This document shows, one piece after another, positions 1 to 64,000 of a DNA stretch of 64,000 bases. The DNA is from Verrucomicrobiota bacterium (GTDB lineage: Bacteria > Verrucomicrobiota > Verrucomicrobiia > Opitutales > UBA2995), in assembly GCA_027622555.1 (NCBI GenBank), contig JAQBYJ010000002.1:1-64000 (forward strand), read 5' to 3'. A model generated the notes under the pieces. The model ran no database searches and was not told the DNA's origin. It saw only the letters and a list, made by a program, of their open reading frames with translations. Both the position numbers and the translations under genes were made by a program. Position 1 is the first letter of the stretch. Each line of letters starts with the position of its first letter.

Positions 1-2
1 TG

Positions 3-284
3 TGTGGATTGCCACCTCGCGAAGGATTGGACGGACAAAGTATCGTTCCCTTGTTAAAAGATCCTCAAATAAAATGGGAACGGCCTGCGCTCACAACCTT
101 TGGTTATAAAAACCATACCGTTCGTACAGAGCGTTGGCGCTACATCCAATATAATGATGGTGGCGAGGAGCTTTATGACCACGACATTGATCCGAACGAA
201 TGGACGAACCTGGCTAATATCTCGAAATTCGATTCTATTAAAACTGAGTTAAAGAAATTAATTCCGACAATCAATATACGGTAA
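3..284 (+). CDS. Sulfatase, C-terminal fragment (cut by window start)
   Basis: The reading frame is open to the left edge, so only the last 93 or so residues of a larger protein are present. The visible part has the usual C-terminal layout of type I sulfatases: GLDGQSIVPLLKDP, the segment that closes the catalytic domain, then VRTERWRYIQYNDGGEELYD and DPNEWTNLA, the typical tail describing a short beta-sheet domain. The catalytic cysteine motif would lie upstream of the window. It is followed after 76 nt by a hydroxy-acid oxidase gene on the same strand, so it may be the first visible member of a loose four-gene run ending at 3866. Sulfatase membership is confident; the substrate cannot be told. 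Confidence 0.85.
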   Translation, partial: CGLPPREGLDGQSIVPLLKDPQIKWERPALTTFGYKNHTVRTERWRYIQYNDGGEELYDHDIDPNEWTNLANISKFDSIKTELKKLIPTINIR

Positions 285-360
285 TCGGATCTGCTTTAAA
301 ATACATTGATCTGTCATCGGCTTGTTGTTCTCATTTTCCATAGTCTAATGACGTTTCCCT

Positions 361-1512
361 ATGACCGAGGTTTTTAATTCCGAGTACCCTTCCATCGAAC
401 ATCTCCGCGAAAAGGCACGCAAGCGGATGCCTGGTTTTGCCAATGACTACCTTGAAGGCGGATGTTTTTCCGAAATAAATCTTCACCGTAATACAGCCGA
501 TATTCGTGAAATTCAACTGCGCCCGTTTTATCTTCGGGATTATCCGGGTAGTGATTTGAAAACCACGCTTTTTGGTAAAACGTACGATGCGCCCTTTGGC
601 ATTTGTCCCATTGGTCTTCAAGGTCTCATGTGGCCGCGAGCAACCGAGATTCTGGCTAAAGCGGCATTTGAGGAAAATATTCCTTTCACGCTAAGCACCG
701 TTGCCACCGCCAGTATAGAAACGGTTGCTGAACTGACCGAAGGCAATTTTTGGTTTCAGCTTTATCATCCGGCCGAAGATCATTTGCGGGACAAGCTACT
801 TGACCGGGCGGAGGCCGCAGGATGCAAAACCCTTATCATTCTCGCTGATACACCCACTTTGGGTTATCGTCCCAAAGAGATTCGTAACGGTCTCTCCATT
901 CCACCGCGGATGTCACTGCGAAATATTCTGCAGATGACCGCCCATCCTTCATGGTCTTTTGGACAACTCGCAGCAGGGATACCAGAATTCAAGACGATGA
1001 AGCCGTATATGCCAAAGGGGCTAAATATGAAGCACCTGGGTCTCTTTATGAATAAAACCTTTTCGGGACGTCTGACGGTCGATCGGATCAAGGCCATCCG
1101 TGATCGCTGGAAAGGTAACCTGGTAGTGAAGGGAGTGGTTACCGATGAAGATGCTGCCAAAGTCGTTGAGCTTGGTCTCGATGGTATTATCGCGTCCAAT
1201 CACGGAGGACGTCAGCTAGACGCCGGTCAATCGACGATCAAGCCGATGACGGAGCTCGCCAAGACCTATGGTGATAAAATCACCATGATGATTGATAGTG
1301 GTTTGCGTTCCGGTTCAGACGTTGCGTGCGCTATGGCAAGCGGAGCGAAGTTCACTTTTATGGGACGCTCGTTCATGTATGGAGTTTGTGCACTAGGCAA
1401 GCACGGTGGACATCATACAATCACCTTGATGAAACGTCAGCTTCAACAAGTCATGGAGCAAATCGGCTGTGAACAGGTAAAAGACTTTCCCAAACATCTC
1501 ATCGAGCAATGA
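361..1512 (+). CDS. FMN-dependent alpha-hydroxy-acid oxidase/dehydrogenase
   Basis: A 383-residue member of the FMN-dependent alpha-hydroxy-acid dehydrogenase family (lactate dehydrogenase, glycolate oxidase and lactate oxidase type). It should oxidise an L-2-hydroxy acid to the 2-oxo acid. The active-site block SNHGGRQLD near residue 280 contains the catalytic His and the substrate-binding Arg. The FMN phosphate region DSGLRSGSDV and GRSFMYG follow as expected, and the early block FGICPIGLQGLMWPRA forms part of the flavin pocket. Length is normal for the family. No signal peptide is seen, so it is cytoplasmic or membrane-associated. The ATG at 361 is the first in-frame start. Whether the substrate is lactate, glycolate or another acid is not decided by the sequence. 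Confidence 0.9.
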   Translation: MTEVFNSEYPSIEHLREKARKRMPGFANDYLEGGCFSEINLHRNTADIREIQLRPFYLRDYPGSDLKTTLFGKTYDAPFGICPIGLQGLMWPRATEILAKAAFEENIPFTLSTVATASIETVAELTEGNFWFQLYHPAEDHLRDKLLDRAEAAGCKTLIILADTPTLGYRPKEIRNGLSIPPRMSLRNILQMTAHPSWSFGQLAAGIPEFKTMKPYMPKGLNMKHLGLFMNKTFSGRLTVDRIKAIRDRWKGNLVVKGVVTDEDAAKVVELGLDGIIASNHGGRQLDAGQSTIKPMTELAKTYGDKITMMIDSGLRSGSDVACAMASGAKFTFMGRSFMYGVCALGKHGGHHTITLMKRQLQQVMEQIGCEQVKDFPKHLIEQ

Positions 1513-1587
1513 GGAATAATCAGTAACCTCCATCACGCTTTTGACTCTTCGTCTCACAGTGTTTATCGAACCCCAACTTTCCACCTT

Positions 1588-2229
1588 ATGAAACGCGTTC
1601 TTTGTTTTGGTGATTCCAATACGTGGGGATTTTTAATCGGTAGCGACTGTGAGCGCATGCCTGCGGATGTGCGATGGCCTGGCGTGATGCAGGCAGAACT
1701 TGGCAATGAGTTTCTAGTCATCGAGGAAGCACAGAATGGTCGAACCACGATGTGGGATGATCCGTGTGAACCAACCGATAAAAACGGATTGCGACACCTG
1801 CCTGTCATACTGGAATCACAAGCGCCGGTTGATTTGGTTATTTTGATGTTGGGGACAAACGACTTGAAGAATCATCTTAATCAAAATGCTCATTCCATTG
1901 CGCATAGCTGTGGTGTCCTGATTGATCGAATTCTTGAAAGCACATCCGGCCCGAATAAAACTGCACCGAAAGTTTTGCTTATTGCTCCGGTGCCTGTTTC
2001 GGTAGGGTATTGTCCCTTTGGCCACCTGTTTGATGATGGAGCTGAAAAATCGACGGGCTTTAAGAAAGCCTATTCTGAAGTCGCAGCTGATCGAGGTATT
2101 CCATTTTTGAACGCGGGAGACTATGCACGTTGCCCAGCTCCCGATACGATTCATATCGATGCAGAGGGTTGTGCAAATCTTGGACTGGCTGTGGCAGAAA
2201 AGGTCCGGAAAATCTTCTCAAACACCTAG
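1588..2229 (+). CDS. SGNH/GDSL hydrolase (esterase-like)
   Basis: A 213-residue SGNH hydrolase. Block I is FGDSNTWG at residues 6-13 with the nucleophilic Ser. Block III is MLGTNDLK with the oxyanion Asn. Block V is DTIHIDAEG with the catalytic Asp and His. No signal peptide is visible, so it is probably cytoplasmic, as for the arylesterase/thioesterase-like members of this family. It lies 75 nt after the hydroxy-acid oxidase and 32 nt before a sulfatase, all on the plus strand, which suggests co-transcription. It may remove acyl groups from sugars during polysaccharide breakdown, but that is inferred only from the company it keeps. Confidence 0.85.
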   Translation: MKRVLCFGDSNTWGFLIGSDCERMPADVRWPGVMQAELGNEFLVIEEAQNGRTTMWDDPCEPTDKNGLRHLPVILESQAPVDLVILMLGTNDLKNHLNQNAHSIAHSCGVLIDRILESTSGPNKTAPKVLLIAPVPVSVGYCPFGHLFDDGAEKSTGFKKAYSEVAADRGIPFLNAGDYARCPAPDTIHIDAEGCANLGLAVAEKVRKIFSNT

Positions 2230-2261
2230 ACATTTTAATTTCTAAAACCAAAAACTACCCC

Positions 2262-3866
2262 ATGAACTACCGATTCTTTATTTCTATCGCAGGCTTTGCG
2301 GCTGCTCTGCTTGTCGGCTGCACGCTTGCCGAAAAACCTCAGGAAACGAAAACATCTCCCAATGTAATCTTCTTTTTGGTCGATGACCTGGGATGGACCG
2401 ATGTGGGCTCTTTTGGTAGTAGTTTTTATGAGACGCCAAACATAGATCAGTTCGCTGCCGAGGGAGTTAAGTTTACTAACGCCTATGCTGCATGTCATGT
2501 GTGTTCACCGACACGTTCCAGTATTTTAACAGGTAAATATCCTGCGAGAAATAAGATGACCGATTGGATCCCAGGCCGCCGTGACTTTCCTTTCCAGAAA
2601 TACTTAAATGTTAAGACAGGGCAGTTCTTGCCCTATGAAGAAACAACCATTGCCGAGACCTTGAAAACTCACGGCTATGCCACAAAAGCGATTGGTAAAT
2701 GGCATTTGGGTACCAACCCTAACACGCCTGATAAACATGGGTTCGATGAACATGTTCCTCGGAATTGGCCGAGGGGAGCACCCAATGGGACGTTTTATGC
2801 TCCTTATGAATTGGAAGGCTTGGAAGATGCACCGGAAGGTGAATACCTGACTGATCGGCTGACCGATGAAGCTCTCGAGTTTATCGGACGTGATAGGGAC
2901 AATCCCTTTTTTCTTTATATGGCGCATTTTGCCGTGCACGATCCGATTCATGGACGTCCTGATCTGGTTGAGAAATACGAAGCTAAGCTGAAAGCGAATC
3001 CAACAACTGGAGACACGCCTTTTGTGCTAGAACAGAATCCGGATGTTGCAGAACCGCTAAGCCGCGATTATTTGGATACCGCAATCCAGCAAGATGCCTT
3101 TGCGGGATATGGAGTGCTTCCTGAAAGAACGGTGAAAATAAAACAGTACCAGGATAATACCCAGTTCGCCGGTATGGTGGAAGCGGTTGACCAGAGTCTT
3201 GGTCGTATCCTTGCAAAACTCAAGAGCATGGGAATCGACGACAACACCCTCGTTATCTTCTTCGCCGACAATGGTGGCATGGCAGGGATGAATGTGGGGA
3301 ACCCCGAGAGAACCGTTCCAGAAAGTCAATTGGACAGAGCTTTCTCCAGTTCGAATTTACCTCTTCGTGGTGCCAAGGGCTGGCTCTACGAAGGAGGCAT
3401 TCGTGTGCCATGTATTGTAAAGTGGCCCGGGCAAGGAGAGCAGGGGACCGTTTCGGAAGAACCAATCATAAGTACCGACTTTTATCCTACCATTCTCGAA
3501 ATGGCTGGATTGCCGTTGATTGAAGAACAGCATCAAGATGGGGTTAGTATTGCTCCTCTGGTTAAAGGAAAAGGCACCTTCGACCGGGACGCCATCTATT
3601 GGCACTTTCCTCATTACAGCAACCACGGCATGCAACCTCCCGGCGGAGCCATCCGAAGCGGCGACTATAAACTGCTGGAGTATTTCGAAAATTACACCGT
3701 GCAGCTGTTTAACCTGAAAGACGATATTGGTGAACAAAATGACTTATCGAAAGCTATGCCGGAAAAAGTGAATGAGCTACGTAACAAATTACACGCCTGG
3801 CGAACTTCTCTCGATGCGGAGATGCCCGAGCCGAACCCGGATTATTCACCCAATGCGGGGCTATGA
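2262..3866 (+). CDS. Sulfatase lipoprotein (arylsulfatase family)
   Basis: A type I sulfatase of 534 residues. I chose the ATG at 2262 rather than earlier in-frame codons because it begins a clean lipoprotein signal (FAAALLVGC, lipid-accepting Cys near residue 20). Catalytic features are present: metal-binding FFLVDDLGWTD, the formylglycine motif CSPTR inside CHVCSPTRSSILTGKYP, and IGKWHLG. The later FFADNGG block carries metal ligands. The Cys must be converted to formylglycine by a separate maturase that is not in this window. Expected role: hydrolysis of sulfate esters on glycans at the cell envelope. Substrate unknown. It lies directly downstream of the SGNH hydrolase. Confidence 0.93.
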   Translation: MNYRFFISIAGFAAALLVGCTLAEKPQETKTSPNVIFFLVDDLGWTDVGSFGSSFYETPNIDQFAAEGVKFTNAYAACHVCSPTRSSILTGKYPARNKMTDWIPGRRDFPFQKYLNVKTGQFLPYEETTIAETLKTHGYATKAIGKWHLGTNPNTPDKHGFDEHVPRNWPRGAPNGTFYAPYELEGLEDAPEGEYLTDRLTDEALEFIGRDRDNPFFLYMAHFAVHDPIHGRPDLVEKYEAKLKANPTTGDTPFVLEQNPDVAEPLSRDYLDTAIQQDAFAGYGVLPERTVKIKQYQDNTQFAGMVEAVDQSLGRILAKLKSMGIDDNTLVIFFADNGGMAGMNVGNPERTVPESQLDRAFSSSNLPLRGAKGWLYEGGIRVPCIVKWPGQGEQGTVSEEPIISTDFYPTILEMAGLPLIEEQHQDGVSIAPLVKGKGTFDRDAIYWHFPHYSNHGMQPPGGAIRSGDYKLLEYFENYTVQLFNLKDDIGEQNDLSKAMPEKVNELRNKLHAWRTSLDAEMPEPNPDYSPNAGL

Positions 3867-3993
3867 TTTATCGTCGGGAGATCGGTGGGGGTAAGAATTA
3901 GGGAATCTGGTTTTAGGGTGTGATTGTTTTTCACTTCGTTGTCGGTCAAGACCTCGGTGCAATTGATGTCAGAAACGAAAGGGTGGCCAAAGT

Positions 3994-4055
3994 GTAGCAA
4001 ATTTATTCGCGACTCTTATTTCAAAAACCATCGGGTCGGGACTAAAGTTGCTTAC
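3994..4055. repeat. Decayed REP-like palindrome
   Basis: The left arm reads GTAGCAAATTTATTCGCGAC and closely matches the left arm of the element at 41117-41182. The right arm, ending near 4055, keeps only a weak GTTGCTTAC complement. It lies between the convergent 3' ends of the sulfatase and the Kelch gene. I read it as a worn copy of the REP-like family described in the findings. Confidence 0.5.
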
Positions 4056-4086
4056 AAAAGGAGGGTGGTGACGAGTGGAATGAAAC

Positions 4087-5454
4087 TCATGGTTCTTCCT
4101 CCATCAACTCCCCGAACAATCGGACAAACTTTCGATCAGAGTCGTTTAATAATACTGTTGTTTCGATCAACCAGGCATCGCCCAGATTTTCGATGATCTG
4201 ATCCGTTACTCCATCGCGGTTCCAAGTAGCGAGTTCAGGCGACGCTCGTGCTATCAGGGAGCTATCCGGAGCGTTTTTAGACCGTCTATACCGTATTGTT
4301 AGAATTTGTCTGTCGTTGGCTATTCTCATGGGTACCCCATTGTCGGCTTCTTGCACATGCGGATTAAGGTTCATCAAATATTCCATCAGTGTCTCCAGGC
4401 CGTCGCCATCAAGGTCGGCGTTTGGGCCCCAGTGCGTTGTTTCTTTTTCCGGGTCGTCAAGATCGGCGGCAGTAAACTGTCTCGATTGCCAAGCTTCGAA
4501 GGAGTCGGGTAAACTTAGAATTTGAAGTGTGTTTGTCTCGGCGAATGCGAATGCGATCTCTCCACCTCCTGCAACGTAAATCCTTCCGTCGGTGGCGACG
4601 GGGTAAATACCGTGTCGTGCCAAAGGTAAGGGAATACCGGAACGCCAGGTGTTTGTTCCTGGATTGTAGATGTCCACGCGGTCATGAAGTAGTGGTGTTC
4701 CTCCTTCACCGCCGATGACATAAAATTCTCCGAGAATAAATGGTGCGCTTCCCATGCCCCCGCGGCCAAGCGGGAGCGGTGCGAGGGTGCCATCCGGAAG
4801 ATGACTCGACTTCCATTGGTTCGTCGCGGGATCGTATACTTGCGTTGAGTTTCCCGGACCGCCACTTCGTCCGCCGAAAACCCAAAAACGTTTTCCGTCC
4901 GTTCCGCTGGCGGCGTGATTGTGTCCGTGAGGCATCGGCGCCAGGGTTGTCCACGAATCTTCTCCGGGATTGTATTTTGCAACATTGTCAACCGAACCAA
5001 CGCCGGGAACAGAGCCTCCGGCGACATAAATTTCACCGTTAATCACGCATGAGCCAGTGGACGATGCTGGCCAAGGCATGTCGGCTCCCAGACTCCAGTT
5101 GTTTGATTCTGGATCGTAAATCTGCACCATCCCCTCTGCACCAGCGCCGCCACCAATTAGGTAGAGTTTTCCTCCCAGAGCTTGAGCTGCATGGTGATGG
5201 CCTGATTGCGGACGTGGTGCTATTGCATCGGAGGGCGCCCAGGTTTCAGATGTCAAATCGAAGACGGCTAGGTCTGCTCCGCTGAAACCCGCGACGTAGA
5301 GTTTTCCCTCAACCACTGCAGCGCCTACCTCGCCCAAAGAAATCGGCATGAGTGGTCCCTGTCCCCAGCCCTCTTCGTGCGTTGCCTGAACAGCGGTTTC
5401 GCCAAAGAGTATCGAAATGGCGCTAGCTGCGCAAATAATGAACTTCCGAACCAT
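4087..5454 (-). CDS. Secreted Kelch-repeat beta-propeller protein
   Basis: A 455-residue secreted protein. A Sec signal covers about the first 24 residues. Six or so Kelch-type repeats follow (GKLYVAGG, GEIYVAGG, GKRFWVFGG, GEFYVIGG, GRIYVAGG), each with the double-glycine strand followed by Y/F and W, predicting a beta-propeller over residues 30-330. The C-terminal 120 residues carry a DLDGDGLETLMEY motif, a calcium-binding loop of the kind attached to many verrucomicrobial secreted enzymes. No catalytic residues can be named. It may be a galactose-oxidase-like fold without activity or a binding protein. It is convergent with the sulfatase and divergent from the DUF1549/DUF1553 gene. Confidence 0.85.
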   Translation of the reverse strand: MVRKFIICAASAISILFGETAVQATHEEGWGQGPLMPISLGEVGAAVVEGKLYVAGFSGADLAVFDLTSETWAPSDAIAPRPQSGHHHAAQALGGKLYLIGGGAGAEGMVQIYDPESNNWSLGADMPWPASSTGSCVINGEIYVAGGSVPGVGSVDNVAKYNPGEDSWTTLAPMPHGHNHAASGTDGKRFWVFGGRSGGPGNSTQVYDPATNQWKSSHLPDGTLAPLPLGRGGMGSAPFILGEFYVIGGEGGTPLLHDRVDIYNPGTNTWRSGIPLPLARHGIYPVATDGRIYVAGGGEIAFAFAETNTLQILSLPDSFEAWQSRQFTAADLDDPEKETTHWGPNADLDGDGLETLMEYLMNLNPHVQEADNGVPMRIANDRQILTIRYRRSKNAPDSSLIARASPELATWNRDGVTDQIIENLGDAWLIETTVLLNDSDRKFVRLFGELMEEEP

Positions 5455-5866
5455 AAACCAAATTGATCAATCGAGACTTGTGGTGCAACCAATCACTTGC
5501 GTGATTTATGTAGATGTAGTGACCTAACTCACAAAGTGTAGAATGCGAATGGAGCGATCGGTTGAAGCACGTCGGCGACCAGTCCACCGAGGGTGCACAG
5601 CCAAGCCGAAACCATGAGGCTGGTTTTACGAATGTTCTGATTTGATATCCTCTCGACGAAAGCACAGTTACTATTGTCTTCCCTTATGATCTCGCTGGAG
5701 GATTCCCCACTTGACCGACTTCGTTCCAAGGTCTAAGGATTGCTGCTTCTTCCCCAATGAATCCAACGTACCGGTTCGATGTAGATCAATGATTAGGTTG
5801 GAGCGGTCTGGAATTGGATCAAAAACTGATGTCTTTTAAATCTTGCACCCTTTGATAACTGGCAAA
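5455..5866. other. Divergent intergenic region with a possible gene remnant
   Basis: This 412-nt spacer separates the divergent Kelch and cytochrome-type genes and should hold both promoters. On the minus strand, 5529-5729 encodes a 66-residue open frame whose C-terminal half is hydrophobic (LMVSAWLCTLGGLVADVLQP), like one transmembrane segment. It could be the end of a lost membrane-protein gene or a chance frame. I see no convincing promoter motif or RNA structure. Confidence 0.3.
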
Positions 5867-8800
5867 ATGAGTTTGATGCTTCAGCATCCAGTCTACCGCC
5901 TGGGAATCTGCCTGCTTGGATTCACTATTACTATTGCCGACGGGAAGGTTGATTTCGATCAGGACATTCGCCCGATTCTTTCAGATAATTGTTTCAAGTG
6001 CCATGGACCCGATGCCGCGCAAAGAGAAGCCGATCTTAGGCTGGATACGAGATCAGGTTTGTTTGCCGACCTGGACGACTACAGGGTTGTGGCTCCAGGT
6101 GACTTGGAGAAGAGCGAACTCTTTTATCGAATCTCCCATGAGAATCCGGAAGAGCGTATGCCTCCTAAGGATGCGGATAGGCATTTGGAAGACAGCGAAA
6201 TTGCCCTCATCAAATCCTGGATTTCAGAAGGCGCCATCTGGGAACAGCATTGGTCACTCGTTCCACCGGTGCGTCCTGATACGCCTTCGGTTTCTGATGC
6301 TCGCTGGGTTAATAATCCGATCGATGCATTTGTTTTGGCGCGACTGGACTTGGAGGGTCTGAAACCTTCACCGAGAGCTGATCAGCGTATACTGGCACGG
6401 CGAATACATTTCGATATCACAGGGCTTCCTCCGACTCCGGATGACGTAAAACGTTTTCTGAATGCTTCGGTTAAACAGACCGCAGAACACTTGTTTACAT
6501 CCCCGGCCTATGGAGAAAAAATGGGCATTCGCTGGTTGGATGCGGCGCGTTACGCTGACACCAGTGGTTATCAAAACGACGGATGGCGGGAAATGTGGCG
6601 TTGGCGCGACTGGGTGATTGAAGCTTACAATTCCAATATGCCCTTTGATGAGTTCACGATACATCAGCTTGCTGGCGACTTATTGCCGAAACCAACTATG
6701 GACCAATTGATCGCCACCGGATTTAATAGGAATCACCGGGGAAACGCAGAGGGCGGAATCGTACCTGAGGAGTTTCAGGTGGAGTATGTCGTAGATCGTG
6801 TGGATACCACTTTCACGATTTGGCAGGGCATGACGATGGCATGTGCCCGCTGCCACAATCACAAGTATGATCCCATTTCCCAGCGCGATTACTATCAGCT
6901 GTTTGCTATGTTTAATAACCTGCCCGAAAACGGTAGAGCGTGGAAGGAAGGCAATTCGGAGCCGTGGTTAAAAGCTCCAACGCGTTCTCAGGAAGACCAG
7001 TTGGCTGATTTGAAAACTGCGGAATCCAAAGCGCGAAAGGCTTGGGATAAAACCAGGAAGGGTTTGGATCGAACTTTTTCTAGTTGGGAATCGCAGGCTG
7101 TTGATTTGCCTGAGAACTGGACGGTAGATTCCGGTTTGGTTTTCAAAGAAACAGGAGTTGGCTTGACTGGTCAGGAATTTGAAAAGGAAGGGAAGTTTGG
7201 GTACTTTGACAAATTCTCGTTTGGTGCCCGACTAAAGGTGGAGACCTTGAAAGAGGGGACCATCCTGTCCCGAATGGTTCCCGTGCCGGAAGGGAAAGGA
7301 CACAATCTTCACCTAACCGAAAAAGGAACGATACAGGCAAATTTCGTTCAACGCTGGCTGGATGATTCTGTGAAGGTTGAAACACTTGATCCGATTCCAA
7401 GCGGGGAGTGGGTGCACGTGTTTGTGACCTATGGAGGAACACGCAAGGCGAGTGACATAAAGCTCTATATCAATGGAGTGTCGGTGCCACATAAGGCCAA
7501 TTATGATTTTCTGAACCAGAACTTTGACTCTGATGAACCACTGCGGATTGGATCTGGCATGGTGGACTTCAATGGCCAGATCGATGACGTTCGCTATTAT
7601 GATCGGGCACTGACTGAGGAAGAGATCAGAGTAATCTTTGAAACAACTTCTCTTAAAAGTATCCTATCGCTTTCGGAGTCCGAACGCAGCAAATCGCAAT
7701 CTTCGAAGCTCAAACACTATTTTCTTAATGAGGGTGGACCTGCCAAACTGACGCAGACCTACAGCAATTGGAAAACGGCTAGGGCAGGACTCACCGAATT
7801 TGAGGAGGCGATTCCTACGGTAATGGTCATGCGCGACGAGATGCCGCGGCAAACGCATATTCTTAAGCGTGGCATTTATGATCAGCCCGGAGACCCGGTT
7901 GAACCTGGAGTTCCTTCGTCACTTCCTCCTTTACCCGACGATTTTCCGAGGAACCGACTGGGTCTGGCCAAATGGCTTGTTTCTGGAAATAACCCGCTCA
8001 CGGCGCGAGTAGCGATTAATCGTATCTGGCGCGACTTGTTCGGAACGGGCCTGGTCAAAACGACCGAAGATTTTGGGGTCCAGGGAGAGCGGCCCAGTCA
8101 TCCTGAGTTACTTGACTGGTTGGCGGTCGAATTTGTGGAATCGGGGTGGGACATCCAACATATGCTGACTTTCATTGTTAGCAGCAACACCTACCAACAG
8201 TCTTCGCGCGTTGATGAAAGTGAACGTGCCCGCGATCCGGAAAACCGTCTGCTGGCCCGTGGTCCGCGGTTTCGTTTGCCGGCAGAGATGATCCGCGATC
8301 AAGCGCTGGCAGCGAGCGGATTACTGCATAAGCAGATTGGAGGTCCAAGTGTAAAGACCTACCAGCCCGACGGACTATGGGCCGACTTCGCTTCTGATTC
8401 AAACTATGTCCTGGCCACTGGAAATGATTTGTACCGACGTAGCTTGTACACCTACTGGAAGCGAACGGTGCCTCCTCCCATGATGACCAATTTTGACGCC
8501 GCCGGAAGAGAAGCGTGCGATGAAGCACTTCGTAGAACCAACACACCTCTCCAGGCGCTCAATCTGATGAACGATGTAACCTTTGTAGAGGCGGCCCGTG
8601 TTATGGCTCAAGGATTATTAATGAATATCAAGGGAGATAATGAAATTCTTAATCGAGCCTATCAGCAATTGCTGGGACGATTGCCGGAAGCGAACGAGGC
8701 AAACATTTTACTCAAAAGTAAAATGGACTATCAAAAGCGATATTCGGATGATCAGGTCGCAGCAAAATCATTGATTAGTTACGGTGAATGGTCCGTCGAC

Positions 8801-8887
8801 GAAACCATCTCCGTGGCTGAACTGGCCAGCTGGACTATGATTTGCAGCACACTGCTGAATCTCGATGAAACTGTGACGAAAGAATGA
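5867..8887 (+). CDS. Planctomycete-type cytochrome c / DUF1549-LamG-DUF1553 protein
   Basis: About 1006 residues. I prefer the ATG at 5867 to the upstream TTG because it starts a good signal peptide. Domain order: signal (1-25); PSCyt1-type cytochrome c (about 28-120, haem motif CFKCH at residues 42-46); DUF1549 (about 140-350, with the conserved CARCHNHKYDP block, a second CxxCH); a LamG/concanavalin-like insert (about 440-600, ending GQIDDVRYYDRALTEEEI); DUF1553 (about 690-960, from NRLGLAKWLV). The family is abundant in Planctomycetota and Verrucomicrobiota, and its biochemistry is poorly defined. A role in oxidising glycans or their products at the envelope is often suggested. The DUF1501 gene follows after 9 nt, a standard pairing. 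Confidence 0.93.
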   Translation: MSLMLQHPVYRLGICLLGFTITIADGKVDFDQDIRPILSDNCFKCHGPDAAQREADLRLDTRSGLFADLDDYRVVAPGDLEKSELFYRISHENPEERMPPKDADRHLEDSEIALIKSWISEGAIWEQHWSLVPPVRPDTPSVSDARWVNNPIDAFVLARLDLEGLKPSPRADQRILARRIHFDITGLPPTPDDVKRFLNASVKQTAEHLFTSPAYGEKMGIRWLDAARYADTSGYQNDGWREMWRWRDWVIEAYNSNMPFDEFTIHQLAGDLLPKPTMDQLIATGFNRNHRGNAEGGIVPEEFQVEYVVDRVDTTFTIWQGMTMACARCHNHKYDPISQRDYYQLFAMFNNLPENGRAWKEGNSEPWLKAPTRSQEDQLADLKTAESKARKAWDKTRKGLDRTFSSWESQAVDLPENWTVDSGLVFKETGVGLTGQEFEKEGKFGYFDKFSFGARLKVETLKEGTILSRMVPVPEGKGHNLHLTEKGTIQANFVQRWLDDSVKVETLDPIPSGEWVHVFVTYGGTRKASDIKLYINGVSVPHKANYDFLNQNFDSDEPLRIGSGMVDFNGQIDDVRYYDRALTEEEIRVIFETTSLKSILSLSESERSKSQSSKLKHYFLNEGGPAKLTQTYSNWKTARAGLTEFEEAIPTVMVMRDEMPRQTHILKRGIYDQPGDPVEPGVPSSLPPLPDDFPRNRLGLAKWLVSGNNPLTARVAINRIWRDLFGTGLVKTTEDFGVQGERPSHPELLDWLAVEFVESGWDIQHMLTFIVSSNTYQQSSRVDESERARDPENRLLARGPRFRLPAEMIRDQALAASGLLHKQIGGPSVKTYQPDGLWADFASDSNYVLATGNDLYRRSLYTYWKRTVPPPMMTNFDAAGREACDEALRRTNTPLQALNLMNDVTFVEAARVMAQGLLMNIKGDNEILNRAYQQLLGRLPEANEANILLKSKMDYQKRYSDDQVAAKSLISYGEWSVDETISVAELASWTMICSTLLNLDETVTKE

Positions 8888-8896
8888 CTTTGTAGA

Positions 8897-10273
8897 ATGA
8901 AAAAACTAACTCGAAGAGATTTTATGAGTGGAATGGCCGGTGGCATTGGCACCATGGCCCTGGGTAATTTATTGGGTATCGAGCCAAGTCTGCCTCCACG
9001 TGTAAAACGCGTTATCTTCCTTTTTCAGTCCGGTGGCCCTTCTCAAATGGATCTCTTCGACCATAAACCTGAGTTGCAGAAGATACGAGCGACTGAGCTG
9101 CCCGATTCGATCCGACAGGGACAACGTTTTACCGGCATGACAGCTACCCAGTCGAATTTTCCGGTGGTTCCAAGCATGTTCAATTTTGCACGTCATGGCC
9201 AATCTCAAGCCTGGGTCAGTGACTTACTTCCGCACACGGCGAAGATTGTGGATGATTTATGTTTCATCCGCACGATGAAAACGGAGGCGATCAATCACGA
9301 CCCGGCCATTACGTTTTTTCAAACGGGATTCCAGCTTGCGGGTCGCCCGAGTATTGGCTCGTGGTTATCCTATGGATTAGGAAGCGAAAACAAAGACCTG
9401 CCAGCGTTTATTGCCCTGATTTCGGGCAATGGAGGACAACCGCTTTATGACCGGTTATGGGGAAGCGGTTTTTTGCCTTCAAAATTTCAGGGAGTAAAAT
9501 TCCGTTCCACCAAGGACCCGGTTCTATACTTGTCGAATCCTGAGGGCGTTGATGCTCAAACCCGGCGTCGTATGATCGACGACGTGGCGCAGCTCAACGA
9601 AATGCGTTTCAAAGAATTCGGGGATCCGGAGATCCAAACGCGTATCGCTCAATACGAGATGGCTTACCGAATGCAGTCCTCGGTTCCGGAGTTGACTGAC
9701 GTCACATCTGAACCGGACCATGTTTTCGACCTCTACGGAGAGGATGCAAGGAAACCGGGAACCTATGCCTATAATTGCCTGATGGCGCGGCGCATGTCGG
9801 AGAGAGGCGTTCGCTTCGTTCAATTGTTTCATCGCGGCTGGGATAACCATACCGAGCTTCCTGAAAAGATACGTACCCAGTGTAAAGATACCGACCAGGC
9901 ATCTGCAGCTCTTGTAACCGATTTAAAACAACGTGGTATGTTGGACGACACACTGGTTGTTTGGGGTGGAGAGTTTGGCCGCACCGTTTATTGTCAGGGT
10001 CGATTGACGACCGATGACTATGGGCGTGATCATCACCCTCGGTGTTTCACCATTTGGATGGCGGGTGGGGGAGTAAAACCCGGATTCACCTACGGAACCA
10101 CCGACGATTTCAGTTACAACACCATCGAAAATCCAGTCGATGTCCACGACCTGCATGCCACGATCCTCCACCAGCTCGGCATCGATCACACTCAACTCAC
10201 ATACAAATTCCAGGGAAGACATTATCGTCTGACCGACGTGCATGGGAATGTGGTGAAGGAAATCCTTTCCTAA
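8897..10273 (+). CDS. DUF1501 protein (exported, sulfatase-like fold)
   Basis: A 458-residue DUF1501 protein that begins with a twin-arginine-like signal (TRRDFMSG followed by a hydrophobic glycine-rich stretch). DUF1501 belongs to the alkaline phosphatase/sulfatase-like superfamily. The typical blocks are present: [18 protein letters not shown] near residue 40, [19 protein letters not shown], and the histidine-containing [16 protein letters not shown] near residue 390. It follows the DUF1549/DUF1553 gene by 9 nt, so the two are almost certainly co-transcribed and probably act together outside the cytoplasm. The substrate is unknown. Confidence 0.92.
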
Positions 10274-10816
10274 CGAAATTGTATTAACGGCTCAAACCGG
10301 AAGATATAAGAAAGGATCCATCCTGCAGTTAAGACTTCGCTGTGAGTCGGTGGTAATTCATGAATATTTGGATGGCGCCCCCCTTCCTTCTTCCTGCCTG
10401 TCGCCGAGATCCGGCCGGGTCAGGGCGGCTTCCTTCCAAAAAAACTTTGCCATTGTCATGACTGGTTGGATCGCCTGGCTCTTGTTTCGCACTACCGAGT
10501 AAATTCTGACGACACCTCTTCAAGTGACTCTTGCCGCGTTGAAAAACATATTTCAGATACCACTCAGGGTAATCCACCTTGATTACGAATCCCCTTGTCA
10601 ACCCCCGTTCGGCCTGCAGCACTTTCTGAATCCACGTTTTCATCAATGCTAACACAACATGATTCTGAATCATGTTTTTCAAGGAAATTGGCGTTGATAA
10701 ATCTCCGCATACAATCATCCTTTGACTTGATCATGAGCTACTTAACAAACTCATTCTTCAAATCGAGGATATTTTTCCCATTAAAATAATCACGTATACC
10801 AATAGTTGGAAAGAAT
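10274..10816. other. Gene-poor spacer with a doubtful minus-strand frame
   Basis: No gene can be supported here. A minus-strand open frame at 10329-10718 (129 residues) has a basic, proline- and arginine-rich tail and no recognisable motif. It may be a decayed gene, since its central part reads like protein (YPEWYLKYVFQRG). A perfect palindrome ACATGATTCTGAATCATGT lies near 10659. The word CATGATTCTG recurs at about 11632 and 36290, in other intergenic repeat zones. Confidence 0.35.
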
Positions 10817-11233
10817 ATGAAAAACCTCAGATACATTTTACTGGTCTTAGTTTTTGCTGCTACAATACCCTTGCTGGAAGCGGAAAACACAAAGAAAGAC
10901 TCATTCGTGAAGATCACTGAACTCACAATAAATAACATATTCAAGGCGACACTACTCAGATACAGGATAGATACTGGTTCATACCTGAGCACGAAAGAAG
11001 GACTGAAGGCGTTACTCGAAAATCCGGGTACCGACAGATGGCGAGGTCCTTACCTCAGATCATATGACGATTGCCATGATGTATGGGGAAACGAACTAAT
11101 TTATAGATACCCTAGCACAAGAGATCCAAAAATATTTGATCTGTATTCGCTTGGCCCTGATGGGAAAAAAAAGCGGAGACGACATCTACAACGAAATTTT
11201 AAAGAAATAATCTCAACAAGGCGCTTATCGTAA
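10817..11233 (+). CDS. GspG-like (type II secretion pseudopilin C-domain) secreted protein, frameshifted near the end
   Basis: The reading frame gives 138 residues. The core (about residues 35-115) matches the soluble domain of the major pseudopilin GspG: YRIDTGSYLSTKEGLKALL, WRGPYL, DVWGNELIYRYP, FDLYSLGPDG. Unlike a real pseudopilin, it lacks the prepilin peptidase site and FTLIEL-type helix and starts instead with an ordinary Sec signal (MKNLRYILLVLVFAATIPLL). After SLGPDG an A8 tract (11165-11172) leads into a basic tail. With one A fewer, the frame reads SGDDIYNEILKK and stops at 11210, exactly the family's usual ending. So the gene has an indel, or the tract slips. No other secretion genes lie nearby. 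Confidence 0.75.
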   Translation: MKNLRYILLVLVFAATIPLLEAENTKKDSFVKITELTINNIFKATLLRYRIDTGSYLSTKEGLKALLENPGTDRWRGPYLRSYDDCHDVWGNELIYRYPSTRDPKIFDLYSLGPDGKKKRRRHLQRNFKEIISTRRLS

Positions 11234-12297
11234 CTCCGTAGGCTTCGCCGACTCCGTTCGATAGCTTAGCGTTGGAAAAAAGAATTTTAACCACTGATCA
11301 ACTTAGAGCAGCAAAGCCGCAACCAAAGTTTAACCTAACCACAGATTGCTCAGATAGACACAGATTTTGTAGGGATTCCTTAACCACGAATGGACCAATT
11401 GACACGAATCAGAAGGTAGGGACTGATCGCCAAACTGTCCGATATCCTGAAAGATTGGTTCATCGAATTTCATTCACCATCCAAGATACCAAGCTGGGGC
11501 TTCCGCCTCCTAAGACATGCGGCGCGACGTATCCGCCTCCTTCAAATACTGCGAGACAGGTGGCGTTCCCGGGGGAATACAGTTTCGGATTTCGGGTCTG
11601 ATTCTTTGACTGAATAAATGATTCCGTACCCATGATTCTGTTATAAAGAAATGCTTTCAGCTTTTTGCGTAATTTAGCGCATTTCGTAGTTAAGCATTTT
11701 TCTTCGAACTTATTTTATTACCAGCTATTCGCGAGGTCACCGTGATTGGTTGAAATATGAAAACGTTGCTTTAAAAACAAGATTCCACCGGATAGTAGTG
11801 CAGATTCACACTGATCCATGAAATGGGTAGGCCATATAAATTTAACCGTCATCAGTGTCATCGGTGTTTGAAAAAAAAAGAAGAGAAAGAATAAATCAGG
11901 ATCCTAAATCTTGTTTGCGTCGAACCATCTAGATCTCCACTACTGAAAGATAGATTTCCCCCATGACCATGACCCATTCTCGCAGATCTCGCCATAGTTC
12001 TTCAACGACGGCGGAAGATCAACACCCCAACTCCAACCAGACGCTGCTTCAAATCCAGACTCGCGGGTTTTGGTGTCAGGCATTGTGCCTTCTGCGTTTT
12101 TTGTGGTTTCCACCTCTTACTTCCTACCTCTGGATTGGAGAGCTTAGCGTTGGAGAACTGTATACCAACCACACGCATGATGTACACAGATACGATCCGG
12201 ATAATTCGAAAAGAAAATATCAGTGTCTATGCAAGGGAAACATTAAAACGCTCAATGTTCATTTCTCATAATCCTATTCAAATCATGATGGCCTGAT
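11234..12297. other. 1-kb non-coding stretch rich in interspersed repeats
   Basis: No gene is supported; open frames at 11272-11601 and 11963-12271 carry no protein-like signal and run through repeats. The region holds one copy of a two-block repeat shared with 25512-25751. It also contains phrase-like imperfect tandems built on CAGAT, CACGAAT and ATCAGTGTCATCGGTGT, and two copies of the word AGCTTAGCGTTGGA (near 11264 and 12141). Confidence 0.6.
11301..11718. repeat. Two-block interspersed repeat, copy 1
   Basis: Block one (11301-11335) is identical over 35 nt to 25512-25546. Block two (11641-11718) aligns with 25672-25751 with scattered mismatches. The blocks are in the same order and orientation, but 305 nt apart here and 125 nt apart in the other copy. 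Neither block encodes a recognisable protein. Confidence 0.75.
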
Positions 12298-13716
12298 TTA
12301 TCTGCTTTTGTAAGCGATGAGGTACTCGATTGTTCTGAGGTAGGCAGTGTCGCCGTCGAAGATAGGAGTACTGCGGTTCTCTCCCAGGTCGAAGCGGGCG
12401 TGCTCCTTATATGTTGGGCCTGGTTGGATGAATACTGCGAGTCCGTTTTCTTCTCCTACCAACAGTTTGTCACCGACCAGCGTTACTCCGGTGAATGCCC
12501 TGCCTTTCATGCCGTCGATTTTTTTAGAAAAAAGAAGCTCTCCAGTGGCGGCATCCAGTGCCTGGAATTCGTTGCCCATGGAGATGATGTAAGTGATGCC
12601 TTGATGCGTAACAGGTGAGGCGTAATACCGTTCTTTGGAGACTTCCGAGTACCAGACTTGGGTAAGTCCGGTTTTTTCCAATGCTTTCTTGGTGCTTGGA
12701 ATCTCCATACAATAGGCATCGCCCTGTATGCCGGCTGCGCCATGAACCACGTAAACCCGGTTTCCTCCGACGAATGGAGTGTTGAAGAATGCGAATTTCT
12801 TTTCAGGAATGTCCCAGTCTTGTGAAGGCAGTTTTTTGCCATCTGAGACACGCATCAATTCTCCGCGCACGGTATAAAGGTACCATTCATCTTCTAACTG
12901 AAAGGACGCCGGTGGTCCAAAGGTTGCGGGATCTTTTATACGCCAGAGTTCCTTTCCCGATTCCGGATCGAGTGCCGCATAGTCACCCATGCGGAGTATG
13001 AGTTTACCACCAATCAACTGAGGGGAGACCGCGGTGCCGAATGCGTGGTCCGGACCTTCCATGACTTTCCCCCAAATGCGATTTCCGTTCAAGTCATGTT
13101 TGGTGACAATTCCCATTCCGTTGCCGGTGTAAATGTAGGTGCCATCTGAGCAGGCAGTCATGGATGCATAACCGTTGGTGTCGTGGGTTTTGGGTTTGAT
13201 GAATTGTTTGGGAACGGTACCGGCTTCTTGTTCGAGTTTCTTCTGTTCGGCGTTGGCGTCCTCCAGCTGGCTTTGAAGTTTTTCGTTCGACTTGTCGCTT
13301 CGCAGCTTTCGGGTCAATTCGTAGACTTTGCGTTTTGCGGGCTCCAGAAGTTCAGTCAGGTTTTCATTGGCTTCAATGATACGTTTGATCTCTCTCCGTT
13401 CTTCATCTGGCATTTCAATGACATCTTCAAATGAGTTGGAGGTTCGCCAGAGTGTTTTGCCCGTATTGGCATCGGCGCAGATGAGGTCTCCGGGTTCTGC
13501 AGTATAGAAGAGTTTCTGGCCTACAACGATGGGAGTGGCGTTTCCGCGAATGGGTGTGTCAATCTTCCAGAGGACATTGTCCTGATTGTCCCAATCAATA
13601 GGGGCGGTTGTGTCGGGGTAGAGTCCGAAGCCGCCATTGCGCCAGGAAGTAACGTCAGCCGAAAGATTGTTAGCAGCCAGACTAAGGCCTAGGGGAAGCA
13701 GGGTAGAAAACTTCAT
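12298..13716 (-). CDS. Secreted PQQ-like beta-propeller protein (BamB-like repeats)
   Basis: A 472-residue exported protein with a Sec signal ending near SLAANNLSA. It contains PQQ-type propeller repeats: NVLWKIDTPIRGNATPIV, GDLICADANTGKTLW, DYAALDPESGKELW and EFQALDAATGELLF. A charged coiled-coil insert interrupts the propeller at about residues 105-165 (rich in E, K, R and L). No cytochrome or cofactor ligand set could be identified, so it may be a structural propeller and not an alcohol dehydrogenase. It is 53 nt downstream of the large fusion gene on the same strand and may be co-transcribed with it. Confidence 0.85.
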   Translation of the reverse strand: MKFSTLLPLGLSLAANNLSADVTSWRNGGFGLYPDTTAPIDWDNQDNVLWKIDTPIRGNATPIVVGQKLFYTAEPGDLICADANTGKTLWRTSNSFEDVIEMPDEERREIKRIIEANENLTELLEPAKRKVYELTRKLRSDKSNEKLQSQLEDANAEQKKLEQEAGTVPKQFIKPKTHDTNGYASMTACSDGTYIYTGNGMGIVTKHDLNGNRIWGKVMEGPDHAFGTAVSPQLIGGKLILRMGDYAALDPESGKELWRIKDPATFGPPASFQLEDEWYLYTVRGELMRVSDGKKLPSQDWDIPEKKFAFFNTPFVGGNRVYVVHGAAGIQGDAYCMEIPSTKKALEKTGLTQVWYSEVSKERYYASPVTHQGITYIISMGNEFQALDAATGELLFSKKIDGMKGRAFTGVTLVGDKLLVGEENGLAVFIQPGPTYKEHARFDLGENRSTPIFDGDTAYLRTIEYLIAYKSR

Positions 13717-13769
13717 AGGGTAATTGGAAACGGTATTTTTGGAATTGGAAATGCAATTCTATGAATTAA

Positions 13770-16700
13770 TTAGGGCACCGGAATCAATCGCAATTCTCTC
13801 AGACTCAATTGCGGGCCGTCGAGCTGGTGTTGGAGTTTAAACACCGCTTTGGGAATATCCTCCTCAATCAGGACATTACCAAATTTTCTCTGACGGAATC
13901 TGTCAACTCCACCGGAGTAGACCACGGCTCCGGTGACAAAATTGTCGTTGATGGATAGTTTAAAAGGACGTCCTGCATATTCTACTGCCATAGCAGCATC
14001 GGCAAAGATATCGTAGTAACCGGCTTTCAGGTCGTAGGCCGTCCATTCGAGGGTATCGCTTTCCGAAACGTAGTCAAAGGAGCTCTGATCGCTGTTGTAG
14101 TAAACCGAGGGGCCCATTGCTTTGCCCCGGTTCGCGGTAAGTCCGATGGATCCGTCTGCGTCGGTCCGGATTTTGAGGGAGTCATCCGATGCGTTGAGAA
14201 AGGCCAGGAGATCTGCCATTGCTTGATGGTCAAGTCCCAGTTCAAGACCTTCCGGCATTAAGGACATGCTGCTGCTTTCCAGCGAACGCATATTTTGGCG
14301 GAGCATGGTTTGTTTGAGACCACCGGTGGTGGTTAATGTGACGCTGCTCGTTGATTCATCTGAAAGAATCCCTACGGCGGTTTCGTTGTTCGTGCTTGTT
14401 GCGATAAACTGATTGAATTTATCTTCGACCGCACGATTTGGGTCGAGGATAGCGATGAGCAAGGCTGGTGATGATTTGTCGGAAAGCGCCGTTAGATTGG
14501 GGCCGACATCGACTCCGATTCCATCCATGGCATGGCAGCTTGAGCACAAATTCGTAAAGTGGCCTCGTCCCGCATTGGGATCTCCGACCAGGTTTAAAAC
14601 CGGTTGGTAATCTTCTATTAGCTGCTGACGGTTCGAGTTGGTTGTTTGCTGGAAAACGGTTTCAGCAAGTTGGGAGATAGTGGGATCCCGATGATTGCTG
14701 AGTTGGTTACTTTGAGTGATAGAAAACGATTTTGCGATGTCGGTTTGAATAGCAGCCGTTTTAAGAAGCTCGATTGTCCAGTTGTTTCTTGAGAGTAGGG
14801 TGTCCACGATTTTGCTGCGGACTTTTGGTGAATGAGCTTTCCAGTTCTCCAACAGTTTCTCCGGTGCTTGGGCTCCAAGAAGTAGTGCGAGGCTGTCGAC
14901 TGAGGCGAGTTGAAGTTCGGTTGGATTACTGGGTCCAAGAAGCTGAAACGCTAATTCGGTATTGGCTGCTTTTCCATCCTCCTGAAATGATAAAACTTGC
15001 AAAGCTAGTTTACGCTGGTCGGTGGTAGCTTTTGGGTCATTTGCTATGGAATAGGCGGTCGTGAATATTTCCCCTTCTTTCCTGTTCAGGTCCTGATTTT
15101 GATTCGCTACCCAACTTCTACCATTTGAGAATCTATTCAGCACGGTTCGATAGTCCAGATAAGCGGTGAGGTTGTTTATTACAGGATGATCTGTAGTGCG
15201 GGTTAAAATTGAATTTAGCAAGGTGGGCAAGGCAGTGTGATTTTTGGTCCCGGTTGCAGTCTGAATGAGGCCCCTTAGAAAAGGTTTCAGCTCGGGATTC
15301 AGAACATCGCTGCCTAATTTCACTGCCAGGGTTAATTGATGCGGTATCGCGGAGCTAAGCACGGCGGAAGTCATCAAATCATCTGTGGCGTTTTCTTTGG
15401 CGATTTTGAGCAAGGTCTCGCTGGCAAGTGTGGATGAGGATTCTCCCAAGCTGTAAGCAACCTGCATTCGAACCTGTGCATCGTCATAATCGGCTAGGCC
15501 GATGATCTTATTTAAGATTTCCTCATCTTCGATGAAGGTCGTGCTCAACTTGAGTGCTTGAATCCTGACTCCGGCAGCTGAATCACTCAAGGCACCGAGC
15601 ACAGCGTTTTTAGTTAAGCCGTTCAATTGTGATAAAACCGAGAGCGCCTGACCGCGGGCCTCGGGTAATCGACCATTTCTCACCATGGTCACCAGTGCCG
15701 GGTTAATCCCGGAGTCGTTTCTAAGTAAGAGTAACTGATGCGCCTGGTCGCGTTGCCAGCGAACATCGGAATCCAGCATCACAACCAATTTGGGCGTGTT
15801 CAGCTTATCGAAATCAGGAATCTGGGTCTGCTTGGCTCCTTTTTTCGAAATACGGTAGATGCGTCCTTTGTCGTGTCCTTCGCGTAAGTTCAGCTTTCGC
15901 TGCCAGTCCTCCGGAATCCACTCGGGATGTTCGATGGCCAGACGATACATGTCGGTGATATAGAGGGCTCCATCCGGGCCGCTTCTAATGGATGTTGGAC
16001 GGAACCAATTATCGGTGGATCTTAAAAACTCGGAATCTTGTTCCTCTGGGGCTCGTTCGCTTCTGAAGCTTGTGCCGTTGGCAAACAACACAGCGCGGGA
16101 CACCAGATTGTGAACCGGCTCAGCCACAAATGAATTCCGGACAAACGCCTCACCCAATGCAGAGTCCTCGTAAATCATAAATCCACAAGCTGAGGTAAAG
16201 CGGTTTGATTTTTCGTAATCATTAAATCGGCTGAGTGTTTTGCTGATGGGAAACACCGGTCCTGCTGTAGCGATCTCCGGTAAGAAGACCCGGGAAGATG
16301 CATAATTCACGTGAGGGTTTCTGTTGAGATACTGATCATCGAGTGCGAAGTGCCAGCCTGGGTACGAGTTACTGTTCCCAAACCAGTTTCCCCAGGAGTC
16401 GCGATTTCGGCCATACTGTGAACGGCCCAAAATGGCTTCGATCTGACCGGTTTCCGGTTTGATACGTAAATCGCGTCCATCGATGTCGATGGCTTTATCG
16501 GAGCCTATGGGTCGAACGTTTCCACCGCTATCGCCATTGGCCAGATATATCCATCCATCAAGCCCCCATTGCATGCCGTTGACCAGGTGCTGTTGGTTTC
16601 CCAGGTTGAAGCCGGTATAAAGAGGAGTGATTGAATCCGCCTTGCCATCGTCATCTGTATCGCGCGCGTAAAGAATATCCGGTGGAGTGGTAATCAGCAC

Positions 16701-18410
16701 TCCGTCCTTCCACGGAAAGACGGAAGTGGGGAAGGGGATGGCATCCAGAAAAAGCGTCGATTGGTCGTACTGTCCGTCCTTGTTGCTATCGACCAGATAT
16801 CGAATGCGACCACCGCCTTGTCCTTTTCCGTCAAGGCCCAAAGGATAGTCAGCCATTTCGACAACCCACATGCGTCCATCGGGTCCCCAGGCGACATCGA
16901 TCGGATCCATGACCAGTGGTTCAGCTGCGACCAACTCAATTTGCAAATTGGAATGAATCTCCATCGTCGCTAATGCCTCTTCCTTTGAGGTCGGTGCCGG
17001 CATAAAATCCAGGGTGGATTCCGAGTAGAAGGTATGGGGAATCTGTTGCAACACTTCGTCGAGCACCAGGTCCTCGGTATCGGGAGACAGTCGTTGTGGT
17101 TTATCATAGAAATACATGGATCTATCAACCTCGTACCCGCCTTCATCATACAAGCGTCTCGAAGCAATATAGGAGGGAATTGCGTTGGCATAGGCGCTTA
17201 CCCAAAGTCGTTTTTTGTCAAATCGCTCTTTCAGTTTGATGGAGTAATCGACGACAACTTCTCCAGCGAGAAAGACCATGGCCAAGTCTGTCCCGAAGGT
17301 CCAGGTCTGGATCGGGTATTCCATGGAGGTCGGTAAAGTTTCTCCCTGATCCAACCGCTTCAGAACCTGTTGTGCATAGTAGTTCGATATTATTTCGGAA
17401 TTTGCGTGCGTTACCCATTCTTCACGGGTCGGCAACGGATCGAAGGGGAGAGTGATATGTTCAAGCCGGGTTTCCGGAACAGTTGATAACGGAGTCATTT
17501 TGCCTTTTATGATACGATCCACTTCGTCTGCCAGCGTTTTACCGTGTTGAAGAACCTCCTCCATGCTGCCCCGGGGATTGGGGTTTGAATCGGCCCCGCA
17601 ACCGATGGCGATCATGGCCGTAACACCCGGATGCCTCTGCTCAAGCAAACGCTGCGCTTCACCTGCCCAGTCACCATGGATCTCGTTAAAGTTCCCGCCC
17701 AAGGTAGTGCAATGGCAGGCGTAGTTTGTCAGGACGGCCAAAAGGTCTCCGTGTGTGTCATTGATTCGCATCACGGGTAGCGAATGATCGACGGGTCCGT
17801 CTGGCTGGTTCCCAAAGCCCGTCCATTGGCCATTTTCAAGGACACGACGATTCCCGGCAAAACCTACTTCGCCTTCGCCCCAGGCCAATGAACCTGGCTT
17901 GAGATTTTTGATTGCCTGGCGACAGACCTCCGCAACCATATCGGCGAGTTTTGCAGAATATCGTTCAATGCCTGACCAGTGGTCGCTTGGAATATCGGCC
18001 ATGAAAATAGGATCCAGGACATTTTTCAGGTGAGGTCCTGAGTGAGTATGGGTCGCGCAAATAGCGATTTTCGAGGCGGGGATGTTCAGCTCTTTTACAA
18101 CGCTTGCCTTTAACCAGTCGGGAACGCCTATCAGGTCGAGGGTTACAATAAGGGCAGGCTCATCTCCATCGCCAATTGCCAATGCCTTGGCCGACAATTT
18201 TCCTTTTACCCCTTCCGATAATTCTCTTCGGCTTCCATAACCGCTTAAGCGAATAGGTTCGTCTGGAGTAATGTCGATGGTTGCGACACCGACATGCAAG
18301 GTTGAGGGTGACTCCGAAGTTTGGCCATCGGGCGTTTTGACTTTCGAACAGGCAGTTACCAGAAAGCAGCAACTGAAGGTGATAATCGGGAAAATGTAAT
18401 TCGGCCTCAT
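13770..18410 (-). CDS. Giant lipoprotein fusion: neutral-ceramidase-like + PVC haem-type dehydrogenase propeller + HEAT repeats + cytochrome c
   Basis: 1546 residues. A lipoprotein signal ends in LVTAC. Residues about 35-465 resemble neutral/alkaline ceramidase (PF04734 type), with VGVATIDITP, LSGYG, the metal/active-site block CATHTHSGPH, and HGDWAGEAQRLLE. Residues about 480-860 form the PVC-type membrane-bound dehydrogenase propeller (DPIDVAWGPDGRMWVVEM, GPDGALYITDMYR). HEAT-like helical repeats span about 870-1290. A cytochrome c follows, with CSSCHAMDGIGVDVGPNLT near 1320. The last 130 residues look like a carbohydrate-binding jelly roll (LEWTAYDLKAGYYDIFADA). The last four parts commonly occur together in Planctomycetota and Verrucomicrobiota; adding the ceramidase-like hydrolase in front is unusual. 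Envelope-bound. Substrate could be an amide or acyl-glycan; this is inference. Confidence 0.88.
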   Translation of the reverse strand: MRPNYIFPIITFSCCFLVTACSKVKTPDGQTSESPSTLHVGVATIDITPDEPIRLSGYGSRRELSEGVKGKLSAKALAIGDGDEPALIVTLDLIGVPDWLKASVVKELNIPASKIAICATHTHSGPHLKNVLDPIFMADIPSDHWSGIERYSAKLADMVAEVCRQAIKNLKPGSLAWGEGEVGFAGNRRVLENGQWTGFGNQPDGPVDHSLPVMRINDTHGDLLAVLTNYACHCTTLGGNFNEIHGDWAGEAQRLLEQRHPGVTAMIAIGCGADSNPNPRGSMEEVLQHGKTLADEVDRIIKGKMTPLSTVPETRLEHITLPFDPLPTREEWVTHANSEIISNYYAQQVLKRLDQGETLPTSMEYPIQTWTFGTDLAMVFLAGEVVVDYSIKLKERFDKKRLWVSAYANAIPSYIASRRLYDEGGYEVDRSMYFYDKPQRLSPDTEDLVLDEVLQQIPHTFYSESTLDFMPAPTSKEEALATMEIHSNLQIELVAAEPLVMDPIDVAWGPDGRMWVVEMADYPLGLDGKGQGGGRIRYLVDSNKDGQYDQSTLFLDAIPFPTSVFPWKDGVLITTPPDILYARDTDDDGKADSITPLYTGFNLGNQQHLVNGMQWGLDGWIYLANGDSGGNVRPIGSDKAIDIDGRDLRIKPETGQIEAILGRSQYGRNRDSWGNWFGNSNSYPGWHFALDDQYLNRNPHVNYASSRVFLPEIATAGPVFPISKTLSRFNDYEKSNRFTSACGFMIYEDSALGEAFVRNSFVAEPVHNLVSRAVLFANGTSFRSERAPEEQDSEFLRSTDNWFRPTSIRSGPDGALYITDMYRLAIEHPEWIPEDWQRKLNLREGHDKGRIYRISKKGAKQTQIPDFDKLNTPKLVVMLDSDVRWQRDQAHQLLLLRNDSGINPALVTMVRNGRLPEARGQALSVLSQLNGLTKNAVLGALSDSAAGVRIQALKLSTTFIEDEEILNKIIGLADYDDAQVRMQVAYSLGESSSTLASETLLKIAKENATDDLMTSAVLSSAIPHQLTLAVKLGSDVLNPELKPFLRGLIQTATGTKNHTALPTLLNSILTRTTDHPVINNLTAYLDYRTVLNRFSNGRSWVANQNQDLNRKEGEIFTTAYSIANDPKATTDQRKLALQVLSFQEDGKAANTELAFQLLGPSNPTELQLASVDSLALLLGAQAPEKLLENWKAHSPKVRSKIVDTLLSRNNWTIELLKTAAIQTDIAKSFSITQSNQLSNHRDPTISQLAETVFQQTTNSNRQQLIEDYQPVLNLVGDPNAGRGHFTNLCSSCHAMDGIGVDVGPNLTALSDKSSPALLIAILDPNRAVEDKFNQFIATSTNNETAVGILSDESTSSVTLTTTGGLKQTMLRQNMRSLESSSMSLMPEGLELGLDHQAMADLLAFLNASDDSLKIRTDADGSIGLTANRGKAMGPSVYYNSDQSSFDYVSESDTLEWTAYDLKAGYYDIFADAAMAVEYAGRPFKLSINDNFVTGAVVYSGGVDRFRQRKFGNVLIEEDIPKAVFKLQHQLDGPQLSLRELRLIPVP

Positions 18411-18467
18411 TTTTAGGGTAGTTCAATTACTCAGAATCGAAGAGGAAACGAGAAACCAATCAGTTAA

Positions 18468-18599
18468 TTATTTTGGATGCAATAACACGGTGAATTCTTT
18501 GGCAGGCTCGTAGTATGCGATTCCTCGGCTGGGTGGTCCGTTTCCCAAGCCTTTCAAATTATAATTCATCGACAAATAATATAGGTGTAAAGTCTGCAT
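18468..18599 (-). pseudogene. 3' remnant of a second cytochrome P450 gene
   Basis: Read on the minus strand, this segment ends GIAYYEPAKEFTVLLHPK followed by a stop. That matches the C-terminal end of the adjacent P450 (SHWEPAKSFTVKFMPIQ) and the preceding GNGPPSRG matches its GDGPACRE. Only about 43 codons remain; no haem-binding Cys loop is left upstream in frame. It appears to be the 3' stump of a tandem P450 paralogue lying just downstream of the intact gene. The rest of 18411-18908 shows no coding signal. Confidence 0.7.
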
Positions 18600-18908
18600 A
18601 TTTGAATCGAGGCTGCCCTGTGTGGACAACGATGGTTCCCAAGTCCAAAGGAGACATATTCATCCAGTGAAAATTTCCGACCAACAATTTATTAAGGACT
18701 AAAAGAAAACGGATTCGGGAAATACATCTACGGATTTATGTGCTTCCCGGATCGACAAACGAACGATCGACTCTGCTTTTGGAAAATGAAGTTTGTGTTT
18801 CGAAAAGATTCAGCAGAACCACTTCCAGCAAACTTGAATAAACCCCATGGAATTACGGAATTTATAGAGAATGGTGCTGGCCATTTTAAATTAGCCATTT
18901 CCTTGAAC

Positions 18909-20222
18909 TCATTGAATTGGCATGAATTTTACGGTGAAACTTTTTGCAGGTTCCCAATGTGACCTTTCTCGGCAGGCGGGACCGTCACCATGAGCCTCTA
19001 CCTGATAATGCGTTGCTATGGTTTTGATAAGAATCATGCTCATGCGTAGTGCTGTTTGAGCCAATGGGCAACAATGATGGCCAATGCCAAATGGAGCGTA
19101 TTCTTTTAATGAAAAATTAGTTTCAAGAAAGCGACCTGGCCGAAAGGCAAATGGCTCCGGAAATATCTTAGGGTTTTTATGAGCTTCCCATAAACAGATG
19201 CGAACAAAAGATCCCTTTGGAATTATGAAATTATTATAATGCAAATCGCGATCCAGAACCCGTATAAGGCGCTCTATCTGATTTAAACGTAAGGTTTCCA
19301 AAACAAATGCCCGCGTTGTGTTTATTTCTTCGCTGGCAAGGTCGGCATCTTCTCTGGCAATTTCTAATAAGATTTCCGGATGATTGCTGGCAAACTTGGA
19401 CATCCAACGAAAGAGCCCAACCATGTCGTGACGTCCCATCTCGACCATGTATATGAGGTTGCCGAGGCTGGTCTCATCGACCAGATCAAGCGCATGCATA
19501 TTTCCAAGAATACTTGAAGCGTTTACCGACAAAACGTCTTTGTTCCTTTGTAGAAGGAAATCCCTGATTTCGTTAAAGGCGGTTGTTTGCTGTTCCCCAA
19601 TGTCAAAATTAAATTGGGTGTTTCCCAACAAGCTGTATTTTTCCATTACCCAGCGGTAGTCAGACGAATTCGCATCCAAGCCGAAGAAAATGTTTAAAAG
19701 CATACCGGTTGAAATGTTATGCAGTGTTTCAATATAAGCTTCTGGATCGTTTGCTCCGTTCGCAGTTTTTCCCACGTATTCTTTCAGGGCGATTTTGGCT
19801 ATTTCGGCGTGTGCATTTGAATTTTGATTCATGATTTCCGGGGAGATTCCTTGGATCAAAGCGCTTCTATACTTTTTGTGATCGTCTCCTTCTAACTGCC
19901 GAAGGAATCCTTTAGGAAATAGAGATTCCAGATTTACGGTTGGCATGTGCATATCATTCTTAAATTCGAGTAAGAACTGATGAGCCATTGGCAGGTCGAC
20001 AATGCAGGTGAGAAAATTATTAGCGTTTCTTCCTTTAAAAATGGGACCGTATCGTTCTGTTAGCTGGAGAATCAAGTTCCGGTTCAAGCGCTCCTTTGCA
20101 TAGAGTTGAATGAGCCGCCCAGGTGGCAATTCGTATTTTGAAAACAAGTAGCGTTGGGCCTTTAGCCACAAAAATGCTATAGAAACCAGAGCCTGGGTTT
20201 TTAACTTAAGTTTTCTGATCAT
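18909..20222 (-). CDS. Cytochrome P450 with a non-canonical I-helix
   Basis: A 437-residue P450. The ATG at 20222 is preferred to an upstream TTG. Recognisable motifs: ExxR as ETLR, the PERF-like FRPGRF, and the haem loop FGIGHHCCPLA, where the second Cys is the likely haem thiolate and the usual following Gly is Leu. The I-helix reads MVEMGRHDMVGLFRW where most monooxygenases have AGx(D/E)T(T/S). The acid-alcohol pair for oxygen activation is thus replaced by His-Asp. The N-terminus is basic and hydrophobic (IRKLKLKTQALVSIAFLWL), possibly a membrane anchor. No ferredoxin or reductase gene is adjacent. It is divergent from an oxidoreductase gene at 20388. Substrate unknown. Confidence 0.9.
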   Translation of the reverse strand: MIRKLKLKTQALVSIAFLWLKAQRYLFSKYELPPGRLIQLYAKERLNRNLILQLTERYGPIFKGRNANNFLTCIVDLPMAHQFLLEFKNDMHMPTVNLESLFPKGFLRQLEGDDHKKYRSALIQGISPEIMNQNSNAHAEIAKIALKEYVGKTANGANDPEAYIETLHNISTGMLLNIFFGLDANSSDYRWVMEKYSLLGNTQFNFDIGEQQTTAFNEIRDFLLQRNKDVLSVNASSILGNMHALDLVDETSLGNLIYMVEMGRHDMVGLFRWMSKFASNHPEILLEIAREDADLASEEINTTRAFVLETLRLNQIERLIRVLDRDLHYNNFIIPKGSFVRICLWEAHKNPKIFPEPFAFRPGRFLETNFSLKEYAPFGIGHHCCPLAQTALRMSMILIKTIATHYQVEAHGDGPACRERSHWEPAKSFTVKFMPIQ

Positions 20223-20387
20223 TTTTAAAATTTGTAAGAGTTGAATACAAATCCAATGCAAAGCCAAGTCTGCTTATTGTTGAGATTATCAAGATAAGGT
20301 TTTTCAAAAGATCGGTTCCGGTTTAATTTTTTATGATCCAATTAAAGAGTCTGGACGTGAGCCTGTTGAATTGAATATTATTTTCGG

Positions 20388-21719
20388 ATGTCTGATTCCC
20401 TACCTTCATTTTCCAATTCCCTTGAACCCACTAAAACGCTTTCCCGAAGAGCTTTTCTTGCCAGCACCGTGGTTGCCGCACCCATGATTTTGGCAAGCGG
20501 AGTATTGGGTGCCAATGGTCGGCCCGGTGCTAATGAACGTATTGTTACCGGGCACATCGGCGTAGGTGGCAAGGGTAGTAGCCATTTGAAAAGTATCGGC
20601 GAGCATGTGGGTGCATTGTGCGATGTGGATGCTCATCAAGTTGAGAAAGCCGCGCAACTCGTAGGTCGAGCCGTTCCCATATACTCCGACTATCGGCACC
20701 TGTTGGAACGGAAGGATTTGGATGCGATTGTGATCGCGGCGCCGGATCACTGGCATGCATTAATGATGATTCACGCCTGCGAAGCGGGTAAGGACGTATA
20801 TGTTGAAAAGCCCGCTTGTAAATATATCGAAGAAGGCCGGGCCATGGTGCGAACAGCGCAGCGCACAAAACAAATTGTTCAGGTCGGTTCTCAAGGACGT
20901 TGTCACCCTGGTGCGGCGGCGTTAAAAGCTTTTATCAAAAGCGGTGCAATCGGGCGAGTTACCCGCGTCGAATGTTGGCACAACGATAATCCGATCGGTG
21001 GCGACCCTATGAAAACAACGAACCCTCCACCTCAATTGGACTGGGATATGTGGTTGGGTCCTGCCGCGATGCGTGCTTACAATCCGGATTATTGTCATCG
21101 GAATTTCCGTTGGATGATTGATTTGGGAGGAGGGCAAATCCGTGACCGTGGTGCTCATGTTTTCAATCTTATTTCCTGGATTCTGGAACTGGACCGCACT
21201 GGACCGTCCCGCATCGAAGCGAAGGGTAAAGTCCCTGAAACGGGCATCTGGAATTGTCCCACAAATTTTGAAGTTACCTACGAGTTTAAAAAACCTGACA
21301 TCAGCATTCACTGGGCACAACCGGGGGAGCGCGCAGCCGATTTTGAATTTGGAGCGGTCTACCACGGGACCAATGGGAAAACGGTTGTTCGTGGAGGTGA
21401 TGGGCGAGTGTTTTTAGATGATCAAGTGATCGCTTTTGCCAACTCCAACGAAATGCCCTACGAATTGCCCAAAGGAGTTCCCGCTCATAACCTCAATCTG
21501 GAAAATTGGTTTGATTGTATCAAAACCAGGAAGACACCTATCATGGACATTGAATCCGGTCATCGGGTGGCAAGTATGTGTATTTTGGCAAACTTGGCTT
21601 ATCGGCTGGAGAGACCTATTGAGTGGAATGCTGGCCGTGAACGATTCGATAACGACAAAGCGGCAAACTTGCTTCTGGGAACTCCAGGGCGGGGAAAATA
21701 TAATTTGTTGTATGCTTGA
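20388..21719 (+). CDS. Exported Gfo/Idh/MocA-family oxidoreductase
   Basis: A 443-residue NAD(P)-dependent sugar-type dehydrogenase with a TAT signal (LSRRAFLASTVVAAP). The Rossmann start is GHIGVGGKGSSH, and the family hallmark is DVYVEKPACKY near residue 145. The C-terminal alpha/beta domain contains DLGGGQIRDRGAHVFNL with the conserved His used in catalysis. TAT export of cofactor-bound Gfo/Idh/MocA enzymes is common in PVC bacteria and in the GH109-like branch. The substrate is not deducible; a keto-sugar or glycoside is likely. The upstream 165 nt is shared with the divergent P450 gene. Confidence 0.92.
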   Translation: MSDSLPSFSNSLEPTKTLSRRAFLASTVVAAPMILASGVLGANGRPGANERIVTGHIGVGGKGSSHLKSIGEHVGALCDVDAHQVEKAAQLVGRAVPIYSDYRHLLERKDLDAIVIAAPDHWHALMMIHACEAGKDVYVEKPACKYIEEGRAMVRTAQRTKQIVQVGSQGRCHPGAAALKAFIKSGAIGRVTRVECWHNDNPIGGDPMKTTNPPPQLDWDMWLGPAAMRAYNPDYCHRNFRWMIDLGGGQIRDRGAHVFNLISWILELDRTGPSRIEAKGKVPETGIWNCPTNFEVTYEFKKPDISIHWAQPGERAADFEFGAVYHGTNGKTVVRGGDGRVFLDDQVIAFANSNEMPYELPKGVPAHNLNLENWFDCIKTRKTPIMDIESGHRVASMCILANLAYRLERPIEWNAGRERFDNDKAANLLLGTPGRGKYNLLYA

Positions 21720-21970
21720 TGGGTGTGTCGAGGTGTAATTCAGTGAGTACCATAGAGTATCTTGCCTGGGTTGCATTGTATGGATGTAAGCACCAAGGAA
21801 GCCAGAGCCATATCGCAGCTGCATGAAGAAAGAGGTTTGTCTTTGATTGTAGCAATGGTGCGCACGTTTCGCCGTAGTCTCAGAAGGCGGATGACACCAT
21901 TGATTTTTTCATTCCGGGCTTCTACGCCTCTATGGTCTTACGACCATGACTACACCTGAGAAATTTAACT

Positions 21971-22041
21971 GTAGGAAGGGAGCTTGCTCCCGATTTGATA
22001 TTTCTTGGACAAGGCGAATCGGGAGCAAGCTCCTCTCCTAC
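21971..22041. repeat. REP-like palindrome (GAGCTTGCTCCCGA type)
   Basis: A 71-nt element. The left arm starts GTAGGAAGGGAGCTTGCTCC and the right arm ends GGAGCAAGCTCCTCTCCTAC, giving a long stem around a 25-30 nt centre. The copy at 36461-36531 is the same length with near-identical arms. Flanks just right of both copies are also related (a CTGAAATTA... GTTGTGTA string), so the repeat unit is larger than the palindrome. It lies in the 385-nt spacer between convergent genes, which otherwise holds nothing I recognise. Confidence 0.85.
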
Positions 22042-22104
22042 AATCAAAAAATGTAAACGCTGAAATTATGGCAGTTGTGTAATAAGATCAGCAAGATGCC
22101 TGCG

Positions 22105-23094
22105 CTACTTTTTCTGCCAGCGATCTTCTTCTTCAAGGACGTCCCGAACCTGGTCACTTTTTAGCCAGGCTTTTGCGTCTTTGTCTTTTCTCAAATATGC
22201 GTCCCAAAACGCAGTGCTCAGAGCGAGTATCGTTTTATGGTGATTTGGGTTCCGTGTTTGCTTGTCACCTGACAAAGCTCTTTCTGAGAAGGCGCTGTGT
22301 TCCGCGCCGTCGAGAACCAATTCATATTTGTCACCCTTCGGGAGTGCTGGGAATACGCTCAGTCGAGAGTCAAGATCAGCATTGCCGACCGGGGATATGT
22401 CTTTTGTGCCTGTCATGAGCATCCAGGGGATTTTAACTTTTCCAAAAGCTCGTTCCGGTTTTCCTATTTGTGGGCTACTAGGACTAAAAGCGACCGCGGC
22501 TTTGATGCGGTCTTCTGTATAATTGATCAATCCTCCTATTGCCTGTTGTCCACTAACCGCCTGGGTTGTAATCGCTCCAAACGAGTGTCCTGACATTCCG
22601 ATAATTGAGAGGTCGAGTTTTTGATAAAGTGGATGATCCTTTTTTGAATTCCAGGATTCTAATGAATCGATAAGCGCGGGCACATCTTCATAGCGTAGCT
22701 TAGCGTTTTCCGCACTAGCGGCTTTTTTCAAAGCGTTCATCATTTCCCGAGGTTTTACACCCTTCCATACGGATTCGTCACTTCCAGCGTGTTGCATGAA
22801 GACTGCAAGGTATCCCCGCTTCGCCCAATGATTTCCAAGGTAAGGATTATTATCCTTGGAACCTCCCAAACCATGACTGAACAGAACAACGGGTGACGAT
22901 GAATCAGAGTTTGGCAAATAGACTTTTACCGGAATCTCGCGGTTACGCTTTTTGTCCTTCACCACGAAATCGTGAGTTTCGATTATGGCGTCTTCTAACG
23001 TTTTTAATGGGTCGTACGAACTATCCTTTGCGGTTAGAAAATTAATGCTTAAGGCCAGGATCAAAACGGTAACTGAGCTGATTGGTGTAATCAT
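22105..23094 (-). CDS. Secreted alpha/beta hydrolase (dienelactone hydrolase/PAF-acetylhydrolase-like)
   Basis: About 329 residues from the ATG at 23094, which opens a Sec signal (VTVLILALSINFLTA). Upstream in-frame TTG codons lack a signal. The oxyanion region is LFSHGLGGSKDN near residue 90, the nucleophile elbow is GMSGHSFGA, and the late histidine is in GAEHSAFSE. The order and length match the predicted dienelactone hydrolase/platelet-activating-factor acetylhydrolase-like group. Acts outside the cytoplasm on an ester; substrate unknown. Single-gene unit flanked by repeats. Confidence 0.85.
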   Translation of the reverse strand: MITPISSVTVLILALSINFLTAKDSSYDPLKTLEDAIIETHDFVVKDKKRNREIPVKVYLPNSDSSSPVVLFSHGLGGSKDNNPYLGNHWAKRGYLAVFMQHAGSDESVWKGVKPREMMNALKKAASAENAKLRYEDVPALIDSLESWNSKKDHPLYQKLDLSIIGMSGHSFGAITTQAVSGQQAIGGLINYTEDRIKAAVAFSPSSPQIGKPERAFGKVKIPWMLMTGTKDISPVGNADLDSRLSVFPALPKGDKYELVLDGAEHSAFSERALSGDKQTRNPNHHKTILALSTAFWDAYLRKDKDAKAWLKSDQVRDVLEEEDRWQKK

Positions 23095-23205
23095 ATTTTC
23101 ATGGGATACAGTAAGATAACTCCGAAACGGCTTCGCTGGTTTCAATTTTGTGGGGCAGGGCAGATAGGAATGGATCGCTGTGGAGGCAGAATTATGGGTA
23201 TTGGG

Positions 23206-23275
23206 GACGAGTAGGAGGAAGAGTAAGACGAAGAGTAAGACGAAGAGTAAGAGGAAGAGGTGAAGGAAGAAGAGG
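23206..23275. repeat. Purine-rich tandem repeat, 12-nt unit
   Basis: Three to four imperfect copies of a 12-nt unit close to GAAGAGTAAGAC, embedded in about 70 nt of almost pure purine on the plus strand. Read as protein on the minus strand it gives only a Ser/Tyr repeat with no homology signal, so I treat it as non-coding. It lies between the 5' end of the alpha/beta hydrolase and the 3' end of the nitroreductase. Confidence 0.75.
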
Positions 23276-23298
23276 ATTTGGGGATACTTTTTGTCGAA

Positions 23299-23949
23299 TC
23301 AAAGTTCGACCCATTTTGACCAGGTTCTCCGCTCACCTCTATGGTTCCTCAGTTTACCGGGTGCTGTTTTACTACCAACTGTTATCGGCCCGAAGAGGAA
23401 TATGGAGCCGAGAAGAATTTCTTCTTCTGGAATTCCTAGCAGTTTCATCGTTTCAGCATTTCTTAGACCTCCACCACTGGACCAATAAGTCTGGATTTCA
23501 CGAGCTGTGGCAGCGATAAGTAAATTCTGAATCGCTGAAGACGCAGCTGCGATGTGCTCCATGTTTTCCAGGGTCGGCTCGTAGAGAAGGTCATTGTCAG
23601 ATTTTTTCGGATCGGGCAACCAGGTTACCTGGATCAAGTTTGTTGCAGCTAAAAGCATGGCTGGTATCTTGGTAGAATCACCCCCTTCTAGCAGAGTTTG
23701 TCTTAGGCTTCTGCAGTTCTTCCCATTAAGGATATAAAATCGCCAGGGAACCATTGAGCTGAGTTCTGAAGATTTACAATGCGACTTGGCTGCTGGACGG
23801 TGAAACGGAGCCCAGCTCGCCGCTTCCAAAAGTTCTTCGACAATTGAGGAAGCTAAGGAAAATAAATACTGATCTTCGGTGAGTACCTTGAGGGTCTTTC
23901 TTTCACTTATTACTTTATCAACAATTTTAACAGACTCAGAAACGTTCAT
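23299..23949 (-). CDS. Nitroreductase-family FMN protein
   Basis: About 216 residues. I chose the ATG at 23949, which avoids overlap with the upstream rhodanese gene. The fold markers are LLEAASWAPFHRPAAKSH (the FMN-binding 'APS' region near residue 45), VPWRFYIL, and the C-terminal GSIFLFGPITVG. Nitroreductase-family enzymes use FMN and NAD(P)H to reduce nitro groups, quinones or similar. No signal peptide, so cytoplasmic. It starts 11 nt downstream of the rhodanese lipoprotein gene; the two are probably one transcript. Confidence 0.8.
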   Translation of the reverse strand: MNVSESVKIVDKVISERKTLKVLTEDQYLFSLASSIVEELLEAASWAPFHRPAAKSHCKSSELSSMVPWRFYILNGKNCRSLRQTLLEGGDSTKIPAMLLAATNLIQVTWLPDPKKSDNDLLYEPTLENMEHIAAASSAIQNLLIAATAREIQTYWSSGGGLRNAETMKLLGIPEEEILLGSIFLFGPITVGSKTAPGKLRNHRGERRTWSKWVEL

Positions 23950-23960
23950 GGATACGAAAC

Positions 23961-24401
23961 TTATTTTCCTGGAACTTCGACCTCGTTCTTTGCGGTCAAC
24001 CAACCAGCAAAACCGCCTTCCAGGTGGTAGACGTTCTTAACTCCAATCGCCTCGAGGGCATCTATAGAACGACGGCTTCTTCCTCCAACGCTTCCGGCTG
24101 CACAATGGACCATATAGGTTTTTGAAGAATCTAACTTTGCAATCCCTTCACTAAAGTCAGGACCGGTAATATTGATATTTATTGATCCAGGTATTCGACC
24201 CATAGCAACCTCCTCAGGCGTCCGAACATCAAGAACAACAATGGATTCGTTGGCTAATCTTTTTGCAGCCTCGTCAGGTTGAACATCGACGACCTTGATC
24301 TCAACCGTTTCTGAAGCAGCCTTTTCGCTACAAGCAGTAAATCCAGTTAGGAGAGAAAGAAGGATAATGGGGAGTAGGGTGAAGCGTGATTGAATTTTCA
24401 T
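23961..24401 (-). CDS. Rhodanese-domain lipoprotein
   Basis: About 146 residues from the ATG at 24401. The lipoprotein signal ends LLTGFTAC. A single rhodanese domain covers about residues 40-140, with IVVLDVRTPEEVAMGRIPGS and the catalytic-loop Cys in MVHCAAGSVGGRSRR. The loop is longer than the usual CxxGxR. It is likely a periplasmic sulfurtransferase or a sulfide/persulfide carrier. It lies immediately upstream of a nitroreductase gene on the same strand. Confidence 0.88.
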   Translation of the reverse strand: MKIQSRFTLLPIILLSLLTGFTACSEKAASETVEIKVVDVQPDEAAKRLANESIVVLDVRTPEEVAMGRIPGSININITGPDFSEGIAKLDSSKTYMVHCAAGSVGGRSRRSIDALEAIGVKNVYHLEGGFAGWLTAKNEVEVPGK

Positions 24402-24532
24402 GGTGGTATTCCGCCTCAATTATTGAAGTCAGGCAAGCCAATCCTCTGTGTAACAACGATCCTGACGCTTCAGATGCAATCTTCAAGGATCAGAGATGCC
24501 TTGACCCGTGGAAATGATGAAATGACCCTCAT

Positions 24533-25021
24533 ATGTGCCATATGAATATTGAACCAAGAATCGAATTCTCAGCTGAAAAGCGACTGATAGGGCATCGGCT
24601 TGAGATGTCACTTCTGGAAAATAAGACGGCTCAATTATGGGGTCGGTTTATGCCTCGAAGGAATGAGATCGCAGGGAAAGTCGGTTCCGATTTTATTTCA
24701 ATGCAGGTATACAATCCTGCGAACGGGTCGCCTTTCGCGCCTGATACCTTGTTCGAGAAATGGGCGGCGGTTGAAGTTGAAGAATCGCCGGTGGTTCCGG
24801 ATGGCATGGAGCTCTATCATTTCAATGGTGGGAAATATGCGGTATTTGATTATCAAGGTCCAGCGAGTGGGGCACCTGATTTATTTCGCTTCATCTTTTT
24901 TGAGTGGTTACCGAACTCGGATTTCGAAATAGATGATCGAGAGCATTTCGAAGTGTTAGGTGAAAGCTATTCTCCAGCCGACCTCGCAGCTCAGGAGGAA
25001 ATTTGGATTCCTGTTAAATGA
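24533..25021 (+). CDS. GyrI-like / effector-binding domain protein
   Basis: A 162-residue stand-alone effector-binding domain of the GyrI/AraC-effector (SOUL-like) superfamily. It has the typical pattern with two half-domains: LIGHRLEMSLLENKTAQLW, then FEKWAAVEVEESPVVPDGM and HFNGGKYAVFDYQGPA. Such domains bind hydrophobic small molecules or protect gyrase. There is no DNA-binding domain. Start could be codon 1 (24533) or the Met at codon 4. Its stop overlaps the next gene's start as ATGA, so it is translationally coupled to the acetyltransferase. Confidence 0.8.
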   Translation: MCHMNIEPRIEFSAEKRLIGHRLEMSLLENKTAQLWGRFMPRRNEIAGKVGSDFISMQVYNPANGSPFAPDTLFEKWAAVEVEESPVVPDGMELYHFNGGKYAVFDYQGPASGAPDLFRFIFFEWLPNSDFEIDDREHFEVLGESYSPADLAAQEEIWIPVK

Positions 25022-25479
25022 AGGCGACAAAACATTCATTTCAGACTCTGACAGAAAGTCATCCGGCCTTGGACCAAATCGTTGATTGGTTGTATCAGGA
25101 ATGGGGTAAAGTTCAGGGGGATTCATCTTTCGCCATCAAAGAAAAACTGTTGTTGGAATGTGATTGTCCGACCTCACAAGTTGCCATGGAAGAAACTGTT
25201 CCTGTCGGTTTCATTTGGTTGAACCGTTATCAATTGCCCGAGCATGAGAAACCTGAAATCTGGATCAATGGTCTATTCATTCCTCCTGAACATCGGAGAA
25301 AAGGAATCGCTTCCTCGCTCATGAAACGTGCAGAGCAGTTGGCGAAGGGTTTTGAGAAAAAGATGTATGCCTATACGGATATACCCGAGTTATACCTCCG
25401 TCAGGGATGGCAGATCTATAAGCCCAAAGATAACACAGGAAACACTACGCTGATTCGTAATTTAGAATGTGGCTCGTAA
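25018..25479 (+). CDS. GNAT-family N-acetyltransferase
   Basis: A 153-residue GNAT acetyltransferase. The acetyl-CoA pyrophosphate-binding motif is INGLFIPPEHRRKGIASSLM at about residues 82-101 (R/QxxGxG/A as HRRKGIAS). Strands before and after fit the fold (VGFIWLNRY; MYAYTD). Start overlaps the stop of the effector-binding gene by 4 nt. Together they may act on the same small molecule, for example a toxin or antibiotic, but this is only suggested by the coupling. Confidence 0.87.
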   Translation: MKATKHSFQTLTESHPALDQIVDWLYQEWGKVQGDSSFAIKEKLLLECDCPTSQVAMEETVPVGFIWLNRYQLPEHEKPEIWINGLFIPPEHRRKGIASSLMKRAEQLAKGFEKKMYAYTDIPELYLRQGWQIYKPKDNTGNTTLIRNLECGS

Positions 25480-25511
25480 CAGAACATAGGTGTTGTATTA
25501 GCGGTGAAAGT

Positions 25512-25751
25512 ACTTAGAGCAGCAAAGCCGCAACCAAAGTTTAACCACCAGTCTCCGCCAAGGCTACGCCACGGCACGGCTGATAGCACTGATTTTCACT
25601 GATGAGATACACCGATTTATTTGTACCAATTCGAGCCCATGGACAAGGTGTCGCATACTTGATTTGTTTTTTTATAAAGAGCTGGCTTTAAGTTTTTCGC
25701 GTAATTCAGCGCTTTTCGTAGTTAAAACATTTTACTTCGAACTTCTTTTAA
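25512..25751. repeat. Two-block interspersed repeat, copy 2
   Basis: This is the second copy of the repeat at 11301-11718. The first 35 nt are identical and the second block is similar (TTCGTAGTTAA core). Between the blocks is a phrase-like tandem on CACTGAT/CACCGAT (25588-25620). The 506-nt spacer 25480-25985 holds no supported gene; a short plus-strand frame after 25803 overlaps the 3' end of the next gene and is a shadow. Confidence 0.75.
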
Positions 25752-25985
25752 CACTGGTTAACTCAGATGAGCAGTGATGTTGTAGTAGTTTCTTAACCAC
25801 GAATGCATATGAAATTGTTGAACCCTTCGACATTGCTCAGGCTAAGACAAGCAACTGAGATAACGGAGGAAAGAGCCCTCAGGCGACAATCAGTTCGACA
25901 AGTTCAAGGGTTTCATCGAAGCGAACGACAAACTTTTTCAAAAAACTCTGTTTCCTTCGTTACCTCCTGTTTTAATAAAAAACAA

Positions 25986-26966
25986 TTAGTGTTTGGAGAC
26001 AAAGGTATCTATCATCTCCATCACTTTCAGGCCGATGCCTACATCGCACGGATTTTCTCCTTGGCCCAGGAAGTAAGCGCTCACCGCCTCGATCATGGGT
26101 TGCTGGATATGCGGAGGAGGATCGTAGTTCGAGGTTTCGATGCCATTCTTTCCCTTGACCACTAGGGTGGAGCTTCGGAAAAAGCTGAACGATAGGGTGC
26201 CGAGATCGCAGCTTATTTTACAAGTGTCGCGAATAGTGCCATCGGCTGAGGCAAAATCCCAGTGCCCTTGAAAGAGAACATCATTTTTAAACCGCATCTG
26301 GCCGCTGACGCAATCATCACAAATGCCGTCGGGACTACGTTTAAGAGAGAATCCCTGGATTACTTCCGGAGTGCCAAAGTATTGAAGGAGTAAATCCAGT
26401 TGATGAGGAGCCAGATCGTGGAAAATGCCCCCGCCGGATATCTCCGGCTGGACGCGCCAATATTCTTCGCTCGATGCAATCAACGGATCCTTTTCAGGTT
26501 GAATCGTCTGCAAGGACACATGACGTGGCTGACCAAGCTCTCCTGACTTCAGAATTTCGTCCACTCGCATAAACAGTGGAAGTTTTCGACGATAGTGTGC
26601 CACGCAAACTTTTTTGTCTGATGCATCTGCGGCTTCAAAAATTTGCCGGGCTTCTTCACTATTTCTGGCCATCGGTTTTTCAACATACACATGTTTTCCG
26701 GAAGCCAGTGCTCGTCTCGTATATTCAAGATGATGCGAGGGAGGGGTGGCGACGTAGATTGCATCAATGGCCGGATCATTCAACAAATCGTCTGCGTTGT
26801 CTGACCACTTCGGCACGTTATGACGCTGAGCAAAGTCTTTGGCTTTCTCCCCGTTCCTTCGCATTACAGAAACCAAGGCAGCATTTGGAGCCTTCTGAAA
26901 TCCAGGTCCACTTTTTATTTCGCAAACATCACCAACTCCGATGATTCCCCATTTGATTTTATTCAT
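25986..26966 (-). CDS. Gfo/Idh/MocA-family oxidoreductase (cytoplasmic)
   Basis: A 326-residue NAD(P)-dependent dehydrogenase without a signal peptide. The Rossmann motif is WGIIGVGDVCEIKSGPGF, the nucleotide-site loop is VATPPSHH, the family hallmark is HVYVEKPMARN (near residue 100), and the catalytic-region block is GGGIFHDLAPHQLDLL with conserved Asp and His. The length is typical. It is the cytosolic counterpart of the exported family member at 20388. Probably oxidises or epimerises a sugar or cyclitol. Confidence 0.92.
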   Translation of the reverse strand: MNKIKWGIIGVGDVCEIKSGPGFQKAPNAALVSVMRRNGEKAKDFAQRHNVPKWSDNADDLLNDPAIDAIYVATPPSHHLEYTRRALASGKHVYVEKPMARNSEEARQIFEAADASDKKVCVAHYRRKLPLFMRVDEILKSGELGQPRHVSLQTIQPEKDPLIASSEEYWRVQPEISGGGIFHDLAPHQLDLLLQYFGTPEVIQGFSLKRSPDGICDDCVSGQMRFKNDVLFQGHWDFASADGTIRDTCKISCDLGTLSFSFFRSSTLVVKGKNGIETSNYDPPPHIQQPMIEAVSAYFLGQGENPCDVGIGLKVMEMIDTFVSKH

Positions 26967-27140
26967 TCGTTATTAAATTGAAGATTTGTTCATGGTGATG
27001 CAATGCCCCTTGCTGAGAAAAATGACTGTGAGTTGTGTCATCCGAAAAACGTTTCACGATAAGATTGAATGGTTGATTAAAATTTGATTTAGATGCATTC
27101 CTCTTGCACCAACAATTCTTAAACTAATTGATCTCAGACT

Positions 27141-27563
27141 ATGAAACAAAATTCATTCGCATGGATCATTTTATCCTGTATTGCGTTTTACCTTATTGGA
27201 TGTGCTAAAAACTCAAATGAAGATTCCTCATCCGATTCTGTTACCGAGCTAAAGTTGGAGAACTTAATGTCAAGTGCACTTGAAGGTGCGAATGGTAAGG
27301 AAATTATCGTTAGTCGAGTGTCCATTCCGCCAAATACCTCATTGCCCAAACATTGGCATCCTGGAGAGGAGTTCGCCTATGTTCTCGAAGGCTCCGTTGT
27401 GCTTTGGCAAAAAGGGAAGGCCGATGTAGTTTGTAATGTAGGTGAAGTTGCCAAAGTGCCGTTTAAGCAAATTCATACAGCTATGACTGGAGATGAAGGT
27501 GCAACTATTGTGGTATTCCGTGTTCATGAGCATGGCGAACCAGAAAGGGTTTTGGTCGAGTGA
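27141..27563 (+). CDS. Cupin-domain lipoprotein
   Basis: A 140-residue protein with a lipoprotein signal (FYLIGC, Cys at residue 21) and a single small cupin domain. The metal-binding motif is LPKHWHPGEEFAYVLEGSV (two His and a Glu), and the second cupin motif reads PFKQIHTAMTGDEGA with the last His. Similar periplasmic cupins occur as stress or quorum-quenching-like proteins. The function is not defined here. It is a single gene between a minus-strand oxidoreductase and a CoA-binding protein. Confidence 0.87.
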   Translation: MKQNSFAWIILSCIAFYLIGCAKNSNEDSSSDSVTELKLENLMSSALEGANGKEIIVSRVSIPPNTSLPKHWHPGEEFAYVLEGSVVLWQKGKADVVCNVGEVAKVPFKQIHTAMTGDEGATIVVFRVHEHGEPERVLVE

Positions 27564-27650
27564 AAACTGGATGCAGAAATGAAGAGTAACTATGGAACGA
27601 CTTCCCCTAAATTAGTTGTTCCAAAGGTTCATTGTTTCTCCAAATGGGAT

Positions 27651-28016
27651 TTAGTATTGTCCGGAATGCAGCAGTACGAGTGTGCAGGCTTCGGTTGCTT
27701 CGATCCCAGCCTTTGAAAATTTTTGCTGAAGTTCCAGGTCCTCGGTTCCGGGATTGAAAATAACGCGTTTCGGCTTCAGGGCGATTATTTCATCCGCAAT
27801 CGGTTCCAAGCGTTCGGGGCGGATATAAAGTGTAACAGTGTCGAGCTCGTCTGAGTAGTCACCTGGATTTTTAAACACAGCATCGCCCAGGATATTTTGT
27901 TCAATCGGATTGATGGGAATGGTCGTGTGGCCGTGTTCTTTTAAAAGTCGCTGGGCCTTGTGGGCGTACCGGTCCGGTTTCGGACTGGCGCCGATGATCA
28001 TGGTGGGTTTGTTCAT
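27651..28016 (-). CDS. CoA-binding domain protein (YccU type)
   Basis: A 121-residue Rossmann-fold protein of the CoA-binding/YccU group. It starts MIIGASPKPDRYAHKAQRLL, a nucleotide-binding GAS loop, followed by GHTTIPINP and the C-terminal VIFNPGTEDLELQQ with GIEATEACTLV. The family is widespread and small; ligand CoA or related nucleotides. No partner gene is adjacent. Confidence 0.88.
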   Translation of the reverse strand: MNKPTMIIGASPKPDRYAHKAQRLLKEHGHTTIPINPIEQNILGDAVFKNPGDYSDELDTVTLYIRPERLEPIADEIIALKPKRVIFNPGTEDLELQQKFSKAGIEATEACTLVLLHSGQY

Positions 28017-28227
28017 GGTTGAAATAAAATAACCATCAGCCGCAAGTTATTCCTGCAACTTATTTGTTTATGGATTTCCTTGTGTTTGAAATGATGTTGG
28101 TTATTTTTCGAGACCTTGTCTCTTCCACATGTATTGGGTTCGGAAAGCTTTCCGCATCACCTATTTAGAACCATAAAAACCTCAGTCTTATGAAATCTAA
28201 AATACTCCAGTTGTTGTTACGTGATCA

Positions 28228-28691
28228 ATGTTGTGGAAAATCGTTAGTTTTCGTTGTTTTTTATGTTTAATGGCACCCCCGTGTGGTCCCAATTGGTCGT
28301 GGGGGTTGGTGACCCCGCTCCAGAAATCGTTGCCCCCGATCAAGACGACGTCACATTTACCTTATCCGATGAAATGGGTAAGGTTGTTTTGCTTCATGTC
28401 TGTACCTTGTGGTGTGTTCCATGCGTACAATCTGCCATAAATGAGGCGACGTTGGTCGCAAGCATTGACTCTGAGATTGGTGCTGAAAACTGGGTGCTTG
28501 TGGATGCCCTTTATCATAATCTCGGATTTGGCCCATCAAGTGTTGTAGATGCAAATTCCTGGCGCGACAATTTTGGAACTCCTGCCAGAACGATTCATTG
28601 CAACGGAGTGTACAGTCCCGGACTCTATGAAACCATTTTTACGGATTATGGAGTGATATCGTTTCCTACTTATTTCGTTATCTCACCTTAA
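28228..28691 (+). pseudogene. Thioredoxin-like/redoxin gene, frameshifted and truncated
   Basis: The mature domain is clear: VGDPAPEIVAPDQDDVTFTL (redoxin start), then VLLHVCTLWCVPCVQ with a WCxxC active site. It lacks a proper N-terminus in its own frame: a TAG stop lies just upstream of the TTG/ATG codons at 28254/28263. A likely signal sequence (MLWKIVSFRCFLCLMAPP) is encoded from 28228 in another frame. One extra C in the C5 tract at 28276-28280 would join them. The protein also stops early after YFVISP, where thioredoxins normally continue about 30 residues. I read it as a decaying secreted thiol-disulfide protein. Confidence 0.65.
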
Positions 28692-28701
28692 TCCAAAAGT
28701 C

Positions 28702-29571
28702 TTATTTTCCAAGTGGAGCAATAAATGAAATGTGTTCTGGAAAATCGGTGTGGTACCGTTTGAGTAAAGTGGGCATGTCATTCTCGACGAAGTAAAATTT
28801 GCCTTTGATTTCAAGTGTCTGACCCGCTTCAAGACCGCCTAGTCGGAAATCGCTGTGCAGGCAGCGGATTACGCCCTGAAATAACTCCTGGTAGGGTTCG
28901 AAGGCCATGGCGAAAATCATCGTCTCATCCGCATTGAAACAGCCGATCAACCCGTTGCTTGGGACATCGGGGTGCAGTGGCCGCGGATTTACATCGGACC
29001 GTGGGACGTTTGGGCCCGCCCAAACTTGTCCTGGTTTGTATCGCGCCTCAATTGCCCAATCCCGGGTCGGCATGCGAGCCAATTTGTTGTCGAGAAATAC
29101 AAAACTCTTTCCTAGATAAGCATACTTGTCATCCGTTTGCCCGGGTCCGGTCCCGGTGAATTCGCCGACACGAACACAGGGTTGGGCCCAGTGAGTTACC
29201 GAGCGTTTGTTGGTTGGATTGTGGGCTATGATTTGGATATCCACCTCGTCGTGCTTGGCGGTTATGGTGTGATCTACAATCACACCGTCATTTACTTCGC
29301 ATCGAAGTTTTATCTGTGTCCCGTCCTCTGATCGCGAAACCAGTTGGGTAGTGTGTCCAACAACCGTATGTTGTCCCCAATGGGTGGTTTGCGAATTGTC
29401 CCGGCAATAGGCTTCAAGATACCAGACGGTGAGTTCATTGCCTGGCAAATGATCTCCATGAATCGTGAGAATGTTCTCCTTCCACTCCAGTGTAAGTTGG
29501 TTGCGTTCAGCGGCTTGTCCAGTGGTTGAGGCTAGGAATGCAAATAGGATCGGGAGAAACGCGTATTTCAT
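28702..29571 (-). CDS. Secreted protein of unknown function
   Basis: About 289 residues from the ATG at 29571, chosen because it starts a Sec signal (FLPILFAFLASTTGQAAE). The mature part looks all-beta with many His, Trp and Cys residues (TVWYLEAYCRDNSQTTHWGQ, AQPCVRVGEFTG). I do not recognise the family with certainty. It is the last gene of the minus-strand run that starts with the MBL hydrolase at 35329, 68 nt after the Nramp-like gene. A role in handling the product of those exported enzymes is possible but not shown. Confidence 0.7.
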   Translation of the reverse strand: MKYAFLPILFAFLASTTGQAAERNQLTLEWKENILTIHGDHLPGNELTVWYLEAYCRDNSQTTHWGQHTVVGHTTQLVSRSEDGTQIKLRCEVNDGVIVDHTITAKHDEVDIQIIAHNPTNKRSVTHWAQPCVRVGEFTGTGPGQTDDKYAYLGKSFVFLDNKLARMPTRDWAIEARYKPGQVWAGPNVPRSDVNPRPLHPDVPSNGLIGCFNADETMIFAMAFEPYQELFQGVIRCLHSDFRLGGLEAGQTLEIKGKFYFVENDMPTLLKRYHTDFPEHISFIAPLGK

Positions 29572-29639
29572 ATTAGCGCCTAAAAAAATGGGTTGTTTGA
29601 AAAGATTCCAATTTCCGTTTTCTTCGAAATGGTGACGGG

Positions 29640-30908
29640 TTATCCAAACCATCGACTCCAGGCCAGGTAACCGAAGAATAGGATTATCGATATCAATACT
29701 ATCGTGGTCGGGATGCGGTCTGTAAATTTCCCCATCCATTTTTTTCGACTGTTGAGGACGAGCAAAACCACCGTCAGCAATGGCAGAAACGCAGCGCCAA
29801 TAACGCCATAAAACTTCTGTACCTCTTTAAATTGATAAAAGAGTCCGATCATAGGAACAAAGGCCATCACATACATGTAACCGCGATAAGGTAGAGATTT
29901 GGTATCAATTAAAACTCCGCCTGCAGGATTACTCCCCGGACCTTTTCGGACTAAAAACAGGCGCCAGAGGTCTGCGAACAAATAAGGTGCCGATTGCCAG
30001 ACCCCTAAAATACTACTGAACACTGCTCCCAATGCTCCCAATAGAAAGGCCCATTGGCCGATTGGACCGAGAGATACTTTTAAGGTGTTGGCAATATCAA
30101 CGATCAGCCTATCTCCACTGCCCGATGTATCCACGGTTGTTCCGATGATGACCATCGCGATACCAAAGACAGCAGTCATCGCGTATCCTGAACCCAGATC
30201 GAGGCGGCATAAGTTGATCTTGTCTTCGCCTTCGCGATTCTCTTCTGCGATCCAATAGCCATAACATAGAATCGTGACGGTGCCTCCGATCCCACCAATT
30301 AACGCCAGCGTCCAGGCGATCCCACCTTCATTCGCATCGGGGATACTGGGGACAAACAATCCACGCAATACATCTCCCCAATCGGGACCTAAAAGAATAG
30401 CGCTTGCGACGACGGTAACGACCATTACGCCGATGCATACTGCCATAATCTTTTCAAAAAGTTTAAACCCGCCCCGCAAGATGAGAATGAGGCCGACGAT
30501 GCCCGAGATGATGCCGAACACCACTTTCCCATGTGAGGCGTTTTCAAACACGGGAAATATCGCGTGTAAAGTGACACCGCAGCCTCCCATCAGATTTGCG
30601 CTAACAAAGAAAGTCCAAAGAATAAAATAGGGCAAAAACAACCAACCGGACCACTTGCCCATATTTTTTGCCATACCTTCCAACAGGGTCGTTCCCGTCA
30701 CCAGTTGCCATCTGGCAAGACCCTCGGTTATAACGTACTTGAAAAATGAACCAACCAGCACCGCCCACAAGACAGCGTAACCCAGTTGGCTGCCCGAAAA
30801 TCCAGCTGAGGTTAAATCCCCGGCACCTACACCTGTCGCAGCTATCAGGATACCAGGACCGATTATGGATAATAATCCTGGTCGTTTAGTTTTTGCCGGA
30901 TCCGTCAT
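29640..30908 (-). CDS. Nramp-family transporter lacking the DPGN metal motif
   Basis: A 422-residue membrane protein with about 11 hydrophobic helices and the Nramp start GPGILIAATGVGAGDLTSAG. In canonical Nramp metal carriers TM1 carries DPGN and TM6 carries MPH; here these positions read GVGAGDL and CYGYWIAEENREGED. So the divalent-metal ligands are not conserved. Substrate may differ from Mn/Fe (another cation, or an organic solute); this is inference. Its ATG overlaps the stop of the beta-lactamase/DUF4185 gene by one base (TAATG), so the two are translationally coupled. Confidence 0.85.
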   Translation of the reverse strand: MTDPAKTKRPGLLSIIGPGILIAATGVGAGDLTSAGFSGSQLGYAVLWAVLVGSFFKYVITEGLARWQLVTGTTLLEGMAKNMGKWSGWLFLPYFILWTFFVSANLMGGCGVTLHAIFPVFENASHGKVVFGIISGIVGLILILRGGFKLFEKIMAVCIGVMVVTVVASAILLGPDWGDVLRGLFVPSIPDANEGGIAWTLALIGGIGGTVTILCYGYWIAEENREGEDKINLCRLDLGSGYAMTAVFGIAMVIIGTTVDTSGSGDRLIVDIANTLKVSLGPIGQWAFLLGALGAVFSSILGVWQSAPYLFADLWRLFLVRKGPGSNPAGGVLIDTKSLPYRGYMYVMAFVPMIGLFYQFKEVQKFYGVIGAAFLPLLTVVLLVLNSRKKWMGKFTDRIPTTIVLISIILFFGYLAWSRWFG

Positions 30909-33049
30909 TACTTAGGGGGTCTCATAAGCAGCTCTGCTTTGCGAATGGAAAAGAAGTCGTCGCCCGAAAAAACGAGCTGCAGGGTTTTGCCATCCGGACT
31001 CATCCATTTGGTTGGGAAGCTGGAGGTTTCACCGGGACCGACGTCCCAATTTTCTGTGAAAAAAACGGTGCGCCAGGGACCCCAGGGTTCAGTGGATTTG
31101 TAAACCCCAAAACCGCCTTGGAATCTTGTTCCTCCCTGGTGACTTGATTGTGGCAATATTTGGCACCAAAGGTAGCGTTGCAATCCAGAATTGTAAGTAA
31201 TGCCCGAGCGGTAGCAGTTGTTGTAGTGAACAAATACAGGTCCTCGTTTGGTTATGTCCGATGTCCAAACGGGTTCATTCAGATAATCCAGATTCCTGAA
31301 GAAGGTGTAAGCCTTGCGATCCGTAATCGATCCCTTGGGGACACGGGCCAATACCTGGCGGTCTGAAGGATCGTAAGCCGAGTCTGAATCCTGCGAATAA
31401 ATGTAGACAAATTCATCACGGGCTCCCTCGTAGTTTTTTCCGAAGTTGAGAAAGGTGGGTGCGCCGAAACTGGTTTCAAATTTCCAGTCTTCCCAGGTCC
31501 AGCTTTTGCCATGATCTTTGGACCAGGCCAGTTGAGAATTTCCTGTGTTGCGTACCCACATGTAAAGCACGCCGTCTATCATTAGCATTCCACTTGCTTT
31601 GGGGCCATTTGCACCTTGGCCTATTTTTTCGGCGGTTTCCGAGCGCAAATTTTCGGCTCTGAAATTTGATTGCGAAGATCCACCCGTAATTCTTGCCAGA
31701 CCCAGGCTGAGTTTCTTTTCAACAATCGGATCGAATCCCCAGCCATCTCCGTAGGCCGTATAAAGTGCATCGTCATCGCCCCAGGTTATCGGCCAATTAT
31801 CACTGCCTTGAGCTTTTCGGGTGATAAGGTCGGGACGAGCCCATGTGATCGTTTCAATTATCCGACTCGGTGGATAGGGAAGGTTGGGCGCTGACTTTAT
31901 TTCTTCCTGATCCGTAATCGCATCCATGAGTGGGTTAAATAACACTTGTCGTAGTATGGAGCTTCCAGCGTCGAATCCTAACGAAGGTTCCAGGGAACTG
32001 CCGTTACGAACCATAATCAGGTTGAGTTTCGGGACTACCAGAACGACCTGGTTTCCCGCTCCGAGTCCACAATATGCCTCTGCGGGTGCTTTTCCTAAAT
32101 GGCCTTCTGAGTTGGTCCACCAACCGATACCTCCATGCATGGCAGTTCCGGCATCGGCCACGGTAGATCGGACTGCTTCCGCGCTGATTAATTGTTTACC
32201 TTCCCAGTTCCCTTCTTTGAGCATCAGGCGCGCCACTCGTGCTGCAGCATTGGCACTGTAGTTGCCACCACCCCAGTTAGCCACGATCGGAAGACCATTA
32301 ACCTCAACGGTTTTTCCATAGCCACAGGACCATTCCTCTTCTGGCACGCCGATGGGGTCCATTACTCGATGTTTAAGCAGGGAGCGAACATCCTGATTTT
32401 CCGTTTGTCTCAGACTCGCGGTTACGGCGTAGCTCAACATGGCAATTCCTGGATTGCTGTAATGGAGGTCTGAGCCCGGATCGAACAATAGGGGTGCAAC
32501 GTCTCGCGATAGAGTGAAGGCATCCTGTTTCGGCGGATTCTCGATCGACCGCCATCTCCAAAAATCTCCCTCCCAACCGGGAAAATCATTCTGGTTGATG
32601 GCACCTCCTGTTTCGTCGCGAATTTTTGCATCCTGAATGCCGGAAGTGTGACTTCCCAAGTGACGAAGCGTAATTCGCGATTTTAAAGGATCCGCTTTCC
32701 ATTCAGGAATCAGATTTGCAACCGGGTCATCCAGATCGACAAGATCATCTGATAGCGCAATGGCCACTGACACCCCGCCGACCAGAGCTTTTGCCATGGA
32801 GGCGGTGTAATGTTTCTTGGTCCTGCTATGTCCTTCGGCGTACCATTCGTGGACAATGGTGTCGTTTCGAATCACCAGGAACGCTTTGGTACCTCTGTTC
32901 TGCAACTCATCACTTAAGGCTTTCAGTTTCTCAGAAGACATCGCCTGTGATTCCGGAGTAGAGATGCTCCACTCAAACCGCGGTGCAAGTCCCCATAATT
33001 GATTTCCAATCAACCATAGAAATACAACGACGATTAGTGGGAGCTTCAT
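30908..33049 (-). CDS. Exported beta-lactamase-fold serine hydrolase fused to a DUF4185-like propeller
   Basis: 713 residues. Signal peptide (1-20). Residues about 30-375 form a class C beta-lactamase/esterase domain: SxxK as SMAK (Ser84), YSN tyrosine motif in LHYSNPG, and HGGIGWW in place of KTG. Residues about 405-713 resemble the DUF4185/glycosidase-like propeller: YTAYGDGWGFDP, DHGKSWTW, KSTEPWGPW and KWMSPDGKTLQLVFSG. The combination suggests esterase action on an acylated glycan bound by the propeller. It is coupled to the Nramp-like gene and lies 17 nt after the arylsulfotransferase-like gene. Confidence 0.88.
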   Translation of the reverse strand: MKLPLIVVVFLWLIGNQLWGLAPRFEWSISTPESQAMSSEKLKALSDELQNRGTKAFLVIRNDTIVHEWYAEGHSRTKKHYTASMAKALVGGVSVAIALSDDLVDLDDPVANLIPEWKADPLKSRITLRHLGSHTSGIQDAKIRDETGGAINQNDFPGWEGDFWRWRSIENPPKQDAFTLSRDVAPLLFDPGSDLHYSNPGIAMLSYAVTASLRQTENQDVRSLLKHRVMDPIGVPEEEWSCGYGKTVEVNGLPIVANWGGGNYSANAAARVARLMLKEGNWEGKQLISAEAVRSTVADAGTAMHGGIGWWTNSEGHLGKAPAEAYCGLGAGNQVVLVVPKLNLIMVRNGSSLEPSLGFDAGSSILRQVLFNPLMDAITDQEEIKSAPNLPYPPSRIIETITWARPDLITRKAQGSDNWPITWGDDDALYTAYGDGWGFDPIVEKKLSLGLARITGGSSQSNFRAENLRSETAEKIGQGANGPKASGMLMIDGVLYMWVRNTGNSQLAWSKDHGKSWTWEDWKFETSFGAPTFLNFGKNYEGARDEFVYIYSQDSDSAYDPSDRQVLARVPKGSITDRKAYTFFRNLDYLNEPVWTSDITKRGPVFVHYNNCYRSGITYNSGLQRYLWCQILPQSSHQGGTRFQGGFGVYKSTEPWGPWRTVFFTENWDVGPGETSSFPTKWMSPDGKTLQLVFSGDDFFSIRKAELLMRPPK

Positions 33050-33066
33050 GTCAGATACTTCGCAGT

Positions 33067-34404
33067 CTAGGGTGCTTGCATCAGCCTACTCACGCCGGGG
33101 TAGTCCAGCCGATAGCGAACCACACGAAATACACTGTGAGGACCTTCTGGTCCTACTGGTGGCAGTTCGATAGGATTGTGGTATTCCCAAACTGTTTTTC
33201 CTTCTGGAGTGACTTCAAAAAAGATGCCTTCCGCACCTGAACATATCAGGGTGTTGCCATTGGGTAAGCGCTCGGCTCCAGAGATGAAGCTGGAATAAAA
33301 ATCATTTGGATTGGTGGCGGTGTACGACCAGTTCGCTATCTTGGGTTCAAAGGCTTCACCTTTTTTGATCTGGTAACTCCCGTTGCGCTCAATCGGTGTT
33401 TTAATTTCGTCGACTGAGGAATAATTGATTCCAGACTGCCCTTTCAGGTTATTGAAAATAGTAATGTTCCCCGCGCCAGGTTCCCCGGCATGAACCCATC
33501 GAGCGTCGTGTTGTTGAAAGAGTGTTTGGTCTTCAGGCCCCCCTGCGCGGTAATTGGCCGGGTTGCCCCAACGGTAAAGAATATCACCACCTTTGCCCGC
33601 AAGGCCGCCTGTATGACCACGTGCTTCTTCTGTTGTCGTGCTGTGGTCGATAACGAGAATTTCGTCGAAGCTTCGCGCGCTGATCACTATTTGATCCAAG
33701 ACCGGATTGTAATTTATTCCATTGGAATGCATCCAATCGGTCCGCGGTCGACCATTCAGATTTGCATCTATCAGTTCAGGATGTGCGGCCACGTGGCCGT
33801 AGTTTGCTTTACTGGGATCGACGTCTTGCACCAAGTGATCCCAGGCACTCCAGCGCCAGACAACTTCACCGGTTGTTTGCCCGGTGCGTTTTACTTCAAC
33901 TACGGTGTCGGGAAATATACCTGCATCTCCAACGCCTTCCGGATTTCGACCCGCCGCAATTGCATTTTCTTTGGAAATTCGTTCCCAGGCGAGGATAAGT
34001 ACATTTCCATTGGGAAGCGGTTCGATGTCGTGGTGCTGATGATGCTCATTATTCGAGTAGACGTAGTCCCAAAGTTGTTTCCCATCCCAGTCAAACAACT
34101 CGACACGACCACCGCTCGGTCCTCGCTCCCCGAACACTTCGTTGCCGCGAACCTTGGCGCAGCGAAGTAAGTTTCCGTTGGGAAGAAGATACACTGAATT
34201 GGAAGGCCAGTTTTTGCTCACCCATTTGTGAACGACTTCTCCCTTCATATTCAGGAGAACGGTGTCGGTCGACCGAAGTGGGGTATAAAGCGTATAGCCT
34301 TGGAAAGCACCTGGTTCGTTTTTGATGAGACCGCGCGCTGATACCTGAGAAGTGAATATTCCTAGCAAGGAGGAAATGAAGATGTATTTAATAAAAGAAT
34401 GCAT
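33067..34404 (-). CDS. Arylsulfotransferase-like (ASST-type) secreted beta-propeller
   Basis: A 445-residue exported protein (Sec signal to about residue 24) of the aryl-sulfate sulfotransferase/arylsulfotransferase family. Propeller blades carry GYTLYTPLRSTDTVLLNMKG, SVYLLPNGNLLR, HHDIEPLPNGNVLIL and ERLPNGNTLICSGAEG. His residues in HQHHDIE, HSNGINYN and QHDARW fit the family's conserved pocket. Bacterial ASST enzymes transfer sulfate between phenols without PAPS, but many PVC members have unknown substrates. It lies 25 nt downstream of an MBL-fold gene and 17 nt upstream of the beta-lactamase/DUF4185 gene. Confidence 0.85.
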   Translation of the reverse strand: MHSFIKYIFISSLLGIFTSQVSARGLIKNEPGAFQGYTLYTPLRSTDTVLLNMKGEVVHKWVSKNWPSNSVYLLPNGNLLRCAKVRGNEVFGERGPSGGRVELFDWDGKQLWDYVYSNNEHHQHHDIEPLPNGNVLILAWERISKENAIAAGRNPEGVGDAGIFPDTVVEVKRTGQTTGEVVWRWSAWDHLVQDVDPSKANYGHVAAHPELIDANLNGRPRTDWMHSNGINYNPVLDQIVISARSFDEILVIDHSTTTEEARGHTGGLAGKGGDILYRWGNPANYRAGGPEDQTLFQQHDARWVHAGEPGAGNITIFNNLKGQSGINYSSVDEIKTPIERNGSYQIKKGEAFEPKIANWSYTATNPNDFYSSFISGAERLPNGNTLICSGAEGIFFEVTPEGKTVWEYHNPIELPPVGPEGPHSVFRVVRYRLDYPGVSRLMQAP

Positions 34405-34429
34405 TGGTTTTGACGTAGCGTAAGATTCT

Positions 34430-35329
34430 TTATCGTTTGCTGAGCTCTTCGTAAATGGTGGTCATGAAGGTCTTGGTCGAAGCCCATCCCTGATCGGCTG
34501 CCCAGCGGTCGTTGAACTCCATTGCTGGATTTCTTGCCAGGGCTTCTTCGAGTTTATCTCCTTTATCGACGCTTTGTTGAATGCGACTGGCAATGGTTGT
34601 GAGCATCTTGCGCCATTTGATGATGTCTTCTCTGGTGGAGGGAACTCCATGTCCTGGGATGATGACCGTGTCGTCGTTGGCTAGCTCAATGAGGTAGGCG
34701 AGAGTATCCAGAGTCCCCTGGAAAGTGCCTCCGTGATTCAGGTCCATGACCGGGTAGGTTGTCGTGCGAAACACATCTCCAGCATGAATAACGTTTGAGC
34801 CGGTAAAATGGACAATGCTGTCCCCATCGGTGTGGGCTGCAGGCATTTTAATCACCCGAATGGTTTCGCCGTTGTAATGAAAGGTTAGGGTGCTGTCGTA
34901 AGTAATATCAGGCAGGGCCGAGTCCGGAGCACCCCTTCCCAGTTCCCCAGTTTGCCTGTTTACCGTACGGCTTTTAAGGCGATCATGCACGAGATCGTGG
35001 GCTACGATTCTAACTCCCATTTTAGCCAGATTCTCGTTACCGCCCGTGTGGTCACCATGCAGGTGGGTATTTATGACAAATTCAATCGGTTTGCTGGAAA
35101 TGGCTCCAATCGCTTTCACGATTTTATCCGTCAAAGTGGCAAATTGGTCATCAACCATCAAGATCCCGTCTTCCCCCGCCGATACGCCGATATTTCCTCC
35201 CTGACCTTCCAGCATATAGACACTTCCGGCTATGTGGGTGGTTTTGATCGTTACATCACCGCCTCCGGGTTGGGCGGATAGTGACAGGATGGAGATCAAG
35301 AGTAAGGCTGCTGAGAAGATGGGTTTCAT
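34430..35329 (-). CDS. Secreted MBL-fold metallo-hydrolase
   Basis: About 299 residues from the ATG at 35329, which opens a Sec signal (FSAALLLISILSLSAQ); the longer frame upstream has none. The zinc motif is INTHLHGDHTGGN (HxHxDH), with the later metal His in AAHTDGDSIVHF and the C-terminal IIPGHG. It matches the subclass B/quinoprotein-relay-type secreted MBL proteins. It is the first gene of a minus-strand operon (MBL, ASST-like, beta-lactamase/DUF4185, Nramp-like, unknown). It is divergent from the SGNH gene at 35445 with a 115-nt spacer. Confidence 0.9.
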   Translation of the reverse strand: MKPIFSAALLLISILSLSAQPGGGDVTIKTTHIAGSVYMLEGQGGNIGVSAGEDGILMVDDQFATLTDKIVKAIGAISSKPIEFVINTHLHGDHTGGNENLAKMGVRIVAHDLVHDRLKSRTVNRQTGELGRGAPDSALPDITYDSTLTFHYNGETIRVIKMPAAHTDGDSIVHFTGSNVIHAGDVFRTTTYPVMDLNHGGTFQGTLDTLAYLIELANDDTVIIPGHGVPSTREDIIKWRKMLTTIASRIQQSVDKGDKLEEALARNPAMEFNDRWAADQGWASTKTFMTTIYEELSKR

Positions 35330-35444
35330 AAATTGCTTGGAATAGTTCACCCGACTATCTTTAGGGAAGAATGGGACGGCAATCTTGAAATATTTGAACA
35401 AGTTTAGCGTGGTAAGTCGCTCAACGTCTGTCAATTTAACCACT

Positions 35445-36182
35445 ATGAGATTAATGACACTTCTACTATTGTTGTCCGGAATCGGAGCCTTCGCAGAAAC
35501 AGCGGAAGAAGCTTGGACGAGTCTGCTTGGTGAGAGTTCTATAGGTCGACCGGCCTATGCCTTTGTAGAAAACAATGCTGACCTTCTGAATGTATTTATC
35601 TACGGCGATTCCATTTCTATCGCCTATACGGAAACGGTTCGCAATGAGCTGAAGACTGAGGCCAATGTTTACCGGCTGCATGTGAATGGTGGCGATTCCT
35701 CTTCGGTTATTCAGAAAGTCGACACGCTGCGCAAGACGATGGGCGAACATTGGAAATTCGGTTGGGACGTCATCCATATTAATGTTGGATTGCATGACCT
35801 TAAATATGTTGTGGGAGGCAAGCTTGATAAAGTGAAGGGCGAGCAGGTTTCAACGATGGCTGAATATGAAACGAACCTACGCGACATCATTAGATATTTC
35901 ATGCGCATTGCTCCGAATGCGAAACTGATATTTGCCACGACCACTCCCGTTCCTAAAGGCGAACCCGGCCGCAATGTCATCGATGGCATGCGCTACAACC
36001 GGGTAGCACTAAAAGTGCTTGAAGACTTTCCTGAAATTGCCGTGAACGACTTATATAATTTTACCTTGCCCCATCAATCTGAGTGGTGGACCAAGCCAGG
36101 TAATGTTCATTACGTGGAAGTCGGTTACACGGCCCAGGGACAGGAAGTAGCGAGGTATGTGCGTGAGGCGTTGGGGAAGTAG
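35445..36182 (+). CDS. Secreted SGNH hydrolase
   Basis: About 245 residues from the ATG at 35445, where a Sec signal begins (LLLLLSGIGAFA). Block I is FIYGDSISIAY with the nucleophilic Ser. Block III is HINVGLHDLKY with the oxyanion Asn. Block V is KPGNVHYVEVGY; the usual Asp two before the His is Asn here, a change seen in some members that may rely on a dyad. Likely a periplasmic carbohydrate or lipid esterase. Divergent from the MBL-led operon. Confidence 0.85.
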   Translation: MRLMTLLLLLSGIGAFAETAEEAWTSLLGESSIGRPAYAFVENNADLLNVFIYGDSISIAYTETVRNELKTEANVYRLHVNGGDSSSVIQKVDTLRKTMGEHWKFGWDVIHINVGLHDLKYVVGGKLDKVKGEQVSTMAEYETNLRDIIRYFMRIAPNAKLIFATTTPVPKGEPGRNVIDGMRYNRVALKVLEDFPEIAVNDLYNFTLPHQSEWWTKPGNVHYVEVGYTAQGQEVARYVREALGK

Positions 36183-36460
36183 AGGGAAGTCGAGGTAGGT
36201 GTCAGGTGTCGGTGTTCTGGATCAGAGGCGCTTTATGCCTGAGCCTTATACGCATTTATTTCAATGGTCACTTTCCAGCGCCGGACACTATGATTCTGTT
36301 ATTCATGATTCTGTCTTTTTTCTTAACAGAATAATGGGTACAGAATCATGTTGGTTTTGAAACCTTTGTGGGAGATCTCGATTGGATTATTTCTGAAGTA
36401 AGGGAATCGGGAACCCGACGTCCTCTATTCCGTCCATGACTACCAACCGCCAACCGTTTT

Positions 36461-36531
36461 GTAGGAGAGGAGCTTGCTCCCGATTCGTATATCAAAGGAG
36501 TTTCATTATCGGGAGCAAGCTCCTCTCCTAC
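36461..36531. repeat. REP-like palindrome (GAGCTTGCTCCCGA type)
   Basis: The second full copy of the 71-nt palindrome seen at 21971-22041, again GTAGGAGAGGAGCTTGCTCC at the left and GGAGCAAGCTCCTCTCCTAC at the right. It lies in a 586-nt gene-free spacer (36183-36768) that is mostly repeat: also CATGATTCTG words near 36290-36350 and the next palindrome. Confidence 0.87.
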
Positions 36532-36577
36532 AGTTAGGTCATGTACCCACTGAAATTACGAAGGTTGTGTATAAGGC

Positions 36578-36725
36578 TGGGGCTTTATGCCCCGATCGCT
36601 TTTAGGTAGATCATTCTGCCAGAGGACATGAAATAAAAAAGTGGTTTCTATGTGTAGTCACGGATATCGATCAGGATAGAAAATTTGCTGCGCCTTCGAG
36701 GATCGGGGCATAAAGCCCCTCCTAC
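36578..36725. repeat. REP-like inverted pair (GGGGCTTTATGCCCCGATC type)
   Basis: Left arm GGGGCTTTATGCCCCGATC near 36579 and right arm GATCGGGGCATAAAGCCCC near 36701, followed by TCCTAC. Each arm is itself palindromic (GGGGC..GCCCC). The TCCTAC end matches the ends of the other REP-like elements, so this is a second sequence class with the same outer signature. Confidence 0.8.
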
Positions 36726-36768
36726 AGCCAAAATTTGTAGAGGAGGAAGCGTATGAGGAAGATGGTTC

Positions 36769-37725
36769 TTATCCAATCAACGCCATCGCTTTTTTCAACG
36801 AAGCAATCGTTGCCTTACAGGCGGCATCGTCATCCAGATCGCGGAGAGGTTGATTGAAAGGCTCCGCTCGTGCGGGCCCATCGTAGCCGATTTTTACCAA
36901 CGCCTTGAGGAAAGGGTTGAGGTCTATGACGCCGGTCGCCAGGGGGAGTTCTCTCTGACCGTCTTGCTGCTGTTGTTTGTCAACGCCTTTGGGAGCGTCA
37001 TTCAAATCAACCAGTGTTATACTCTTGGGATCCAGTTTTGTGATGGCTTCGGCGCTGTCGCCAGCCTGCCACCAATGCCAGGAATCGAGAACGTAACCCA
37101 CGTTGCCTGTGCCGATGGCGGCACAGAGTTCCTGGGTTTCGGCAAGGGTATGTAAGAAAGGGTATTTGCCGCGAATGAGCAGAGTCGTGGTGCCAACGTA
37201 TTCGAAGCCGAGTCGGAGATCATTGTCCCGAAGTATCGTGGCTGCTTCCCATAGGCGACGGGTGTGCTGCTTGAAATTTTCATTGTAGGTCAGCTCGTCG
37301 TGCGAAGGCATGATCCACGTGTTCACCCGTGTGACGCCGGCTCTTTTCAGGCCAGCCGCGAGTTTTGGAAGCTCCTTCAGGTCTTCTTCGAATTTGGCGC
37401 GATCTTTTCTGAAGTCGACCGGAAGGCCGGAACTGCCCCAGCTGACCTTCTTTTTTGCCATGTCTTCCTGGAGGTCGTTTAATTGTTCTTTGCTTAAATC
37501 GGCCAGATAGTTGGCTTGTGCTTCAACGGACTCGAATCCGTATTGATGGGCGAGTTCGATCGATCGTTTTTGATCGGCCTTAATTCCAAGCGCTCCTCCT
37601 ACAAAGTTGATGGTGAATTTGCGCCCAGCTGATTTGTGATGGGCGGCGAACAGATTCGGGCCAATTGCTGCCGAGGCAGCGATTCCTGTTAGGGTGGATG
37701 TGCGGATAAAATCTCTACGATTCAT
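36769..37725 (-). CDS. Exported sugar phosphate isomerase/epimerase-like TIM barrel
   Basis: About 318 residues from the ATG at 37725, which starts a TAT signal (MNRRDFIRTSTLTGIAASAA). The mature part is a xylose-isomerase-like TIM barrel (AP-endonuclease 2 fold): YGFESVEAQANYL, RLGFEYVGT with a metal Glu, YVLDSWHWWQAGD with Asp and His ligands, LVDLNDAP, and a final Glu in GPARAEPFNQP. Such exported isomerases are frequent beside sulfatases and Gfo/Idh/MocA genes in Verrucomicrobiota. Divergent from the sulfatase at 37848. Confidence 0.88.
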   Translation of the reverse strand: MNRRDFIRTSTLTGIAASAAIGPNLFAAHHKSAGRKFTINFVGGALGIKADQKRSIELAHQYGFESVEAQANYLADLSKEQLNDLQEDMAKKKVSWGSSGLPVDFRKDRAKFEEDLKELPKLAAGLKRAGVTRVNTWIMPSHDELTYNENFKQHTRRLWEAATILRDNDLRLGFEYVGTTTLLIRGKYPFLHTLAETQELCAAIGTGNVGYVLDSWHWWQAGDSAEAITKLDPKSITLVDLNDAPKGVDKQQQQDGQRELPLATGVIDLNPFLKALVKIGYDGPARAEPFNQPLRDLDDDAACKATIASLKKAMALIG

Positions 37726-37847
37726 AGTGGTGACAGGGTAATGATGGTTTAAGATCCAAAACGTGATGAATTGAAGGCCACGGGTCAATGCTTCAACCGA
37801 GGTTGGTTCTTTATCGACAAGTTGCTGGGCTAAAATGAATCTGAGTT

Positions 37848-39731
37848 ATGAAGTTTTCACTCTACCCTAAATTCTTGATTTTTCCCATCCTGTTTTGGAG
37901 CACTTCTTTTACCGCTGCTCAGGACAAGCCCAACATCCTTTGGATATTTGCGGAGGACACTTCGCCCTGGATGGGCTGTTATGGTCATGAGGTCAATAAA
38001 GGTCACACACCACATATCGATTCGTTGGCAAATCAAGGGGTGTTGTTTAAACGGGCCTACGTTCCAGCGCCAGTCTGTTCAGCTTGTCGTTCTGCCCTCA
38101 TGGGCGGGATGAGCCAGATTCGGTTCAATGCCCATGAGCATCGCAGTTCGCGAGGTCCTGCCCAGCTGTTTCTGCCGGATGGCATGAAGCTGCTTCCTCA
38201 GATCATGAATGAAAATGGCTACTCCACCTTCAATTTAGGGAAGACCGACTATAACTTTATCCTCGCCGATAGTGAGATCTTCACTTTCAGTCAGAAACAG
38301 CGAGACCCGATTCCTTGGGATAAGGTAAAACAGCAGCAGCCATTTTACGGACAGATCCAGACCGCTGGAGGAAAGCAGAATACCAAGACTTGGCCAGAGG
38401 ACCGGAAAACTGACAGAAGCAAGGTTATTGTTCCAGCCGACTATCCTGACAATGCTGTTCAGCGTGAGGTGGTAGCCGAACACTACGATTCGATACGAAA
38501 GGATGATGATTTTATCGGTGAAATCCTGGAAGGTCTGAAAAGAAACGGACTCTGGGAAACTACCATCGTTGTTTATTTTGGAGACCATGGCGCCAATCAA
38601 CTGCTACGTCATAAGCAGATGCCGACTGAGGGTGGACTGCATGTGCCCTTCGCTGTTTACGGTCCTGAAAAGTGGGTACCTAGAAAACAGGTACGAAACG
38701 ATCTGGTAAATATGTTGGACTTGTCTGCAACAACCCTTGCCTGGGCTGGTATCCCCATTCCTGCGACTTGGGAAGGGCAGCATTTATTTGGCAAAGAATT
38801 TAAGGCGAGAGAATGGGTGGCTGCAGCGAAGGACCGTTTGGATCATACCATCGATCGGGTTCGAACGATTCGGACAGAGCAGTATCGCTACACCCGAAAT
38901 TACAAAACCGACCGCATTTTCCTTCAACCGCAGTACCGGGATACGCAGCCTTACACAAAAAATATGCATGACCTTTACCACGCGGGGAAATTGTCTGACC
39001 GCCACAAAGAAATCTATTTTGGAGAAAGGCCGGCTGAAGAATTTTACGACGTGGAAAAGGATCCGGCGCAGATGGTGAATCTGATCGACGATCCGAAACT
39101 CGCGGGTGAGATCCAACGTCATCGTCAGCTTCTCGATTCCTGGATTGTCAAGGGCGACTGTGGGGAAGGGGAAGAATCCCTCGATGAGTTGGCCTTTCAA
39201 GCCGATAACCGCTGGGGTTCCGTGAACCCCGAGTATGAGCTGGTTAGAATCGATCACGATGGAGACGGATTGTCGAGTGAGTGGGAGAAGGTAGTGAGAC
39301 GTGACCCAGACGACGGAAAATTGCAGTTTCTTTTTGATAATGGCGGTTGGCAGACTGAAGGGTGGGAGGCCGAAGGAAACCTTCCGAATATTGCGGGCTA
39401 TCTTGGGTTTCTGGACTTCGATCTACCGGATGGTCATGGAGCTATCGTGCGAAAGGGATTGAATGCGGACGCGGCCAGGAATTCCGGAGCTTTGGAGATT
39501 CGCGCAAAAGCGTCTTCGTCTTTGTTGGTTTGGCTCTTGGCCGAAAATGAATCAGGAAACATGGAATCAATTGCCGGTCCGGTTACCGTAAAAGAGTCGG
39601 ACCATTTCGCAACGTATTCATTGATGCTTGATGGCAATCCCAATTGGAGCGGAACTGTGAAAGAGCTTAAGCTATCCTTTAAAGGAGCGCCCGGAGTATT
39701 TTTGGAAATCGACTCTATAAAGGCCCAGTGA
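37848..39731 (+). CDS. Sulfatase with calcium-loop and jelly-roll C-terminal extension
   Basis: A 627-residue secreted type I sulfatase (Sec signal to about residue 24). Metal-binding start NILWIFAEDTSPWMGCYG; the formylglycine motif is VCSACRSALMGG, that is CxAxR in place of CxPxR. Later ligand block YFGDHGAN near residue 245. After the catalytic domain (to about 465) a DHDGDGLSSEWEK calcium-type loop leads into about 150 residues that look like a beta jelly roll (FLDFDLPDGHG...), perhaps a glycan-binding or sorting module. Substrate unknown. Convergent with the molybdenum oxidoreductase gene, 19 nt apart. Confidence 0.92.
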   Translation: MKFSLYPKFLIFPILFWSTSFTAAQDKPNILWIFAEDTSPWMGCYGHEVNKGHTPHIDSLANQGVLFKRAYVPAPVCSACRSALMGGMSQIRFNAHEHRSSRGPAQLFLPDGMKLLPQIMNENGYSTFNLGKTDYNFILADSEIFTFSQKQRDPIPWDKVKQQQPFYGQIQTAGGKQNTKTWPEDRKTDRSKVIVPADYPDNAVQREVVAEHYDSIRKDDDFIGEILEGLKRNGLWETTIVVYFGDHGANQLLRHKQMPTEGGLHVPFAVYGPEKWVPRKQVRNDLVNMLDLSATTLAWAGIPIPATWEGQHLFGKEFKAREWVAAAKDRLDHTIDRVRTIRTEQYRYTRNYKTDRIFLQPQYRDTQPYTKNMHDLYHAGKLSDRHKEIYFGERPAEEFYDVEKDPAQMVNLIDDPKLAGEIQRHRQLLDSWIVKGDCGEGEESLDELAFQADNRWGSVNPEYELVRIDHDGDGLSSEWEKVVRRDPDDGKLQFLFDNGGWQTEGWEAEGNLPNIAGYLGFLDFDLPDGHGAIVRKGLNADAARNSGALEIRAKASSSLLVWLLAENESGNMESIAGPVTVKESDHFATYSLMLDGNPNWSGTVKELKLSFKGAPGVFLEIDSIKAQ

Positions 39732-39750
39732 AAAATTAGCTGGAACTATT

Positions 39751-41034
39751 TCAAACTACCTCGAATTGACGTACTTGAATTCCGTTTTTGCCACTTCTTG
39801 CCGCGGGTCGAGGTTCTGGTTGTGCGTAGCCATTCAGATCGACCGCCCGAGCGCGAACTTCGTAGTGACCTGGTTTGAGATTGTTGATTTCTGTAAACCA
39901 AAATCCCACGCCGAAGCGTAGCGGCCATGTTTTGGGTTCTCCGGTTTTGGGATCGAAGCCCAGAATGTTTTTGGTGGAGATTCCATTTGGCAATTCCACG
40001 CTCCAATCAGGCTGGGGATAAATGTGGCAGGGTTTCCAGGGAGCACTAACAAATTCGGGATCGTCATCGTCGAGTGGCTCTTGCTCGGCACCGACCTTTC
40101 GAACCCAACATTCCACGCGTTCCAATCCAGATAAGCCGGATATGACTTGTCCGGTTACGGTAAGGATTTTTCCTGAGGAAACTTTCTCCGGAATTTCGGT
40201 GGTGTAGGCGGCCGTTTTAAGAAACGACTCGGGGTCATTGTTCTTTAGCGCGTAGGTATCGTTGCTCCGGTAATCGTTGGTAAGGAAAATGTGTTGAAGC
40301 CATTTAACCGATTTGAAGCCGTGTGACCAGGTAACGACCATTCTTACCGGTCCGCCCCGTATCGGTGGAATCGGTTTACCGTTGAGTTTATATGCAAGAA
40401 ATACGGGTAGCTCACCGGGTGGAGTTTCCATCGCCTGAGTATAACTGACGGAAGACTGGAAGATCTGTTCCGGATCGTTGTTGTGAAACCCCCAATAGTA
40501 GATGCGGCGAACATTATTCATCGATCCACAAAGACCAAGAATATCGCGCAACGGAACTCCTTCCCAGAGTCCTTGACCCAATGGAGAAGGAATGTTCAAG
40601 CATTGCATCGCCTTGATATATTTTACGCTCTTCATCTTTCCCAATTCCAAAAGCATCGGCAGATCGAGCGCCGTGCCGTCGGCCAAAGTGAGAGGATGAT
40701 TTACGGTCGCCGGTAGTTGAATGTTGGGCTCCTCTATGAACGGATCGGCCGTTATTTCCAATCGCCAACTTGCGGGAGTCATTCGCGCGTTTTCCAATGC
40801 CTGACCGGTAAGCGTATGTGGCTTAGGGTTCCCGCGGGCGACGGTATAGAAATCTTCAGCCGGAGTTAGTGCTGGAAAGGGGCAAACAGGTCCACCCGGA
40901 TAATTGCTTGCGATCGACTCGGGAGTCTCGGCCGCGTGGGAGATCGCTTTTCCCGCAAAGGTAGTAGCTGCTATGGCCGTAGACTTTATGACGAATCCGC
41001 GGCGCGAGATGGGATTGTTGTCCTTGGATTTCAT
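39751..41034 (-). CDS. Exported molybdopterin-dependent oxidoreductase (sulfite-oxidase family)
   Basis: A 427-residue TAT-exported protein (signal ISRRGFVIKSTAIAATTFAG). The sulfite-oxidase-type molybdenum cofactor domain covers about residues 110-290; the molybdenum-ligating Cys is in IKAMQCLNIP, followed by GVPLRDIL and VRMVVTWSHGFKSVKWL. The last 120 residues form the Ig-like Mo-co dimerisation domain. There is no haem domain. It may oxidise sulfite released from sulfated glycans or reduce an oxidised substrate; the neighbourhood with sulfatases favours sulfite but does not prove it. The nearest upstream gene on the same strand is the dehydratase-like gene at 41256-42497. Confidence 0.88.
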   Translation of the reverse strand: MKSKDNNPISRRGFVIKSTAIAATTFAGKAISHAAETPESIASNYPGGPVCPFPALTPAEDFYTVARGNPKPHTLTGQALENARMTPASWRLEITADPFIEEPNIQLPATVNHPLTLADGTALDLPMLLELGKMKSVKYIKAMQCLNIPSPLGQGLWEGVPLRDILGLCGSMNNVRRIYYWGFHNNDPEQIFQSSVSYTQAMETPPGELPVFLAYKLNGKPIPPIRGGPVRMVVTWSHGFKSVKWLQHIFLTNDYRSNDTYALKNNDPESFLKTAAYTTEIPEKVSSGKILTVTGQVISGLSGLERVECWVRKVGAEQEPLDDDDPEFVSAPWKPCHIYPQPDWSVELPNGISTKNILGFDPKTGEPKTWPLRFGVGFWFTEINNLKPGHYEVRARAVDLNGYAQPEPRPAARSGKNGIQVRQFEVV

Positions 41035-41116
41035 TGGGTAAGTGTGGATTGTTGGAGTTCCATTGTTGTAAGCAATGAATTGGAAAACAATTATTCTATA
41101 TAATTAGGGTCGAGAT

Positions 41117-41182
41117 GTAGGAGCAAATTTATTCGCGACTTGAATATCCAAGACTCCAGATCGCGAACAGGTTTGTTCCTAC
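41117..41182. repeat. REP-like palindrome (GCAAATTTATTCGCGA type)
   Basis: Arms GTAGGAGCAAATTTATTCGC at the left and GCGAACAGGTTTGTTCCTAC at the right, around TCGCGA-like cores. The outer GTAGGAG/..TCCTAC is shared with the other classes; the inner arm matches the worn copy at 3994-4055. It lies in the spacer between two minus-strand genes (41035-41255). Confidence 0.8.
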
Positions 41183-41255
41183 AATTGAGTTTATATTTCG
41201 AGTTGCGATGAGTCCGATTGATTCAGGTTGAACGCCAGGTGTGTGATAATCTGAA

Positions 41256-42497
41256 TCAGCCCCACCATTTTTCTCCTTGGACTAGATGCGCCTTAACCAC
41301 ATCTGGGTCGAGCTCGATTCCCAGGCCGGGCTTATCAGTCAGTTCTACGAATCCGTTCTTACACAACGGTTCATTGTGGACTATAACATCATCCATCCAG
41401 CCTCCGTTAAAGAAGACCGTTTCACAGGCGAGGTAATCACGAATGGATGATGCCCATTGAATAGATGCCATACCGTTCACGATGCTACCTGTATTATGAT
41501 TGGCCATGGGGAGAAAGTAGAGGTCTGCCAGATCTGCCATTCGTTTACTTTCCAGAAACCCGCCCGAGTTGCGTAGGTCGGGGTGTAAGATGTCGATGGC
41601 GGCATTCGTCACAAAGGGGAGTGCTTCTGATCGGCGCATCCAGTTCTCTCCCGTGCAAATAGGAACCGGCGACATTTCCGCCAGGCGTTTCCAGCTTTCG
41701 GAGTAGGGGACTGGTAGAGGATCTTCCAGCCATAACGGTTTTATAGAGGCAACCACCTCGGCCAGATCAATGGCACTTCGAAGATCGAATTCCCAATGGC
41801 ATCCGATCATAATGTCGTGGTCCCATCCCAATGCGTCGCGCGCGTTTTCAAATCCTTGGCGGAGGTTGCGAAGTTCCTTGCTGGAAAGCAGGCGATTGGA
41901 TGGATCTTTTCCAAAGTCATTTTCTGGCTTTGTACGGAATGGGCCAAACTTGTGGCAGTTAATTCCGTTGGGTGTTTCCATCACTTCCTCGGCCCAATCA
42001 CGACAGGCCTTTTTGTCGAGAAAATCTTTTGGAGTAGCGTGGTCGTACAATCGAACTTTGTCACGAAATCGGCCGCCTAATAATGTTGCCGATGGAACGT
42101 TCAGGATCTTCCCTGCCAAATCCCAGAGGGCCATTTCAATGCCACTAAAAGCGCGCTGTTGATGATGCGCACTGCCATCGGTGTAGCGATAACCGGTATA
42201 GAGTCGGTCGATTTCCAAAGGATCTTTTCCAATAAGGAATTCCTTCACTCCATGAATAGCTTCCACAATCCCCAGACCGGGAGAACCATAAGCCTCGGCG
42301 AATCCAAACAACCCTGCATCTGTTTCAATCTTTACCAGCGTATAGGTGCGCGCTCCATTCAGGAGCATGGTTTTAATATCGGTTATCTTGACCTTTCCTC
42401 TTTCGGAAGCCGCGTGCAGGGAATAGGATGAAAGCCAGGTGGCAGCTGTTGCCCCTGCCAATGTAGTCAAGAATGAGCGTCGTGATAATTGTGTCAT
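41256..42497 (-). CDS. Exported mandelate racemase/muconate lactonizing family dehydratase
   Basis: A 413-residue enolase-superfamily enzyme with a TAT signal (LSRRSFLTTLAGATAATWL). N-terminal capping domain, then the barrel with magnesium ligands visible at WEFD, WLEDPLP and CTGENW, and a catalytic His in MANHNTGS. The layout fits the galactonate/gluconate dehydratase-like branch, which removes water from aldonic acids to give 2-keto-3-deoxy acids. Export of such an enzyme is unusual outside PVC bacteria. It starts 12 nt after the stop of the PQQ sugar dehydrogenase, so the two probably form one transcript and consecutive reactions. Confidence 0.88.
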   Translation of the reverse strand: MTQLSRRSFLTTLAGATAATWLSSYSLHAASERGKVKITDIKTMLLNGARTYTLVKIETDAGLFGFAEAYGSPGLGIVEAIHGVKEFLIGKDPLEIDRLYTGYRYTDGSAHHQQRAFSGIEMALWDLAGKILNVPSATLLGGRFRDKVRLYDHATPKDFLDKKACRDWAEEVMETPNGINCHKFGPFRTKPENDFGKDPSNRLLSSKELRNLRQGFENARDALGWDHDIMIGCHWEFDLRSAIDLAEVVASIKPLWLEDPLPVPYSESWKRLAEMSPVPICTGENWMRRSEALPFVTNAAIDILHPDLRNSGGFLESKRMADLADLYFLPMANHNTGSIVNGMASIQWASSIRDYLACETVFFNGGWMDDVIVHNEPLCKNGFVELTDKPGLGIELDPDVVKAHLVQGEKWWG

Positions 42498-42509
42498 CGT
42501 TTTCGTGGG

Positions 42510-44015
42510 TTAGGTATCAGGGGTAAGTCGGAGTAAGAATCCTCGTTGATCTACCAAAATATAGAGTGCTCCGTCAGGGCCAGTAGTTATATCCCGAATT
42601 CGTCCGCAATCTTTTAGGATGAATTCTGCTTCAGTGACTGTGTCACCCTCGATAATAAGCCGGCGAATGTTCTTATGTTTCAGAGAGGCTACCAACAGGT
42701 TGTGTTTCCATTTTGGGAAAAGAGGGCTGGTGTTGAATTCGATGGCGCTCAGGGCAGGGGAGGGGGTCCAATATTTCATGGGCTGGGCCATGCCTTCCCT
42801 CTCCTTGTAAGGCGTAAGCGGCGTGTTGTCAGAATGCAGTCCCATTGTGATTACGGGCCAACCCAAGTTAACTCCTTTGGTAATTCTGTTCAGCTCATCA
42901 CCACCCATGGGACCATGTTCGGTCGACCAGATTTCGCCGGTTATTGGGTGAAACGCGAGTCCCTGGGCGTTGCGAGAGCCATAGGCAAAGATAGTTGGCA
43001 AAACGCCGGTAAGCCTCATGGCAGCAAATGGATTGTCTTTCGGGATTCTGCCATCGGGATGGATACGATGAATTTTACCTTCGGGTCTGGCCAGATTCTG
43101 CGCCTGTATCATCAGGTGACGGTCTCCAATGCTGAAATACAAATAGCCGTCCCGATCAAACAGCAGTCGTGAACCATAGTGATCCCGAACGAATGTGTAA
43201 GCATCTTCGGGTGCCGAGTAGATGACTTGCTGGTCTTTCCAATGCCCGTCTTTTATCCGACCTCGTACCACGCGCACCATGGACCGCTTGATTTCCTCGT
43301 TATCAAGAATTCTATCCGCTTCATGCGCGTAGACCAGATATATCCAACCGTTTTCGGCGTAATTCGGATCGGCTGCGATGTCGAGGTATCCCATACTTCC
43401 ATCGTCCGACAGCATCACTGCAAGGGGAGTATCTGCTATTGGTTGCTCCACAACTTTGTTATCAATCAGTAAGCGTAGCGCTCCGCCGTGCTCGGTAAAC
43501 ACCGCTGTCCGATCGTCGAGAAAAGTAATTCCCCATGGTTTGCTTAGGCCTTTCGCCACTATTTCGATTTTTAAGCGGTAATGTTCGGTATCGAAATGGC
43601 TGGGAGGTGGAGGTGGCTCGACCCTGAGTTCCGCCTCCACCTTGAGAATGTATTCCAGAACCGCATCGATTTCCGGGTCTGTCAGAACTGTATTCCAGGG
43701 CACCATCGGAGTTCCTATAATACCGAACGCGATATTACGTCTGTGTTGACCATCTCCGGAACCGTAATTCCAAACACCATCAATAAAACTTGCAGCCTGT
43801 CCGCCTTCCAGGTTGGGCCCATGACAAACTGCGCAATGCGTGGTGTAAACTTCCTTCCCGGTACGATCAGCCCTGGATACGAGCGGAAATACTAACAGGC
43901 ACAGAAACGCCAACACTGCGCGCCATGGCTGTACCAATCTTTTGAATAACGACTGTTCCGTGGGGAGTTCTTTTGCGGTTTTTGTTCGGATTTGGAATTT
44001 CAGGACCGTCATCAT
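42510..44015 (-). CDS. PQQ-dependent aldose dehydrogenase with N-terminal cytochrome c
   Basis: 501 residues. A membrane-targeting/signal segment (VLAFLCLLVFPLVSRA) ends near residue 50; the start at 44015 or the next Met gives the same protein. A cytochrome c domain follows with CAVCHG and a downstream GTPMVPW Met ligand. The C-terminal 340 residues are a soluble glucose dehydrogenase-type propeller: GKIHRIHPDGRIPKDNPF, GSRNAQGLAFHP and STEHGPMGGDELN, which bind PQQ and calcium. It should oxidise aldoses to lactones in the periplasm and pass electrons to its own haem. The dehydratase gene follows after 12 nt. Confidence 0.92.
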   Translation of the reverse strand: MMTVLKFQIRTKTAKELPTEQSLFKRLVQPWRAVLAFLCLLVFPLVSRADRTGKEVYTTHCAVCHGPNLEGGQAASFIDGVWNYGSGDGQHRRNIAFGIIGTPMVPWNTVLTDPEIDAVLEYILKVEAELRVEPPPPPSHFDTEHYRLKIEIVAKGLSKPWGITFLDDRTAVFTEHGGALRLLIDNKVVEQPIADTPLAVMLSDDGSMGYLDIAADPNYAENGWIYLVYAHEADRILDNEEIKRSMVRVVRGRIKDGHWKDQQVIYSAPEDAYTFVRDHYGSRLLFDRDGYLYFSIGDRHLMIQAQNLARPEGKIHRIHPDGRIPKDNPFAAMRLTGVLPTIFAYGSRNAQGLAFHPITGEIWSTEHGPMGGDELNRITKGVNLGWPVITMGLHSDNTPLTPYKEREGMAQPMKYWTPSPALSAIEFNTSPLFPKWKHNLLVASLKHKNIRRLIIEGDTVTEAEFILKDCGRIRDITTGPDGALYILVDQRGFLLRLTPDT

Positions 44016-44278
44016 TTATTTGATAGAGGGTGCTTTGCTAATGCGTGCTGACACGAAAAATTTCGATGACTGGTATTTGGGGTATATATGCTCATCAATC
44101 TCGGTTGGGGATCTTGCTTTGAAGAAAGCGATTTGATGGTTAAATACAAATTGTAGCTGTGGCAATCTGTTAGAAACCTTGCATTTAAATTTTATCGCGG
44201 GATAATTTTGAGTGTCCGAGTACTTTGCTTGGACGATTCTTTCAAGCAGACTGCGAATGGTCTTGGTAATTAGTTTTT

Positions 44279-45622
44279 ATGATTATGGGATTAATAAAAT
44301 TACGAATGAAAATAATAACCAAACTTAAGAACTTTGCCTTAGGATTTCTTTGTGCGTTTTTGCCCCTAGGAACGTTTGGCCAAAACTATGACATCTTGCT
44401 TAAAGGTGGGCATGTCATTGATGCGAAAAATGATATCGATGGGGTTTTTGACGTGGCGATTACCGGTAACCGAATTGCGGCGGTTGCGGTGAATATTCCT
44501 GAAAATGAGGGAAAGCTCATTGTCGATGCATCCGGCCTGTATGTGACGCCAGGCTTGATTGACTTGCATGCCCACATGTTCTGGGGAACGAGCGAAGGGG
44601 ATTACCTGGCAAATAGTTTCAGTGCCCTGCCGCCCGATGGATTTACTTTGCAGTATGGAGTGACCACCGCGGTGGACGCAGGAGGACCCGGCTGGAGGAA
44701 CTTCGAGCTTTATAAACGCCAAACCATAGACAAGTCCACGACACGAATAAAAGTGTTTCTCAATATTGTGGGTTCCGGAATGAGCGGGGATCCCGACGAG
44801 CAAGACGTTGGTGATATGGATCCCAAATTGGCAGCCATGATGGCCTTTGAGCACCCGAATGAGATTGTCGGGATAAAGCTGGCTCATTTTAAAGGTCCTA
44901 ATTGGATCCCCGTGCGAAAGGCGGTGGAGGCAGGTCGTTGGGCGAACATTCCTGTTATGGTCGATTTTGGTAGGTCTGAACCTTCTCTTTCAATTGAACA
45001 TTTATTCCTGGAAGAATTGAGACCTGGTGACATTTACACTCATTGCTTTGCAGATGCCTTGGGTCGGGAATCGATTGTGGATGAATCGGGAAAACTTAAA
45101 GATTTTGTTCCAAAGGCCATTAAGCGCGGTCTGATTTTTGATGTAGGACACGGTGCGGGAAGCTTTCGTTGGTCTGTTGCTATTCCGGCTCTTGAACAAG
45201 GCATGCGACCTCAAACCATCAGCACCGATCTTCACACTGGCAGCATGAATAGAGGCATGAAAAATCAGCTCAACGTCATGTCAAAATTGCTAAATATTGG
45301 CATGACTTTGGAGGAAGTAATCCTGGCATCTACCTGGAAGCCTGCGCAGGTCATCAAAATGGATGAGGACCTGGGCCACCTCAGTGTCGGCGCTTTGGCC
45401 GATGTCGCTGTTCTTCGAAAATTAGCGGGAAAGTTTGGATTCATCGACGTCGCTAATACCCGGTTCGATGGGACTGAAAAGTTGGTCTGTGAACTGACGA
45501 TTCTCGACGGAAAAGTAGTATGGGACCTGAACGGCATTTCTATGGAAAAGTGGGATGAAGCAATAATTCCGTCCGCTCCTGGACGATCGGAAGTTCTCAA
45601 TTTTATTAATCCACCAAAATGA
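44279..45622 (+). CDS. Exported amidohydrolase/deacetylase (EF_0837/AHA_3915-like)
   Basis: A 447-residue amidohydrolase-superfamily enzyme with a Sec signal (FALGFLCAFLPLGTFGQ). Metal ligands: HxH as DLHAHMFWG, the barrel Lys in IVGIKLAHF, His in DIYTHCF and FDVGHGAG, and Asp in STDLHTG. It resembles the group found beside SelA-like PLP enzymes in other bacteria, where the pair acts on N-acylated or cyclic amino-acid-like compounds. Its stop overlaps the RidA start (ATGA). First gene of the four-gene plus-strand cluster to 49320, and divergent from the sugar dehydrogenase. Confidence 0.88.
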   Translation: MIMGLIKLRMKIITKLKNFALGFLCAFLPLGTFGQNYDILLKGGHVIDAKNDIDGVFDVAITGNRIAAVAVNIPENEGKLIVDASGLYVTPGLIDLHAHMFWGTSEGDYLANSFSALPPDGFTLQYGVTTAVDAGGPGWRNFELYKRQTIDKSTTRIKVFLNIVGSGMSGDPDEQDVGDMDPKLAAMMAFEHPNEIVGIKLAHFKGPNWIPVRKAVEAGRWANIPVMVDFGRSEPSLSIEHLFLEELRPGDIYTHCFADALGRESIVDESGKLKDFVPKAIKRGLIFDVGHGAGSFRWSVAIPALEQGMRPQTISTDLHTGSMNRGMKNQLNVMSKLLNIGMTLEEVILASTWKPAQVIKMDEDLGHLSVGALADVAVLRKLAGKFGFIDVANTRFDGTEKLVCELTILDGKVVWDLNGISMEKWDEAIIPSAPGRSEVLNFINPPK

Positions 45623-46209
45623 AAAACACAGTCAATATATCAGTTGTCGCCATCGCCTTCCTGGGCTTTTTTCTATTCATATTTTCGCCGTTTTTTAAGG
45701 ACGGAAAAGAGAATACGGATACGAGTTTCGCTGCTCATCACGAGAGCTCGAGCTTTGAAGCGAATTTAAAGAAATCAGGAATTATTTTAAATACAGGAGC
45801 AAAGGCAAATGATCACTTTCTACCAGTCGTAGTTGCCGGGAATCTTGCTTTTCTGTCAGGGCATGGACCGAGAAAACCGGAAGGCGGTTCTGTCCAGGGA
45901 AAGGTAGGCAAAGACCTGACCATCGAGGAAGGTTATCATGCTGCACGTCTTACGATGATAGCGTTATTGTCATCCTTGAGAGAGGAGATCGGTAGTCTCG
46001 ATCGGGTAAAGCGGATTGTGAAAGTACACGGCATGGTGAATTGCACGGCAGATTTTACGCAACAACCTGCGGTAATAAACGGAGCCACAGCTGTGTTGAC
46101 CGAAATATTTGGTGACATGGGCAAGCCCGCTCGCGCCGCCGTTGGGATGGGATCTCTGCCCAGTAATATAGCGGTCGAGATCGAGATGATCGTGGAATTG
46201 CAGCCTTGA
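45619..46209 (+). CDS. Exported RidA-family (enamine/imine deaminase-like) protein
   Basis: 196 residues: an N-terminal hydrophobic signal or anchor (VAIAFLGFFLFIFSPFF), a short linker, then a RidA/YjgF domain from about residue 55. Conserved features include VVVAGNLAFLSGHGPRKP and PARAAVGMGSLPSNIAVEIE with the family Arg. RidA hydrolyses reactive 2-aminoacrylate-type enamines/imines made by PLP enzymes. An extracytoplasmic RidA is unusual. It overlaps the amidohydrolase gene by 4 nt and precedes two PLP-enzyme genes, which fits a role in clearing their intermediates. Confidence 0.9.
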   Translation: MKNTVNISVVAIAFLGFFLFIFSPFFKDGKENTDTSFAAHHESSSFEANLKKSGIILNTGAKANDHFLPVVVAGNLAFLSGHGPRKPEGGSVQGKVGKDLTIEEGYHAARLTMIALLSSLREEIGSLDRVKRIVKVHGMVNCTADFTQQPAVINGATAVLTEIFGDMGKPARAAVGMGSLPSNIAVEIEMIVELQP

Positions 46210-46661
46210 GAATATGAATTTACCGAGATGGTAAGAAAACTGAGATTTAAAGAATTGTTATGATTAATCTATCCTTGATTTACAATGTAGATTCATCCTC
46301 CGGTCGACTTGCCGAGTGTTCCTCCTTCCGCTCTCGGTCACGCAACATTGTGCGCTCCCTCGCTCCTCAGTCGTCAAGCTCGACATCTCGATCCGGTCAA
46401 GACCGCAATTCACTCGGAAATGTCGTGCGTCAATGCTACGTCGATTCGCCACCAAGGTGGCTCCTACCCTTAGATTCGGATAACGCGAATGTAGGAGTTA
46501 GCTTGCTGACGATTTTTCACACATTGACGGATCAAATATGGAGAGGCATCGAGCCGATTGCCTACGCAATTTCAATGGTGTCACCACCAATGCTGCATGT
46601 TCCTGAAGTAAAGGTAGGGTGGGATCGCCGATCGCGCCGAAATTCAAACCAATAAAATCCT
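46210..46661. other. Spacer with inverted repeats between ridA-like and PLP genes
   Basis: No supported gene in 452 nt. It holds a GTAGGAGTTAGCTTGCTGACGA half-palindrome near 46490, related to the REP-like arms elsewhere, preceded by CGTCGATTCGCCACC..GGTGGC (46438-46463), and GATCGCCGATCGCGCC near 46622. The four-gene cluster may therefore be two transcripts. Confidence 0.5.
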
Positions 46662-47882
46662 ATGATAAGCAGAAGAAAATTACTAAAACGGCTATCCAGC
46701 CTACCATTATTAGGTGGGCTTGCTGCTGGTGGGTTGGCACCGACAAAGTTACTCGCTGCAGAAAAATCCGTGAAGAGAAATTACTACGAGGAATTGGGCG
46801 TTCGGACGCTTATTAACGCCGCCGGAGCTTACACCACTCTCACTGCTTGCCTGATGCCCCGAGAAGTATTGGAAGCCTATACGGAGGCCGCTAAAGACTT
46901 TGTTTCATTAAACGATTTGCACGATGCTGTCGGCAAAAAGATTGCCGGTTTGGTGGGTTGTGAGGCCGCCATGGTTACCGCCGGAGCTGCCTCTGCCATG
47001 ACCCTGGCAACAGCCGGTGTTTTGACAGGCACCGATGAGGACAAAGCTAAACGTATCCCGATTGATCTCAGTGGCATGAAAAACGAGGTGATTGTGCAAA
47101 AAGAGCATATTGTAGGGTATACTCACGCAGTCATAAACTGTGGCATCAAGCTGGTGGTTGTTGAGTCGCGAAAGGAATTGCTGAATGCGATCAATAAAAA
47201 CACGGCCATGCTTTACTTTACTGACGTGCACAACTTTGACGGCTCGGTTCAAGAGGAGGAGTTTGTTCAAATAGGAAAGGAACGAAGCGTTCCAACTTTT
47301 AATGATGCTGCTGCCGCAGTACCGCCAAAAGAGAGTTTGTCAAGATACACCGATATGGGTTTCGACCTGGTGGCCATTTCCGGTGGCAAAGGAATTCGCG
47401 GACCTCAAAGCGCCGGGCTTTTGATTGGTCGAAAAGATCTGATTGAAGCAGCACGGTTCAATGCACCTCCTACGTCTGACCGTATTGGTCGGGGAATGAA
47501 GGTAAACAAGGAAGAAATGGTTGCTATGTGGATCGCACTGGAAAGGTACATGAAACACGATGTGGAGAAGGAGCATATGTTCTGGAAACAACAGATCGAT
47601 TGGTTAGAAGATACTCTCTCACCTATTGACGGAGTAATAACCGAGAACTTCGTTCCTCAGCGTCCCAACAATGTGCCCACTTTAAAGTTGTCCTGGAACC
47701 GGAGCAAAATCCCGGCATCTGGATTTGATATCCAAAAAGCTCTCCGCGATGGAGAACCATCCATAGAGATTGCTAGAACTCACGAAGACGGATTTAACAT
47801 CACCACCTGGATGTTGCAACCCGATCAGCTCGAAACCGTAGGTGCTCGGGTGAAGGCGGAACTTAAAAAGGCCCATGTTTGA
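46662..47882 (+). CDS. TAT-exported SelA-like PLP-dependent enzyme, copy A
   Basis: 406 residues. The start carries a twin-arginine signal (SRRKLLKRLSSLPLLGGLAA). The mature part is a fold-type I PLP enzyme of the SelA-related family that includes D-glucosaminate-6-phosphate ammonia-lyase: GVRTLINAAGAYTTLT, CEAAMVTAGAASAMTLA, the PLP-ring Asp in TFNDAAAAVPP (residue 215), and the Schiff-base Lys in SGGKGIRGPQSAG (Lys243). The family catalyses elimination of ammonia or water from amino-acid-like substrates. TAT export would carry the folded, PLP-loaded enzyme. A second copy of identical length follows. Confidence 0.9.
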   Translation: MISRRKLLKRLSSLPLLGGLAAGGLAPTKLLAAEKSVKRNYYEELGVRTLINAAGAYTTLTACLMPREVLEAYTEAAKDFVSLNDLHDAVGKKIAGLVGCEAAMVTAGAASAMTLATAGVLTGTDEDKAKRIPIDLSGMKNEVIVQKEHIVGYTHAVINCGIKLVVVESRKELLNAINKNTAMLYFTDVHNFDGSVQEEEFVQIGKERSVPTFNDAAAAVPPKESLSRYTDMGFDLVAISGGKGIRGPQSAGLLIGRKDLIEAARFNAPPTSDRIGRGMKVNKEEMVAMWIALERYMKHDVEKEHMFWKQQIDWLEDTLSPIDGVITENFVPQRPNNVPTLKLSWNRSKIPASGFDIQKALRDGEPSIEIARTHEDGFNITTWMLQPDQLETVGARVKAELKKAHV

Positions 47883-48099
47883 TCGGCCAACCACCCGATG
47901 CAATGTTAAGTTAAAACGATAGAAATTTCACTGATAAACAATGTCTCAAAACTAGAAAATATCGGCGGCAGAGCCTGCCTTCGCACAAGGCTTCGGCATG
48001 ATGCGACAGGGATGCTCTTGCCCTACCAATTCGACCAAAAAAGGTAGGGCTACTGCGTCCTCGCAGTGCCGCTCATTCACTCAAATTTGGAGAAAAATT
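47883..48099. repeat. Spacer with degenerate REP-like palindromes
   Basis: The 217 nt between the paralogous PLP genes contain two decayed inverted repeats: GGCAGAGCCTGCC near 47969, and GTAGGGCTACTGCGTCCTCGCAGTGCCGC near its end, flanked by CCCTACC. The right end gives a good ribosome site (GGAG, 48089-48092) for the next gene. Confidence 0.55.
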
Positions 48100-49320
48100 A
48101 TGCCAAGCAGAAGAACAGTACTAAAACAGTTATCGAGTCTACCAGTAATTGGAGGAGTTGCAGTTGGTGGATTAATAGGTGGCAGGGAAGTTTCCGGCGC
48201 CAGTCACTCTCAAAGAGATTATTACAAGGAGCTTGGGCTGAAAACATTTATAAATGCAGCTGGTACCTACACGGCTTTGACGGGATGCCTGATGCCCAAG
48301 GAGGTCATTGATGCCTATACCTATGCGTCAAACGAATACGTGGGGCTCAACGAACTGCAGGACGCCGTTGGCAAGAAGATTGCCGAAATGATTGGTTGCG
48401 AGGCGGCCATGGTAACGGCCGGTGCTGCTTCGGCAATGACGCTAGGGACCGCAGGTATCTTAACCGGAACCGATGACGACAAGGCCAAGAGGATTCCCAA
48501 TGATCTTAGTGGTATGAAGGACGAAGTAATCGTTCAGGAATCGCATGTTATCGGTTATTCGCATGCTATAAAAAACTGTGGCGTTAAATTGATCGTTGTT
48601 AAAACACGGAACGAGCTGATCAACGCGATTAACGACAAGACAGCCATGCTTTATTTTACGAACTATGCGAACAACGATGGTCAGGTGCAGGACAAGGAGT
48701 TTGCAGAGATTGGAAAACGATATGGTATTCCTTCATTAAACGATGCGGCTGCCGATACGCCCCCAAAGAATCGGCTTTCGATGTACATCGATATGGGTTT
48801 CGACCTCGTCACGTTTTCCGGCGGTAAGGGTATCAGGGGGCCACAAAGTGCCGGGTTGTTGTATGGAAGAAAAGACCTGATCGAGGCTGCGCGTTTTAAC
48901 GCTCCTCCCAACGGCGATCGAATTGGTCGCGGAATGAAAGTAAACAAGGAAGAGATCGTCGCGATGTGGATAGCCTTGGAGACATTTTTGAAAATGGATT
49001 TGGATAAGGAATGGAAACTCTGGGAAAAACAGATCGATCTGATTGAACGTGCGGCTTCCTCGGTGGATGGCATCACTACCAAAATTTATGTGCCGGAAAT
49101 CAACAACCATGTTCCTACACTGGACATTAGTTGGGATACTGCCAGATTCCCTATGTCGGGTACCGAATTTCAAACAGCATTACGTGATGGTTCCCCTTCA
49201 ATCGCTGTCGCCCGTCCGGCTGAAAATTCTGTCAACATTACTACCTGGATGATGGTCCCAGGACAAGAAAAGGTAGTAGCCAGACGCATAAAGGAGGAAT
49301 TGCAAAAGGCCCGCGCCTGA
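48100..49320 (+). CDS. TAT-exported SelA-like PLP-dependent enzyme, copy B
   Basis: 406 residues from the ATG at 48100; a GGAG sits 8 nt upstream, and the TAT signal (PSRRTVLKQLSSLPVIGGVA) starts there, so the longer frame from 47998 is rejected. It is a clear paralogue of copy A, same length, with the same catalytic blocks (SLNDAAADTPP with the PLP Asp, FSGGKGIRGPQSAG with Lys243). Differences cluster in loops, for example the DVHNFDGS region of copy A reads NYANNDGQ here. Two retained copies suggest either distinct substrates or a hetero-oligomer. Confidence 0.9.
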   Translation: MPSRRTVLKQLSSLPVIGGVAVGGLIGGREVSGASHSQRDYYKELGLKTFINAAGTYTALTGCLMPKEVIDAYTYASNEYVGLNELQDAVGKKIAEMIGCEAAMVTAGAASAMTLGTAGILTGTDDDKAKRIPNDLSGMKDEVIVQESHVIGYSHAIKNCGVKLIVVKTRNELINAINDKTAMLYFTNYANNDGQVQDKEFAEIGKRYGIPSLNDAAADTPPKNRLSMYIDMGFDLVTFSGGKGIRGPQSAGLLYGRKDLIEAARFNAPPNGDRIGRGMKVNKEEIVAMWIALETFLKMDLDKEWKLWEKQIDLIERAASSVDGITTKIYVPEINNHVPTLDISWDTARFPMSGTEFQTALRDGSPSIAVARPAENSVNITTWMMVPGQEKVVARRIKEELQKARA

Positions 49321-49331
49321 GCAGGGCTTTT
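49305..49331 (+). terminator. Possible intrinsic terminator after the PLP-enzyme cluster
   Basis: AAAGGCCC at the end of the coding frame pairs with GGGCTTT just after the stop codon, with one bulge and an 11-nt loop, followed by a short T run. Weak but correctly placed. Confidence 0.35.
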
Positions 49332-49558
49332 CACATATGGAACTTAATACAAATAATTTGTAGCTGCTTCAGCTGCGATTATCCTGGGAACGCCTAGCCC
49401 AAGCTTGGCATCTCTGGAATCGATTCTCAGCTAAAGACTCCTGCACCCGGCCCATTAATCTTTCACTCGAAATTTCCTTGGGAACAAGGCCTGTATTATA
49501 AAACTTATCCGGTTTTCAAAGGTCTGGATCTCCCCATCTGGTGGAGTTGATGTGTTGA

Positions 49559-50512
49559 TCACCTAACAAGGACCTGAATCTGCTCCCAGATCGGCGCGGC
49601 CTTTTTTTGAGCCTCTTCAAGTGGAAAGCCTGTTTTCGTATTAGGGCGTTTGTGTCCGCAATGGGTGAGCCAGGCATCGCGCAACAATTGCTGTCGCTCT
49701 GAAACCAAATTCTGCAAAGCCGGATCGACTTTCACTGCGGAATCGAATCCCCAATAGTTGAGTAGATTGTTCGCAATGATTCGGTGGCCGTCTTCGTTAA
49801 AGTGTACGCCATCGTTGGACATAACATAGTCAGGGTTGCTGTTTCTTTGCTCGGCGATGTATTTGAGTATCGGTCCGCGAATGTCGATGACCGCCTCAAC
49901 ACGATCATCCTTCAAAGATAGCTGCCAATTCGAATAGTCTTCCAGGACGGAGTCGTAGTTTTCGTAGATGGAAAACCAGGCAAACTTGGGAGCATCCTTC
50001 GGCAGGAGCTTTCCTTGTTTGCGTTGAGGCAAGGGATCAAAGGGTGGGGGTGTAAGCAAAATCAGTTTTGCACCCGAGGCGTGGACTTTGTTAATCAGTT
50101 CGTTGATTCCGTTTTTGTGGGCTACAAAACGATCGGGATTTTGCGGGTAATACATGCCGTCGTTCATGCCGTAGCAGGCAATCACGATGTCTGGCTTCAT
50201 GATGGTTAAAACTCGATCTAAACGCTCGTGAACATTGGGCCTGGGAAACGGATGATCCGGCTCAGACAAACCGCTCGTGGTTTCGCTGGGCAGACCCAGA
50301 TTCAGGATATCCAACTTCAACCCGGGCGCCTGTGTCAGCAGCGACGCCTCGATGAAGTTCACATATTGCTGGGTGTAGGTGTTTGAGTCGCCCAGAAACA
50401 CAACGCGCTGTCCGGATTTTAGAAAAGGAGCCTGTGGTGAACATGCCACAAAAGTTGTGAGCACTCCTGTAGCTGCAATTAACAAACGAAATCGTTTCAA
50501 ATTTTTATCCAT
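49559..50512 (-). CDS. SGNH/GDSL hydrolase lipoprotein
   Basis: A 317-residue lipoprotein (signal ending VLTTFVAC). Block I is VVFLGDSNTYTQQ with the nucleophilic Ser; block III is ACYGMNDGMYYP; block V is SNDGVHFNEDGH with the Asp/His pair. It resembles PVC SGNH hydrolases found beside carbohydrate-active genes. Likely a periplasm-facing esterase on acylated glycans. It stands alone, convergent with the PLP gene cluster. Confidence 0.9.
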   Translation of the reverse strand: MDKNLKRFRLLIAATGVLTTFVACSPQAPFLKSGQRVVFLGDSNTYTQQYVNFIEASLLTQAPGLKLDILNLGLPSETTSGLSEPDHPFPRPNVHERLDRVLTIMKPDIVIACYGMNDGMYYPQNPDRFVAHKNGINELINKVHASGAKLILLTPPPFDPLPQRKQGKLLPKDAPKFAWFSIYENYDSVLEDYSNWQLSLKDDRVEAVIDIRGPILKYIAEQRNSNPDYVMSNDGVHFNEDGHRIIANNLLNYWGFDSAVKVDPALQNLVSERQQLLRDAWLTHCGHKRPNTKTGFPLEEAQKKAAPIWEQIQVLVR

Positions 50513-50747
50513 GCTCGAAAGAATGGGACAGGATAGCGGTGATGCGCGATGATATTTCTTTTCAAGTCAACTAAGCAGTAATTAATCCGGGTAGCCGATT
50601 TGTGAGCTGATATTATTTGAGATTGTTTGGCTGTATTTTTGTCTCTCGTGACAGCAGACTTAAATCGGTTCCGACATTGACGCTCTGCCTCAACGCGGCT
50701 AAAAATTTGGTAATTCAAACCAATTATTGTTTTCAATTAATCACAGC

Positions 50748-50891
50748 ATGCACCACTTGATTCGTTTCCTGCTACTTCCCATTGGCGGAATTTGGTGTGA
50801 CCCACGATTCCTCCGGACCTTCATCCTGTTTCTCTGTACGACCACTTTGCCGATGTTGCTCAACGCGCAAACTCTGATCGACGACTTTTAA
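50748..50891 (+). pseudogene. Signal-peptide remnant of a secreted protein
   Basis: An ATG-started 47-codon frame encoding a long Sec signal (TFILFLCTTTLPMLLNAQ) and then only TLIDDF before a stop. It ends inside the 3' end of the convergent alpha/beta hydrolase gene. It looks like the 5' stump of a secreted protein gene. The large plus-strand frame at 52409, which lacks any signal peptide or start, is a candidate for the missing body. The preceding 230 nt show nothing else. Confidence 0.5.
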
Positions 50892-51943
50892 TCCGCCCGG
50901 TGCTCATTGATAAAACCCGTCACATCCTTCATTATTTGCTCCACGGTCTCGAGGGTGGCTCCGGTTCTCGTGGTGCCCCAATAGAAACCGTGCGTCACGC
51001 CGGGATATGAAATACTGGAAATGTCTTTTCCCAGTTTTTTCATTTCCGGGATCAGGATTTCGAAATTGGTTTTATAAAGACCGACATGGTTTCCTTGTAA
51101 AACCAAAACCGGGCATGTGATTTCTTTCATCCACGCGCGCATTTCTAATTGCCGTTGTGAGGTAAACAACTCCTGGGGATTTTCCATGATGCTTCTGTAA
51201 TCGGACGTTCCTGCTGATTGACCGGTTCTGGGGTCGAGAGGAACTACGGTGGCCGGTTCACCGGCTATGACGCAGGCCAGGTCAGTTTTTGATGCGGTTA
51301 CGATAGCCAGGATAGCACCGCCGCTGCCTCCATAGAGGATCACTTTGTCCGCGTCCACACCGGGGAGTGTTTTTGCTTTTTCCACAATTAATGCAGCATC
51401 GTTGACTGCATCGTAAAAGCCGGTGGGGCTTTCGTTGTTGCCTTTCCAATACGCCCTTCTTGTAGATGCGATGGTTATAAAGCCTTTTTCAAGGAAGCGT
51501 GTCTGAATTGGCTGGGTCAGTAAATTGTTTTTGAGGCCTTGCAGATTGGATTGGCCTCCTCCTCCATGGAAAAACAGAATGGTCGGGTGTGGCCCTTTCC
51601 CTGGCGGGGTTCGATAGGCAAAGCTCAGATCCACACCGTCCGCAGATTTCAACTTCACTTCCTTAACCGGAGAAATTGACTCTGGAATATCAATTCCAGG
51701 AATGTGCGATGTAGAAACAAGGTTGTCGCCTTGGGAGGGGTCGCGCTCTGCGGGGGTGTTACTTTGTTGGGGTTGTCGTGCTTTTTGGCGATGGGCTCGC
51801 GCTTCTTCGCGCGTCAACTTTCCGTCGCCATTCGCGTCCGCTTCCGGATTACTTTTGAAATAGTCCGCAACCTGCTGGTCCAACTGTGCGGATAATTGAA
51901 TGAAGAAGAATAAGGTAATGATACTTATGATGAATGTTTTCAT
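50888..51943 (-). CDS. Secreted alpha/beta hydrolase with EF-hand loop
   Basis: 351 residues. Sec signal to about 20. A single EF-hand-type loop (DANGDGKLTREEA) lies at residues 37-50, followed by a Pro/Gln/Arg-rich linker. Then an alpha/beta hydrolase: oxyanion block LFFHGGGGQSNLQG, nucleophile elbow LYGGSGGAIL, and C-terminal His in PGVTHGFYWG. It fits the dienelactone hydrolase/prolyl-oligopeptidase-like esterases. Calcium binding is inferred from the loop. Confidence 0.87.
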   Translation of the reverse strand: MKTFIISIITLFFFIQLSAQLDQQVADYFKSNPEADANGDGKLTREEARAHRQKARQPQQSNTPAERDPSQGDNLVSTSHIPGIDIPESISPVKEVKLKSADGVDLSFAYRTPPGKGPHPTILFFHGGGGQSNLQGLKNNLLTQPIQTRFLEKGFITIASTRRAYWKGNNESPTGFYDAVNDAALIVEKAKTLPGVDADKVILYGGSGGAILAIVTASKTDLACVIAGEPATVVPLDPRTGQSAGTSDYRSIMENPQELFTSQRQLEMRAWMKEITCPVLVLQGNHVGLYKTNFEILIPEMKKLGKDISSISYPGVTHGFYWGTTRTGATLETVEQIMKDVTGFINEHRAD

Positions 51944-52408
51944 AGGGGTAAATAATTGGTTTTTCAGATTCTAGACGAATTTGATCTACGGACTCAAGGT
52001 TTATGGTTCTGTAGGACGAATGATACACCAAATTCTCATCTATTGGAATTCGCGATGTGAAAGACTCCATTGAAGCATGAAAAAGAATGGAATTGTCAGG
52101 CATGCTTTCGCGGCTGAGGATCGAGCGAAAGATTGTTTCCAGCTATGTCTACCCTAATGTTTCAATCGCCTTTGAAAGAGCAGGCTTTATCTCATTAAAA
52201 TTCAGTGTGTTATGGATATTAGTATAAACTTTTCAATCACCACTATTAGTGACGTTACAAAATTGCCCTTTCGAAGGCTAAAATCAACATGCGCGAATAA
52301 CTGCGTTCCAGCCCGCAACCCGCTTGGTTACGTAGAATACTACGCTCCCGCGCTTGCTTGCAAACTGCGCCTTGTTCTTCATCACATCTAGATTTTTTGA
52401 AACTATGA
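51944..52408. other. Spacer with a structured, possibly mobile segment abutting a broken gene
   Basis: No gene supported. From about 52255 to 52400 the sequence is dense in short inverted repeats, including CGTAGAATACTACG (52332-52345) and GCGC..GCGC around 52355. It ends next to the point where the following open frame begins without a start codon, so this may be the edge of an insertion or deletion. Confidence 0.4.
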
Positions 52409-54916
52409 GGTGAAGACACCTGGAACTTTTCGGCGTCCAATTCGAAACTCAACGGCGACGCATCCGAAGGCGTTGAGTTCATCAACAAAGGAAGCGGAAC
52501 CATTGGCCGCACGGGCGGTGGCATCGCGCGTATGGAGATTCCAATGACCAATGAAGGAGGAAGCTTCAATATTGAGGATGGCCAGCTGAATATCATCAAA
52601 ACATCCGACATTGAAGGTGGTTCGATTGGCGTGGCTGGAAACTCCACCCTGCAATTCCAAAATATCGCCGGGCAGCTGATCACCTTCACTCAAGACACCG
52701 CAATAAGTGGCGTGGGCAATGTGGTCTTCGCAGGCGTAGGCAAGGTGGTGGTCGACGGCAACCTGTCCTCACGGCTCACGTTTCCGGACTCAACCAGCGG
52801 TTTTTATTTTGCCAATGGCAGCACCGTCGAAATCAACGGCACGGTTACCAATCTAAGTTTTGGTGAAGCCCTGTGGAATGGTACCTATGTCCAGGGAGAG
52901 GGAGAATACATCAACGAGGGCACTTTGGAAATCCAGGGACAGAGGTTGCTGACAACTCTGGTAAACAATCCAGCGGGTGTCGTAAATCAAACCGGTGACT
53001 TGCAGTTGGCGGGCGGCACGATCAATATTCAGGAAAACTCCGTCTACAACCTGTTCAACGGAAACGTTGTCAACGGTGGCGGAGTCAACGAACTGGTGGT
53101 TCTTGGTTCGTTAAACAAAAAAGCAAGCAGCACACTTTCCTCGACCATCCATGTTCCTATCAAAGCACTCAACAATGCATTGATCGCGGTAGAAGCGGAT
53201 GCCACCAAAGACCTTTTCTTAAACGCGGGAGGTGTAATCAGTAATAAGACCAAGCTTTCAATAGCCGCAAGAGGCAGCCGGCTTCTACTCCAATCAGGCA
53301 CTTTCACTTCAGGAGAACTGGGGTCTGAAGTTGAAGTCGAGGGAGGAGGAAAATTTGTTATTTCCTCCAATGCAAATTGGACGCTGAACAATCCGGGGGA
53401 TCGAGTATTTTTTCGTCAATATTATATTGAAGATCTTTTGGAAACTTCCAGGGGTGTTGATCTATTGGGAACATTAAAGGCAGCGGCTGGGGCAAGCTTT
53501 ATGAACGAGAGTCTTTTTTTCTGGAACGGCGGAACTATCGAAGGCGGAACCTCTAGCATACCAGCCTTTTTAAACGTAAATTCAAATACCACCGAGCTTG
53601 TTGCCTGGGTCCAAATCGAGGGAAACTGTACGTTAAACGGATTTTTTCGGAACGAGTGGACAGTAACCATGGAGACAGGAAGCCTCAACCTGACAGAAGG
53701 CAGTGAATTCCAGAATCACGGTGGTTTCGGTGTCAACTCCGGAAGCTCATCCATTCTTGGACCAGGGACATTCATGAATTACGGTAGTGTTACCGCGGAA
53801 GGAAATGTCAATGTTTCGAGTAGATTCCATCCGAACAATGGTACTGTTTTCATCCTTGGCTCCCACTCCGGATCGATGACTCTCACCAACCTTATTGATA
53901 CGGTCGAAGACGATACTTTGAAACTGGGGAAATGGGTGATTTTCGAAAACGGCACCTTGAACATACCCGGACATACCATCAAAAGAGTTGGAGCTGGTGC
54001 CGAAGTTGAATTTCACAAAGGAGCAACTTTTCCTCAATTTCAACCCGACTTGATTGAACCCGGTGGCAATGTCGTTTTCAAAGGCGATTTCGAATTTCCG
54101 GGTGCCTTGAATAATGCAGGCAAGTTGCTCAGTGAATCGGCGCGACTGAACGCAACCAAGGTTGAAAACGAATCCAATGGGAAAATTGAATCAGCCCTGC
54201 AATTTCTCAACGAATCCATCGTTATAGCAAAAGGCAACGTACCCTTTGAGTCAGTGACCTACGAAAAGGGCTTCGCGGTTTCCGAAGGCTTCGAAAACGC
54301 CGGCTACCTCTATCCAGGTGGAACAGGCGCGCCTGGCTACTTCCCAATTACCGGTGAATTTACTCAAACAGCCTCCGGCATCATCGACCTGGAACTGGGT
54401 GGCAAAACCAACGCAGCCGAAACGCCTGCGGAATACGACCAGCTCGCCGTGATCGGAACCGCCACACTCAATGGCAACCTGCTGGTCCGTTTCCTGGATG
54501 ACTTTGCCGGCGCCATCCAGGCCTCCGACAGCTTCACCATCCTGAAAGCCACCACCATCACCGGCGCTTTTTCCAACGCGCCGAACGGGGGCCGGGTCCA
54601 CCTGGTCGACGACACGGGTTCCTTCCTCGTCACCTACTCGGAGAAGGACGTTACGCTTACTGATTTCCAACCCGGACCCGGCGAAGATGCGCCTGAGGAG
54701 CCAACTCTGGTTGTGGAATTTTCCGAAGGGACCAACTCCGCAACCCTCTCTGTTATTGGAGATCCGGGGGAAGCCTATTTCCTGGAATCTTCGTTGAAAT
54801 TTATTGGTTGGGATATTATCACGGAAGTCCTGCTCGACGAACAAGGGATGGCCGTTCACCAGCAGCCATTAAACGTGGAAGCAACTCAGCATTTCTTTCG
54901 CACCCGAATCAAGTGA
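52409..54916 (+). pseudogene. Large secreted beta-helix/surface protein, 5'-truncated
   Basis: An open frame of about 835 codons that begins directly after a TGA and has no ATG, GTG or signal peptide until the Met at 52532, inside the repeat region. The protein consists of many degenerate beta-strand repeats rich in N, G and E with words such as FINKGSGTIGRT, FANGSTVEINGTVTNL and NYGSVTAEGNVNVSS, predicting a beta-helix like those of autotransporter-type or pectin-lyase-like surface proteins. The end has a PEYDQLAVIGTATLNG domain common in verrucomicrobial surface proteins, then a linker and a 70-residue tail. No enzyme motif seen. Probably non-functional as it stands. Confidence 0.65.
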
Positions 54917-55031
54917 TTCCACTCAAAAGTTTTAGTTCACACATCTTATGCTTCACACTTTCCCTACTCGCCAACAAATTCTCGAATCTTCAGCTCGAAG
55001 ACAAAATCACAATACTCACTTACCAAAAAAG

Positions 55032-56561
55032 ATGAACCGTTGGGTGCCGCGTAAACCTCCATTCAAATTTTTTCGTTTTTTGTGTATTATTACATTGGTA
55101 GTTTCAATTACGGTTGAAGCTGAGGAAGCAGGATATCGCTTTGTATCCGTTCAAACGATGCTGGGGCCCTGTTGTACCGATCAAGGTAACGATCTGATAG
55201 TAGATTCCGATGGCGGGGTCCTCATTTCCGGTTCCCGGGGAGGTCTCGATCTGGATCGCGACGGTTCTGTGGATGTTCAAACATTTGGTTCACCTGATCC
55301 GTTGATCCTGAAGTGGTTTGAGGAAAACAAAAACGAAAAGGGTTGGGTCCAGGGACCCGGGGGACCCAAAGCAGATGCGGCTTATGGTGTTGCCTCAGAT
55401 CGCCAGCATGGAGTCTACGCCGTGGGTAATTTCAGCGAAAGTATGCGCATTGCAGGTGGTACCATTTTTTCAGCGGGCAAGATGGATGGATTTATTGTCC
55501 GCTACAACGCGACTGGAAAAACCTTATGGGCAAAACCGCTTGGCGGAGAAGACGCCGATGATTTTGTCGACATCGATAGTGATCAAGAGGGTAACAGTTT
55601 TATTATTGGAACCATAAGAGGAGCGGTGGACATTGACCGCGACGGTACGATTGATGCCACATCAATGGGTGAGTCCTCTGCTCTTCTCGCTTCCTTCGAT
55701 CCCAATGGAAACCTGCGTTGGGCGAAAGTGTTGGGAGGAGATGCCACCGTATCAGGACGGGCAATCCGACTGGGCGAACAAGGTGAAATTTATATCGGTG
55801 GTCACTACAGTAAGGGTGCGCTGGATTTGGATGGCGATGGTTCTCCGGACAGCCTGGGAATCAACAGTTCCAGCGAAAGCAGTGTTACTCCACAGACCGA
55901 TTTCAACAGCTTTTATGCTCAATTTGACTCATCCGGAAAAATGCTCTGGGTAAAAATTATTTCCGGACCGGCGATGCAAATTATCGGTTCTATGGCTGTA
56001 ACTGGAAACGGAGACTTGTTGGTGCTTGGTGGATTTACGGGTTCAACGGATTTGGACGACGATGGAAAAATCGACATGGAATTACAAAGCATGGGAGATC
56101 GAAAATACATGCATCACGCTGATGGAAACGCCTTTCTTATTCGTGCCAGCCCAATGGGAAAAACCATCTGGGCGCGTCAATTTTTCGCTTCACCCAGCCA
56201 TGTAACAGCAGACAAGACCCGGATCGTCATCACAGGAACCTATGCCAATGACCTCGACCTGGACGGTGACGGAATCCTTGAACGCGAAGCAGACCCCGAT
56301 GAAAGACTTGAAGGGTTTTCTGCTGTTCTGGATGATCAAGGACGAGTCAAACACGTGTTTACCATTGTGGGAGGAGATAGTGACGTAGCCAACGCGGCAG
56401 GATTTTCACCCGATGGAAACAAGCTCTATGTAACCGGCTACACCAGACTCGGTGCCGATTTTGATAATGACGGACAAATTGAAAGCGCTTCCGCTTGTCA
56501 CCAGCTTGGAGATCTCTTCCTTGTGGTCTATGATGTGACGGATAAAAAACAAGGTTTGTAG
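55032..56561 (+). CDS. Secreted calcium-loop beta-propeller protein
   Basis: About 509 residues from the ATG at 55032, which precedes a signal (FLCIITLVVSITVEAEE). Repeats of about 65 residues each contain GGxDLD(R/G)DGxxD calcium loops: LDLDRDGSVD, VDIDRDGTID, LDLDGDGSPD, LDDDGKID, LDLDGDGILE and FDNDGQIE, alternating with strand words such as IVRYNATGKTLWAKPLGG. This is an SBBP/propeller-type architecture with Ca-binding insertions. No active site is visible; likely an adhesin or scaffold. It lies 115 nt after the broken surface-protein gene and 107 nt before the amidase. Confidence 0.85.
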   Translation: MNRWVPRKPPFKFFRFLCIITLVVSITVEAEEAGYRFVSVQTMLGPCCTDQGNDLIVDSDGGVLISGSRGGLDLDRDGSVDVQTFGSPDPLILKWFEENKNEKGWVQGPGGPKADAAYGVASDRQHGVYAVGNFSESMRIAGGTIFSAGKMDGFIVRYNATGKTLWAKPLGGEDADDFVDIDSDQEGNSFIIGTIRGAVDIDRDGTIDATSMGESSALLASFDPNGNLRWAKVLGGDATVSGRAIRLGEQGEIYIGGHYSKGALDLDGDGSPDSLGINSSSESSVTPQTDFNSFYAQFDSSGKMLWVKIISGPAMQIIGSMAVTGNGDLLVLGGFTGSTDLDDDGKIDMELQSMGDRKYMHHADGNAFLIRASPMGKTIWARQFFASPSHVTADKTRIVITGTYANDLDLDGDGILEREADPDERLEGFSAVLDDQGRVKHVFTIVGGDSDVANAAGFSPDGNKLYVTGYTRLGADFDNDGQIESASACHQLGDLFLVVYDVTDKKQGL

Positions 56562-56668
56562 AAAACGTCGATGTTGAGCTTCCACTAGCCCAAATACAGT
56601 TCACGTTCACCGTTCCAGCCCAACAACCTGATCTTGATAAAATCATCGGGTCATTCTAACAATGGAGC

Positions 56669-58453
56669 ATGCCAAAGTTAAATGCTACGCTAAACCGCCG
56701 CCATTTCATCACCGCCACTGGAGCCAGTCTGGGACTTCTGGTTGGCGGTTGTAAACCCAAAGCGGACAACCTGCCCGCTGCGGATATCAAACCAGAAGAA
56801 GAAACGACTCCGAAGGTCGTATCGACTCCGGTCAATGAAACGGTTTCCAAACCAACCCACGCGGTCGAGGAACTCTTGGACATCGACTATACGGAAAAAG
56901 AGTGGGACCAACTGCTGACGGGCTTTGACGACCAGATCGACCTATTGAGGAAAACCAGAGCCCTAAACCACCCGAATTCCCTCGCTCCGGCACAAGTGTT
57001 TGATCCCCGACTGCCGGGAGTGAAATACAATTCAGACAACGACGTTTTCCGTTTGGCGGCCAAATCGAGCAACTTACCAACAAACCAAGAGGACATCGCT
57101 TTCGCACCCGCCACTCAACTAAGTCATTGGATTCAATCCAAACAGATATCGAGTCTCGAACTTACCGAGCTCTACCTTCAACGCATTCAGAAGCACAATC
57201 CAACCCTGCAATGTTTCATTACGGTAACTGCGGACCTGGCACGACAACAGGCACAACAGGCCGATGAGGAAATCCAAAGCGGAAAATACCGCGGACCACT
57301 TCATGGGCTACCATACGGATTGAAGGATCTTTTCGACACCAAAGGAATTTCCACGACCTGGGGAGCTGCTCCTTATAAAGAAAACGTTCCTGAGTCAGAT
57401 GCCCACATAGTCAAAAAACTTCGGGATGTCGGCGCAGTATTGTTGGGTAAAACCAGCTGCGGAGCCCTGGCGTATGGAGACATCTGGTACGGCGGCGTAA
57501 CGCGTAATCCGTGGGATACGCGAGAAGGCTCATCGGGCTCGAGCGCAGGTTCGGCTTCCGCAACCGCCGCTGGCCTGGTCGCTTTTTCCATCGGAACTGA
57601 AACACTGGGTTCAATCGTCAGCCCTTCAGTCAGATGCGGAGTGACGGGATTGCGCCCGACATTTGGACGGGTCGGAAGATCCGGTGGCATGACTCTCTGT
57701 TGGAGCCTCGACAAAATTGGCGCCATTTGTAAATCGGTCGAAGATACCGCATTGGTCCTCAAGGCAATCAATGGAATCGACTCCGACGACGCATCCTCCA
57801 TTCCAACGGAATTCGGCTACGATCTGGGCATCGATTTAACCCAACTTCGGGTTGGCTACGATCCACTGTTCTTCAGCGATCAAGAAAAACATGCGGTCAA
57901 CCGTGAGGTGCTGGAGTCCTTGAAAACCATCGGGGTACAATTACATGAGATAACACTTCCTGCAAGGGATGCCGAGCCACTCATGCTACAACTCGATGTC
58001 GAAGCTGCGGCAGCATTCGAAGAACTTACCCTTTCAAACCGGGATGATGAGCTTCGTTGGCAGGTAGATAAAGCCTGGCCAAACAGTTTTCGGCAGGCCC
58101 GGTTAGTCCCAGCCGTGGATTACATTCAAGCCGATCGCCTCAGGCGCTTGTTCATGCAAGACATGCATATGCTTTTCCAGGAGGTAGATGTTATTATCGG
58201 AGACAACTTTGGCGGCGGAATGTTGAGAATCACCAATTTCACCGGACACCCTCAACTCACGCTACCCTGCGGATTTTCAGATCGAAAGATTCAAACAGCC
58301 TTTGAAGAAACGAAAGTAGTCGAAGGAGAAATGGGGAATTTTCCAGCAAGTATTGGCTTGTGGGGTACACTCTTTGGTGAAGGTAAATTACTTGCCCTGG
58401 GACACGCTCTGGAAGAACAGATGAATGTGAATTCGAAAAGACCGTCGCTTTGA
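56669..58453 (+). CDS. Amidase-signature hydrolase, exported lipoprotein
   Basis: 594 residues. A TAT-like lipoprotein signal (LNRRHFITATGASLGLLVGGC) is followed by an acidic linker to about residue 150. The amidase signature domain carries the catalytic Lys in LPYGLKDLFDTKG and the Ser-cisSer pair in REGSSGSSAGSASATAAG, then GTETLGSIVSPS and GLRPTFGRVGRSGGM. It should cleave an amide outside the cytoplasm. Similar exported amidases in this phylum have unknown substrates. Sequence is complete with no defect. Confidence 0.92.
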   Translation: MPKLNATLNRRHFITATGASLGLLVGGCKPKADNLPAADIKPEEETTPKVVSTPVNETVSKPTHAVEELLDIDYTEKEWDQLLTGFDDQIDLLRKTRALNHPNSLAPAQVFDPRLPGVKYNSDNDVFRLAAKSSNLPTNQEDIAFAPATQLSHWIQSKQISSLELTELYLQRIQKHNPTLQCFITVTADLARQQAQQADEEIQSGKYRGPLHGLPYGLKDLFDTKGISTTWGAAPYKENVPESDAHIVKKLRDVGAVLLGKTSCGALAYGDIWYGGVTRNPWDTREGSSGSSAGSASATAAGLVAFSIGTETLGSIVSPSVRCGVTGLRPTFGRVGRSGGMTLCWSLDKIGAICKSVEDTALVLKAINGIDSDDASSIPTEFGYDLGIDLTQLRVGYDPLFFSDQEKHAVNREVLESLKTIGVQLHEITLPARDAEPLMLQLDVEAAAAFEELTLSNRDDELRWQVDKAWPNSFRQARLVPAVDYIQADRLRRLFMQDMHMLFQEVDVIIGDNFGGGMLRITNFTGHPQLTLPCGFSDRKIQTAFEETKVVEGEMGNFPASIGLWGTLFGEGKLLALGHALEEQMNVNSKRPSL

Positions 58454-58682
58454 CATGATCAAATCCAGGCCCTCGGTTTTAATAGAACAGGCAATAGCCG
58501 CAAAAGAGCGCAAAGAGCACAAAAACAGTATTTCGCCGGGAACGCCAATCCCCAGATTTGCATTTTTGGAAGACTGCATGATCTCACGATCATGAGACCA
58601 AGGAGAAGTCAGTAGGTGAGTTTTTGAAACCAATCAGACGATTCATTACCCGCCATTCAGATTCCAGATATCCGACCTAGAT
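58454..58682. other. Spacer with phrase-like repeat and small inverted repeat
   Basis: Contains the imperfect tandem CCGCAAAAGAGCGCAAAGAG at 58498-58517, continuing into CACAAAAAC, and the inverted pair CATGATCTCACGATCATG near 58575. No gene. Confidence 0.5.
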
Positions 58683-59042
58683 TTAGTAGGGAACGCGAAC
58701 ATCGGGCCACACGCTCTTAAAGTCTTTTGTATTTCTGGATACCAGCATGCAACCCTCGACTCTTGCCGTTGCGTAAACGATGGCATCTGGCACTTTGAGC
58801 CGATGATCCCGCCGCAGTTGGATGGTCATGTCTGCAACTTCCGTTGATAACCCGACCACTTCAAGTGATGAGAGGAAGCCTCGAATTATGTTTTCCTCCT
58901 CAGGCTCATAAGCACCCGCCAATACCTCGATATAGGTAACCACACTGATAAGACGGGTCTGATAAAGCGAAAGCTCTTTGGATGCGGCTTCGATCCCATT
59001 CAGATAATCAATCAGGATATTCGTATCAAAAACGGCCTTCAT
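58683..59042 (-). CDS. vapC: PIN-domain ribonuclease toxin (VapC-like)
   Basis: 119 residues from the ATG at 59042. PIN-domain acidic residues: Asp in VFDTNILIDYL, Glu in VVTYIEVLAG, Asp in KVPDAIVYATA, and an Asp in SRNTKDFKSV. VapC toxins cleave RNA (often tRNA) with Mg ions and are held inactive by the partner. The start overlaps the antitoxin stop (TGATG), so translation is coupled. Confidence 0.9.
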   Translation of the reverse strand: MKAVFDTNILIDYLNGIEAASKELSLYQTRLISVVTYIEVLAGAYEPEEENIIRGFLSSLEVVGLSTEVADMTIQLRRDHRLKVPDAIVYATARVEGCMLVSRNTKDFKSVWPDVRVPY

Positions 59043-59275
59043 CACCTATCCCACTCAGACCGCAGACTTTCCTGATACTCCAATCCATCACGGCCCCTTT
59101 TCTTCCATAAGCCAAAGGCGGCATCCGATGCGGGCAGGGATTTCTGTTGTAAATACTCCGCTATCGCCTCGCGGATCAAGGCTGCCCGGGAACGCTTTTG
59201 CATGCGACCGACACGATCAAGGCTTTCAATAACCTCATCCGGAACTTCTATGATAGTTCTCATTTGAGTCATCAT
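59042..59275 (-). CDS. vapB: Ribbon-helix-helix antitoxin (VapB/CopG-like)
   Basis: 77 residues. The N-terminal ribbon-helix-helix (MRTIIEVPDEVIESLDRVG, then RSRAALIREAIAEYLQQK) binds DNA as a dimer; the C-terminal half should wrap the PIN toxin. Possible starts at 59275, 59272 or 59263; the last begins MRTIIEV. Upstream of the toxin gene, as usual for VapBC. Confidence 0.87.
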   Translation of the reverse strand: MMTQMRTIIEVPDEVIESLDRVGRMQKRSRAALIREAIAEYLQQKSLPASDAAFGLWKKRGRDGLEYQESLRSEWDR

Positions 59276-59389
59276 GCACCGTCATCACATAAAAGCAAGT
59301 GGTTTTTCAAGAGGAAAAAAACGGCCATATTGGAGAGTTCAATGCTCCTTCCCGCTTAATTATCTTTCAGATCCATTCACCTCAAAGAG

Positions 59390-59479
59390 TCACTCCTCTC
59401 CACCTGCAAACTGCAGTTTGAAAAACGCCCGGGGTGCCAGAGAGGTATAGTCAATATCCAGGTAGTCACCGGAAAGCTG
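59390..59479 (-). pseudogene. C-terminal tail of a lost secreted protein, tail 1
   Basis: On the minus strand this reads LSGDYLDIDYTSLAPRAFFK and ends with LQFAGGEE and a stop. It is homologous to tail 2 at 61388-61470. Such FFKLxF endings are typical of secreted verrucomicrobial proteins. The upstream coding part is missing; the sequence instead enters the repeat element at 59480. Confidence 0.65.
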
Positions 59480-59692
59480 AGGGGGAGCGTACGGGGTCGG
59501 GGGGAGCGTACGGGGTCGTGTCTCGATTTTTGATAGATAATCTTAAAAGAAATCTAAATTTGAGGTGTTCAGCCAGGCGAATCTCATTTGTCAAGAATCG
59601 AGACATGACCCTGTTGTCACTCCTATGACCCTGTTGTCACTCCTGTTGTCACTCTCCTGTTGTCACTCTCTGTTGTCACTCTGTCCCATTCA
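59480..59692. mobile_element. Small non-coding element with ragged tandem ends, copy 1
   Basis: A core of about 120 nt (59500-59620) has 2 mismatches against 61482-61601. It contains sub-terminal inverted repeats, TGTCTCGATTTTTGATA at the left and TGTCAAGAATCGAGACA at the right. The left end is duplicated in tandem (GGGGGAGCGTACGGGGTCG twice), and the right end is repeated five times in shortening form, TGTTGTCAC plus two to five nt. No protein is encoded. It looks like a MITE or REP-derived element, and probably depends on a transposase elsewhere. Confidence 0.7.
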
Positions 59693-59698
59693 GTTTGT

Positions 59699-60724
59699 TC
59701 ATGAAGTCAAATCGGAATTGGTTTGTTTTAGAGCGTAGCGTCCAGTCTTCTTTCCGCCGATCTTTTCGACGATGCCGGCATCTATCAGAGGACGCAGGAG
59801 ATTCATGGCACCTTGCCGGGATACCGCAAGGGCTTCCCATAGCTCAGCGGGAGCGAGGCTGCCGTGGTCCCTAAGCAGGTTGAGCAACTGTTCCTGCCTG
59901 GGGCGTAAAACGAGTTTTTCCTGAGATTGGATGTTGAACGCCTGAACACGCAGCCACACTTTCACGAGAGTCTGCCTTATTCCTTCAGCCGAGTATTCCA
60001 ACCATCCCGAAAGGTCCTCGCCGGACTTCCGAGGGGCGTCTAGGGCGGAATAATAGGCCGGGCGGTTCTCCCAGTAATATTCATCCACCGAAAAGATGTG
60101 ATGGCTGTCGAAGCCACGCCGGTACAGTTCCCACAGGGCCAGTGCCCGACCTGTGCGGCCGTTGCCATCGGCAAAGGGGTGTATGGTTTCAAATCGGTGG
60201 TGGAGTATAGCCGAGCTCAACACTGGTGAAAGCTTCGTGGACCGGGTGTTCCACCATTCCAGAAGTTCAAACATCAGGCCCGAAACCTCGGCAGCAGCAG
60301 GCGGCATATGTTTGCCCACCCGAACCCCAATAGTCCGGTACGTTCCTGCATCACCCTGATCCATTACCCCATCGGCTAGTATCCGGTGCAGCTCAAACAG
60401 CTCTTCGTGCCGAATCTTTTTTATATTCGCCTGGTTTTCAACAAATCGCAATCCGACAAAATAGTTTAGCACTTCGCGTCGGGAACGGCTGTCTGTAGCA
60501 GTAAGCTCCCGACCTTCCTCCAGAGCTCGCACTTGCGTAAGCGTCAGCGGATTCCCTTCGATAGCGGTAGACGCATGAACGTTACGCGTGCGCGTGTCTT
60601 TCTGCAAGGCGGGTATCCACGAAAGCTCCACCGTCGCACCCTGTATGCGCTCTCGCAGCGCAGCGATTTCCTCCACCAGCGACAACAGCTGTGAAGTGAT
60701 AGAGAACAGGGGTTCGTAGGGCAT
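59699..60724 (-). CDS. Fic-domain protein with C-terminal winged helix
   Basis: About 341 residues from the ATG at 60724. The N-terminal helix contains an inhibitory-type (S/T)xxxEGN motif, STAIEGNPLTL. The Fic motif HPFADGNGRTGRALALW has the catalytic His and phosphate loop. The C-terminal 70 residues form a helix-turn-helix (LLRDHGSLAPAELWEALAVS, RQGAMNLLRPLIDAG). Fic enzymes AMPylate or otherwise modify proteins; this architecture (Fic plus HTH) is often autoregulated. Direct 11-nt repeats lie just upstream of the start. Confidence 0.9.
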   Translation of the reverse strand: MPYEPLFSITSQLLSLVEEIAALRERIQGATVELSWIPALQKDTRTRNVHASTAIEGNPLTLTQVRALEEGRELTATDSRSRREVLNYFVGLRFVENQANIKKIRHEELFELHRILADGVMDQGDAGTYRTIGVRVGKHMPPAAAEVSGLMFELLEWWNTRSTKLSPVLSSAILHHRFETIHPFADGNGRTGRALALWELYRRGFDSHHIFSVDEYYWENRPAYYSALDAPRKSGEDLSGWLEYSAEGIRQTLVKVWLRVQAFNIQSQEKLVLRPRQEQLLNLLRDHGSLAPAELWEALAVSRQGAMNLLRPLIDAGIVEKIGGKKTGRYALKQTNSDLTS

Positions 60725-60729
60725 GAAAT

Positions 60730-60762
60730 AAGTCAACCGTAAGTCAACTTATATGTCAAGTC
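60730..60762 (-). promoter_or_regulatory. Three 11-nt direct repeats upstream of fic (candidate operator)
   Basis: AAGTCAACCGT at 60730, AAGTCAACTTA at 60741 and TATGTCAAGTC at 60752 (plus-strand letters) are spaced exactly 11 nt, one helical turn, just 5 nt above the start codon. This is a good candidate binding site for the protein's own HTH domain. Confidence 0.55.
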
Positions 60763-60922
60763 CTCAGAGTTCCGTAAGCACCTCATGTTTCATTCCCGGG
60801 CTCTATCCCAAAGTAATTCTGAAGAACGGCTGGTGGCGAAGTTGCTATTATCAATCTCTAACAGATCTTCATTGAGTGTGTATCGGATTGATTCCAATGC
60901 AGTCCAAGTCGGTATATTGGAG

Positions 60923-61067
60923 CTAATCTGACAGCTTTGGAATCTGCGCCAGCGCGCCATTCGCTTCCATGCGTCTTACATTAGCCAATTGCTCTGCCAT
61001 GTCCGTCTCCACTATGTCCATGATCGCGATAAATTCCGGATCACTTCGAAGTGGGTCTCTTCTGGCA
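60923..61067 (-). pseudogene. C-terminal tail of a lost protein (TPR/cyclase-like ending)
   Basis: The minus strand reads DPLRSDPEFIAIMDIVETDM, then EQLANVRRMEANGALAQIPK, and stops at 60923. This fits the tail seen at the end of TPR/WD-repeat signalling proteins (LRxDPxF..). No start or upstream body remains; it runs straight into a different fragment at 61051. Confidence 0.5.
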
Positions 61068-61260
61068 GCACAACGGCAAGAACTTTGCCGCGGAATTTAA
61101 ATACGGTGACGCCCCCCGACGCAGCAAGGCAATGACCGCGGCACTCAACGATCTCAAGCTCGACCATTTCTGGATCATCTACCCAGGGGCTCAAAGCTAC
61201 CCCGTGGGCGAGAAGATCATCGTTCAATCCATTTCCGAGATCCAATCCATTTTCATCTGA
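61051..61260 (+). pseudogene. 3' fragment of a DUF4143-type AAA ATPase
   Basis: The plus strand encodes FWQHNGKNFAAEFKYGDAPR followed by SKAMTAALNDLKLDHFWIIY and ends normally. This is the C-terminal nuclease-like part of ATP-binding DUF4143 proteins. No ATPase domain precedes it. It abuts the fragment of 60923-61067 in the opposite orientation, so at least one deletion joined them. Confidence 0.65.
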
Positions 61261-61387
61261 TCAAAGTAGAGTAGCAGATTTTATTACATCCGCTTTAAGT
61301 GCCCACATCGGGATAAATTGGTTAACGGCCATCAAAAATATCCAGTCCACATTTGTGGTCCAAAAAACCTCACCCAAAAGTCACCAC

Positions 61388-61470
61388 TTATTCTCCTCCC
61401 CCACCGTCCGAGAAGACCACCTTGAAAAATGCCCCGGGAGCTAAGGTGCTGAAGTCGATCTCCAGGAAGT
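61388..61470 (-). pseudogene. C-terminal tail of a lost secreted protein, tail 2
   Basis: The minus strand reads LSGDFLEIDFSTLAPGAFFK and ends VVFSDGGGGE plus stop. It is the counterpart of tail 1. At the nucleotide level the tails differ at roughly one in five positions, while the adjoining element copies are almost identical. Confidence 0.65.
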
Positions 61471-61645
61471 CGCCGGAAAGCTGAGGGGGAGCGTACGGGG
61501 TCGTGTCTCGATTCTTGATAGATAATCTTAAAAGAAATCTAAATTTGAGGTGTTCAGCCAGGCGAATCTCATTTGTCAAGAATAGAGACATGACCCTGTT
61601 GTCACCTGCATGACCCTGTTGTCACCTGCTCTGTTGTCACCTGCT
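61471..61645. mobile_element. Small non-coding element with ragged tandem end, copy 2
   Basis: Second copy of the element at 59480-59692. The left end is single here. The right end is repeated three times, as TGTTGTCACCTGC, which includes about five nt of the neighbouring gene fragment. The element disrupts a sigma-factor fragment that starts at 61753. Confidence 0.7.
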
Positions 61646-61753
61646 GGACATGAGTGAGTGAGAAAGTAAGCGGAGTTCCTGATAGATTTCCTCGTACAGC
61701 TGGTCGCTTGGTACGGTGTCTTCTTCACTGTCAGAGGGAGACGCTTTATCCAT
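61637..61753 (-). pseudogene. 5' stump of an ECF-type RNA polymerase sigma factor
   Basis: An ATG-started 38-codon frame (MDKASPSDSEEDTVP..., then QLYEEIYQELRLLSHSLMSS) matches the start of ECF sigma factors of the Sig-70_X6 type, where the segment YxELRxLA normally continues through about 150 more residues. It stops at 61637 where the element begins. So this sigma gene was cut by the element or by a linked deletion. Confidence 0.55.
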
Positions 61754-61860
61754 CAAAAGAAGAGTGTGGAGTTTTAGAACCTCCCTTCAATACGAAATGT
61801 TAGCTCGGAGGTGGAAGATCGGAGATGGAAGACAGAATGGTGTAGGAGTGTCGTGAAACG

Positions 61861-61905
61861 GGACATGGGGCGAAGGACATGGGGCGAAGGGCATGGGGCG
61901 AGGGG
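61861..61905. repeat. Short tandem repeat, CATGGGGCGAAGGA unit
   Basis: Three imperfect 14-15 nt units (GACATGGGGCGAAG, GACATGGGGCGAAG, GGCATGGGGCGAGG). The surrounding 61754-61972 has no supported gene. Confidence 0.75.
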
Positions 61906-61972
61906 GCTAGCAACGGCGTAGTTTTTAAGCACTTCCTCCTTCTCTTCGATACGGCGCGACATGTATCTTCGC

Positions 61973-62350
61973 TCACCAATCCAGACGCCGGACACCTTTA
62001 ACCCTATCGAAATGGTGATCCCGGCTAACGATTTTCATCTTGTGCTGTCGAACCAATGCGGCAATCCAACAATCGTTTGCCGGAATGGGAGTCCCGGCTG
62101 TTTTCAGCTCGCGTCGGATATCCGCATAGTGTGGAAGCGTGTCCATTCCAGGAGAAAGCACCTCCACCTTTTCAAGCAACAAGGTTAACCATCGAGTAAG
62201 CTCTTTTTGCTTCCTAGAAACGTTTATGCCGTATTGATATTCTCCAAGACTTATCAAAGTAACATACAGACGGGGAGCACTCATAATTTGCTCGATCAAT
62301 TGGTCATCTTTCTCAGCAAGCGCTGAAAGTGCATTGGTATCCAGAATCAT
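61973..62350 (-). CDS. vapC: PIN-domain ribonuclease toxin (VapC-like), second module
   Basis: 125 residues from the ATG at 62350. PIN acidic residues: Asp in MILDTNALSAL, Glu in LISLGEYQYG, Asp in IPANDCWIAAL, and Asp in SRDHHFDRVKG. The start overlaps the antitoxin stop as ATGA. A GTG six nt upstream is possible. Likely RNase toxin; differs from the first VapC in sequence. Confidence 0.9.
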   Translation of the reverse strand: MILDTNALSALAEKDDQLIEQIMSAPRLYVTLISLGEYQYGINVSRKQKELTRWLTLLLEKVEVLSPGMDTLPHYADIRRELKTAGTPIPANDCWIAALVRQHKMKIVSRDHHFDRVKGVRRLDW

Positions 62351-62601
62351 TTCCACATGTCTGGATCGATTGAACGAAAGTCATTGCTCCCAATCACCTT
62401 GTTCAAGTCTCTGGATGCCTGCTTGGAAATGCTCGGAAGACTGTCAAGCCAGTCACTCACATTGGAAGAAGAGGCTTCATCCTCTTTCAATGCCCGCTCA
62501 AGACTTTCCTCGACATAGCGGCTCAAAGGCTGGCCACGTAACGCTGCTCTGGCCTTCGCTCGACGAACTAATTCATCGCTCATTATTAACGTGGTTTTCA
62601 T
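62347..62601 (-). CDS. vapB: Antitoxin of the second VapBC module
   Basis: 84 residues from the ATG at 62601; the longer frame is rejected because the palindromic operator lies inside it. N-terminal ribbon-helix-helix (MKTTLIMSDELVRRAKARAA, then PLSRYVEESLERALKEDE), then an acidic C-terminal part ending near the toxin start. Stop and toxin start overlap. Confidence 0.85.
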   Translation of the reverse strand: MKTTLIMSDELVRRAKARAALRGQPLSRYVEESLERALKEDEASSSNVSDWLDSLPSISKQASRDLNKVIGSNDFRSIDPDMWK

Positions 62602-62605
62602 TATT

Positions 62606-62628
62606 CCGTATTTACGGTTTATCCGTAA
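62606..62628 (-). promoter_or_regulatory. Overlapping CCGTA/TACGG palindromes at the second vapBC start (candidate operator)
   Basis: Plus-strand CCGTA-TT-TACGG (62606-62617) shares a half-site with TTACGG-N5-CCGTAA (62612-62628). The three half-sites sit 5-27 nt above the antitoxin start, the usual place for VapB autorepression. Confidence 0.6.
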
Positions 62629-62732
62629 CAATGTCAAGTTATCAAACGAGCACAAATGCAATTCCTTTTCTCTCACGGAGGTCACGGAGATTTTTTGAAC
62701 AGATCCTCTATTTCCTTTTCACGCCTTGGAAT

Positions 62733-62802
62733 GTAGGAAGGTAGCTTGCTGCCGAATCGATCCAATCGAAACTCACCCAATCGGCAGCAAGCTGCCTCCC
62801 AC
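62733..62802. repeat. REP-like palindrome (TAGCTTGCTGCCGA type)
   Basis: Arms GTAGGAAGGTAGCTTGCTGC and GCAGCAAGCTGCCTCCCAC around a 30-nt centre. Same size and outer ends as the copies at 21971 and 36461, with coordinated changes on both arms (GAG to GTAG, GGGAGC to GGCAGC). A CACGGAGGTCACGGAGA phrase repeat lies just before it (62675-62691). Confidence 0.85.
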
Positions 62803-62942
62803 ATTAAAAACGAAATCGATCCGTTGAACGTTCCTGACGAAAATCGAGAACATTGCGCCACAAAGTTGGCACTCAAAGTGCACTAAATATCGCATATCTT
62901 TTTGACAGGCCTAACTCATCCAACAGCCTTTTATTGCCTCTC

Positions 62943-64000
62943 ATGAAGTATACCCACTTAGCCATCCTAGGCAAAGCAACCCATCTACTCATTCTGGTTG
63001 TAGTAGTCTCCTATCGTTTCCCCTAGATGTGATTGCACAAAACGACGACCAAGAGGAACCCTTTGATTTGAGTCCTTTTGAGGTACAGGAATCCGAGGAA
63101 AGTGGATACAAAGTCGTGAACAGCACAGCGGGCATGCGCATCAATACTGAGCTTAAGGACTTCGGTGCCTCCATATCAGTCATCACTCAAGAGTTTATGG
63201 AAGATCTGGGAGCAACCGATGGGCAATCTCTATTGTCCATGGTGGGGATCATGGAAGTAGGTGGCGTTCAAGGTAACATCTCCCAAACGAGTTCTTCAGC
63301 CAGTACCGTAAATGCGCGAAACAACCCCCAGGAAGAACAACGAGTTCGCGGACTGGCCAGCGCCATTCTGACCCGGGATTTATTCCGGACCAACCTGCCA
63401 TTCGACAGTTACAACACCTCGCGAATTACGATTAATCGCGGGCAGAATACCATGCTGTACGGAATTGGCTCACCAGGAGGGGTCATTGAAAGCACGATTG
63501 CCAAGGCGCAAATCGGTTCCAATTTCGGAGAAGTGGCAGTGCGTGTAGATCATCGTGGAAGCCATCGCCAAACCCTGGATCTTAATAAGACCTTGGTCCA
63601 GGATCGCCTGGCCCTAAGATTTTCCCTACTCAACGAATCCACTCAGTTCAAGCAGGACCCAGCCTTTGAAAAAGAGTCACGCTTCTTTACCGCCTGGGAT
63701 GCCGTTCTTCTTACCAACGAGCGATCCTCCGTATTGGGCAAGACGCGGTTTCGCGGAAATTACGAACAGGGCGAGATTACCCGCAATCCACCCGACGTGG
63801 TGCCGCCCCTCGATGGCTTTTCCTCCTGGTTTGAAGGCATAGGAGGCCAGGAAGTTTTGAACGGGATCCTGAGTGTGCCCGGAAGGAGCCTGGAAGATAT
63901 CCCCAACGGCGCTGTAAAAAAGGAATGGGTATTGAGTGCCATTGAAGCAGGCCTCGTGGAAGTCCCGGCAAACATTGCCCCAGAATTCTATGCTGCGATA
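62943..64000 (+). CDS. TonB-dependent receptor (N-terminal part), frameshift in the signal peptide
   Basis: Runs off the window. The plug domain is unmistakable: FDLSPFEVQESEESGYKVVN, TAGMRINTELKDFGASISVI, MLYGIGSPGGVIES. The first block is the Opitutales-type start after the signal. The ATG at 62943 begins a good signal (MKYTHLAILGKATHLLILVV), but this frame stops at 63026. The mature frame is entered only by adding one base near 63003-63015, after which it reads LLSFPLDVIAQNDDQEEPF. The plug frame is open from there to the window end (about 325 codons). Role: outer-membrane uptake of siderophores, glycans or other large ligands using TonB energy. The gene may be inactive or may reflect a one-base assembly error. 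Confidence 0.75.

Follow-up and report, generated by a model that had tools for sequence, protein, structure and literature searches.

What could link an exported sugar dehydrogenase, an exported amidohydrolase, an exported Rid-family protein and two Tat-exported PLP enzymes in a single locus of a member of the Opitutales? The six genes concerned (Table 1) lie within a 64,000-nt stretch of DNA that was analysed as a whole (hereafter the window), and a first-pass annotation had proposed that they oxidise N-acyl-amino sugars, remove the acyl group and eliminate ammonia or water outside the cytoplasm.

Gene content and layout of the locus

All six genes were recovered in the places and broad families given by the first-pass annotation, together with the 12-nt spacing of the minus-strand pair, the ATGA overlap of the amidohydrolase and Rid genes and an export-type leader, read from the sequence, at the N-terminus of every product. 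PLP2 is present and of the Tat-exported type as described, but its start most likely lies at 48100 and not at 47998, because the Tat signal MPSRRTVLKQLSSLPVIGG begins there. About 450 nt separate Rid from PLP1 and about 217 nt PLP1 from PLP2, so that the window by itself gives no clear sign of a single transcript spanning the four plus-strand genes. The long stretches flanking PLP1 (46210-46660 and 47890-48099) hold no family-assigned gene; they look repeat-like, but a search inside them turned up no repeats, and the single motif that was examined occurs once in the window.

Table 1. Genes of the locus, with coordinates in the window and family evidence
Feature	Coordinates	Strand	Evidence
Enolase-superfamily (MR_MLE) protein, Tat signal	41256..42497	-	Pfam PF13378/PF02746
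Cytochrome c + PQQ-type aldose dehydrogenase (GSDH) fusion, exported	42510..44015	-	PF07995 338 bits, PF13442
Amidohydrolase, COG3964/PRK09237 type, exported	44279..45622	+	NF006689 411.8 bits
Rid-family protein (PF14588), exported	45619..46209	+	Arg105/Glu120 equivalents present
PLP enzyme 1 (PLP1), Tat-exported, DgaE/SelA-like	46662..47882	+	TIGR01437 169 bits, below cut-off
PLP enzyme 2 (PLP2), Tat-exported, older PLP1 paralogue	48100..49320	+	63% identity to PLP1

A molybdopterin oxidoreductase gene with a Tat signal, distantly SorT-like (39751-41034), follows the enolase-superfamily gene in the same orientation, 221 nt downstream, and is possibly part of the minus-strand arm. Genes for a xylose-isomerase-like TIM barrel protein with a Tat signal and for an exported sulfatase (36769-39731) also adjoin the locus, and the region resembles an island of exported catabolic genes.

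The GSDH-cytochrome c protein carries a CAVCH haem motif at residue 61, and its nearest solved relatives are 7cdy and 2g8s. Conserved His and Arg-Asn motifs are present, with DHYGSRL and YGSRNAQG in register with 7cdy, and the protein is predicted to be a PQQ aldose sugar dehydrogenase of the Asd/GSDH type that oxidises sugars.

The enolase-superfamily protein (Tat signal LSRRSFLTTLAG) reached 174.7 bits against a cut-off of 750 for NF040790 and is distant from the gluconate and galactonate dehydratases. Alignment with 2qq6 and relatives placed Gly at the first metal-ligand Asp (IGCHWEFD); the same residue is Gly in an orthologue of 89% identity and mostly Gly, Ala, Val or His in the nearest subfamily. 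In that subfamily (the window protein and relatives at loci L163, L251-L256, L076 and L225) an HxE motif follows the substituted position, and metal binding may differ from that of the known enzymes. A canonical sugar-acid dehydratase of the GalD/ManD type is doubted on account of the missing Asp, and a dehydratase role in general is doubtful because the subfamily lacks this residue. The dehydratase step of the earlier proposal gains no support: besides the absent ligand, the gene is linked to the others in only one congener (G005). Another Tat enolase-superfamily gene of the same genome (L159, contig C114) adjoins genes for an exported RraA-like protein and an exported cupin protein, a candidate for a further exported sugar-acid cluster.

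Conservation of the amidohydrolase, Rid and PLP genes

In congener G004, a one-contig genome, the amidohydrolase, Rid and PLP genes are tightly arranged in this order, with the first two overlapping and 18 nt between Rid and PLP. The same trio is kept in G006 and in an Opitutaceae EAC85 MAG (L032), and in congener G005 it is accompanied by orthologues of the dehydrogenase (71%) and of the enolase-superfamily protein (89%) and by three more enolase-superfamily genes. Downstream of its intact copy, G006 also has a 47-residue piece of another PLP gene (4613-4753 of L027), probably a decayed tandem copy. No PLP gene was present in G007 or in either sister-genus genome. Among 388 sampled Verrucomicrobiota genomes the PLP family is rare, with strict-threshold matches in three besides the genome of the window, all only about 32% identical. 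A locus from a distant family of the order (L029) holds a RraA-PLP-amidohydrolase trio in which RraA and the amidohydrolase are without leaders, and no Rid gene was detected nearby.

A scan with the PLP alignment covered 84,980 species at one genome per species, and the best 80 loci, mostly from Bacteroidota and Acidobacteria, were kept. Clustering of ORFs around these and two congeners (82 loci) recovered an exported amidohydrolase at 59 loci, a Tat-type Rid protein at 53, GSDH-cytochrome c at 37, a window-type Rid protein at 31, an SBF/BASS transporter at 23, an exported RraA-like protein at 22, a CBM9 protein at 19 and an SMP-30 lactonase at 17. One common order in Bacteroidota is CBM9, GSDH-cytochrome c, amidohydrolase, SBF, RraA, Rid, PLP, Rid. 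Seven Rid-family matches in the 6.0 Mb of the window's own genome imply that roughly 2% of 20-kb stretches would hold one by chance; the proximity of Rid and PLP genes (53/82 for the Tat type, 31/82 for the window type) exceeds this. Because the census loci share ancestry and had been chosen by similarity rank, 296 Bacteroidota genomes were also sampled evenly. The PLP family occurred in six of these besides the centre genome; each of the six had one or more loci that combine amidohydrolase and Rid, five also had GSDH-cytochrome c and/or lactonase, and several loci adjoined SusC/SusD.

Acidobacterial members are mostly solitary. Two genomes, G530 and G529, have about 14 and about 7 matches each, again mostly solitary and many with Tat signals (L220-L227, L237-L247). 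A row of genes in the window's own genome (L158, contig C71) encodes GSDH-cytochrome c, an SBF/BASS transporter, an exported RraA-like protein and an FG-GAP lipoprotein, and matches the Bacteroidota module minus the PLP trio.

The conserved unit is an exported amidohydrolase, one or more exported Rid proteins and a Tat-exported PLP enzyme, found in Opitutales and widely in Bacteroidota. Joint conservation, which the first-pass annotation had set as a check of the whole gene set, extends far beyond the genus for this plus-strand core, but only two genomes also have the minus-strand pair linked to it. A quick tree placed the six Opitutales PLP sequences together in one group (support 100) inside the Bacteroidota module group, a topology compatible with horizontal transfer into Opitutales; the Acidobacterial copies, mostly partnerless, fell outside the module group, and DgaE and Cap15 further out. 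A search of open-licence papers found no description of exported RraA/Rid/SelA-like clusters, of a periplasmic glucosaminate pathway or of the present module.

Catalytic residues and compartment

Both PLP enzymes are TIGR01437-like, and the Schiff-base lysine of PLP1 is Lys243. Although they had been compared with DgaE and SelA, neither assignment stands. Scores against curated profiles (169 bits for TIGR01437 and 152 bits) were below the cut-offs of 385 and 600, and SelA selenocysteine synthase was rejected at 47 bits against 267.9 for TIGR00474. The Schiff-base lysine (K213 in DgaE numbering) is kept in 82/82 family members and both window copies, as is the His at DgaE position 112 (82/82), and Arg or Lys occupies the carboxylate site. 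Arg301 is absent in 82/82 and Arg332 in most; these residues, shared by DgaE and Cap15, were placed near the phosphate in a DgaE docking model. The window enzymes have Thr and Ala there, and the relatives mostly Ser/Thr and Val/Ala. Because the phosphate arginines are lost, an unphosphorylated substrate is implied. An equivalent of His-163 is also missing in 82/82 proteins, the column being approximate as the loop differs in length. A canonical DgaE was rejected on these residues. In DgaE the C-3 proton comes from His-163, and the enzyme releases its enamine once this residue is removed (Phillips and co-workers, PMC9529869). Another residue could supply the proton in the present family, and the cytosolic-type PLP relative at L029 also lacks His-163 with no Rid gene detected nearby, so that loss of this residue does not always go with Rid.

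The amidohydrolase has a Sec-type leader, scored above the NF006689 cut-off of 371 and, in alignment with 8je0, retains the binuclear metal motifs HAH, K, H, H and D (starting at residues 97, 200, 254, 289 and 315). The window Rid protein begins with a hydrophobic leader and has Arg and Glu at the Arg105 and Glu120 positions, the former being the Arg of a PAR motif 15 residues before the latter. Arg105 is kept in 67/67 Tat-type and 41/41 window-type proteins, and Glu120 in 66/67 and 41/41. As Arg105 of RidA is needed for imine hydrolysis (PMC4433059), the window protein is predicted to be a RidA-type imine deaminase. The idea that it acts on enamines from the PLP enzymes draws support from the retained Arg105 and the missing His-163. 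In the RraA-like proteins the Arg123-Asp124 motif, essential in HMG/CHA aldolase (PMC5065237), is kept in 30/30, including two copies elsewhere in the window's own genome; none lies within the window.

Export was called with a simple home-made heuristic for sequence signals. By this measure 79/83 PLP enzymes have Tat signals, and export signals are present in 31/31 window-type Rid proteins, 35/37 GSDH-cytochrome c proteins and, among untruncated copies, 20/20 RraA and 58/60 amidohydrolases, in agreement with the extracytoplasmic location first proposed for the PLP enzymes and Rid. The partners seem to change compartment together, to judge by the leaderless RraA and amidohydrolase of L029. Established examples of Tat-exported enzymes already loaded with PLP are PvdN and PtaA (PMC6206403).

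A putative periplasmic route and its alternatives

Gene identity, joint conservation, export-type signals and the catalytic residues retained or lost are the observed basis on which the locus is best read as a periplasmic counterpart of the DgaE pathway that works on unphosphorylated compounds. We hold it to be an evenly balanced proposition that the locus represents, in local form, a widespread module that breaks down a sugar-derived 2-amino acid outside the cytoplasm. The exported PQQ dehydrogenase/cytochrome c would oxidise the sugar end to a lactone or acid, and the exported amidohydrolase would remove the acyl group. The PLP enzyme, exported folded with its cofactor through Tat, would then eliminate the beta-hydroxyl and, because it lacks the proton-donor His of DgaE, may release an enamine or imine. 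Exported Rid would hydrolyse this to ammonia and a 2-keto-3-deoxy acid, to be cleaved by an exported RraA-type class II pyruvate aldolase encoded elsewhere in the genome, with the cleavage product imported by an SBF/BASS transporter. A 2-keto-3-deoxy acid shows the 4-hydroxy-2-oxo pattern that aldolases of this kind cut. The order of steps, beta-elimination and enamine release are what we infer from these genes. The aldolase, lactonase and transporter genes were missed in the first-pass annotation because they are not in the window, and it is these that make the pathway plausible. The full series of oxidation, lactone opening, deacylation, PLP elimination with enamine release, Rid hydrolysis, aldol cleavage and import is put forward tentatively, at somewhat below an even chance. 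The substrate, guessed from context, would be an N-acyl hexosaminate or similar; sugars are suggested by the partners, namely CBM9-type carbohydrate-binding proteins, lactonase and SusC/D.

The two divergent arms may, on the other hand, have nothing to do with each other: in a genome with many exported catabolic genes, a pair for sugar oxidation could simply lie next to an amidohydrolase-Rid-PLP operon. We give this a substantial but minority probability, and it is compatible with the best explanation of the plus-strand arm. The minus-strand arm is absent beside the module in G004 and L032, and a search for the enolase-superfamily orthologue gave no match above threshold in G004, G006, G007 or G831. 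Dehydrogenase relatives in G003, G004, G006 and G007 are only 44-46% identical, no closer than paralogues, and a 55% relative occurs in G001 and G002, both without the PLP gene. With 16 GSDH and 34 enolase-superfamily matches in the genome, chance neighbours of either kind are not rare. Nevertheless, G005 keeps both arms together, and GSDH-cytochrome c of another build recurs beside the module in Bacteroidota, which bears out the earlier suggestion of a propeller sugar dehydrogenase as partner. The window enzyme, an Asd-type protein, has its cytochrome c at the N-terminus, whereas the Bacteroidota protein is a weaker GSDH match and has it at the C-terminus; the two are analogous and not necessarily orthologous.

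Oxidative chemistry is a further alternative, in which the PLP enzymes would use O2 as oxidases or monooxygenase-decarboxylases, in the manner of Cap15 or PvdN, and convert an amino acid to an amide or keto product, and Rid would hydrolyse an oxidation-derived imine. The AlphaFold model of the PLP enzyme (mean pLDDT 88.7) matches Cap15 and DgaE about equally, 8t7j being the top match for PLP1, level with 7lc0, which leaves room for an O2-dependent reaction; Cap15 and periplasmic PvdN are O2-using PLP enzymes (PMC6411801, PMC11794154). Identity is, however, equally low to Cap15 and DgaE (26% and 28%), Args 301 and 332 common to both are lost here, and the recurrent partners, among them a lactonase and an aldolase that has the pyruvate-enolate Arg, are easier to reconcile with a keto-deoxy acid than with an amide as the product; we think this reading quite improbable. 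Degradation of a non-sugar D-amino acid derivative (N-acyl-D-amino acids, 2-hydroxy-acid esters or peptidoglycan-derived muramate-like compounds) would be in keeping with the loss of the DgaE phosphate-binding residues and with the Atu3266-like COG3964 amidohydrolases, for which acyl-(R)-hydroxy acids are reported as hydrolysis substrates and N-acetyl-D-serine as a weak one. The recurrent carbohydrate context of CBM9, SMP-30 lactonase, GSDH propeller and SusC/SusD speaks against it, and we think it unlikely.

The DgaE-like reading can be set beside several known systems. The module shares with the DgaE pathway the PLP fold, the Schiff-base lysine and, in many relatives, the pairing with a pyruvate-type aldolase; it differs in being exported, in lacking the phosphate arginines, His-163 and a PTS, in its added Rid proteins and in having an RraA-type aldolase instead of DgaF. 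PvdN and PtaA, from pyoverdine maturation in pseudomonads, are likewise PLP enzymes exported folded through Tat, but they are different enzymes with other reactions and serve biosynthetic tailoring, whereas the module would be catabolic; we know of no Rid or amidohydrolase partners for them. Cap15 (an O2- and PLP-dependent monooxygenase-decarboxylase) is the closest fold match, but is biosynthetic and still has both Args where DgaE has its phosphate site. The trio at L029 has the same PLP and amidohydrolase families adjoining, but differs in that its RraA and amidohydrolase have no export signals and no Rid gene was found nearby; EF_0837/EF_0838-type gene pairs likewise place these two families next to each other. 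The module Rid has the catalytic Arg105 and Glu120 equivalents of the RidA/YjgF imine deaminases, but is exported, whereas the characterised RidA proteins act, to our knowledge, inside the cytoplasm or in organelles.

In the cytoplasm, Rid proteins shield enzymes from 2-aminoacrylate and related enamines. The pairing of an exported Rid with a His-less PLP enzyme suggests a second strategy, in which dangerous chemistry is kept outside and the intermediate is hydrolysed there; DgaE-like chemistry has apparently been moved out of the cytoplasm with Rid proteins attached. If true, Bacteroidota and Verrucomicrobiota would have a periplasmic catabolic route for nitrogen-bearing sugars, reactive enamines and ammonia would be made outside the cytoplasm, and, as far as we know, Rid proteins and a DgaE-like enzyme would for the first time have a role outside the cytoplasm. 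It would also give testable assignments to families that carry the misleading names selenocysteine synthase, dihydroorotase and endoribonuclease.
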